Part shown: positions 1 to 41,904 of the stretch, piece by piece
Numbering within the stretch: position 1 is the first letter of the stretch
Layout of the letters: each line of letters begins with the position of its first letter
Assembly (NCBI RefSeq): GCF_023256195.1
Contig: NZ_JAGDWX010000025.1
Coordinates: 5,001 to 46,904, forward strand
Origin: Acidithiobacillus sp.
Lineage (GTDB): Bacteria > Pseudomonadota > Gammaproteobacteria > Acidithiobacillales > Acidithiobacillaceae
Direction: 5' to 3'
Length of the DNA stretch: 41,904 nt
Translations under genes and position numbers: made by a program
Notes under the pieces: model-generated
The model's input: only the letters and a program-made list of their open reading frames with translations
What the model was told of the DNA's origin: nothing
Database searches by the model: none

Positions 1-591
1 ATCATCGTCGATGAGAACACGCACAGCATGGACGTCGTGGTAGATCCGGAGCAGCTGTCCCTGGCCATCGGCCGCGGCGGGCAGAACGTGCGTTTGGCCA
101 GTCAGTTGACGGGCTGGACCATCAACATCCTGACGGAGGATGAGGCGCGCGCCAAACGGGAAGAAGAGGATGCCCGCTTTCGTCAACAGTTCATGGATGA
201 GCTGGGGATCGATGAGGATCTGGCCATCCTCCTGGTGAACGAGGGCTTTACCTCCATTGAAGAAGTGGCCTACGTACCCGTCGCGGAAATGCTGGAAATC
301 GAGGGTCTGGATGAGGAACTCGTCACCGAACTGCGGCGACGTGCCCGGGACGTGCTGCTCAACAAGGCCATCGCCAAGGAAGAGCAGGTGGCCTTGAGCG
401 AGCCCGCGGAGGATCTGCTGGCTCTGGAGGGTATGGATAAAGGTCTGGCCCACTTGCTGGCCAGCAAAGGTATCACGACGGCGGAATCGTTGGCGGAGCT
501 TGCCGTGGATGAGCTGTGTGAATTGGTGGACATCGAGCCGGAACGGGCCAAAGCCCTGATCCTCAAGGCGCGCGCACCCTGGTTTGTCTGA
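1..591 (+). CDS. nusA: Transcription termination/antitermination factor NusA, C-terminal part (5' end outside window)
   Basis: The reading frame is open from base 1 to the TGA at 589-591, so only the 3' end of the gene is here. The first residues match the end of a KH RNA-binding domain, with the motif [13 protein letters not shown]. They are followed by two acidic helix-hairpin-helix repeats, one containing [17 protein letters not shown] and the other [18 protein letters not shown], like the AR1 and AR2 repeats at the C terminus of long NusA proteins such as that of E. coli. NusA binds RNA polymerase and modulates pausing, termination and antitermination in the cytoplasm. The infB start lies 52 bases downstream, the usual nusA-infB order. 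Identification is firm; the length cannot be judged from this window. Confidence 0.95.
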
Positions 592-643
592 GCTGCGCAG
601 CTTTGTGGATGGTGTTTCCGGTGTTTGGGAGGGCAGAATAGGT

Positions 644-3304
644 ATGACCGTGACAGTCGCAAACTTTGCTGCAGAATTGGGTTTGTCCAGCGCTCGACTT
701 TTGGAGCAGTTGGCGGCGGCCGGTATCCAGAAGCGGACAGCCGAAGATCCGGTAACGGAAGAGGACAAGCAGCGACTCTTGGTTTTCCTGCAGGCGGCGC
801 ACGGCGATAGTGTTGGAGGGGTGAAGCGCATCACCCTGAACCGCACCAGCACCAGTGAAATCAAGCAGAGCATAGGCGCTGGCAAATCTCGAACGGTCCA
901 AGTGGAGGTTCGACGCAAGCGCACCTACGTCAAGCGCGAGGCTCTGGTCGAGGAGCAAGCCCCCGAGCGCGCGCCGGAGCCTATCGAGCCTTCGGTGGCC
1001 GCCGAGGTGCACCCTGAGGTCCCCGCAGCGAGTCCGGAGCCGGCCACCGACCTTGCTGCCTCGGCGGCAAAGTCGGAGGAAGCAGCGCCAGCGCAGGGCA
1101 AAGCCGAGGAGCTAGCAGCGGAATCTCCGTCGGAGAAGTCGGGCCAAGAGGCGGCAGAGCCGGCATCGGTACGGTCAAGTGCAGCGGAGTCGGAAAACCG
1201 GCGCGCCCCCGCAGACGCCAGCGACCATGCCGGGACCGAGGCCGCGCCGACGCGGCCGGCGGCGACGGAGCCTTTGGGTCGTCGTCCCGCTGCCCGCGCT
1301 CCCAGTACCCGGCCCACCTCGGTTCCGACGCGTCCGGCACCCACAACCACGGCACCAGGTAAGCCCAAGAAGGCGGGTGAACGCGGCGACGATGCAGCAC
1401 GTCGGGGCGGGCGCCGCAACCCTCGGCGCGACGATGCCGGTGGCACGGATGTCGACAGTCTCCTGCGGCGGCGCAAAGCCGCCGACCGACGGGGTGACAA
1501 GGGCAAGGGGCAGTCTGGTGCGGCAGGCGAGTTCGTTGCTGCCCCCGTCATTCGCGAGGTGGCCATTCCCGAGACCATCACCGTGGGTGAATTGGCCAAC
1601 CGTATGGCCATAAAAGCCAGCGACGTGATCAAGTCCATGTTCAAGATGGGGGTGATGGCCACCATCAACCAGGTGATCGATCAGGATACCGCGGCCATTG
1701 TCGTAGAGGAGATGGGGCACCGTCCGAAGATGGTCACCATTACCAGCCCCGAAGCCCTGCTGGAGGAGGGTGCCGATGCCGAGGCTCCCATCCTGGCGCG
1801 CCGCCCGCCGGTGGTGACGGTCATGGGACACGTCGATCACGGCAAGACCTCGTTGCTGGACCGGATCCGTTCGACCCAGGTCGCCAGCGGTGAAGCCGGA
1901 GGCATCACCCAGCACATCGGCGCCTACCACGTGGAAACGCCCAAGGGGGTCATCACCTTCCTCGACACCCCGGGCCACGAGGCGTTCACCGCCATGCGCG
2001 CGCGCGGTGCGCAGGCGACGGATATCGTCATCCTGGTGGTGGCCGCCGACGATGGCGTTATGCCCCAGACCATCGAGGCCATCCACCACGCCAAGGCAGC
2101 TGGTGTGCCTATGGTGGTGGCGGTGAATAAGATCGACAAGCCGGGCGCGGACCCCGAGCGCATCCGCCAAGAATTGGCGAATCAGGATGTGCTGCCGGAA
2201 GAGTGGGGTGGCGACACCCAGTTTGTCAACGTGTCGGCCAAGTCGGGCCTGCATATCGATGATCTACTGGACGCGGTGTTGCTGCAGGCGGAGTTACTGG
2301 ATCTGGAGGTGCAGGTCAACGGCCCGGCCAAGGGCGTCGTGATCGAGTCGCGCCTGGACCGGGGACGGGGCGCGGTGGCGACGGTATTGGTGCGCCAGGG
2401 TACCCTGCACAGTGGCGACGTACTCCTGGCCGGTGCCCAGTATGGTCGGGTACGGGCGCTCGTCGACGACAGCGGTCGCAACATCGATGCTGTGACGCCA
2501 GGGCTACCGGTGGAAGTTCTGGGCTTGAGCGATGTGCCGCAGGCGGGCGATGAGGTGGTGGTGGTTGCCGACGAGCGCAAGGCACGAGAGGTTGCCCTCT
2601 TTCGCCAGGGCAAGTACCGCGACGTGCGCCTGGCCAAGAGTCAGAAGGCAAGTCTCGAAAGCCTCTTTGAAGCGGCGGCCGAGGGTGAGGTGCAGCAACT
2701 CAATCTGCTCATCAAAGCCGATGTACAGGGCTCGGCAGAGGCCCTCAGCCAGACCTTGGAGCGCCTGAGCACAGCGGAGATCCGAGTGCGCGTCATTCAC
2801 TCCGGGGTGGGAGGCATCACCGAGTCGGACGTCAATCTAGCGGCCGCTTCCAAGGCGGTCATCATCGGCTTCAACGTCCGTACCGAGGCGCAGGCGCGGC
2901 GTCTGCTGGAGCAGAGCGGCGTCGATGTGCGCTATCACAGCGTCATCTACGATGCCGTCGATGAGGTCAAGGCGGCCATGAGCGGCATGCTGTCGCCGGA
3001 GATCCGCGAGAAGATCCTGGGCCACGCCGAGGTACGAGAGACCTTCCGGGTGCCCAAGGTCGGTACCATAGCCGGCTGTATGGTGACCGACGGCATCGTG
3101 CGACGGAATGCTCGCGTCCGGGTCATCCGTCAGGAGGTGGTGATCCACACCGGGGAGATGGATTCTCTGCGACGCTTCAAGGACGATGCCCGCGAGGTGC
3201 GGGAGGGTTTCGAGTGCGGTATCGGCATCCGCAATTTCAACGATGTCCGGGTGGGCGATGTCATCGAGGCCTACGAGACCGTTGAAGTGGCGCGCACCGT
3301 CTGA
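644..3304 (+). CDS. infB: Translation initiation factor IF-2
   Basis: This protein of 886 residues is the GTPase that brings initiator tRNA to the 30S subunit and promotes subunit joining. An IF2_N domain (about residues 1-50) is followed by a long Ala/Glu/Pro/Arg-rich low-complexity linker (about 90-300), then a second IF2_N-type helical domain (about 310-360). The G domain begins near 390 with GHVDHGKTS (G1), DTPGHEAF near 440 (G3) and NKID near 494 (G4), followed by the domains that contact fMet-tRNA. I chose ATG 644 because GGGAGG lies 11 bases upstream and the protein then starts [13 protein letters not shown], as in family members. A longer in-frame start at 584 would overlap nusA and add 20 non-conserved residues. 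The linker is the only poorly conserved part. Confidence 0.97.
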
Positions 3305-3308
3305 CGCC

Positions 3309-3692
3309 ATGCCTGCCAGCCAACGCGGTTTTCCACGCGCCCGTCGGGTGGCGCACCTGCTGCAGACGGAGATCGCGGCACTCCTGCCCCATCTGCACGG
3401 TCTGGACGTGGGGGGGCTTCTGCCCAGCATCACGGAGGTGGAGTTGGCACCGGACATGCGTTGGGCGCGGGTGCATTTTTCGCTGATGGATGGGCCGGCG
3501 CGTGCCGAGACGACGGCTGCGGAGCTGGACCGGCACGCGGGACAGATCCGTCAGATGCTCGGTCGACGTCTGGCCTTGCGGCGCATACCGCCCCTGCGCT
3601 TCGTCTACGATCCACGCTTCGACCGCGACGCGCAGATGGCACGTCTGCTGTCTTCCCTGCCACCCGCTGCCCAAGAGGATGCGCCGGAGTGA
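3309..3692 (+). CDS. rbfA: 30S ribosome-binding factor RbfA
   Basis: This 127-residue protein, typical of the family, is a single KH-fold factor that binds the 30S subunit during 16S rRNA maturation. Visible features are the N-terminal helix RVAHLLQTEIAALL, the central strand region ITEVELAPDMRWARVHFS, and the conserved end of the fold LRFVYDPRFDRDAQMARLL. The ATG at 3309 lies 4 bases after the infB stop, so the gene is probably translated by coupling. The frame extends further upstream but that part only shadows infB. The stop codon overlaps the GTG start of truB. The position between infB and truB supports the call. Confidence 0.93.
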   Translation: MPASQRGFPRARRVAHLLQTEIAALLPHLHGLDVGGLLPSITEVELAPDMRWARVHFSLMDGPARAETTAAELDRHAGQIRQMLGRRLALRRIPPLRFVYDPRFDRDAQMARLLSSLPPAAQEDAPE

Positions 3693-4570
3693 ACTGTCGT
3701 CACGGGATATTGCTGCTGGACAAGGACGAGGGCCTGACCTCCAATGCTGCCCTGCAGCGCGCCAAGCGCCTCATGGGCAGCAAGAAGGCGGGGCACACGG
3801 GAACCCTGGATCCCTTTGCCACGGGCCTGCTGGTCCTGCTCTTCGGTGAGGCCACCAAGGTCTCGGACTATATCCTCAACGCCGACAAACGCTATCTCGC
3901 GACCCTGCGTCTGGGGGAAGAGACGCGTACCGGGGACCGTGAGGGAGAGGTCGTACAGCGCGCCGAGGTGAACGTGAGCGACGCCCAGATAGACGCGGCA
4001 CTGGCCGGTTTTCGTGGCGACATTCGGCAGATTCCCCCCATGCATTCGGCCATCAAGCAAGGGGGCAAGCCTCTATATATGCTGGCACGTCAGGGCGTGG
4101 AGGTGGAGCGTGCGCCGCGCTCGGTGCGCATTCATGAGCTCGAGGTCCTGTCCCGACGCGGCAACGAGCTGGTTCTGGATATCCGTTGTTCCAAGGGCAC
4201 CTATATCCGCAGTCTGGCCCAGGATCTGGGGCGGGCTTTGGGCTGCGGCGCCCACATTGCGCAACTGCGGCGTCTGGAGACGGGGCCCTTCCGTATCGAT
4301 ACGGCCCTCACCCTGGCGCAGCTGGAGGCAAGTCTTGCCGCCGGCGATTGTCCGCTACAGCCCATGGACCTGGCCCTCGCCACCTTGCCCGCGGTCCATC
4401 TGTCGGAGAACAGTGCGTATTACCTGCAGCGCGGTCAGGGGGTGGTGATTGCCCATGCACCGCCGCCGGGTCGAATTCGTCTATACGGACCCAAGTCCGA
4501 GTTTCTGGGTCTGGGTGAGGTCATGGACGATGGAAAAGTGGCGCCTCGGCGTCTCATGGGCGTAAACTGA
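3689..4570 (+). CDS. truB: tRNA pseudouridine(55) synthase TruB
   Basis: This 293-residue enzyme converts U55 in the T-loop of tRNAs to pseudouridine. The family signature [12 protein letters not shown] contains the catalytic Asp, about residue 41 here. Other conserved blocks are [15 protein letters not shown] and the [16 protein letters not shown] stretch, and the C terminus has a short extra domain of TruB_C type. The start is a GTG at 3689 that overlaps the rbfA stop (GTGA), giving the conserved N terminus [15 protein letters not shown] at residues 5-19. The longer open frame upstream of 3689 lies inside rbfA and has no family similarity, so I excluded it. Confidence 0.95.
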
Positions 4571-4602
4571 GGCTTTTCGAAACTGGTGATCAGGAGCAGG
4601 AA

Positions 4603-4872
4603 ATGTCGTTGAATCGCGAAATCAAAGATGGGGTGGTACAGCAGTACGCTACCCACCCGGGAGATACGGGCTCGCCCGAGGTGCAGGTGGCGTTATTGAC
4701 CACCCGTATCGAGGGTCTGACGGAACACTTCAAGGCGCACACCCACGACCATCACTCCCGGCAGGGGCTGCTGAAAATGGTGGGGCGTCGACGCAAGCTT
4801 CTCGACTACCTCAAGAAGCAGGACTTCGAACGGTATCGGAACCTGATCGAACGGCTGGGCTTGCGTAAGTAA
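4603..4872 (+). CDS. rpsO: Small ribosomal subunit protein S15 (uS15)
   Basis: This 89-residue protein has the length and sequence of bacterial S15: [20 protein letters not shown], then [18 protein letters not shown] and a basic end. S15 is a primary binder of 16S rRNA in the platform of the 30S subunit. An AGGAGCAGG ribosome-binding site precedes the ATG by a few bases. It sits between truB and pnp, its standard place in proteobacteria, where the transcript is usually shared with pnp. I saw no clear intrinsic terminator between rpsO and pnp. Confidence 0.97.
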
Positions 4873-4923
4873 TCGGAGCGCAATCCGGGGCTGTGGTTGG
4901 TAGCGGTGGTCGAGGAGAACAGC

Positions 4924-7002
4924 TTGAGCATAGTGCGCAAGGAAGTGGATTTCGGTGGGCAGCGTCTCTGCCTGGAGACGGGAAGAATGGCACGCCAGGC
5001 GGACGGGGCGGTGCTGGTCACCCTGGGCGAGACCATGGTGTTGGTCACGGCCGTCGGTCGCCGTGAGTTGAAACCGGGACAGGATTTCTTTCCGTTGACG
5101 GTCAACTATCAGGAAAAGGCCTATGCCGCGGGTCGCATCCCCGGGGGCTTTTTCAAACGGGAGGGGCGTCCCAGTGAAAAGGAAACCCTGACCGCGCGCC
5201 TCATCGATCGTCCCATCCGGCCGCTGTTCCCCAAGGGCTTCATGCATGAGGTCCAGGTCATTGCCACGGTGCTGTCCGTGGATCAGGAAAACGACCCGGA
5301 TATCCCTGCCATGATCGGCGCCTCGGCAGCGCTGGCGATCTCCGGTATACCCTTTCAGGGTCCCATCGGCGCGGCAAGGGTGGGCTACGTGGACGGGCAG
5401 TTTGTCCTCAATCCGAGCTTTCAGACCCTGGCCCGCTCGCAGCTGGATCTGGTGGTGGCTGGAACGCGCCAAGCGGTGCTGATGGTGGAGTCGGAGGCCC
5501 AGGAACTGCCGGAGGAAACCATGCTGTCGGCGGTGATGTTCGGGCATGAATCCTTTCAGCCGGTCATCGCCTGTATCGAGGATCTGGCGGCCGAGGTGGG
5601 CAAGAGCCCCTGGGCCTGGCAGGCACCCAGCCTGGATCCGGCTCTGCAGGAGGCGATCTCGGCAGCAGCGCTGGAGCCTCTGCGCGAGGCGTATGGTCTC
5701 CTGGAGAAGCAGGCGCGCAGCAAGCGCCTCGACGAGATTCGCAGCGCCCTGCTGGAACAGTTCGGCGGTAGCTCCGGCGAGCATGGCGACGTGGTGCGTG
5801 CCGTGGTCAAGAAGTTGGAAACCCAGATCGTCCGCGGGCGGGTCCTGGAGGGAGCGCCGCGTATCGACGGCCGGGATCATGTCACGGTGCGGCCGATCCA
5901 GATCGAGGTGGGGATCATGCCCCGCACCCACGGCTCGGCCCTGTTTACCCGAGGTGAGACCCAGGCCCTGGTCATTGCCACTCTGGGCACCAAGGGCGAC
6001 GAACAGATCGTCGACGCCCTCCAGGGAGAAAGCCGCGACCGTTTCATGCTGCACTACAACTTTCCGCCCTTCTCGACGGGAGAGACGGGCATGGTGGGAT
6101 CTCCCAAGCGGCGAGAAATCGGCCATGGCCGGCTGGCCAAACGCGCCGTGGCGGCAGTGCTGCCCAGCGAGTCCGAGTTTCCCTACAGCTTGCGGGTGGT
6201 TTCGGAGATCCTCGAGTCCAACGGTTCCTCCAGCATGGCCACGGTCTGTGGCGCCTCGCTGGCCCTCATGGACGCCGGCGTACCGCTGAAGGCGCCGGTG
6301 GCGGGGGTGGCCATGGGCCTCATCAAGGATGGGGATCGCTACGCCGTCCTCACGGATATCCTGGGCGATGAAGACCACCTGGGTGATATGGATTTCAAGG
6401 TGGCGGGTACCCAGAATGGGGTCACCGCCCTGCAGATGGATATCAAGATCGATGGTATCACTCGGGAGATCATGGCAACGGCCTTGGAGCAGGCCCACGC
6501 CGGACGCCTGCACATACTCTCGCGGATGAATGCGGTGCTGGCGGAAGGCCGGTCGCAGCTGTCGGGCTACGCGCCACGCATCATCTCCATGCGTATCCAT
6601 CCCGATCGGATCCGCGATGTCATCGGACCCGGGGGCAAGGTCATCCGCGCTTTGACCGAGGAAACCGGAGCGACCATCGACATTCAGGACGACGGCACGG
6701 TGACCATCGCCTCGGTCAACGGGGAGGCGGGCGAGGCGGCGCGGCGACGTATCGAGCTGCTCACCGCGGATGTGGAAGTGGGCATGATCTACGATGGCAA
6801 GGTGGCCAAGATCATGGATTTCGGTGCCTTCGTCACCATCCTGCCGGGTCGCGACGGTCTGCTCCACATCTCGCAGATCAGCACGGAGCGGGTGAATGAC
6901 GTCCGCGACTATGTCAAGGAAGGACAGAGTGTGCGGGTCAAGGTGCTGGAAGTGGATCGTCAGGGCAAGATCAAGCTCAGCATGAAGGACATCGCCCAAT
7001 AG
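4924..7002 (+). CDS. pnp: Polyribonucleotide nucleotidyltransferase (PNPase)
   Basis: This protein of about 692 residues is the phosphorolytic 3'-to-5' exoribonuclease of the RNA degradosome. Two RNase PH-like domains are joined by a helical linker; the second contains the catalytic acidic stretch [20 protein letters not shown] domain with [10 protein letters not shown] lies near residue 568 and an S1 domain begins near 618. The start is not an ATG. I chose TTG 4924 because GAGGAG lies 6 bases upstream and the product then begins [12 protein letters not shown], aligning with the E. coli N terminus. In-frame GTG 4906 and TTG 4897 would add 6 or 9 residues. The gene follows rpsO by 51 bases. 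Confidence 0.96.
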
Positions 7003-7066
7003 ACAGCAGAGTGTTGGTGTCCCGCGTTCTGCTGGCGCGAGGTCCGCTGCCTTTCCCAGCAGGCTG

Positions 7067-8404
7067 GTGGTCTCTTGGCGGCGACGATTTGCCGTGGCCC
7101 GAGCCGTGAACGATACCCAGGCCCTGCGAACCGTTCTGAGTAACGGGATAATCCTGGTCAGCGAGACCCTGCCGGGGCGCCGGCAGGTGTCCCTGTCCAT
7201 TACCATCGCCCAGGGGAGCCGGCATCAGCAGGCCACGGACAACGGCTTTGCCCATCTTCTTGAGCACATGTTCTTCAAGGGCAGCCGGAGCTACACGGGA
7301 GAGGAGATCAATCGGCAGATCGAGCTGCTGGGTGGAGGCATCAACGCCTTCACCGATCGTGAGACCACGGTTCTGCACGGTACGGTTCTGGCTGAGGACG
7401 GGCGGCGCGCCTTTGCACTCCTCAGCGACATGTTGCTGTATCCGCAATGGACGGCGCGGGATCTCTACGCCGAGCGCGGCGTGGTGGCTCAGGAAGCGGC
7501 CATGGTTGCCGAGGACCTGGAAGATTGGCTGAATGAGCGAGCCATCGGCCGATTCTGGTCGGACTCGCCGCTGGCTTGGCCGGTGCTGGGCCGCGCCACC
7601 TGTATCCGCCGGGCAACTGCTGCACGTCTGCGGCAGTATCACGCGGCCATGTTGGCCGCCGCACCCATCGTCGTCACCGCCGTCGGCGCCATCACCCACG
7701 ACACCTTGCGCGACTGGGCCAGGCCTCTGGAGGCCTTGCCGCAGCGCCGGAAACTGCCGACGGTCCAGCCGCAGGCCAGCTACCTCCGTGGCGTCAGCCG
7801 CCGCACCGAGGCGCAGCAGGCCCACGCCTTGTGGTTGACGGAGGCGGCCGCTTTCGCGGCTCCGGAACATCTCCCCGAATTGCTGGCCAATCTCATCCTG
7901 GGTGGGGGCAGTGCATCGCGGCTCTTCCGCCACCTGCGCGATCGGCTGGGGCTCGCGTATCAGGTGTATTCGCAGGTAGAGGCCCTGAGCGATACGGGCG
8001 AGTGGAGCATCTATTGCGCGGTTCCGCCCGCGGCCTGGGCCCTTACCCGTCGAGAGGTCCTGCGCATTCTGCGCGAGTTGGCGGACGGTGGGCCAACCCT
8101 CGAAGAGTTCCAGTGGGCGCGGCATAGTCTGCGGGTGCAGTGGCTCCTGGGCCAGGGGGATCTGGAGATCCGTATGGCACGGCTTACCCGTCAGGCACTG
8201 TATCTCGGGCGTTGCCTCAGCGAAGCAGAGACCCTGGATGCCCTGGCCGATATTCGCGAGGATCAGATCCGTGCCGCCTTTGGTCGCTGGCAGCGGCATC
8301 TGGAATGGTCGTGCCAGCCAGCAATGTTTCAGCCACGGAAGCCATCTTTCCAGCGGCGCAGTGCGGCGAAGGTGGCGACGGATTCGGCAGCGGTATCCGG
8401 ATAG
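7067..8404 (+). CDS. M16-family zinc peptidase
   Basis: This protein of up to 445 residues belongs to the M16 (pitrilysin/processing-peptidase-like) family. The inverted zinc motif HLLEH is at residues 63-67, and a downstream Glu in RGVVAQEAAMVAED lies 76 residues after the second His, which is the family spacing for the third zinc ligand. The C-terminal half has the second M16 fold with LGGGSASRLFRHLRDRLGLAYQVYS, the usual Arg/Tyr substrate-binding region. Substrate is unknown, and no partner M16 gene lies beside it. The start is uncertain: GTG 7067 gives the longest protein, while GTG 7094 or 7106 would be equally acceptable, and none has a strong ribosome-binding site. It follows pnp by 64 bases. 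The last 76 bases overlap the convergent gloB gene. Confidence 0.88.
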   Translation: MVSWRRRFAVARAVNDTQALRTVLSNGIILVSETLPGRRQVSLSITIAQGSRHQQATDNGFAHLLEHMFFKGSRSYTGEEINRQIELLGGGINAFTDRETTVLHGTVLAEDGRRAFALLSDMLLYPQWTARDLYAERGVVAQEAAMVAEDLEDWLNERAIGRFWSDSPLAWPVLGRATCIRRATAARLRQYHAAMLAAAPIVVTAVGAITHDTLRDWARPLEALPQRRKLPTVQPQASYLRGVSRRTEAQQAHALWLTEAAAFAAPEHLPELLANLILGGGSASRLFRHLRDRLGLAYQVYSQVEALSDTGEWSIYCAVPPAAWALTRREVLRILRELADGGPTLEEFQWARHSLRVQWLLGQGDLEIRMARLTRQALYLGRCLSEAETLDALADIREDQIRAAFGRWQRHLEWSCQPAMFQPRKPSFQRRSAAKVATDSAAVSG

Positions 8405-9093
8405 ACGGCGCGTACCGCGTGTTGAACCGAGGGCAGGTGGCAGCGCAGAAAGGGGTTGCTGAGCCGTTCCTCCCCCAAGGTCGATGGCAGGCTAGGCTGT
8501 CCCGCCTCCCGCTGGCGGCGGACCCGCTCCAGCCGTTCGCCGATGGCGCCATTGTCCGGCTCGACCTCGGCAGCGAAGTGCAGATTGGCGAGGGTGTACT
8601 CGTGCGCACAGCAGATTTTGGTGGCATCGGGAAGTTGGGCAAGCTTCTGCAGGCTGGCGTAGAGCATGGCGGCGTCGCCCTCGAAAATCCGCCCACAGCC
8701 CCCCGCAAACAGGGTATCGCCACAGAACAGCAGATCCTCCCAGTAAAAGGCCAGATGGTCGAGAGTGTGCCCTGGCACCTCAAAGACGGTCATCTCTTCG
8801 CCGTCGAGGTGAACGGTCCCCTCCCTGAGGGCCTCCGTGCGTGCCGGTATGCGGCTAGCCCCGGGACCCAGGACGGGGCACTGGTAGGTCGCCGCCAGCT
8901 CGGCCACACCGCCGATGTGATCGGCGTGGTGGTGGGTGCACAAGATGGCGCTGGGGCGCAGGCCACGCCGGGACAGCTCAGCGACTACCGGTGCGGCGTC
9001 ACCGGGGTCGATGATCCAGACCCCCGGTTTCTGGGGCAAGGTCAGCAGATAGATGTAATTGTCGCGAAAAGCGGGAATGAGGGTCAGGGACAT
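8329..9093 (-). CDS. gloB: Hydroxyacylglutathione hydrolase (glyoxalase II)
   Basis: This 254-residue metallo-beta-lactamase-fold enzyme hydrolyses S-lactoylglutathione to lactate and glutathione. Visible motifs are the metal-binding THHHADHIGG, VPGHTLDHLAFY, the FCGDTLFAGGCGRIFEG block, and CCAHEYTLANLHFA. The end, with NPFLRCH, matches the glyoxalase II substrate-binding C-terminal domain. The ATG at 9091-9093 gives the family N terminus MSLTLIPAFRDNYIYLL; the longer open frame upstream is not conserved. The 3' end overlaps the M16 peptidase gene for 76 bases in the convergent direction. It pairs functionally with gloA at 11223-11606. Confidence 0.96.
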   Translation of the reverse strand: MSLTLIPAFRDNYIYLLTLPQKPGVWIIDPGDAAPVVAELSRRGLRPSAILCTHHHADHIGGVAELAATYQCPVLGPGASRIPARTEALREGTVHLDGEEMTVFEVPGHTLDHLAFYWEDLLFCGDTLFAGGCGRIFEGDAAMLYASLQKLAQLPDATKICCAHEYTLANLHFAAEVEPDNGAIGERLERVRRQREAGQPSLPSTLGEERLSNPFLRCHLPSVQHAVRAVYPDTAAESVATFAALRRWKDGFRG

Positions 9094-9156
9094 ATCTGGG
9101 CAGTGCCTCCGCAGCAGGGTAATATGCGCCCATGATCTCAGCACAGGACGGCGCCC

Positions 9157-9930
9157 ATGCCTAGGTCCCGCGGGCGCAGGTCGATCCCGCTGCGCCGTAC
9201 GACATTGTGGTGGAACGGACGCACAGGTCGTCTCCTGCTGGAGCGGGCGGCCCGTCTGATACCGGCGTGGCTGGAAAAACTGCGGCCGGAGACCGTCCTG
9301 CAACTGGGGCAGCCCCTGCTCTGGTCCAAGCCACCCGAGGGCAAAGCCATCTGGGTGCTGCTCAACGAGGGTTCCGTCTGTGTCAATACGGCCTATCTGC
9401 AGACCCTGGGAAACTGTGAGGCCTTGCCCTTTGCCGCCATGCGCTTCGACCTGGTGATCCTGCCCTTCTGTCTCAGCCGTGTGAGTGACCCTGCCGCGGT
9501 CCTCGCCGAGTGCCGTCGGGTGCTGCGGCCCGAGGGGCACGTCCTGGTGCTGGATTTCAATCCCAGCGGCAGTCTGGGCATGCTTCGGCGCTGGCACGTT
9601 TGGCGCCGCGATCGCAGTTGGCCTTGGCGGCGTCCCTTCCTGTCCTTGGGGCATTTGCGCCGGTTACTGGACCAAGAAGAACTGATCATCCGCGAAGGTA
9701 GATATTTCCAATACACCCTGCCCGGCATAGGTCGCAGTGCGCAGTGGCTGGAACTGGTGGGAGATCGATGGTGGCCGGCCGGAGCCAATGCCTATATGTT
9801 GCTGGCGCAGCGCCGGGATGTGGAGCAGCCCCTGGTAGGTCTGGTGGAGCCCGTCTTTCGCGAACGCCGTCGTCGTAAATTGCGGGCGCAGGCCCCAGCG
9901 GCGCAGAGATTGCGGGACGACGATGCCTGA
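9157..9930 (+). CDS. YafS-like protein of the class I methyltransferase fold
   Basis: This 257-residue protein resembles SAM-dependent methyltransferases in its middle part: a region with NCEALPFAAMRFDLVILPFCLS, then AAVLAECRRVLRPEGHVLVLDFNP, the usual motifs around strands 4 and 5. Motif I, normally Gly-rich (LDxGxGxG), is degenerate here (TVLQLGQPLLW), so SAM binding is uncertain. Its place between gloB and rnhA/dnaQ matches yafS in E. coli, and I take it as the counterpart. The ATG at 9157 has an AGGACGG site about 7 bases upstream. The stop overlaps the rnhA start. The C terminus is basic (RERRRRKLRAQAP). The substrate is unknown. Confidence 0.8.
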   Translation: MPRSRGRRSIPLRRTTLWWNGRTGRLLLERAARLIPAWLEKLRPETVLQLGQPLLWSKPPEGKAIWVLLNEGSVCVNTAYLQTLGNCEALPFAAMRFDLVILPFCLSRVSDPAAVLAECRRVLRPEGHVLVLDFNPSGSLGMLRRWHVWRRDRSWPWRRPFLSLGHLRRLLDQEELIIREGRYFQYTLPGIGRSAQWLELVGDRWWPAGANAYMLLAQRRDVEQPLVGLVEPVFRERRRRKLRAQAPAAQRLRDDDA

Positions 9931-10402
9931 AGCATCGTCGGTGGAGCTTTTCAGCGACGGTGCCTGTCGCGGCAATCCGGGCAAAGGCGCCTGGGGGGTG
10001 TGCCTGCGTGCCGCGGGGCGCGAGCGGGTGCTCTGGGGCTATGTGCCAGAGACTACCAACAATCGCATGGAAATGATGGCGGTGCTGCGGGGCTTGGAGG
10101 CCTTGCGTCGGCCCAGCAGGGTGCAGATCGTCACCGATTCGCGCTATCTGGTGGACGGCATGACCCAGTGGTTGCCAGGCTGGCTGCGGCGCGGCTGGCG
10201 CAGTGCCGCCGGGGTGGCGGTCAAGAATCAGGATCTGTGGCAGGCGCTGCAACGGGCTTCCGCTGGCCACGAGCTACATTGGCAGTGGGTGCGAGGACAC
10301 GCTGGCCACCCGGAGAACGAGGCCGTGGATGCCCTTATCAACCGGGTGCTGGACCGCTTCGGCGGTGAGACAGAGGTGCGCGAGGGAGAGGGTTGGTTAT
10401 GA
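9923..10402 (+). CDS. rnhA: Ribonuclease HI
   Basis: This 159-residue enzyme cleaves RNA in RNA-DNA hybrids, for example R-loops and lagging-strand primers. All catalytic acidic motifs of type 1 RNase H are present: Asp in SDGACRGNPG, Glu in TTNNRMEMMA, Asp in TDSRYLVDG, and the final Asp in HPENEAVDALIN. The basic handle region KxxxWLPGWLRRGWR is also visible. The ATG at 9923 overlaps the end of the upstream methyltransferase-like gene by 8 bases. The stop overlaps the ATG of dnaQ, the same pairing as in E. coli although there the two genes are divergent. Confidence 0.97.
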   Translation: MPEASSVELFSDGACRGNPGKGAWGVCLRAAGRERVLWGYVPETTNNRMEMMAVLRGLEALRRPSRVQIVTDSRYLVDGMTQWLPGWLRRGWRSAAGVAVKNQDLWQALQRASAGHELHWQWVRGHAGHPENEAVDALINRVLDRFGGETEVREGEGWL

Positions 10403-11130
10403 GACAGGTCGTCCTGGATACGGAAACCACCGGCATCGATCCCCGCCAGGGACATCGGGTCATCGAGATCGGCGCCGTGGAACTGGTGGATCGGGAGATC
10501 ACGCAGGGGCGCTATCAGCAATATCTCAATCCCGGTCGCAGCAGCGAGCCCGAAGCGGTGCGTGTCCACGGCATCAGCGATGAGTTTCTGGCCGACAAAC
10601 CGACCTTCGCCGATATCGTCGAGGATTTCCTGGCTTTCCTCGGGGATGCGGAACTGATCATCCACAATGCGCCTTTCGATCTTGCCTTTCTCAATATGGA
10701 GCTGGAACGTCTGGGTCGTCCGCCGCTGCCGAATCCGGTACGCGATACCCTGGTGGAGGCGCGCCGCCGACACCCGGGGCAGAAGAACGACCTGGATGCG
10801 CTCTGTCGCCGCTATGGGGTGGACAACAGCCGCCGTCAGCGACACGGAGCTCTTCTGGACTGTGAGATCCTGGCCGAAGTCTACCTGCGCATGAGCGGTG
10901 GTCAGCTGGGCATGCGTCTGGCGGCAGAGGTGGAGGTGCAGCCCATGTCCGCGCCGGGGGACGAGGAAGACGAGACTGCATCCCGCGAGCTTGTTACCGG
11001 ACTGGCGGGTGGCCGGCGCCTGCGGCTGTGCCGCGCCAGTGCGGCGGAACTGGAAGCCCACCAAGCCTACCTGCGCGGTCTCGGCGACAAGGCCCTGTGG
11101 CGTGAGGAGACGAGCGCGGATCTAGACTAG
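10399..11130 (+). CDS. dnaQ: DNA polymerase III epsilon subunit (proofreading exonuclease)
   Basis: This 243-residue protein is a DEDDh 3'-5' exonuclease. ExoI motif VLDTETTGIDP starts at residue 5, ExoII is IIHNAPFDLAFLNMEL, and ExoIII is RRQRHGALLDCEILAEVYL. After the exonuclease domain GGQLGMRL occupies the position of the beta-clamp-binding motif of E. coli epsilon, followed by a C-terminal segment of the kind that contacts the alpha subunit. I chose ATG 10399, with GGAGAGG 6 bases upstream; a TTG two codons earlier is less likely. The ATGA overlap with rnhA suggests translational coupling. Confidence 0.96.
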   Translation: MRQVVLDTETTGIDPRQGHRVIEIGAVELVDREITQGRYQQYLNPGRSSEPEAVRVHGISDEFLADKPTFADIVEDFLAFLGDAELIIHNAPFDLAFLNMELERLGRPPLPNPVRDTLVEARRRHPGQKNDLDALCRRYGVDNSRRQRHGALLDCEILAEVYLRMSGGQLGMRLAAEVEVQPMSAPGDEEDETASRELVTGLAGGRRLRLCRASAAELEAHQAYLRGLGDKALWREETSADLD

Positions 11131-11222
11131 CCAGGTCCTGAGTGGAGTCATCTTGGCGGGTTCCGGCCACCGCGTGTCCCATCCACCGGGGAAAGGGCCG
11201 TAACTTACCGCTCGGTGTGATG

Positions 11223-11606
11223 TCAGGAGCGTTGGATCAACTCGATGCGGTAGCCGTCCGGATCCTCGACGAAAGCGATGACCGTCTTGCCGTGCTTCAT
11301 GGGACCAGCTTCCCGTACCACCTTGCCGCCGCGGTTGCGGATGGCGTCGCAGGCGGCCGCAGCATCGTCCACGGCGATGGCAATGTGGCCAAAGCCGTTA
11401 CCCAGATCGTAGTGGTCTGTGTCCCAGTTGTAGGTGAGTTCGATGACGGGACCTTCCGCCTCATCCTGATAGCCGACGAAAGCCAGGGTGAAGCGTCCCT
11501 CGGGATAGTCTTTCTGACGCAGCAGGCGCATGCCGAGGACTTCCGTGTAGAAAGCCAGGGACCGTTCGAGCTGGCCGACGCGAAGCATGGTGTGGAGAAT
11601 GCGCAT
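11223..11606 (-). CDS. gloA: Lactoylglutathione lyase (glyoxalase I)
   Basis: This 127-residue enzyme isomerises the hemithioacetal of methylglyoxal and glutathione to S-lactoylglutathione. His5, Glu56, His74 and Glu122 all fall at the positions of the metal ligands of E. coli GloA, so a Ni2+-type enzyme is likely. Conserved blocks include [22 protein letters not shown] and [20 protein letters not shown] ribosome-binding site lies 6 bases before the ATG on the minus strand. Together with gloB about 2.1 kb away it completes a glutathione-dependent methylglyoxal detoxification route. Confidence 0.97.
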
Positions 11607-11732
11607 GAAAGGCCTCCGGAGCTAGGTTGAATCGTAAGACTGGCGGACAGTGACCTCAGGCTAGACGAGCGCCTGACGTGAGGCAAGGGCGGCTTACCGC
11701 ACTTGCCGGCAGTGCGCGCGGATTTTCCGTCT

Positions 11733-12818
11733 CTAGCCCCCGTAGTGGATGGACAAGGACCACAGATGCCCATTGACGGAGCGCAGCTCAAGTCGATAGT
11801 CACCGGGCGGCAAAGTCGAAGCCGTAGGCAATCTGCCAGGTAAACGTAGCTCGGCGCTCGCACCGACGGGGCCCGTCAAGCCGAAGGGACCGGCATGGAT
11901 CTTTTGGTAAGGAAAATCGTTCTGGAAGGCCTTGGCGCCGAGGGAGGACAAGGCCTGGCTGTCCCAACGCTCCACGACCTTTCCCTGGGGGTCGTAGAGG
12001 GTGACGAAGAGCACGTTGGACGGTTCGGCGGCCGTCCCAGCATCGACGTAGGCGTGGAAGATCACCGTACCGTCTTGGAGCAAGCGCCCCTGTCCGAGCT
12101 GCCAGTGGTGCTTGGCAGGGCTGACTGGGCCGCCATGGAAAGCTGTGACCACCGACCCGCGGTAGTAGTCATAGGTGGCCACCACGAACACCACGGTAAT
12201 CCAGAACAAGGCCAAGGCCAGACGCTTATAGCTGCCTTCGGCCAGGGGTAGAGGCAGGGCGCCACCGAACCAGCGGAAAAAGCCTGCCGATTGCCATTGG
12301 GGTCGTTTACGGAGAAACCAACCATCGATGGAATAGGCACCGGATCCGGCAAGAAAAAGGGTTACGCCCATGGCGAAATTGGCAGAGGCCATAGTCCACT
12401 CGTCGATACAGGTTGCTCCTTGCCAACCGAAAAGGAGCATCAGCACGAAGGATAAACCGATGGTCGCGAGGGCGGCCAAGCGGGTGAGAAAGCCTGTGAT
12501 GAGCATCAAACCGGCGATCAGTTCGACTGCACTGAACACGATCACCCCCAAGTACAAAAGGGTGAAATGGTGCAGGAGGAAAGCGACCAGGCGGTCGGTG
12601 CCGAGCAAGGCCCCGGGCATGGCCGTTTGGAACTTATAGGCCATCCAGTGACCATGGACGTCCAGCTTTTGCGGGCCGTATATGAAGCGGCGGGATCCTC
12701 CACCCCAATAGATCCAGCCCTGGACGAAGCGCACGGCGAGCAGGGCGATGGCGGCTAGATGCCAGCCACGATCGGCCGGCGGATAGCGATTTTCTGAGTC
12801 GCTGACGGATGCAGACAT
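11733..12818 (-). CDS. doxDA: Thiosulfate:quinone oxidoreductase, fused DoxD-DoxA protein
   Basis: This 361-residue membrane protein has an N-terminal DoxD part with about five hydrophobic segments (near 20-37, 78-108, 112-132, 143-160 and 199-216) and a C-terminal, probably non-cytoplasmic, DoxA part (about 220-361) containing VTAFHGGPVSPAKHHWQLG and VLFVTLYDPQGK. In Acidianus the two parts are separate subunits of the enzyme that oxidises thiosulfate to tetrathionate and reduces quinone; fused DoxDA proteins are known in acidithiobacilli. An AGGAG site lies 7 bases before the ATG. Neighbours are gloA and argG, not sox or tetrathionate hydrolase genes, so it stands alone here. Activity is inferred from family membership. 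Confidence 0.88.
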   Translation of the reverse strand: MSASVSDSENRYPPADRGWHLAAIALLAVRFVQGWIYWGGGSRRFIYGPQKLDVHGHWMAYKFQTAMPGALLGTDRLVAFLLHHFTLLYLGVIVFSAVELIAGLMLITGFLTRLAALATIGLSFVLMLLFGWQGATCIDEWTMASANFAMGVTLFLAGSGAYSIDGWFLRKRPQWQSAGFFRWFGGALPLPLAEGSYKRLALALFWITVVFVVATYDYYRGSVVTAFHGGPVSPAKHHWQLGQGRLLQDGTVIFHAYVDAGTAAEPSNVLFVTLYDPQGKVVERWDSQALSSLGAKAFQNDFPYQKIHAGPFGLTGPVGASAELRLPGRLPTASTLPPGDYRLELRSVNGHLWSLSIHYGG

Positions 12819-13022
12819 GGTTTCACTCCTGCGGCTATCGAAGGGTGTTTGGCCGTCGCCACGAGGGCAAGGCTCGGAAACGCGTCAGCAAAAACCGTAC
12901 CAGAGGAACTTGGCCCCGAGCAAATGCCTTTTTCAGGTCCCCAGAAACGAAGCCTGCGCCATATGGCACAGGTTTTCACCCCACTCCAACCTTTCGGACC
13001 CCCGCCGAGTTTAGCGGGAGGC
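12819..13022 (-). promoter_or_regulatory. argG-doxDA intergenic region with imperfect 20-base palindrome
   Basis: This 204-base gap holds no gene. It must carry the end of the argG transcript and the promoter of doxDA. The clearest structure is CCTGCGCCATATGGCACAGG at 12953-12972, two 10-base arms with one mismatch. It could be an operator about 135 bases upstream of the doxDA start. On the minus strand it could also act as a weak hairpin terminator for argG, although the following bases (CTTCGTTTCT) are only moderately U-rich. I could not place a convincing -35/-10 pair. Confidence 0.35.
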
Positions 13023-14222
13023 TCACCCCTGCAGGCGCTTTTCGATGCGCAGACGCAGGGCGTTGAGTTTGATGAAGCCCTCGGCATCCTGCTGCCGGTA
13101 GGCACCGGCGTCGTCTTCGAAGGTGGCGATGCGAGGATCGAAGAGACTTTCTTCGGAGCGGCGTCCCACCACGGTGCAATTGCCTTTGTAGAGCTTCAGG
13201 CGCACCACCCCGGTAACCAGGCGTTGGGTCTGGTCGATGAGTGTCTGCAAGGCGCGCCGCTCCGGGCTCCACCAGTAGCCGTTGTAGACGATGGTGGCGT
13301 AGCGCGGCATGAGCTCATCCTTCAGGTGTGCCACCTCCCGATCCAAAGTGATGGATTCCAGAGCGCGGTGGGCCTTGAGGAGGATGCTGCCGCCGGGCGT
13401 CTCGTAGCAGCCGCGAGACTTCATGCCCACGTAGCGGTTCTCGACGATGTCCAGGCGACCGATGCCGTGTTCCCCTCCCAGGGTATTGAGGTGTGCCAGC
13501 AGTGCCGCCGGTGGCAGGGCTTCGCCGTCGATGGCCACCGGGTCGCCGTGGGCAAACTGGATATCGATATAGCGCGGCTGATCCGGGGCCTGCTCCGGTG
13601 CCGTGGTCCAGCGCCACATGCTTTCTTCCGGTTCCGCCCAAGGGTCTTCCAGTATGCCGCCCTCGTAGGAAATGTGCAGCAGATTGGCATCCATGGAGTA
13701 GGGCGATTTATGGCCGTGCCGCTCGATGGGGATGTTATGGGCCTCGGCGTAGGCCAAAAGCTTCTCTCGGGAGTTGAGATCCCACTCCCGCCACGGAGCG
13801 ATGACCCGGATATCCGGATTGAGGGCATAGGCGCCAATCTCGAAGCGGACCTGGTCGTTGCCCTTGCCCGTAGCGCCGTGGGCGACGGCATCGGCCCCCA
13901 CCTCCGCGGCGATTTCCACCATGCGCTTGGCGATGAGGGGGCGAGCAATGGAAGTGCCCAGCAGATATTCGCCCTCGTAGACGGTATTGGCGCGGAACAT
14001 CGGGAAGACATAATCGCGCACGAATTCCTGCCGCAGGTCGTCGATGAAGACCTCGCGTGCGCCCAGCTGCTCGGCCTTGCGCCGGGCTGGTTCCAGCTCC
14101 TCCCCCTGACCGATGTCGGCGGTGAAGGTCACCACCTCGCACTGGTACCGATCCTGCAGCCACTTGAGGATGACCGAGGTGTCCAGACCTCCGGAATAGG
14201 CGAGTACGACGCGTTTGACCAT
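13023..14222 (-). CDS. argG: Argininosuccinate synthase
   Basis: This 399-residue enzyme joins citrulline and aspartate with ATP to make argininosuccinate. The N-terminal PP-loop [17 protein letters not shown] is intact. Other conserved stretches are [26 protein letters not shown] and the [18 protein letters not shown] block. The ATG at 14220-14222 has AAGGAG 7 bases upstream; the frame continues further upstream but only through argF. It is the last gene of the lysC-argD-argF-argG series, 11 bases after argF. No argH lies in the window. Confidence 0.97.
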
Positions 14223-14233
14223 GGTTTGGCTCC

Positions 14234-15175
14234 TTATGCTTGCTCGTCCAGCTCCGCCACGGGTCCGTGACCGGAGAGAAATTCCATGAGCGCCTTCTGT
14301 GCGTGGAGTCGGTTTTCGGCCTCGTCCCAGACCAGGGAGCGCGGACCTTCCAGGACCTCGGCGCTGACTTCCTCGCCGCGGTGGGCCGGCAGACAGTGCA
14401 TGAACACGGCTCCCGGAGCTGCCTTGGCCAGGAGTGCGGCGTTGACCTGAAAGGGATGGAAGAGCGCTTTGCGCGCCGCCTGCTCCGCCTCCTGTCCCAT
14501 GCTGGTCCAGACGTCCGTGACCAGCATCCCGGCGCCCTCGGCGGCCGCCTCGGCACTGTCGAAACAGCGCGTATGGGCAGCGTGGGCGGCACGCAGCTCG
14601 GGTCGCGGCCAGAAGGCTTCGGGTGCCCCGATACGCAGTTCGAAGTCCAGCATATCCGCTGCTTCCATCCACGACCGCGCCATGTTGTTGCTGCCATCAC
14701 CGATAAAAGCGATGCGTCGCCCGCGCAGATCGCCCCAGAGCTCCTGTGCCGTGAGCAGGTCGGCCAAGAGCTGGCAGGGGTGGTGGTCGTCGGACAGGCC
14801 ATTGATGACGGGCACGCGGCTGGCCGCGGCGAAGCGCAGCAGGTTGTCGTGGCCAAAAGTCCGGATCATGACCAGATCCACCATCCGGGAAAGGACGCGG
14901 GCTGTGTCCTCGATACTCTCGCCGCGACCCAGTTGGGTGTCGCGCGGCGAGAGAAAGAGGGCGTGGCCACCCAGCTGAGCCATGCCCACCTCGAAGGATA
15001 CCCGCGTGCGGGTCGAGGACTTCTCGAAGATCATGGCCAGAGTCTTGCCGCGCAAAGGCGCGTGGATCTCACCGGCCCTGGTCTGGCGCTTGAGCTCCGC
15101 GGCGCGGTGCAGAAGTGCCAGTAGTTCGGCTCGGCTAAGATCCTGTAGCCGGAGAAAATGGCGTGGGGTATTCAC
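14234..15175 (-). CDS. argF: Ornithine carbamoyltransferase
   Basis: This 313-residue enzyme makes citrulline from ornithine and carbamoyl phosphate. The carbamoyl-phosphate motif STRTR is in [16 protein letters not shown], followed by the HPCQ block in [15 protein letters not shown]. The ornithine-binding region DVWTSMGQE and the catalytic Cys region [13 protein letters not shown] are also present. The start is GTG at 15175, which overlaps the argD stop (GTGA), so translation is probably coupled. The anabolic role follows from the neighbouring argD and argG. Confidence 0.97.
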
Positions 15176-16338
15176 GACTCGCCCTCCAGGAGTGTGCTGA
15201 GGATATCCGTGAGGCGCTCGATCTCGGCTTCCTGGATGATGAGGGGCGGAAGCAGACGGATGACCCGCTCCGCCGTCACATTGATGAGGAGCCCGGCATC
15301 CAGGGCCTTTTCAACGAGCCTCTCGGGTTTACGCCGCAGCACCACGCCTACCATCAGCCCCATTCCGCGGATTTCCTCCACCAGCGGGTGCTGCCCTAGC
15401 TTCTGCCGCAGGCTATCGCGCAAGCGCTGTCCCTGTCGCGCCGCCTGAGTGGGGATATCCTCGCGCTCCATGGTTTCCAGTACCGCCAGTGCGGCGGCGC
15501 AAACCAGTGGACCACCGCCGAAGGTGGTGCCGTGCTTGCCCGGACCGAAGAGGGCGGCCGCCGGCGTCCGAGCGAGGAGGGCGCCGATGGGAACGCCATT
15601 GCCGAGTCCCTTGGCCAGACTCAGCACATCGGGCAGGAGCCCGTCCTCGTGCTGAAAGGCCAGAAATTTGCCGCTGCGACCGATACCAGTCTGCACTTCG
15701 TCGAACATGAGCAGGGCCGAGTGGGTATCGCACAGGGTCCGCAAGCCGCGCAGGAAGCCCGCCGGTGCCGGGCGCACCCCCCCTTCGCCCTGGATCGGTT
15801 CGGCCAGCACGGCGACGATGGCCGGATCTGCGGCCAGGGCCGCAGCAGCGGCCGCCAGATCGCCATAGGGTACCCGCACGAAACCCGAAACCAGCGGCGC
15901 GAAGCCTTCCTGGATGCGAAAATTGCCGGTGGCCGTCAACGCCGCCAGGGTCCGGCCGTGGAAGGCCTGAGAAAAGACCAGGATCTTGGGTTCGGCAATA
16001 CCCCGTTGGTGGCCGTAGAGACGAGCCATTTTGATGGCCGCCTCATTGGCTTCGGCGCCGCTGTTGCAGAAAAAAGCCGCATCCAGGCCACTCAAGCGGC
16101 AGATGCGCTCACCGAGGGCCTCCTGCAGTGGTACGCGGTAGAGGTTGGAGGTATGGATCAGACGGCCGGCCTGCTCCTGGATGGCGCGGGTCACCGCCGG
16201 ATGGGAGTGACCCAGGCCGCAGACGGCGATACCGGCCAGTGCATCGAGATAAGCCCGGCCTTCCGCGTCAAAGAGCCAGACGCCCTCGCCGCGCTCAAAG
16301 GCGACAGGCAGGCGGGCATAGGTGGCCATGAGGCTCAT
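15172..16338 (-). CDS. argD: Acetylornithine aminotransferase
   Basis: This 388-residue class III PLP aminotransferase converts N-acetylglutamate semialdehyde to N-acetylornithine; many members also serve as succinyldiaminopimelate aminotransferase in lysine synthesis. Visible are GIAVCGLGHSHPAV, CNSGAEANEAAIKMAR, the FDEVQTGIGRSGK block and the PLP-binding Lys in SLAKGLGNGVPIGA. The ATG at 16338 overlaps the lysC stop (ATGA); an ATG three codons later is possible. The lysC neighbour makes the dual Arg/Lys role plausible, but the sequence alone does not show it. Confidence 0.95.
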   Translation of the reverse strand: MSLMATYARLPVAFERGEGVWLFDAEGRAYLDALAGIAVCGLGHSHPAVTRAIQEQAGRLIHTSNLYRVPLQEALGERICRLSGLDAAFFCNSGAEANEAAIKMARLYGHQRGIAEPKILVFSQAFHGRTLAALTATGNFRIQEGFAPLVSGFVRVPYGDLAAAAAALAADPAIVAVLAEPIQGEGGVRPAPAGFLRGLRTLCDTHSALLMFDEVQTGIGRSGKFLAFQHEDGLLPDVLSLAKGLGNGVPIGALLARTPAAALFGPGKHGTTFGGGPLVCAAALAVLETMEREDIPTQAARQGQRLRDSLRQKLGQHPLVEEIRGMGLMVGVVLRRKPERLVEKALDAGLLINVTAERVIRLLPPLIIQEAEIERLTDILSTLLEGES

Positions 16339-17564
16339 GGCTTAGGCTTCCCCTGCTCCAGACCAAAGGCCTCGTGTAGGGTTCGCACCGCCAGTTCCAG
16401 ATATTTCTCGTCGATCACTACCGAGATCTTGATCTCCGAGGTGGAAATCATCTGGATGTTGATACCTTCCTTGGCGAGGGCCGCAAACATCGAAGCGGCG
16501 ATTCCGGCGTGCGAGCGCATGCCGACGCCCACCGCCGACACCTTGGCGATGCCGGTGTCGCCGCGCACGCCCTCGGCCTGTAGTTCCGCCGCTACCCCCC
16601 GCAGGATCTCCATCGTACGGTCGAAGTCACCGCGTTCCACCGTAAAGGTAAAGTCGGTACGCCCGGCTGCGGACACATTCTGGAGGATCACGTCGACATT
16701 GATGTTGGCGGCCGACACCGGGCCCAGAATGGCGTGGGCGATGCCCGGCCGATCCGGCACGCCGCTGACGGTGACCTTGGCTTCGTTGCGGGAAAAGGCG
16801 ATTCCTGAAACGCGGGGAGCTTCCATGGCATTGTCCTCTTCTGTGACCAGGGTGCCGGGGCCGTCCTCGAAGGACGAGAGCACCCGAACCGGCACCCGAT
16901 AATTCATGGCAAACTCCACGGAACGGGTCTGCAGGACCTTGGCTCCGAGACTCGCCATCTCCAGCATTTCCTCGAAGGTGATGCGATCCAGCCGCCGCGC
17001 CCGGGGCTCCACCCGGGGATCCGTGGTGTAGATCCCGTCGACATCGGTGTAGATCTGGCATTCGTCTGCCTGCAGCGCGGCAGCCAGGGCCACGGCGGTG
17101 GTATCGGAGCCACCACGCCCCAGGGTGGTGATGTTGCCCTGGCCATCGACCCCCTGAAAGCCGGCGACGATGACCACCGTGCCCGATGCCAAAGCGCTGC
17201 GGATGCGGCTCGCTTCGATGTGCTCGATGCGCGCCTTGTTGTGGGCGGAGTTGGTGGTGATGGGTACCTGCCCACCGGTAAAGGAAATGGCTGCTTGTCC
17301 TCGTGCTTGCAGGGCCATGCTGAGCAGGGCGATGGTTACCTGTTCGCCGGTGCTGAGCAGGGTGTCCAGTTCCCGTGGGCTGGGTCGGGGGTCCATGGCG
17401 TGGGCGAGTTGCAGTAGGCGGTCGGTCTCGCCGGACATGGCCGAGACCACGACCACCACCTGCTGGCCGGCGCGGTGGCTGGCCAATACCCGGTCTGCCA
17501 CGGCCTGGATGCGCTCTGCACTGCCGACGGAGGTACCGCCATATTTTTGAACGATGAGAGTCAT
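16335..17564 (-). CDS. lysC: Aspartate kinase (monofunctional, with C-terminal ACT domains)
   Basis: This 409-residue enzyme phosphorylates aspartate, the entry to lysine, threonine and methionine synthesis. The kinase domain starts VQKYGGTSVGSAERI, continues with VVVSAMSGETDRLL and TTLGRGGSDTTAVALAA, and carries YTDVDGIYTTDPRV. Two ACT regulatory domains fill the last third (VSGVPDRPGIAHAILGPVS and VGVGMRSHAGIAASMFAAL), suggesting feedback control by lysine and/or threonine. The ATG at 17562-17564 gives the family N terminus; the longer frame overlaps the upstream spacer. It heads the arg cluster and overlaps argD by 4 bases. Confidence 0.96.
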   Translation of the reverse strand: MTLIVQKYGGTSVGSAERIQAVADRVLASHRAGQQVVVVVSAMSGETDRLLQLAHAMDPRPSPRELDTLLSTGEQVTIALLSMALQARGQAAISFTGGQVPITTNSAHNKARIEHIEASRIRSALASGTVVIVAGFQGVDGQGNITTLGRGGSDTTAVALAAALQADECQIYTDVDGIYTTDPRVEPRARRLDRITFEEMLEMASLGAKVLQTRSVEFAMNYRVPVRVLSSFEDGPGTLVTEEDNAMEAPRVSGIAFSRNEAKVTVSGVPDRPGIAHAILGPVSAANINVDVILQNVSAAGRTDFTFTVERGDFDRTMEILRGVAAELQAEGVRGDTGIAKVSAVGVGMRSHAGIAASMFAALAKEGINIQMISTSEIKISVVIDEKYLELAVRTLHEAFGLEQGKPKP

Positions 17565-17592
17565 GACCGCATTCTTTCCGAACAAGGGGCCA

Positions 17593-17624
17593 ATGATAAG
17601 GGGCAGCGTCGGTCCTGTACAGGA
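17593..17624 (-). promoter_or_regulatory. Candidate lysC promoter with overlapping palindrome
   Basis: On the minus strand, TGTACA (17621-17616) and TATCAT (17598-17593) are separated by 17 bases, resembling a sigma-70 promoter (4/6 and 5/6 matches). The -35-like box lies inside the perfect 12-base palindrome TCCTGTACAGGA at 17613-17624, a possible operator. Transcription would begin about 20 bases before lysC. It lies in the 81-base gap between lpxH and lysC. Confidence 0.35.
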
Positions 17625-17645
17625 GGGCTCGAGGTGGCCCAAAAA

Positions 17646-18452
17646 TCAGGAAGTGCTGGTCTCCATGCCGCCTTCGTCGGCGGGAAAATGGTGCAGTTGC
17701 CAGCCCGATGGATCGTGGCGAACGAAATAGGTGCCGTCGTCCCGCCAGTCGCCCAGCACCAGGCGTTGACCAAGACCTGGCAGATCTTCCCGCCCCGGAC
17801 GATGGGTGTGGCCGTGGATGAGGCGGGCGAAGGGCGCCCCGCCGATAGCAAAGGGACCCTGGCCGAGAAAGGCCCGACTCAGACCTTCCGCCGTGGCATC
17901 GGTGATCCTCAGGTCCTTCTGCGCCACGGCCCGGCGACTGCCGCGGCGCAGGCCGTGGGCGAGGCCGCGAAGCGCGGGGTAGGGTAGAGCGCGGAGAACC
18001 GTCAGCAGTGCGGGGTGACGAATGACACGACGGAAGCGCTGATAGGATCGATCGTCGGTGCAGAGCAGATCGCCGTGGGTCAGCAGTACGGCCTCACCGC
18101 CTACCTGGAGGACGCAGGGATCCGCGAGGGCCTCGATGCCGAAGCGCTCCAGCACGGTGGTGCCAAGGGCGAAATCGCGGTTCCCCGGCATGCAAAAGAC
18201 CCGTATTCCGTTCTGAACGAGCTCGGCCAGCGCCGAAAAGGTCTCGGCAGCGGGCGACTCATCTACCTGCCGACCATGGATCCAGAAATCGAAGAGATCA
18301 CCGAGGATGAAGAGCGCCCCGGCGTCCCTCGGCATTTCGGAACAGAAGTCGAGGAAGTTTTGGGTGCGAACCGGTGCGTCTTTGCTCAGATGCAGGTCGG
18401 AGATGAAATACAGCGCCCGCTGCGTCCATGCCCCCTCCAGGCAAGAGCGCAT
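17646..18452 (-). CDS. lpxH: UDP-2,3-diacylglucosamine diphosphatase
   Basis: This 268-residue calcineurin-like metallophosphoesterase hydrolyses UDP-2,3-diacylglucosamine to lipid X in lipid A synthesis at the inner membrane. Metal-binding motifs in order are FISDLHLSKDAP, ILGDLFDFWI, MPGNRDFALG, LLTHGDLLCT and LIHGHTHRPG. The ATG at 18452 adds about ten residues before the conserved core and has no clear ribosome-binding site; it lies 4 bases after the ppiB stop, so coupling is likely. Its presence implies a lipid A-containing Gram-negative outer membrane. Confidence 0.94.
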   Translation of the reverse strand: MRSCLEGAWTQRALYFISDLHLSKDAPVRTQNFLDFCSEMPRDAGALFILGDLFDFWIHGRQVDESPAAETFSALAELVQNGIRVFCMPGNRDFALGTTVLERFGIEALADPCVLQVGGEAVLLTHGDLLCTDDRSYQRFRRVIRHPALLTVLRALPYPALRGLAHGLRRGSRRAVAQKDLRITDATAEGLSRAFLGQGPFAIGGAPFARLIHGHTHRPGREDLPGLGQRLVLGDWRDDGTYFVRHDPSGWQLHHFPADEGGMETSTS

Positions 18453-18456
18453 GCGC

Positions 18457-18966
18457 TCAGGCGTTTACCCGTTCGGCCTTGGTGATGACCACACTTTCCT
18501 TGGGGACGTCCTGGTGCATGCCGCGATTCCCCGTGGCGACCTTGGCGATGGCATCCACCACTTCCATACCATCCACGACCCGACCGAAGACGGCATAGCC
18601 CCAGCCGTTGCCCGAGGCCGACTTGAAATCCAGAAAATCGTTGTCCGTAAGATTGATGAAGAACTGCGCCGTGGCTGAGTGTGGGTCGCTGGTGCGCGCC
18701 ATGGCGAGGGTACCGCGGGCGTTCTTGAGCCCATTGTCGGCCTCGTTGTGGATGGGTTCGTGGGTGCGCTTCTGGCTCATGTCGGCCGTGAAGCCACCCC
18801 CTTGGATCATGAAACCCGGGATGACGCGATGGAAGATGGTGTCGTCAAAGAAACCCTCGTCCACATAGCGCAGAAAGTTGGCCACGGTCTGCGGTGCCTT
18901 GTCCGCTGCCAGGACGATGGTGATGTCGCCGTGGTTGGTGTGTAAAACGACCTGTGTTCCGTCCAT
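18457..18966 (-). CDS. ppiB: Peptidyl-prolyl cis-trans isomerase, cyclophilin type
   Basis: This 169-residue cyclophilin catalyses cis-trans isomerisation of prolyl bonds. The active-site stretch [15 protein letters not shown] and the substrate-pocket regions [19 protein letters not shown] and [17 protein letters not shown] are intact. There is no signal peptide, so a cytoplasmic PpiB-type enzyme is expected. A GGGAGAGG site precedes the ATG. It lies directly upstream of lpxH, with a 4-base gap. Confidence 0.96.
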
Positions 18967-19052
18967 GAAGCCTCTCCCATGTCAAAAGCCAAGGGTAAGG
19001 CCGGCGCGTCTGCTTGTCGAGCGGGATACCACAGGCGCGTCTGCCGGTCCCT

Positions 19053-19277
19053 TCAGGGAGCCGTCTCGTCCTTGGAGTCCACTGCCTTGGGCGGATCCTT
19101 GTGGAGCATGGCATAGACGGGGCAGTAGCCCGTGATGGCTGTGAGGATGAGCAGCAGGCCAGACCAGGTCCACTGCTTGTAGGGAAAAGGCGTGATGAAA
19201 TAGATGGCGACGAGGATCAGGCCAAAATAGAGACGTAGCCAGCGCTCCACGGGGAGCATGTTCTTGCTGAGGTGCAT
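19053..19277 (-). CDS. Small DUF2892-like (YgaP-type) membrane protein
   Basis: This 74-residue protein has two hydrophobic segments, RLYFGLILVAIYFITPF and SGLLLILTAITGYCPVYAML, resembling DUF2892 inner-membrane domains that occur alone or fused to rhodanese domains. GYCPVYAML with its Cys matches the family's conserved end. An AAGGAGGG site lies 7 bases before the ATG. In sulfur-oxidising bacteria such proteins are often found with sulfur genes, but here the neighbour is ppiB, 86 bases downstream. Function is unknown. Confidence 0.8.
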   Translation of the reverse strand: MHLSKNMLPVERWLRLYFGLILVAIYFITPFPYKQWTWSGLLLILTAITGYCPVYAMLHKDPPKAVDSKDETAP

Positions 19278-19397
19278 GGTCCATCCCTCCTTGAATTCGG
19301 ATGAACAGGTACGATGAGTCTAGTCCGCTGTCGCTGCCCCTGCAAGCCCGGCGGACACGGACTACACTCTAGGCAGTGAAGCCATCGGGAGCACACC

Positions 19398-20492
19398 ATG
19401 AGCAACGATCTGACACGCGTGCGTAGCGAGCTGGGACAAAGTCTGTGGCTCGACAATCTATCCCGTACCTTGATCCACGACGGCGTGCTCGCCCGCTACA
19501 TCCGTGAAATGGGCATCAGCGGGGTCACCTCGAATCCTAGCATCTTTCAAAAGGCTATCCACACCAGCCCCTACTATCGCGACGATGCCCGCAGTATCCA
19601 GGCAGACTCCGCCGAGCACCTCTACGAGCAACTCGTAAAAACCGACCTGCAGATGGCCTGCGATCTGCTCGCCCCTATCCATCGAGAAAGTCGTGGCGAT
19701 GACGGCTGGGTGAGCTGGGAAGAGTCGCCGCGTCTCGCCCAGGACGAAGCGGCGACCGTGAGCGAGGCGCAGCGCCTGCGCGAGATCGTCCAGCGCGACA
19801 ACCTGCTCATAAAGGTACCGGCCACGCCGGCCGGGATACGTGCCCTTACCACCCTCATCGGGCGCGGCATTTCCGTGAACGTCACCTTGATGTTTGGACT
19901 CGGACACGTGCGCGCCGTCTTCGATGCCTATTGCGCGGGCCTTGCCCAATGGATCGACAAGGGCGGCGATCCGGCCAGGGTGAAGGCGGTGGCCAGTCTG
20001 TTCCTGTCGCGGGTCGATACCCTGGTGGACGAGCGACTGACCCAGGATGGCAGGGCACCGGCCCTGGCCCTGCGCGGCAAGGCCGCCGTCGCCATGGCCA
20101 AGGTGGCCTACCGTATCTACCGAGAGATCTTTCACGGAGAGACCTTCGCCCGCCTTGCGAGTCTGGGCGGGCGACCGCAGTACCTGCTCTGGGCCAGTAC
20201 CAGCACCAAGAACCCGGCCTATTCCGATCTACTCTATGTAGAGCCGCTCCTGGGTCCGGAAACCATCAATACCCTGCCCGACGATACCCTTGAAAAACTG
20301 CGCGACCACGGACGACTTCGGGCGCAGCTCGAAGATGGTCTGGACGAGGCCGAAGCCACCCTGAACGCCTTGGCAGAGCTCGGCATAGACCTAGATGGGG
20401 ATGTGGCGCAGACCCTGCAGACCCAAGGCCTTGCGGCCTTCGACGAGAGTTTTGCCAAGATGCTGGCAGAAGTGGAGAAGCTGCGGACCTGA
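19398..20492 (+). CDS. tal: Transaldolase
   Basis: This 364-residue protein is of the longer transaldolase subfamily seen in cyanobacteria and actinobacteria rather than the E. coli TalB type. It transfers a dihydroxyacetone unit between sugar phosphates in the pentose phosphate pathway. The Schiff-base Lys is about residue 139 in NLLIKVPATPAG, and the N terminus carries GVTSNPSIFQKAI. WASTSTKNPAYSD and YVEPLLGPETINTLP are also typical. GGGAG lies 6 bases before the ATG. The upstream 120 bases are shared with the divergent DUF2892-like gene; I found no convincing promoter there. The gene stands alone. Confidence 0.94.
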   Translation: MSNDLTRVRSELGQSLWLDNLSRTLIHDGVLARYIREMGISGVTSNPSIFQKAIHTSPYYRDDARSIQADSAEHLYEQLVKTDLQMACDLLAPIHRESRGDDGWVSWEESPRLAQDEAATVSEAQRLREIVQRDNLLIKVPATPAGIRALTTLIGRGISVNVTLMFGLGHVRAVFDAYCAGLAQWIDKGGDPARVKAVASLFLSRVDTLVDERLTQDGRAPALALRGKAAVAMAKVAYRIYREIFHGETFARLASLGGRPQYLLWASTSTKNPAYSDLLYVEPLLGPETINTLPDDTLEKLRDHGRLRAQLEDGLDEAEATLNALAELGIDLDGDVAQTLQTQGLAAFDESFAKMLAEVEKLRT

Positions 20493-20513
20493 AGGCATGG
20501 CGGTTGCACCCGT

Positions 20514-20543
20514 CCTGGCCGCGCAGCCCCCGTCCAGGCCAGG
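20514..20543. terminator. Inverted repeat between the convergent tal and fabI genes
   Basis: CCTGGCC at 20514-20520 and GGCCAGG at 20537-20543 form a 7-base stem with a 16-base loop in the 57-base convergent gap. It lacks a run of T on either strand, so it is a candidate transcription end only by position and symmetry. Confidence 0.3.
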
Positions 20544-20549
20544 TAGGGT

Positions 20550-21323
20550 CTAGAAACCGACGATGTTGTAGCCCGCGTCTACGTAAGTAATTTCGCCGGT
20601 GATTCCCGAGGCAAGGTCCGAACAGAGGAAGGCGGCGACATTGCCGACCTCCTCCTGACTCACATTGCGGCGCAGAGGCGCGTGTTCGGCATAGTGGTCC
20701 AGAATACTGCGGAAGTCGCTGATACCGCTGGCGGCGAGGGTGCGGATGGGGCCGGCGGAAATGGCGTTGACGCGAATATCCTCTGGTCCGAGGGCATGCG
20801 CCAGATAGCGCACCCCAGCCTCCAGACTGGCCTTGGCCAGACCCATGACGTTGTAGTTGGCCATGGCCCGCTCTGCCCCGAGATAGCTCAAGGCCAGCAA
20901 TGCTCCCCGTCGTCCCTGCATCAGTGGGCGCAGGGCCTGGGCCATGGCCGTGAAGCTGTAGGAAGAGACCTCGTGGGCCACCCGGAAGCCATCCTGGGTA
21001 GTGACATCGACGTAGTTGCCGGACAACTCCTGCTTGGGCGCGAAGGCAGCCCCGTGGACACCGATATCCAGACCGCCCCAGCGTTCACGGATGGCCGCCA
21101 CCGCTCGGGCCAGTTCTTCGGCGGCCAGTAGATCCAGAGGCATGGGTGCTGGTGCGTCAATCTGCGCTGCCAGCTCTTCGACGCGGCTTTTGGTACGTTC
21201 GCTTTGATAGCTCAGCCAGACTTCGGCACCCTGGCGGGCCATGGCCTGGGCGATCCCCCAGCAGATGGAACGCTCATTGGCGACACCGACGACCAAGGCC
21301 TTTTTACCTTCGAGAAAACCCAT
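20550..21323 (-). CDS. fabI: Enoyl-[acyl-carrier-protein] reductase (NADH)
   Basis: This 257-residue short-chain dehydrogenase-like enzyme does the last reduction of each fatty-acid elongation cycle. The nucleotide-binding region has the FabI form VVGVANERSICWGIA, and the catalytic Tyr/Lys pair is in NYNVMGLAKAS with the family Tyr-x6-Lys spacing. Substrate-loop features include ISAGPIRTLAASGI. The ATG at 21321-21323 gives the family N terminus MGFLEGKKALVVG; a longer frame upstream overlaps the lytic transglycosylase gene. It follows that gene by 20 bases and is probably cotranscribed. Confidence 0.96.
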   Translation of the reverse strand: MGFLEGKKALVVGVANERSICWGIAQAMARQGAEVWLSYQSERTKSRVEELAAQIDAPAPMPLDLLAAEELARAVAAIRERWGGLDIGVHGAAFAPKQELSGNYVDVTTQDGFRVAHEVSSYSFTAMAQALRPLMQGRRGALLALSYLGAERAMANYNVMGLAKASLEAGVRYLAHALGPEDIRVNAISAGPIRTLAASGISDFRSILDHYAEHAPLRRNVSQEEVGNVAAFLCSDLASGITGEITYVDAGYNIVGF

Positions 21324-21343
21324 GGAAGCTTCTGCTCCTGCAA

Positions 21344-23233
21344 TCAGCGCGTATAGATGGTGAGCTGCGTCCCGGGGCGGATGTCCTGCGCCGAGGCCAA
21401 GCGGTTCCACTGTACCACCGCTTTGGGCGAGACGTGAAAGCGCTGGGCGATCTGCCAGACGCTGTCCCCCGGCCGTACCACATAGGTGGTGGGGTGGGCC
21501 GCCGTCGCTGCACGCTCCTGCGCCGGGCTGATGGCTGCTACCTCCGTGCCTACCGCCGGCAGGCGCAGCACCTGCCCAGGGTGCAGCATGCTGGACCGGC
21601 TGAGGCCGTTGGCGCGCTCCAGGGCCGTCACACTGAGACCGGCGCGCTGGGCGATCTGCCAGAGACTTTCGCCCGGACGTACGGTGATGCTACCTCCCCG
21701 CGCGGTATAGACGGCGGGGGTAGCGCGAGCCGGGGCGCCCGCACCGCCACCAGGCAGCTGCAACACCTGCCCTGGGTGCAGCATGCTGGCTTTGGTCAGA
21801 CCATTGGCGCGCGCCAGGGCTGTCACACTCACGCCGGCGCGCTGGGCGATCTGCCAGAGACTCTCGCCGGGTCGAACCGTGATGGCGCCGCCGCCGTTTG
21901 ACGCTACCGGGGCGCCGCCGTAGACCACCAGACGCTGACCGACGCGCAGGGCTCGCGGCGAGGCGATATGATTCCAGCGCTGCAACTGCGCTACCTGGAC
22001 GCCGTAACGCTGCGCCACGAGCGACAGGGTGTCGCCCGGCCGAACGGAGACGTAGCGCAGATGCGGCGCGGGCGCGGCAGCTGGGGCCGGTTGCGGAGCC
22101 GGCGTCTCGGGCAGGGTCAGCAAGGCCTCCTTGAGTTGCGTCGCCTTGTCCTTGGGCACCACCAACTGATAGTTGGCGGGCGCCACTCCGTAGCTCAGGC
22201 CGGCATTGAGGTGCTGCAGCTCATTCACGGGCATGTCCATGAGCTTGGCGGCGACGTTCAGTGCCACCGTCTTGGGCGTGGTGACCACAGCGATGTGCGC
22301 CTGGTTCGGTATGGCCGGCAGGCTGACGTGGTAGGCCTTGGCGTTTTCGATGACCTGAGCAAGCCCCAGCAGTTCCGCCACGTAATTTTCGGTTTCCTGA
22401 GGGAGATTGAGGCTCCAGAAATCCGTAGGCTTGCCCGCCGCCACATTGCGCTGGATGGCCGCCGACACGGTGCCCTGTCCGGCATTGTAGGCGGCGATGG
22501 CCAGCAGCCAGTTACCGCCGAAGTAGTTGTACAGATACGAGAGGTAGTCCAGGGCCGCGTTGGTGGATGCGGTCAGGCTCAGACGTGGGTCACCCCAGCG
22601 GGTATTCTGCAGACCGAAGTTGCGCGCCGTACCCGGCACGAACTGCCACAGCCCCGCCGCAGCGGCAGGGGAGAAGGCCTTGGGATTATAGCCGCTTTCG
22701 ATCGCCGGCAGCAGCGCCAGTTCCATGGGCATGCCCCGCTGCGCTACCGCGGTGGCCACATAGTAGAGAAAGGGACGGGAGTTGTTCAGGATCTGCTCGA
22801 GTTTGCCCTGATGCTGCAAAAACCAGCTGCGCCACTGATCCACCTCGCTGCGCGACACCTTGCTGATGCGGAAACCCTGAACGATGGTCGTCCACACTCG
22901 ACCATCGTCGGATTTGCCTAGCAGTGGGTCGCCGGAGCGCAGGGACTCCACCGCCGCCATGAGCCCGGCGCCGCCTGTCGCCGAGCCGCTGCCGCCGCTC
23001 TGCGCGGCCGTGCCCTCACTTGCGGCAAGCGTGGGGTCCGTCGATGTCGTAAGGTCGAGATTCTGCGGTCCGGCTACCGTGGGCTGGGCATCCTGGGACA
23101 GCTGTTGCAGGGCCGCACTCAGATCCTGGGCGGGTTCGGTAGTGTGCAGACCTATGTCTTGAGATGCCGCCCAGGCCATAGGACTACCAGCTAACGCCAA
23201 ACCCGTTGCAATAACGATCAAGCGTCTTCTCAT
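21344..23233 (-). CDS. mltD: Membrane-bound lytic murein transglycosylase, MltD-like, with four LysM domains
   Basis: This 629-residue secreted protein has a signal peptide (about 1-22, RRRLIVIATGLALAGSPMAWA), a Gly/Ser/Ala-rich spacer, and a GEWL-type transglycosylase domain at about 165-285. The probable catalytic Glu is residue 179 in LLPAIESGYNPKAFS, followed by AAGLWQFVPGTARNFGL and LAIAAYNAGQGTV. Four LysM peptidoglycan-binding domains follow near 395-438, 451-494, 516-558 and 584-627. It cleaves glycan strands to 1,6-anhydromuropeptides. No lipobox is seen in the signal peptide, unlike E. coli MltD. ATG 23233 has GGAAGGAG just upstream. E. coli MltD has fewer LysM domains. Confidence 0.9.
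   Translation of the reverse strand: MRRRLIVIATGLALAGSPMAWAASQDIGLHTTEPAQDLSAALQQLSQDAQPTVAGPQNLDLTTSTDPTLAASEGTAAQSGGSGSATGGAGLMAAVESLRSGDPLLGKSDDGRVWTTIVQGFRISKVSRSEVDQWRSWFLQHQGKLEQILNNSRPFLYYVATAVAQRGMPMELALLPAIESGYNPKAFSPAAAAGLWQFVPGTARNFGLQNTRWGDPRLSLTASTNAALDYLSYLYNYFGGNWLLAIAAYNAGQGTVSAAIQRNVAAGKPTDFWSLNLPQETENYVAELLGLAQVIENAKAYHVSLPAIPNQAHIAVVTTPKTVALNVAAKLMDMPVNELQHLNAGLSYGVAPANYQLVVPKDKATQLKEALLTLPETPAPQPAPAAAPAPHLRYVSVRPGDTLSLVAQRYGVQVAQLQRWNHIASPRALRVGQRLVVYGGAPVASNGGGAITVRPGESLWQIAQRAGVSVTALARANGLTKASMLHPGQVLQLPGGGAGAPARATPAVYTARGGSITVRPGESLWQIAQRAGLSVTALERANGLSRSSMLHPGQVLRLPAVGTEVAAISPAQERAATAAHPTTYVVRPGDSVWQIAQRFHVSPKAVVQWNRLASAQDIRPGTQLTIYTR
21560..21883 (-). repeat. Duplicated LysM-coding segments within mltD
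   Basis: The second (about 21752-21883) and third (about 21560-21688) LysM domains are close copies: both read ITVRPGESLWQIAQRAG and SMLHPGQVL, with few differences. The outer two LysM domains are more divergent, pointing to a later duplication of one unit. Confidence 0.7.
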
Positions 23234-23405
23234 GTGACTCCTTCCAGGCAGGCCCGACTCGCTCCCCGCCATGGGGCAAGTCTGGACTAAATATAAATTA
23301 AGACAGGGGACCCTTAAGAGAACTTATTGACGATCGATAGTAGGCGCAAGACTTTGTCCGCGTCAATCCTATGGGCGCACACTTAGGAGTGCGGGGCACA
23401 TGCTG

Positions 23406-23412
23406 CTATGCT
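23406..23412 (+). promoter_or_regulatory. Candidate extended -10 element for gltX
   Basis: TGCTATGCT (23404-23412) fits an extended -10 (TGnTATnnT) 32 bases before the gltX ATG. TTAGGA at 23383-23388 is a poor -35. The 210-base mltD/gltX spacer also has an A+T-rich patch at about 23286-23303, which may serve the mltD promoter on the other strand. Confidence 0.3.
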
Positions 23413-23443
23413 TGCGCTTTCGTTGCGATCTTCAGGAAGCTCC

Positions 23444-24847
23444 ATGACGGTCTGTACGCGTTTCGCTCCGAGTCCCACCGGCTATCTACACATCGGTGGG
23501 GTCCGTACCGCTCTTTACTCCTGGCTCCATGCGCGCAGGTTGGGTGGACGCTTTATCCTGCGCATCGAGGATACCGACCTCGAGCGTTCCACGCCGGAGG
23601 CCACGGCGGCCATTCTCGAGGGAATGGAGTGGTTGGGTCTGCACTGGGATGCCGGGCCTTTCTACCAGACCCAGCGCATGGATCGATATCGCGAAGTGCT
23701 GGCGCAGATGCTGGCAGCGGGCACGGCCTACCATTGTTACTGCAGCAAGGAGGAGCTGGAGGCGATGCGTGAGGAGCAGCGCGCGCGCAAGGAAAAACCA
23801 CGCTACGACGGACGCTGCCGCAATCGTCACGAACCCCGCCCAGGGGTACAACCGGTGGTGCGCTTCCGTAGCCCCGACCAGGGCGAGACCGTGGTGGAGG
23901 ATCTGATCCACGGCACCGTGCGCTTCCAGAATGCAGAATTGGACGACCTCATCATTGCCCGCGCCGACGGCACCCCGACCTACAATTTCTGTGTCGTGAT
24001 AGACGACTGGGACATGGGTATCACCCACGTCATCCGCGGTGACGACCACCTCAACAATACCCCGCGGCAGATCCAGATCCTGCGCGCCCTGGGCGCGACG
24101 CCGCCGGTCTATGCCCACGTACCGATGATTCTTGGCCCAGACAAGCAGAAACTGTCCAAGCGCCACGGTGCGGTGAGCGTGTTGGAATACCGCGAGCAGG
24201 GCTACCTACCGGAGGCTCTGCTCAATTTCCTGCTGCGCCTGGGCTGGGCCCACGGCGATCAGGAAGTGTTCCACATGGACGAGATGATTCGATACTTCCG
24301 CATCGAAGACGTCCATAAGGCGGCCTCCGCCTTCAATCCGGAGAAGCTGCTCTGGCTCAACGCACAGCATATCCAGGCCATGCCGCCCGCAGACCTGGCG
24401 CAGCGCCTATGGCCCTACCTGCAGCGCGAGGGTATCGACGCCGCCTGCCTGCGGGCGGGGCCGGAACTGGAGCAGGTGGTGCTGGCGCTGCGCGAGCGGG
24501 CCAAGACCCTGGTGGACATGGCTCGGGGTGCCCTGTTTTTCTATCGGGCGCCCACCGAGGCGGTGGCCGCGGATCGGGACAAGCACCTACGCGGCCGCGG
24601 CGAGCTCCTGCGCAGGGCCGCGGAGCACCTGGCCGAGCTCCCCGACTGGACGGCTACGAGTCTCCACGATGCCCTGCAGGCCCTCGCCGACGTGGAATCC
24701 GAGGGCAAGCTCGGCAAGATCGCGCAGCCGCTGCGCGTCGCCGTTGCCGGTTGCGCCGTCTCCCCTCCCCTGGACCAGACCCTGGCGATCCTGGGGCGGG
24801 AGGAAAGCCTCAGACGTCTGCGCCAGGCCCTCGCCTGGACGGAATAG
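23444..24847 (+). CDS. gltX: Glutamate-tRNA ligase
   Basis: This 467-residue class I synthetase charges tRNA with glutamate. The HIGH-type motif is in [17 protein letters not shown] and the KMSKS-type loop is KLSKRHG. A zinc-type Cys cluster (CYC, then YDGRC about 25 residues later) is present as in E. coli GluRS. ATG 23444 follows an AGGAAG site; the frame extends to 23408 but that start gives a non-conserved leader. Acidithiobacillus ferrooxidans has two GluRS enzymes, one specialised for tRNA-Gln misacylation; I cannot tell from the window which type this is. It is transcribed divergently from mltD. Confidence 0.95.
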
Positions 24848-24854
24848 GGCGCTA

Positions 24855-26657
24855 CTAGCCCCGTGCGCTGGCGAGACGCTGTACCTTGGTCTCGCCCTGC
24901 CGACATTCGGTGAAGATGCGTGCGTCGCAGCCGGCGCAGATGTCCCGATCCAGGCCCGGGTAGACGCGGCGGATCACTTCGTCGCGACTCGACAGGACCC
25001 GCTCCCGTCCCAGTTCCTCGAGAAATTTCCCGCGCTCCAGAATGGCCAATGCGGCAGGCTTCAGGCCGTAGATGTACAGATCGCCGCCGCGGCGCCGCCA
25101 GCGACGCGCCTCCTGTACCAGGGTCTCGGCGCCCGCGATATCCACGAAATTGATGCTGCGGCCATTGATCACGAGAATGCGCCGCTCTGGATACTGTTGC
25201 GCCAATTCCCCCAAGCGCTGCTCCACATGATTCACGGCGCCAAAGAACAGCGAACCATCGATGCGCACCATGAGTACTTGCGGGCACTGCGGCAGATCGG
25301 CCCGAGTCACCAGGGGGCGATAGGGGCTTTCGGGGTCCGGTGTCACCGCTGCGACATTGGGTTTGGAGGTGCGCAGCAGGTAAAAGATGAGGGAGAGCAT
25401 GACGCCCAGATAGATGGCGAATTCCAGCTGGACGAAAAGCGTCGAGAGAAAAGTGGTGAGGAGAATGGCGGTTTCACGTTTGCTGGCCCGCAGGATTTCG
25501 CCGATGTGGTGGAAATCGATGAGTCCGTAAGCCACCAGAAAGAGCACGGCGGCCATGGCGGCGATGGGCAGGTAGGCCATGAGCGGGGCCACCAGCAGCA
25601 GGATGATGCCCAGCACGATAGAGGCAAAAACCGCCGCCAATGGCGTGCGGGCGCCCGCCTCGTAGTTGAGGCCGGAGCGGTTGAAGGAGCCGCTGGAGGC
25701 GTAGGAGGAGAAGAAACTGCCCACGATGTTGGATAGACCCTGGCCAATGAACTCTTGATTGCCGTCGATGCGCTGCTCGGCACGCGCCGCTACGGCGCGG
25801 GCGATGGACACGGCCTCCGTCAGGCCGAGCATGGCCACGGCCAGGGCGGCGGGCGCCAGCTGACTGAGGGCCTTGGGGTCGAAATCCGGGAGGGACAGGG
25901 GCGGTAACTGGGCTGGCAGGGCCCCCAGCAGACGGATGCCGGTGCGCGCGTCGCCCAGAAAATGGTTGAAGAGGAAGGCCACCAGGCTGCCAGCCAACAT
26001 GGCCGCGATCATGTATGGCAGGCGCGGTGCATAGCGGCGGATGAGGATACCCGTGAGCAGGGTGACAACGGCGACGGTCAGAACATAGGGGTTGATCTGC
26101 GAGAGCCGATGGACGAAGGTCCAGATAGTTTCCGCAAAGCCCGCCCCTCGCGGCAGGTCCACCCCGAAGAAATTCTTGATCTGACTGCTGGCGATGAGTA
26201 TGGCCGCGCCGGCGGTGAAGCCGACGACGACGGTGTGGGAGATGAAGTTGACCACCGCGCCCAGACGCGCCACGCCCATGGCCAGCTGAAAAAGACCCGT
26301 GAGGAAGGTCAGGGTCAGGGCCAGCTCGATGTAGTGCGCGGTCCCCGGCTCGGCCATCACACTGAGGGCGCCGAAGACGACGATGGAGATGGCCGTGGTA
26401 GGCCCGGAGACGAGGTGCCAGGAAGAGCCGAAGAGGGCGGCGATGACGGCCGGGACCATGGCGGTATAGAGCCCATACTCCGGGGGCAGGCCGGCGATGA
26501 CCGCAAAGGCCACGCCCTGGGGCAGGACGATGATCGCTCCCGTGAGTCCGGCGATGAGATCGGCGCGCAGAGACTCCCGCCCCACCCGGGGCCACCAGCG
26601 CAGCCAGGGAAAGATCTGAAACAGCCACAGGGGATTGACCGACATCGTGCGGGACAT
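24855..26657 (-). CDS. SulP-family anion transporter with C-terminal STAS domain
   Basis: This protein of about 600 residues has a hydrophobic transporter core beginning LIAGLTGAIIVLPQGVAFA and including the SulP motif PPEYGLYTAMVPAVIAALFGSS, then a cytoplasmic STAS domain (about 430-545) with ILVINGRSINFVDIAGAE. The C-terminal tail carries a Cys cluster, ICAGCDARIFTEC, in C-x2-C-x7-C spacing. SulP members carry sulfate, bicarbonate (BicA) or C4-dicarboxylates (DauA), and sequence alone does not decide. The divergent TCA operon hints at dicarboxylate and autotrophy at bicarbonate. ATG 26657 has GGAAGGAG 5 bases upstream; a longer frame exists but is not conserved. Confidence 0.9.
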   Translation of the reverse strand: MSRTMSVNPLWLFQIFPWLRWWPRVGRESLRADLIAGLTGAIIVLPQGVAFAVIAGLPPEYGLYTAMVPAVIAALFGSSWHLVSGPTTAISIVVFGALSVMAEPGTAHYIELALTLTFLTGLFQLAMGVARLGAVVNFISHTVVVGFTAGAAILIASSQIKNFFGVDLPRGAGFAETIWTFVHRLSQINPYVLTVAVVTLLTGILIRRYAPRLPYMIAAMLAGSLVAFLFNHFLGDARTGIRLLGALPAQLPPLSLPDFDPKALSQLAPAALAVAMLGLTEAVSIARAVAARAEQRIDGNQEFIGQGLSNIVGSFFSSYASSGSFNRSGLNYEAGARTPLAAVFASIVLGIILLLVAPLMAYLPIAAMAAVLFLVAYGLIDFHHIGEILRASKRETAILLTTFLSTLFVQLEFAIYLGVMLSLIFYLLRTSKPNVAAVTPDPESPYRPLVTRADLPQCPQVLMVRIDGSLFFGAVNHVEQRLGELAQQYPERRILVINGRSINFVDIAGAETLVQEARRWRRRGGDLYIYGLKPAALAILERGKFLEELGRERVLSSRDEVIRRVYPGLDRDICAGCDARIFTECRQGETKVQRLASARG

Positions 26658-26718
26658 GGACGCTCCTTCCACAGGCCGGACGCATTTTGGGCATTCCGGC
26701 AAAGATTCTTTGTGCGAC

Positions 26719-26747
26719 ATGGTAACCAAAGCGTCGTGCGCTGTCAC
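26719..26747 (-). promoter_or_regulatory. Candidate promoter of the SulP transporter gene
   Basis: On the minus strand GTGACA (26747-26742) and TACCAT (26724-26719) are separated by exactly 17 bases, matching 5/6 and 4/6 of the sigma-70 boxes. It lies about 62 bases upstream of the SulP start in the 188-base spacer shared with acn. Confidence 0.4.
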
Positions 26748-26779
26748 GGAGCGGCATACGTGGCGCCGCCGGCGCGATT

Positions 26780-26809
26780 TTGCGATCATGGCGGCCCTAG
26801 GACTACAAT
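26780..26809 (+). promoter_or_regulatory. Candidate promoter of the acn-glnB operon
   Basis: TTGCGA (26780-26785) and TACAAT (26804-26809) are spaced by 18 bases, 4/6 and 5/6 matches to sigma-70 boxes, placing a start about 30 bases before acn. A 13-base palindrome GCGCCGCCGGCGC at 26763-26775 lies just upstream of the -35-like box and is a possible regulator site. Confidence 0.45.
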
Positions 26810-26845
26810 CGTCTTCCACCGTTGGCCATCCAGAGGAGTTTGCCC

Positions 26846-28779
26846 ATGCCCCGGAACGTCACCCAGAAAATCATCGCCGCACACCTCGTGCGTGGCACTC
26901 TGGAACCGGGGAGCCCCATTGCCCTGCGCATCGATCAGACCTTGACCCAGGATGCCACGGGGACCATGGCCTACCTTCAGTTCGAGGCCCTGAAGCTGCC
27001 CAAGGTGCGTACGGAGCTATCGGTCTCCTACGTCGATCACAACATGCTCCAATCGGGCTTCGAGAACGCCGACGACCATCGCTTCCTGCAGAGCTTCGCG
27101 GCCAAATACGGTATTCACTTTTCTCGTCCCGGCAATGGCATCTGCCACCAGGTGCATCTGGAGCGTTTCTCCCGCCCAGGCAAGACCCTGCTGGGTTCCG
27201 ACTCGCACACGCCAACCTCTGGCGGTGCCGGCATGCTGGCCATCGGCGCCGGCGGTCTGGACATCGCCCTGGCCATGGGCGGATTGCCTTTCAATCTGAA
27301 GATGCCCGAGGTGGTAGGCGTGCATCTCACGGGGCGCCTGCAGCCCTTCGTGAGTGCCAAGGACATCATCCTCGAAGTGCTGCGGCGCAAGACCGTCAAG
27401 GGCGGGGTGGGAAAGGTCTTCGAGTATTTTGGTCCAGGCGTGGCGAGCCTCAATGTGCCGGCCCGCTCCACCATCACCAACATGGGCGCGGAACTGGGGG
27501 CGACCACCAGTGTCTTCCCCAGCGACGCGGTGACCCGCGAGTATCTGGCGGCGCAGGGGCGGGAGACCGACTGGGTGGAGCTGCTGCCCGATGAAGGCGC
27601 GTCCTACGACGAGGTTCTGGAGATCGATCTGGACGCCCTGGAGCCGCTCATCGCCTGTCCCCACAGCCCCGACAATGTCAAGACCGTCCGGGAGGTGGCC
27701 GGCACGCCTGTGGCCCAGGTGGCCATCGGTTCCTGCACCAATTCTTCCTACACCGACCTCATGACCGTGGCCACCATGCTGGACGGTCGGGTGGTCGCGG
27801 AGGGCGTGAGTCTCGGTATTTCCCCTGGCTCCCGTCAGGTCATGGAGATGGTCACCCAGGATGGCGGGCTGCTCAAGTTCATCGCGGCCGGCGCCCGTAT
27901 CCTGGAGTCGGCCTGCGGACCCTGCATCGGCATGGGCTTCGCACCGCCCAGCGGAGGCGTCTCGGTGCGCTCCTTCAATCGCAATTTCCAGGGGCGCTCC
28001 GGCACCAAGGATGCGGCCGTCTATCTGGCGAGCCCCGAGACCTGTGCCGCCTGTGCCTTGACGGGGGTGATCACGGACCCGCGGGATCTGGGTATGGCAC
28101 CCATCACCGTGCCGTTGCCGGGTCATTTCCTGGTGGACGATCGCATGATCGTCCCGCCCGCCGCCGATGGCGCCAAGGTCGAGATTCTGCGCGGACCCAA
28201 TATCGCGCCCTTGCCCGAGAGCAGTCCGCCCCCAGCGCGCATCGAGGGACCGGTGCTCATCCGTCTGGGAGACGATATCACCACCGATCACATCATGCCG
28301 GCGGGCGCGAAGGTGCTGCCGCTGCGTTCCAATCTTCCGGCCATCTCGCAGTTCGTCTTCCACGCCGTGGATGCGGATTTTGCCGAGCGGGCCAAGCGCC
28401 TGGGCGGAGGCTTCATCGTCGCCGGGCAGAACTACGGGCAGGGTTCCAGTCGCGAGCACGCCGCTCTGGCACCGCGTTATCTGGGTGTCCGGGCGGTGCT
28501 GGTGCAGTCCTTTGCCCGTATCCACCTGGCCAATCTCATCAACTTCGGTATTCTGCCGCTGACCTTCGTGCACCCCGAAGATTATGAGCGGGTTCAGGCG
28601 GGGGATGAACTCAGCCTCGATATCGCAGGACTCGCCCTGGGTCAGCCTCTGACGCTGCAGGATCGCAGTCAGGGCTTCGAATTTGCGGTACTGCCGCAGC
28701 TGGCCAGCGAGCGTGATCTGGAGCTCATCCGCAGTGGCGGCGCTCTGAGCTGGGCCAGTCAGATGCTGGAGAAAAGCGC

Positions 28780-28783
<4 letters not shown>
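26846..28783 (+). CDS. acn: Aconitate hydratase
   Basis: This 645-residue enzyme interconverts citrate and isocitrate through aconitate using a [4Fe-4S] cluster. The cluster Cys lies in [13 protein letters not shown] and [37 protein letters not shown] and the swivel-domain sequence [21 protein letters not shown] are also clear. The length of about 650 residues and layout match the compact aconitase form first noted in Aquifex and other autotrophs, not the roughly 890-residue AcnA or AcnB of E. coli. ATG 26846 has AGAGGAG 7 bases upstream. The stop overlaps the icd GTG. First gene of the operon. Confidence 0.93.
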
Positions 28784-30054
<1,271 letters not shown>

Positions 30055-30056
30055 CG

Positions 30057-31220
30057 GTGAACCTGCACGAGTATCAGGCCAAACGTCTCCTGGCCGAAGC
30101 CGGGGTGGCCGTGCCTCGCGGAATACCGGCCTTTTCCTTGAAGGAGGCCATCAATCAGGCGCGCGAGCTGGGTGGGCCGCGCTGGGTAGTCAAGGCCCAG
30201 GTACACGCCGGTGGGCGGGGCAAGGCGGGCGGCGTGCGGGTAGTGGACAGCATCGCCGAAGTGGAGCAGGCGGCTCAGGCGCTCCTTGGCAAGCCGCTGG
30301 TGACGGCCCAGACGGGACCTGAGGGCCAGCACGTGGCGGCGTTGCTCATCGAGGAGCCCAGCGCCATCCTGCGCGAGTTCTATCTGGCTCTGGTGGTGGA
30401 TCGGGCCAGCGCCGGTCTGCGCTTCGTGGCCTCCGATCAGGGTGGGGTGGAGATCGAGGAACTTGCGCGGGAGCGGCCGGATGCCATCCACTCCATCGGC
30501 ATCGACCCGCGTGTGGGTTTTCTTCCCTTTCAGGGTCGGCAGTTGGGCTTTGCCTGGGGCCTGGAGCCAGGGGTGGTGCAGCAGTTGGTGCGAATCATGC
30601 AGGCCATGGCGCGGCTCGCGCCACAGCTGGATGCCCTGATGCTGGAGATCAATCCGCTGGCACTGACGGCCGAGGGCAGGCTGGTGGCTCTGGACGCCAA
30701 GATCAGCATGGACGACAACGCGCTCTACCGCCACCCCGAATCCGATGAGCTCTTCGACTCCACCCAGCAGGACGGGCGGGAGATCACGGCGCGCCAGTTT
30801 GGCCTCAACTATATCTCCCTGGGCGGCAACATCGGCTGCATGGTCAATGGCGCAGGCCTCGCCATGGCCACCATGGATCTCATCAAATTGCACGGCGGCG
30901 AGCCTGCCAATTTCCTGGACGTGGGCGGCGGTGCCGCGGCGGACAAGGTCACCCAGGCCTTCAAGCTCATCCTCTCCGACCAGCGGGTGCGCGCCATACT
31001 CGTCAACATCTTCGGTGGCATCACCCGCTGCGATCTCCTGGCCCAGGGTATTCTGCAGGCGGCCCGGGAGGTGGGCATCCACCTGCCGGTGGTGGTGCGC
31101 CTGGAGGGCACCAATCGCGAGGAGGGGCTCGCCCTTTTACGCGACAGTGGTCTATCCCTGATCACCGCTGAGGGCCTGGACGATGCGGCGGCCAAGGCGG
31201 TGGCGGCCGCCGTCGGCTGA
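30057..31220 (+). CDS. sucC: Succinyl-CoA synthetase, beta subunit (ADP-forming type)
   Basis: This 387-residue protein is the ATP-grasp subunit that, with SucD, interconverts succinyl-CoA and succinate with nucleotide phosphorylation. The N terminus NLHEYQAKRLLAEAGV, the nucleotide-binding VVKAQVHAGGRGKAGGV, the MLEINPLAL block and the C-terminal ILVNIFGGITRCDLLAQGI are typical. The GTG at 30057 has GGAGG 7 bases upstream and lies 2 bases after the icd stop. Unusually, sucD does not follow directly: a small unknown gene lies between. Confidence 0.95.
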   Translation: MNLHEYQAKRLLAEAGVAVPRGIPAFSLKEAINQARELGGPRWVVKAQVHAGGRGKAGGVRVVDSIAEVEQAAQALLGKPLVTAQTGPEGQHVAALLIEEPSAILREFYLALVVDRASAGLRFVASDQGGVEIEELARERPDAIHSIGIDPRVGFLPFQGRQLGFAWGLEPGVVQQLVRIMQAMARLAPQLDALMLEINPLALTAEGRLVALDAKISMDDNALYRHPESDELFDSTQQDGREITARQFGLNYISLGGNIGCMVNGAGLAMATMDLIKLHGGEPANFLDVGGGAAADKVTQAFKLILSDQRVRAILVNIFGGITRCDLLAQGILQAAREVGIHLPVVVRLEGTNREEGLALLRDSGLSLITAEGLDDAAAKAVAAAVG

Positions 31221-31221
31221 C

Positions 31222-31566
31222 GTGGGTATCAACGTTCTCTGGTTGCAGCGTCTCTGGCCCCTCCTGCGCCAGTCGGGCCCGCTGATCACGCGTCTGGCGG
31301 ATGTCTACGTGAAACGAGGGGCCGACAAGAAGACTGCCGAGACCCTGGCCGAGACGGCCGTCATCCTCGATCAGATCCTGGACGAACGACTCCGCGGCCT
31401 GGCCCAGGCCGATGAGGTGGAGGCATTGCGCCAGGAGATCCAGGGTCTGCGCCAGGAACTTGCCCGCCTCGGACCGCGCCGGCGCAACCCCTATCTGATT
31501 CTCATCCTACTGGGGCAGCTTCTGACCCTGGTTCTTGTCATCTTGCTTTGGACCCATTTGCCATGA
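31222..31566 (+). CDS. Unknown small protein: coiled coil plus C-terminal membrane helix, between sucC and sucD
   Basis: This protein of 114 residues has an amphipathic N-terminal half ([20 protein letters not shown], then [20 protein letters not shown]), a heptad-like middle ([18 protein letters not shown]) and a strongly hydrophobic end ([19 protein letters not shown]) that should span the membrane once. I do not recognise a family. The GTG at 31222 is 1 base after the sucC stop, and the stop overlaps the sucD ATG (ATGA), so it is translated with sucCD. The frame is real by its coupling and its composition, but function is unknown. A role in anchoring or organising the enzymes at the membrane is only a guess. 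Confidence 0.75.
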
Positions 31567-32435
31567 GTATCCTCTTGCAGCGCGATACCGCCGTCCTGTG
31601 CCAAGGTTTTACCGGTAAACAGGGCAGCTTCCACTCTCAGCAGGCCATGGCCTACGGTACGCGCATGGTCGGCGGGGTGACTCCGGGCAAGGGTGGCAGC
31701 GAGCATCTGGGGCTCCCGGTCTTCGACACCGTCGCCGAGGCGGTGGCGGCTACGGGTGCCACCGCCAGCGTGATCTATGTGCCCTCGCCCTTTGCTGCCG
31801 ATGCCATCGTCGAGGCGGCTGCGGCTGGCATCGAACTCATCGTCTGCATCACCGAGGGGATTCCCATCCACGACATGTTGGCCGTCCGCCACTATCTGGC
31901 TGGGAGCCGCGCCCGGCTCATTGGCCCCAATTGTCCGGGTATCATCACCCCAGGAGAGTCCAAGATCGGCATCATGCCCGGTGCCATCCATCGCCCGGGG
32001 CGGGTGGGTATCGTTTCTCGTTCCGGAACCCTCACCTACGAGGCGGTGGAGCAGACCACCCGCCTGGGTCTGGGGCAGAGCACCTGTGTCGGCATCGGTG
32101 GCGATCCCCTCATCGGCATGAACTTCGTGGACGTGTTGACCCTCTTCGAGGAGGATCCACAGACGGAGATCGTGCTCATGGTGGGTGAGATCGGCGGACG
32201 TCTGGAGGAGGACGCCGCCGTCTTCATCCGCGAGCACATGCGTAAGCCGGTGGTGGCTTTCATCGCCGGTGCCACGGCACCCAAGGGCAAGCGCATGGGT
32301 CACGCCGGTGCCATCATCGATGGCGGCAGCGGCTCGGCGGCGGAGAAGTATGCCGTGCTGGCGGCTGCCGGTGTCCACTGCGTCCATTCGCCGGCAGAGA
32401 TGGGCCAGAAGGCGGCCGAGGTTCTGGGGCGTTAG
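31563..32435 (+). CDS. sucD: Succinyl-CoA synthetase, alpha subunit
   Basis: This 290-residue CoA-binding subunit is phosphorylated on a His in [18 protein letters not shown]. The CoA-binding N terminus has [17 protein letters not shown], and the central part [20 protein letters not shown] and [15 protein letters not shown] is typical. ATG 31563 overlaps the stop of the small gene before it. An in-frame start at 31548 would add five residues and overlap further. The nadE GTG follows 1 base after the stop. Confidence 0.96.
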
Positions 32436-32436
32436 C

Positions 32437-34424
<1,988 letters not shown>

Positions 34425-34443
34425 GCAGTGACCGCGCTGGGCC

Positions 34444-35193
34444 TCAGTGTAGATCCTTGAGGTACTTGCTCTGTGGATAGTTGGCCTTGAGTACTGCGGC
34501 GGTAGTCTTGGCCAGACCGTCCAGGTTCATGTGGCGGTAGGATAGGCTCAGGTAATAGAGCGCCTCCTCCCGGGCCGGACTCAACTGATAGCGGGTGACT
34601 ACGTCGTTGCAGCGGTTGGCCGCTGCCACGTAGGCGTGGCGGGTATAATAGAACTTGCAGATATCCAGTTCGCGCTGGCCGAGGATATCGATGATCTTTT
34701 CCATGCGCAGGCGCGCATCGGCTGCGTAGGCACTGTTGGGCCAACGCTTCACCAGGGTCTCGAAGGTGGCGAAGGATTCTTCCAGGGGCTTGGGGTTCCA
34801 TTGCGCGCCCTGTATGGCCTGATAGTAGGCGATACCCTTCAGATACCAGGCGTAATCCACATAGGGATTGACGGGGTGCAGTTTGATGAAGCGCTCCGCC
34901 GCCGCTGCCGCCGCTTCGGAGTCTCCCTGTTTGTAATAGCAGTAGGCCGTGTTCAGCTGCGCCTGTTCGGCGTAGGGACCGTAGGGATAGCGGGTTTCCA
35001 GTTCCTCGTAGAGGCGCGCCGCGGTGCTGTAGTCGCCCCGATCCTGCGCCGCCTTGGCCGGCCGATACATGGCCGCCGCCGACAGATGACTGGACTCCTT
35101 CAGACTCTCCTTGGCGCTGTCACTGGCACAGCCGGAGAGCACGCCCAAGAGCAGGAGATTGGCAACTATGGGAAAAACGATGCGTTTGCGCAT
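34444..35193 (-). CDS. bamD: Outer membrane assembly lipoprotein BamD
   Basis: This 249-residue lipoprotein has a signal peptide ending LLLGVLSGC (lipobox Leu-Ser-Gly-Cys), then five TPR-like helix pairs, for example AAQDRGDYSTAARLYEELE and NTAYCYYKQGDSEAAAAAAERF, and the BamD stretch AQWNPKPLEESFATFETLVKRWP. It is part of the BAM complex that inserts beta-barrel proteins. I chose ATG 35193 since the product then starts with a normal signal peptide (MRKRIVFPIVANLLLL); ATG 35223 would add ten residues. Neither has a clear ribosome-binding site. Only 28 bases separate it from the divergent rluD. Confidence 0.93.
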   Translation of the reverse strand: MRKRIVFPIVANLLLLGVLSGCASDSAKESLKESSHLSAAAMYRPAKAAQDRGDYSTAARLYEELETRYPYGPYAEQAQLNTAYCYYKQGDSEAAAAAAERFIKLHPVNPYVDYAWYLKGIAYYQAIQGAQWNPKPLEESFATFETLVKRWPNSAYAADARLRMEKIIDILGQRELDICKFYYTRHAYVAAANRCNDVVTRYQLSPAREEALYYLSLSYRHMNLDGLAKTTAAVLKANYPQSKYLKDLH

Positions 35194-35205
35194 GGGTAAC
35201 GATGG

Positions 35206-35213
35206 TCTATAGT
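35206..35213. promoter_or_regulatory. Shared -10-like element between divergent bamD and rluD
   Basis: TATAGT at 35208-35213 on the plus strand ends 8 bases before the rluD ATG; on the minus strand TATAGA (35211-35206) lies 12 bases before the bamD ATG. Neither gene has a clear ribosome-binding site, so short-leader or leaderless transcripts are possible. The -35 regions are poor: TTGCGC with a 16-base spacer for rluD, nothing good for bamD. Confidence 0.3.
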
Positions 35214-35221
35214 GGCGAGCC

Positions 35222-36184
35222 ATGGACGACGATAGTACGGAACTTGCCCTGACTTTGCCAGTAGAGGACGCTGGTCAGCGCCTCGATGCGGTGCTGGCCG
35301 GACTTTTGCCGGAGCTCAGCCGAAGCCGCCTGCAGACCCTCCTGCAACAGGGAGACGTGCTGGTGGACGGGGCGGCACACCGTCCCAGTTACCGTATCCG
35401 CGGTGGTGAGGCGGTGGTGCTGCATATCCCTCAGACGCCCGTGGAGCACTGGCTGGCCGAGGCCATGGACCTGACCATCCTCCACGAGGATGCGCACCTC
35501 CTGGTGATCGATAAACCGGCAGGGCTCGCCACCCACCCCGGCGCCGGACGGCCGCGGGGTACCCTGGCCAATGCGGTGCTGGCCCATTGTCCGGACAACC
35601 ATCGACTGCCGCGCGCGGGTATCGTCCATCGGTTGGACATGGATACCAGTGGTCTGCTGGTAGTGGCCAAGTCGGAACGGGCTCGGCAGTCCCTCATCGC
35701 CCAGTTGGCAGACCACAGCATGCATCGGGAATACCTGGCCCTGGTCCAGGGTGCCCTGACGGGGGGCGGTCACGTAGAGGCCCCCATCGGCCGTCATCCT
35801 CAGGATCGCCTACGCATGACGGTGCGGCGCGATGGCCGGCCGGCCCGTACCGACTACCGCCTGGTAGAGCGCTTTGCGCGGCACAGCTTCTTGCGCCTGC
35901 GCTTGGCCAGTGGGCGTACCCACCAGATCCGCGTGCACATGCGTCACGTCGGGCACCCTCTGGTGGGCGATCCGCTTTACGGCGGGCGCCCCATTCTGCC
36001 GCCGGCTCTGGCCGCTGCCGATCTCGCGCGCTGGCAGGCCTTTCGACGTCAGGCGCTGCACGCCTGGCGTCTGGTCCTCGAGCACCCCGAGTCGGGTATC
36101 TCCTGTCAGTGGGAGGCACCCATGCCGGGGGATATGGAGGAACTCCTGCAGCTGTTGCGCTCGGCGGGGCAAAATGGCCACTGA
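35222..36184 (+). CDS. rluD: 23S rRNA pseudouridine synthase, RluD type
   Basis: This 320-residue enzyme has an S4 RNA-binding domain (about 15-75, with QRLDAVLAGLLPELSRSRLQ) and a pseudouridine synthase domain. The catalytic Asp139 is in GIVHRLDMDTSGLLVVAK, and DKPAGLATHPGAG, SGRTHQIRVHMRHVGHPLVGDPLYGG are family blocks. RluD modifies helix 69 of 23S rRNA (positions 1911, 1915 and 1917 in E. coli). Adjacency to bamD and to pgeF matches the E. coli order. The ATG at 35222 is 28 bases from the divergent bamD start. RluA/RluC types are less likely. Confidence 0.93.
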   Translation: MDDDSTELALTLPVEDAGQRLDAVLAGLLPELSRSRLQTLLQQGDVLVDGAAHRPSYRIRGGEAVVLHIPQTPVEHWLAEAMDLTILHEDAHLLVIDKPAGLATHPGAGRPRGTLANAVLAHCPDNHRLPRAGIVHRLDMDTSGLLVVAKSERARQSLIAQLADHSMHREYLALVQGALTGGGHVEAPIGRHPQDRLRMTVRRDGRPARTDYRLVERFARHSFLRLRLASGRTHQIRVHMRHVGHPLVGDPLYGGRPILPPALAAADLARWQAFRRQALHAWRLVLEHPESGISCQWEAPMPGDMEELLQLLRSAGQNGH

Positions 36185-36971
36185 GGCCGACTTCCTGTTC
36201 CCCGTGTGGGATCGTCCAGCCACGGTCCGGGCAGCCATCAGTCTGCGCACCGGTGGGTTCAGCACCGCACCCTTCGCCAGCTTCAATCTGGGGGATCACG
36301 TCGGTGACCGCCCAGAGCGAGTAGCCCGGAACCGAGCGCAGTTGCAGGAAGTGCTGGCCCTGCCCAACGCGCCTTGCTGGCTGCATCAGGTCCACGGTAC
36401 GCGCATCGTCAAGGTCCCGGAGGCGCCTGCGCACGGATGGTCGCCGCCGGAAGCCGATGGCGCCGTCTCTACCTGCCCCGGAGTAGTCCTCGGCATCCTC
36501 AGCGCCGACTGTCTGCCGGTACTCGCCTGTAGCCGGGATGGGCAGTGTATCGGTGCCTTTCACGCCGGCTGGCGCGGACTCCTGGCGGGAGTGCTGGAGC
36601 AGGGCATTGCCGCCATGGGCATTGCCGCCAAGGAAATTTTGGTATACTTGGGCCCGTCCATTGGACCGCGGCGCTACGAGGTCGGGGCCGAGCTGCGCGC
36701 GGCGTTTCTCGCCCAGGACCCCAGGACAGAGCCTTTCTTTGCGGCGGTCACGGCGGAGTCGGACGCGCAGCCTGGTAAGACGCCCAACGGAGACCGATTC
36801 TGGGCCGACCTTCCGGGCTTGGCACGCTACCGGCTCATGGCGCTGGGAGTGGCCTCGGTGGAGGCCTCGGGGCTGTGCACGGCAGAGGATGCGACGCGCT
36901 TCTTTTCCTACCGTCGGGATGGGCAGACGGGACGTATGGCAAGCCTGATCTGGAAGGAGGTAGGTGCATGA
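36174..36971 (+). CDS. pgeF: Purine nucleoside phosphorylase-like, polyphenol oxidase/peptidoglycan-editing family (YfiH)
   Basis: This 265-residue protein carries the family metal-binding residues: His74 in CWLHQVHG, Cys113 in SADCLPVLAC and His130 in GAFHAGWRGLLAGV, and the conserved IGPRRYEVG and FFSYRRDGQTGRMAS. Members were first called laccases; YfiH/FAMIN homologues have since been shown to cleave purine nucleosides, including S-methyl-5'-thioadenosine in the mammalian protein and some bacterial ones. ATG 36174 overlaps the rluD end by 11 bases, and the stop overlaps the mtnD ATG. That linkage makes a role in MTA cleavage worth testing; it is not proven by sequence. Confidence 0.9.
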   Translation: MATEADFLFPVWDRPATVRAAISLRTGGFSTAPFASFNLGDHVGDRPERVARNRAQLQEVLALPNAPCWLHQVHGTRIVKVPEAPAHGWSPPEADGAVSTCPGVVLGILSADCLPVLACSRDGQCIGAFHAGWRGLLAGVLEQGIAAMGIAAKEILVYLGPSIGPRRYEVGAELRAAFLAQDPRTEPFFAAVTAESDAQPGKTPNGDRFWADLPGLARYRLMALGVASVEASGLCTAEDATRFFSYRRDGQTGRMASLIWKEVGA

Positions 36972-37516
36972 AGGGGATGCAGTGGGGAAGTACCTCGGCG
37001 CACTCGGCTGTAGAAGATCCCACCGCCTTGCTGGCGAGCCTCGGCGTGGTCTGGGAACGGCTACCCCTGCCTGCAAGTTCCGAGGTTCAGGCCCTGTTGG
37101 CGCGCCCGACTCTGGACGCCGCCGAACAGGAAAGCTTGCTGCGCGCCCTCGACCCGGTCTTTCAACGCTTGCAGCGTGAGCGCGGCTACCGCGAGCGGGA
37201 CCTCGTGGTCCTGCACCCGGAACACCCGGATCTGGAGGCACTGGACCGGCGTTTTGGCGGCATCCATCGCCACGACGACGAGGAGGTCCGCTATATCGTC
37301 GACGGCGAGGGGGTCTTCGGCTTCGTCCTCGCCGACGGTCGCCAGCTGGAGCTGACGGTAGAGGGCGGCGACTACCTGCACGTGCCCGCCGGGGTCGAGC
37401 ACTGGTTCCGCCTGAACGGCCTGCGGCGGATCAAGGCCGTGCGTTATTTCAGCGCCCGCGGCGGCTGGACGCCGGTCTACGTCGACACGCCGCAGCAGGA
37501 CTTCCCACGGCCATGA
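36968..37516 (+). CDS. mtnD: Acireductone dioxygenase
   Basis: This 182-residue cupin oxidises the acireductone DHK-MTPene to 2-keto-4-methylthiobutyrate (and, with Ni, alternative products) in methionine salvage. The metal ligands are His100, His102 and Glu106 in IHRHDDEEVRYIVDG and His145 in VPAGVEHWF, with the same spacing as in Klebsiella ARD. ATG 36968 has GGAAGGAGG 7 bases upstream and overlaps the pgeF stop (ATGA). The stop overlaps the mtnW ATG. The metal cannot be predicted. Confidence 0.95.
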   Translation: MKGMQWGSTSAHSAVEDPTALLASLGVVWERLPLPASSEVQALLARPTLDAAEQESLLRALDPVFQRLQRERGYRERDLVVLHPEHPDLEALDRRFGGIHRHDDEEVRYIVDGEGVFGFVLADGRQLELTVEGGDYLHVPAGVEHWFRLNGLRRIKAVRYFSARGGWTPVYVDTPQQDFPRP

Positions 37517-38727
37517 TTCCGCCGGGAGACGATCGCTCCCGCGCCCTGCCGTCGGGGCATTCCTGGATCGAGGTGGATTATCGCTTCCCGCCCGGTACCG
37601 ACGGCGCACGGCAGGCGGACATGCTGGCGGTAGGGCAAACGGCGGGGAGCTGGGATGCCCGCTATCGTTATCGGGAAGCCCAGCTGCGCGGCCACCTGGG
37701 CGAGGTCCGGTGCCTGGAAACCCAGGACGACGGTAGCAGTATCGCTACCATCGCCTTTCCCCGCGCCAACCTCGACGGCTCCATCGGCGCCCTCCTCACC
37801 ATGATCTTCGGCAAGTATTCCCTGGGCGGCGCGGCCCGGATCTTGGCCCTGCGTCTGCCGGAGGATTATGGACTGCGACCACGCTTTGGTCTGGCGGGTC
37901 TGCGCCACCGACTGGGGATCCGGGATCGGCCCTTGTTCATGGCCATCTTCAAACCGGCTCTGGGCCTCGATGCCGCAGGCCACGCCGAGATCCTCGCCCA
38001 AGCAGCCATGGCGGGGCTCGATGTCATCAAGGACGACGAGATCCTGCCGGACCTCCCGGAGGCGCCGACCTTGGAACGCTGGCGCGCCTGTGCCCCCATC
38101 ATCGAGGCTCGGCGCGACCGCAGCGGCCACGATCTGCTTTATGCCGTGAATCTCTCGGGGGATGCCCACAGCTTGCAGGAGCAGGCCCGCCGTCTGGTGG
38201 AGGAGGGCGCCAACGCCCTGCTCCTCAATGTGCTTACCTACGGATATGCGGTGCTCGAGGCACTGGTCCGGGACCCGCAGGTGGACGTGCCCATCTTCGC
38301 CCATCCCGCCTTTGCCGGGGCACTCTGTGGCGCGCCGGAGCGGGGTCTCGCCTACGGCGTGGTCCTCGGCACCCTCATGGCCCACGCCGGTGCCGATGCC
38401 GTCCTCTATCCGGCGCATTACGGCAGCCTGCCCTTTGCCGCCGCCGATGAGGCAGCCATCGTCGCCGCCCTGCGCGCCCACGGTGTCGCGCCGGTACCTT
38501 CCGCGGGAGTCCAGCCCGGAACGGTGCCGCAGATCCTCGAGGACTACGGCAGTGAACTCATCCTCAATGCCGGGACGGGCATCATGGACCACCCGGACGG
38601 CATCGGCGCCGGGGTAATGGCCTTTTTCGAGGCTTGGGATCGCTGGCAGCGTGGCGAGTCTTTCGCCCGGGATGCCGTTCCCGCCGGGCCCCTGCGCCGC
38701 GCCCTGGAAAAGTGGGGTGGGGCGTGA
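37513..38727 (+). CDS. mtnW: RuBisCO-like protein, predicted 2,3-diketo-5-methylthiopentyl-1-phosphate enolase
   Basis: This 404-residue protein has a RuBisCO large-subunit fold. The carbamylated Lys and metal ligands are kept as Lys173, Asp175 and Glu176 in GLDVIKDDEIL, with KPALGL (Lys147) before it. But loop 6, which carries Lys334 in true RuBisCO, reads YPAHYGSLPFAAADE with no Lys, and PSAGVQPGTVPQIL replaces the RuBisCO SGGIH region, as in YkrW/MtnW-type form IV proteins. CO2 fixation is therefore not expected; enolisation in methionine salvage is. The genes on either side encode other steps of the same pathway, overlapping by 4 bases at each end. The GTG of mtnX overlaps its stop. Confidence 0.88.
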   Translation: MIPPGDDRSRALPSGHSWIEVDYRFPPGTDGARQADMLAVGQTAGSWDARYRYREAQLRGHLGEVRCLETQDDGSSIATIAFPRANLDGSIGALLTMIFGKYSLGGAARILALRLPEDYGLRPRFGLAGLRHRLGIRDRPLFMAIFKPALGLDAAGHAEILAQAAMAGLDVIKDDEILPDLPEAPTLERWRACAPIIEARRDRSGHDLLYAVNLSGDAHSLQEQARRLVEEGANALLLNVLTYGYAVLEALVRDPQVDVPIFAHPAFAGALCGAPERGLAYGVVLGTLMAHAGADAVLYPAHYGSLPFAAADEAAIVAALRAHGVAPVPSAGVQPGTVPQILEDYGSELILNAGTGIMDHPDGIGAGVMAFFEAWDRWQRGESFARDAVPAGPLRRALEKWGGA

Positions 38728-39365
38728 GCGGTCGTTGGATTTTCTGCGACTTCGACGGCACCATCGTCGAGGACGAGATCTTCGTGGCACTCCTGCGGCG
38801 TTTCGCGCCGGCCGAGTCGGAGCGTCTTCTACCGGAGATTTATGCGTTGCGTCTGAGCCTGCGCGATGGCTTGCGCCGTATTCTCGAGACCATCCCCAGC
38901 GATGCCTGGCCGCAGATGGAGGATTTCGTGCGCTCTTCCGCCCGCCTTCGTCACGGATTCGCCGAGTTCGCGCAGAAAGCTCAGGCGACGGGCTGGTCTC
39001 TTGCGGTGGTGACGGGAGGATTCCAGGCCATGGCCGAACTTGTGCTCGAGCCTTTCCGATCCGCCATCGCTGCGGTACACGGTCTGGAAGTGGACCGCAG
39101 CGGCGCTTTTCTGCGGCCCTTCTCGCCCTGGGAAGGAGACGGCGAGCTGGTAAGCAAGCCGGCGGTCTACGCCCACTACGCGCCGGACGCGGCCATCTGC
39201 ATCGGCGATTCCGTCACCGACCTCGCTCTGGCGCGGCAGTGTCCGCGCGTCTTTGCCCGCGACCGCCTGGCGGAATATCTGCAGCGCGAGGATCGGGCCT
39301 GGGAACGCTTCGATACCTTCTTCGATATCCTGCCTGCCCTGGAGCCCACCCATGCAGCGTCCTGA
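38724..39365 (+). CDS. mtnX: 2-hydroxy-3-keto-5-methylthiopentenyl-1-phosphate phosphatase
   Basis: This 213-residue HAD-family phosphatase has motif I FCDFDGTIVEDEI with nucleophile Asp9 and acid/base Asp11, motif II in VVTGGF, Lys in LVSKPAVYAHY, and motif III ICIGDSVTDLALA. In methionine salvage it removes the phosphate from the enolase product. The GTG at 38724 overlaps the mtnW stop (GTGA). The frame upstream of it lies within mtnW. MtnW plus MtnX replace the bifunctional MtnC used by many proteobacteria. Substrate is assigned from context; other HAD substrates are possible. Confidence 0.88.
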   Translation: MSGRWIFCDFDGTIVEDEIFVALLRRFAPAESERLLPEIYALRLSLRDGLRRILETIPSDAWPQMEDFVRSSARLRHGFAEFAQKAQATGWSLAVVTGGFQAMAELVLEPFRSAIAAVHGLEVDRSGAFLRPFSPWEGDGELVSKPAVYAHYAPDAAICIGDSVTDLALARQCPRVFARDRLAEYLQREDRAWERFDTFFDILPALEPTHAAS

Positions 39366-39987
39366 GTCCCACGACGATCCCCGCACCATGCTCGCCGCCA
39401 GCGCGCGGGAATTCTATCGCCGCGGCTGGATGCTGGGCACGGCCGGCAATCTCTCGGCCCGCCTCCCGGACCATAGCTTTTGGATCACGGCCAGCGGGCG
39501 TCCCAAGGACTTGCTGACGGAGGCGGATTTTGTCCGTCTCGATGCTTCCGGTCGGGTCCTGGAGGCCGCAGACGGCCGTCGCCCCTCGGCGGAGGCGGCC
39601 ATCCACCAGGTCCTTTATCGGCATTTTGCAGAGGCCCGTTGGGTCTTTCACGTCCATTCCGTCGAGGCCAACCTTTGCGGCCATTTTGCCCGCGACGGGG
39701 CGCTGCGCCTGCCGCCGCTGGAGATGCTGAAGGGTCTAGGGGTGGCAGAGGCGGAACCGGAGGTCTTTCTGCCGGTCTTTCCCAACTTCGTCGACGTGGC
39801 GGCCATCGCGGCGGCCATGGACGAAACTTTTACCCGGCAACGGCCGCGTGTGCCCGGTGTGCTTATCCATCGCCACGGACTGACGGCCTGGGGCAGCGAC
39901 GCCCACGCCGCCCGGCACCATCTGGAGCTGCTGGAGTATTGTTTTCGTTATCTGGTTCAGGCCCGTAGTCTTGCCCTAGGAGAATGA
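39352..39987 (+). CDS. mtnB: Methylthioribulose-1-phosphate dehydratase
   Basis: This 211-residue class II aldolase/adducin-fold metalloenzyme dehydrates 5-methylthioribulose-1-phosphate to the diketo compound used by MtnW. Zinc ligands are His100 and His102 (WVFHVHSVEAN) and His in VLIHRHGLTAWG; GTAGNLSARL near residue 29 and SAEAAIHQVLYRHF are also conserved. ATG 39352 has GGAG 7 bases upstream and overlaps the mtnX end by 14 bases. The frame continues 5' but only within mtnX. Fuculose- or ribulose-phosphate aldolase functions are less likely given the neighbours. Confidence 0.9.
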   Translation: MQRPESHDDPRTMLAASAREFYRRGWMLGTAGNLSARLPDHSFWITASGRPKDLLTEADFVRLDASGRVLEAADGRRPSAEAAIHQVLYRHFAEARWVFHVHSVEANLCGHFARDGALRLPPLEMLKGLGVAEAEPEVFLPVFPNFVDVAAIAAAMDETFTRQRPRVPGVLIHRHGLTAWGSDAHAARHHLELLEYCFRYLVQARSLALGE

Positions 39988-39988
39988 A

Positions 39989-40510
39989 ATGAGCCAAGCC
40001 TTGTTGACGGTCATCGGCGAGGACCGCCCCGGTATCGTCGCTGCCGTGACCCAAGCCCTCCACACCGCCGACTGCGCCATCGGCGACGCCTCCATGATGC
40101 GCCTCGGAGGCTACTTCACCATCATGCAGATCATCCACTACAGCCGCGATCTCGGCACCGTGGAGACGGCCTTGGACCCGGCCATGAAAGCCCTCAACCT
40201 GCGCATCCATCTGGACCCTATATCCAGCGCGCCGGCGGCCGCGGACGAGGCCAACGTGCGGGTGACCGTCTACGGTGCCGACCACGCCGGTATCGTTGCC
40301 AGCGTCACCCAGGCCTTGGCCTCGGTGCACTTCAATATCGTCGAGCTGGAGAGCGAGCAGTCCGGCAATCCGGAGCGTCCCATCTATGTCATGGTGATCC
40401 AGGGCTCGGCGCCCGGTGGGCTTGCCGAGGTTCGCGAGGTGCTGGAGCCCCTCAAGAGCCGTGAGGCCATCGAGATCGGGGTACATCCCATCGATACGGC
40501 GATGTTCTGA
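39989..40510 (+). CDS. Double-ACT-domain protein, GcvR-like
   Basis: This 173-residue protein consists of two ACT domains: one begins LLTVIGEDRPGIVAAVTQAL and the other VRVTVYGADHAGIVASVTQAL. It resembles the GcvR family, whose E. coli member represses the glycine cleavage operon with GcvA, but many homologues have no known function. ATG 39989 follows TAGGAGA and lies 1 base after the mtnB stop. Being fused in transcription to methionine salvage and to def is unusual and could point to amino-acid sensing; the ligand cannot be read from the sequence. Confidence 0.82.
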   Translation: MSQALLTVIGEDRPGIVAAVTQALHTADCAIGDASMMRLGGYFTIMQIIHYSRDLGTVETALDPAMKALNLRIHLDPISSAPAAADEANVRVTVYGADHAGIVASVTQALASVHFNIVELESEQSGNPERPIYVMVIQGSAPGGLAEVREVLEPLKSREAIEIGVHPIDTAMF

Positions 40511-40512
40511 CC

Positions 40513-41031
40513 ATGGCCGTGCTCCCCATCCTGACCTACCCCGATCCGCGCCTGCATCGCAAGGCGCAGCCCGTGGAGCAGTTCGACGAGGAACTACGGC
40601 GATTCGTTGCCGATCTTACCGAAACCATGTACGCCGGTCCCGGTGGGGTCGGGATTGCGGCGCCGCAAGTAGACCGTCTGCAGCGGATCGTACTGGTGGA
40701 CGTGCGGTCAAAGCTGGGCGACGACTGCCACGGTTTTCTCTGCCTCATCAATCCCGAACTCATCGCCTGGGAGGGCATGGCGGTGGGACGGGAGGGCTGC
40801 ATGTCCGTGCCCGATTTTACCGGGAATGTCATCCGTGCCGAGCGCATCCGGGTGCAGGCCCAGGATCTGGACGGACGTAGCCGTGTATACGAGTGCGCGG
40901 GTTTCGAAGCCCGCGCGGTGCAGCACGAGATGGACCACCTGGACGGTTTTCTCTTTCTGGACCGGCTCGTCTCGCGCAAGACCGATCTTTTTCGGCGCAA
41001 GAATTACCAGAAAAAAGAGTCCAAGGCCTAA
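40513..41031 (+). CDS. def: Peptide deformylase
   Basis: This 172-residue metallohydrolase removes the formyl group from the N-terminal Met of new proteins. All three motifs are present: GVGIAAPQ near 45-52, REGCMSVP with metal ligand Cys96, and QHEMDHLDG with His138, Glu139 and His142. The C terminus is basic (RRKNYQKKESKA). ATG 40513 lies 2 bases after the ACT-protein stop. It is usually next to fmt; here it ends the mtn operon and is likely one of more than one def gene, though no other is in the window. Confidence 0.95.
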   Translation: MAVLPILTYPDPRLHRKAQPVEQFDEELRRFVADLTETMYAGPGGVGIAAPQVDRLQRIVLVDVRSKLGDDCHGFLCLINPELIAWEGMAVGREGCMSVPDFTGNVIRAERIRVQAQDLDGRSRVYECAGFEARAVQHEMDHLDGFLFLDRLVSRKTDLFRRKNYQKKESKA

Positions 41032-41184
41032 GGCAATCGCCTCCGTTCGCGTTCGCTGTCGGGTGGCGACGTGTCCATTTCCAATCGGTCGCTCCGGTGC
41101 CGCGCTGAGTATCCACCGGGAGCATAAAAAAGCCCCAACCGAGGTTGGGGCTTCAAGCGGGGCGAGAGAACTGGACCTACGCGA
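41032..41184. other. Spacer between def and the DUF1641-like gene
   Basis: This 153-base convergent gap contains no gene that I can support. Its only clear element is the hairpin at 41125-41152 described separately. The sequence left of it (41032-41120) is GC-rich without repeats or motifs I recognise. Confidence 0.6.
41125..41152 (-). terminator. Intrinsic terminator of the DUF1641-like gene
   Basis: AGCCCCAAC and GTTGGGGCT form a 9-base stem around CGAG (41131-41152). Read on the minus strand it is followed by a T run (the A run at 41126-41131), a strong factor-independent terminator 33 bases after the gene's stop codon. On the plus strand it follows def but lacks a good T run, so any def termination here would be weaker. 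Confidence 0.85.
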
Positions 41185-41904
41185 TCAGTGCTTGAGCTGG
41201 CAGGAGCGGAAGTGCTTGCCCACCAGCATGAGGAACTGGATGGTCTGCTGGGTCTCGGGCTGCTTCATGATCTCCCACAGACCGGCGATTCCGCCTTTGG
41301 GTGGCGGAGCTTTGCTGGCCTCTGCCGCGGCGCCCTCCAGACACTGCAGAAAGTCCGTCAGGATGTGCTGCTGATCCAGTTGCTCCGCGACGTTCAGCAG
41401 GCGGTCCATCACGCCCGTGCGGGTAGCCCGGTCCAGGAGACAGAGGGCGTCGGTGGCGAGGCCGGCCAGACGCCCGACCATCTCGTCGTTCAGGGAGTCA
41501 CCCGCGGCCCCCATCATCCGCGCCAGATGCACGATGCGATCGAGGTCGCCGTTGTGGACCAGGGCGGAGATGGCCGGCAGGGCATCCTTGAGTTCGCTGC
41601 GGTTGACGCGATCCAGGAGGTCGAGGCCATCGCTGGCCACCCCGGCCAGGCGCCCGACCATCTCGTCGCTCAGGGAGTCACCCGCGGCCCCCATCATCCG
41701 CGCCAGATGCACGATGCGATCGAGGTCGCCGTTGTGGACCAGGGCGGAGATGGCCGGCAGGGCATCCTTGAGTTCGCTGCGGTTGACGCGATCCAGGAGG
41801 TCGAGGCCATCGCTGGCCACCCCGGCCAGGCGCCCGACCATCTCGTCGCTCAGGGAGTCACCCGCGGCCCCCATCATCCGCGCCAGATGCACGATGCGAT
41901 CGAG
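41185..41904 (-). CDS. DUF1641-like repeat protein, 3' part (5' end outside window)
   Basis: The frame is open from the window edge to the stop at 41185, 239 residues. The C terminus GIAGLWEIMKQPETQQTIQF and LMLVGKHF resembles DUF1641 proteins, which in sulfur oxidisers occur beside sulfide:quinone reductase or heterodisulfide-reductase-like genes; function is not established. Before it lie tandem 60-residue units, each with the stretch ARMMGAAGDSLSDEMVGRLA and SELKDALPAISALVHNGDLD; two are identical, a third is partly diverged (LNDEMVGRLAGLATDAL), and another begins at the edge. The GTG at 41892 is inside a repeat and is not a credible start. Periodicity and composition suggest stacked amphipathic helices. 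Confidence 0.75.
   Translation of the reverse strand, partial: LDRIVHLARMMGAAGDSLSDEMVGRLAGVASDGLDLLDRVNRSELKDALPAISALVHNGDLDRIVHLARMMGAAGDSLSDEMVGRLAGVASDGLDLLDRVNRSELKDALPAISALVHNGDLDRIVHLARMMGAAGDSLNDEMVGRLAGLATDALCLLDRATRTGVMDRLLNVAEQLDQQHILTDFLQCLEGAAAEASKAPPPKGGIAGLWEIMKQPETQQTIQFLMLVGKHFRSCQLKH
41461..41904 (-). repeat. 180-base tandem repeat array within the DUF1641-like gene
   Basis: The sequence repeats with a 180-base period. Bases 41521-41724 are identical to 41701-41904 (204 bases), so two complete units (41521-41700 and 41701-41880) and the first 24 bases of another show no difference. The left flank 41461-41520 matches 41641-41700 with 3 mismatches before similarity fades. 180 is a multiple of 3, so copies keep the frame. 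The array continues beyond the window. Confidence 0.95.

Follow-up and report, generated by a model that had tools for sequence, protein, structure and literature searches.

The 3' Part of a Repeat Gene Lies at the End of a Contig

The window, that is, the whole stretch of 41,904 nucleotides that was analyzed, corresponds to positions 5001 to 46904 of contig C15 of the Acidithiobacillus genome G000. On its plus strand, a run of ARD/cupin, RuBisCO-large-like, HAD and class II aldolase domain genes (36968-39984) resembles a methionine-salvage cluster that includes a RuBisCO-like protein. A two-ACT-domain-like (GcvR-type) gene and a peptide deformylase-like gene, as read from their translations, follow on the same strand (39989-41031) and are convergent with the last gene of the window. 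Ahead of the window, the first bases of contig C15 (L004:1-240) read as N.

The last gene, here called the repeat gene, runs on the minus strand and consists of 60-codon units followed by a C-terminal tail (Table 1). Its reading frame is open across all units to the stop codon at 41185-41187. Contig C15 is 46904 bases long, so the end of the window is the end of the contig; because this end lies inside the array, the array was cut by the assembly, which does not reveal how many identical copies there are.

Table 1. Features of the repeat gene and its downstream region in the window
Feature	Position	Strand	Remarks
3' part of the repeat gene (239 codons and stop)	41185..41904	-	5' end on contig C36
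Hybrid unit H, copy 1, 60 codons	41725..41904	-	
Hybrid unit H, copy 2	41545..41724	-	DNA identical to copy 1
Terminal unit T	41365..41544	-	First ~83 bases (41462-41544) near-identical to H, rest diverged
C-terminal tail	41188..41364	-	DUF1641-like GG-x2-GL-x3-K-x-PETQ motif; basic end GKHFRSCQLKH
Sub-threshold PF07849 match in the tail	41212-41313	-	
Terminator-like hairpin, then T run, downstream of the repeat gene	41129..41154	-	Consensus match only

A preliminary description of this DNA had noted perfect 180-base in-frame tandem repeats, and these were recovered by Tandem Repeats Finder (period 180, 2.5 copies, 99% match, 41462-41904). When the gene is followed along the minus strand from the end of the window, 235 bases in a row are identical at a shift of 180 bases, third codon positions included. 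This span comprises two whole units and 55 bases of a third unit, beyond which the copies diverge; across its 180 bases the third unit (T) is 74% identical to H. The identity of the two H copies is far above chance and exceeds the level usual in the family. For comparison, units 1 and 2 of three-unit relatives from the same family are 76-84% identical, and the highest identity within the class sample was 89%.

The Repeat Gene Starts Directly Downstream of sqr

The N-terminus of the repeat gene (38 codons) opens another contig of the same genome, C36 (L003:1-114, minus strand), in agreement with the earlier suspicion of an assembly break within the array. Directly upstream lies sqr, the gene for a sulfide:quinone oxidoreductase (SQR; L003:127-1341, minus strand), separated by a gap of 12 bp that carries a GGAGGTG site. 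The encoded SQR was assigned to Pyr_redox_2 by Pfam, and its top match in the Protein Data Bank (PDB) was a human-mitochondrial-type SQR. About 25 residues follow the region of SQR that aligns with human SQOR, compared with about 56 in SQOR, and the part of SQOR past that aligned region binds the membrane. Most likely, sqr, the 12-bp gap, the repeat gene and the terminator are expressed as one operon. The surroundings had been expected to hold sulfide or heterodisulfide metabolism genes; the first half of this expectation was borne out by the adjoining sqr, whereas no heterodisulfide-reductase gene was noticed on reading 18.8 kb of C36. Some 14 kb upstream of sqr, C36 also carries a TonB-dependent receptor-like gene (L003:15962-18322, minus strand).

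The 30 bases of the first unit that are visible on C36 match the first unit of G001, a same-genus genome used as reference, at 27/30 positions and H at 24/30. Because they fit the G001 first unit better than H, the array is ordered first unit, H, H, T, and has at least four units as assembled. Alternatively, the true array might consist of the first unit, H and the terminal unit, the assembler having walked a 180-base loop twice. The contig indeed ends within the array, and a collapsed repeat would give such a loop if the unseen tail of the first unit were the same as that of H. However, a plain unitig cannot hold the same 180 bases twice, and read or coverage support was probably used; moreover, unit changes occur in many relatives, including the single-contig chromosomes G004, G008 and G018. 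We consider an assembly loop unlikely, and at least three units would remain even then, given that H differs both from T and from the visible head of the first unit.

Unit H Is a Chimera, Probably Formed by Unequal Crossing-Over

In order to trace the origin of H, its two parts were compared with the possible parents. Bases 1-75 of H are identical to its own T at 73/75 positions and to the G001 first unit at 59/75, whereas for bases 76-180 the relation is inverted (61/105 to T and 93/105 to the G001 first unit). With a single breakpoint at about base 83, 168 of the 180 bases are accounted for, compared with 152 if the best parent is taken without a break; a chimera in the opposite order brought no gain. 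Among the informative sites, 54/62 fit the chimera, and none of 100,000 permutations was as good. This pattern shows that H combines the head of the last unit with the tail of a first-type unit. The same hybrid is carried by L075 from another family of the class, with a head 97% identical to T, a tail 96% identical to unit 1 and 64/69 informative sites that fit. The single unit of G003 has the converse composition, a first-unit head joined to a T tail, as expected of the reciprocal deletion product (65/75 informative sites, compared with G015).

Since the hybrid unit and the reciprocal deletion unit are the two expected products of unequal crossing-over, these sequences indicate that units are gained and lost by this process within the shared head. 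Gene conversion could form the hybrid but could not change the number of units. Third-position differences between the two H copies amount to 0/60, compared with 42% between T plus tail and their G001 counterpart and 22% between the SQR genes of both genomes, which places the duplication of H well after the divergence from G001. The very recent duplication proposed earlier was thus upheld as to its age, but the duplicated unit is no plain copy of its neighbor, being a chimera made, in all probability, by crossing-over.

Whole-unit steps, hybrid junction units and a reciprocal deletion product are features shared with repeat proteins that evolve by unequal crossing-over in general; the present case differs from these in that it concerns a probable partner of a respiratory enzyme. 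No earlier description of such a case came up in the literature searched for SQR together with tandem repeats, unequal crossing and Acidithiobacillus.

The Number of Units Varies in Exact Steps of 60 Residues

Matches to the repeat gene were found in 25/29 genomes of the family, and the named loci with the same profile belong to Acidithiobacillus and Igneacidithiobacillus. Complete genes of the family encode one unit (148 aa, G003), two units (207-213 aa) or three units (267 aa), and every length step between them is exactly 60 residues. The G003 gene is identical in sequence to L059 from Acidithiobacillus ferrianus. In the class sample, relatives were detected in 26 of 369 genomes and in 20 of 272 genera. 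At all 18 class loci inspected outside the family, an SQR gene lies directly beside the repeat gene, its product being 57-75% identical to the SQR beside the window gene. These loci hold one, two, three or four units, again in exact 60-residue steps. The predicted variation in length was thereby found between species, and the fixed number of diverged copies that would have spoken against it was not seen in the relatives.

The repeat gene is duplicated in G004 (L012/L032), G008 (L021/L034), G018 (L022/L035), G002 (L016/L033) and G006 (L024/L036). Where the flanks sufficed, sqr was seen beside both copies, which are identical or nearly so and have equal unit numbers.

Mapped onto a tree of 36 SQR proteins, the number of units shifts at least nine times and in both directions, a figure that is approximate because the tree came from a quick search in which 13/33 inner branches were weak. 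Counts are constant in several clades, with three units in one Acidithiobacillus group and one unit in a clade of seven genomes. Single-unit genes are common across the class sample, so the extra units are not essential. The unit number could accordingly be neutral, in that any count from one upward works and recombination lets it drift, the enzyme being unaffected. The movement of the count in both directions, the sufficiency of one unit in many genera and the fact that crossing-over yields in-frame changes automatically all speak for neutrality. The constant counts in several clades point the other way, although they can be accommodated by it. We regard neutrality as a serious possibility, if short of probable; it is compatible with the core function proposed below.

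The C-Terminal Tail Is Remotely Related to DUF1641

The gene had been described as DUF1641-like. On the gene alone, the Pfam model PF07849 (DUF1641), a 39-residue motif, scored 11.9 bits, below the gathering cut-off of 21 bits, and on two relatives 14.8-14.9 bits, also below it; scans of the gene alone with Pfam and NCBIfam gave no family above cut-off. Among 24 aligned relatives PF07849 was nevertheless the most frequent match (9/24 at E < 0.1, best 2.7e-5). Weak matches to AbiEi_4, DUF3251 and further families were dismissed as noise from helical repeats. When 150 genomes of the phylum were scanned with PF07849, the sole match was the true member of this very genome, which indicates that the short model misses the repeat-gene family.

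Profile-profile comparison of the repeat-gene family with true DUF1641 proteins gave a probability of 97.3% (E 2.1e-11, score 77), compared with scores of at most 24 for column shuffles and about 20-22 for reversed profiles. The tail alone matched DUF1641 with a probability of 96.9%, the repeat-unit part alone with 59% (E 9e-5). By these comparisons the C-terminal tail is remotely homologous to DUF1641, so that the earlier label holds for the tail at the level of profiles and failed for the single gene at the Pfam cut-off. The repeat unit, with its weaker match, may be a duplicated piece of a DUF1641 protein.

The true DUF1641 gene of the genome, the only one above cut-off, is located on contig C11 (299 aa, 27 bits), directly downstream of a second SQR-like gene; the two genes lie at L040:5717-6616 and 6713-7891. 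Genes of this type occur in 21/29 family genomes. Where they matched at all, the window SQR and the SQR-like genes beside the C11 paralogue were about 20% identical. The position of the repeat gene next to a quinone-linked oxidoreductase is typical of described DUF1641 members, a feature that lies outside the Pfam definition. Judged by title, none of the papers found that name DUF1641 concerns Acidithiobacillus or SQR.

Predicted Structure and Comparison with Known Coupling Proteins

Both AlphaFold models, one for the window protein and one for the single-unit relative, were all-helical and of low confidence (pTM 0.28 and 0.30), with predicted helices of about 42 and 13 residues per unit. To this low-confidence extent the prediction agrees with the helical repeat protein suggested earlier. 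A Foldseek search of the PDB with these models gave no match to any solved fold; a monomer may be the wrong thing to model if the protein functions as an oligomer or within a complex. The H segment LSDEMVGRLAGVASDGLDLLDRVNR is amphipathic (moment 1.51, compared with 0.59 for shuffled sequences, p 0.0025).

The true DUF1641 profile matched YjlC (PDB entry 9snk, E 1.4e-4) and the entry 9pxk, "NDH-2 membrane coupling protein" (E 2.7e-4). The window family's own profile gave marginal matches (E 0.03-0.1) to HucM, YjlC and the coupling protein, which stood among designed helical repeat proteins. YjlC of Bacillus subtilis (9snk, 9pxk) is a small helical DUF1641-type partner of a flavoprotein that shares its broad class with SQR, and this flavoprotein, YjlD/NDH-2, is a weak match to the window SQR. 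However, YjlC itself matches the repeat-gene family only marginally (E 0.041), its solved chain of 140 residues showed no variable ladder of 60-residue units, and its partner is NDH-2 rather than SQR.

ForE (YjgD/YrhD) of the B. subtilis ForCE complex likewise has a DUF1641 domain, carries no cofactor and is encoded in an operon with its oxidoreductase; it is required for formate:menadione activity and most likely for the binding of menaquinone by ForC (PMC8808070). It differs in its partner, a molybdenum formate dehydrogenase, and has a mass of 17-21 kDa. HucM of the Huc hydrogenase (PDB entry 7uus) is elongated and helical, with amphipathic helices forming a hydrophobically lined stalk whose basic end faces the membrane (PMC10017518), and shows a marginal profile match with the window tail region (E 0.033). 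Here the partner is a [NiFe] hydrogenase, and the tetrameric tube is a feature of HucM's own.

A Putative Coupling Partner of SQR

Starting from the observed gene order, repeat ladder, chimeras and remote DUF1641 homology, the repeat gene somewhat probably encodes a small helical partner of SQR, with a DUF1641-like tail for membrane or quinone coupling, a spacer of adjustable length and units that recombine. Modelled on the DUF1641 partners of other oxidoreductases, the tail would help to anchor the SQR flavoprotein to the membrane, to transfer its electrons to quinone, or both, which would imply binding to SQR. By analogy with these partners, membrane or quinone coupling of SQR is the most likely role. 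The 60-residue units ahead of the tail would form a helical spacer or scaffold, a role suggested less strongly than the coupling itself. Unequal crossing-over between the similar heads of the first and last units would add or remove whole 180-base units; in this genome it would have made the hybrid unit, whose duplication followed very recently.

Alternatively, the protein could help SQR in another way, for example as a chaperone, an assembly factor or a carrier of the polysulfide product. The case for coupling is built on gene order and remote homology, and DUF1641 is defined by a motif of just 39 residues, which leaves room for such functions. Against them, the described DUF1641 partners serve quinone or membrane coupling, the genome pairs its true DUF1641 gene with another SQR-like gene, and, as to a sulfur carrier in particular, the alignment across the class showed no evident pair of conserved cysteines. 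A helper of this kind appears unlikely compared with the preferred coupling role. A further extension of the coupling model, which we consider improbable, is that the repeat number acts as a genetically adjustable ruler, each unit lengthening a stalk or adding a docking site between SQR and the quinone pool of the membrane, with recombination tuning the number between lineages or even strains.

New here are the exact class-wide ladder, the recombination mechanism deduced from the chimeras and the connection with SQR coupling partners of the DUF1641 type. The locus shows what appears to be unequal crossing-over in the act within an operon of core energy metabolism, and the natural versions with one, two, three and four units form a length series for probing the putative spacer. 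As a conserved, length-variable operon partner of SQR with remote kinship to the coupling proteins of NDH-2 and formate dehydrogenase, the repeat protein is a concrete candidate for the means by which many SQR types may reach the membrane quinone.
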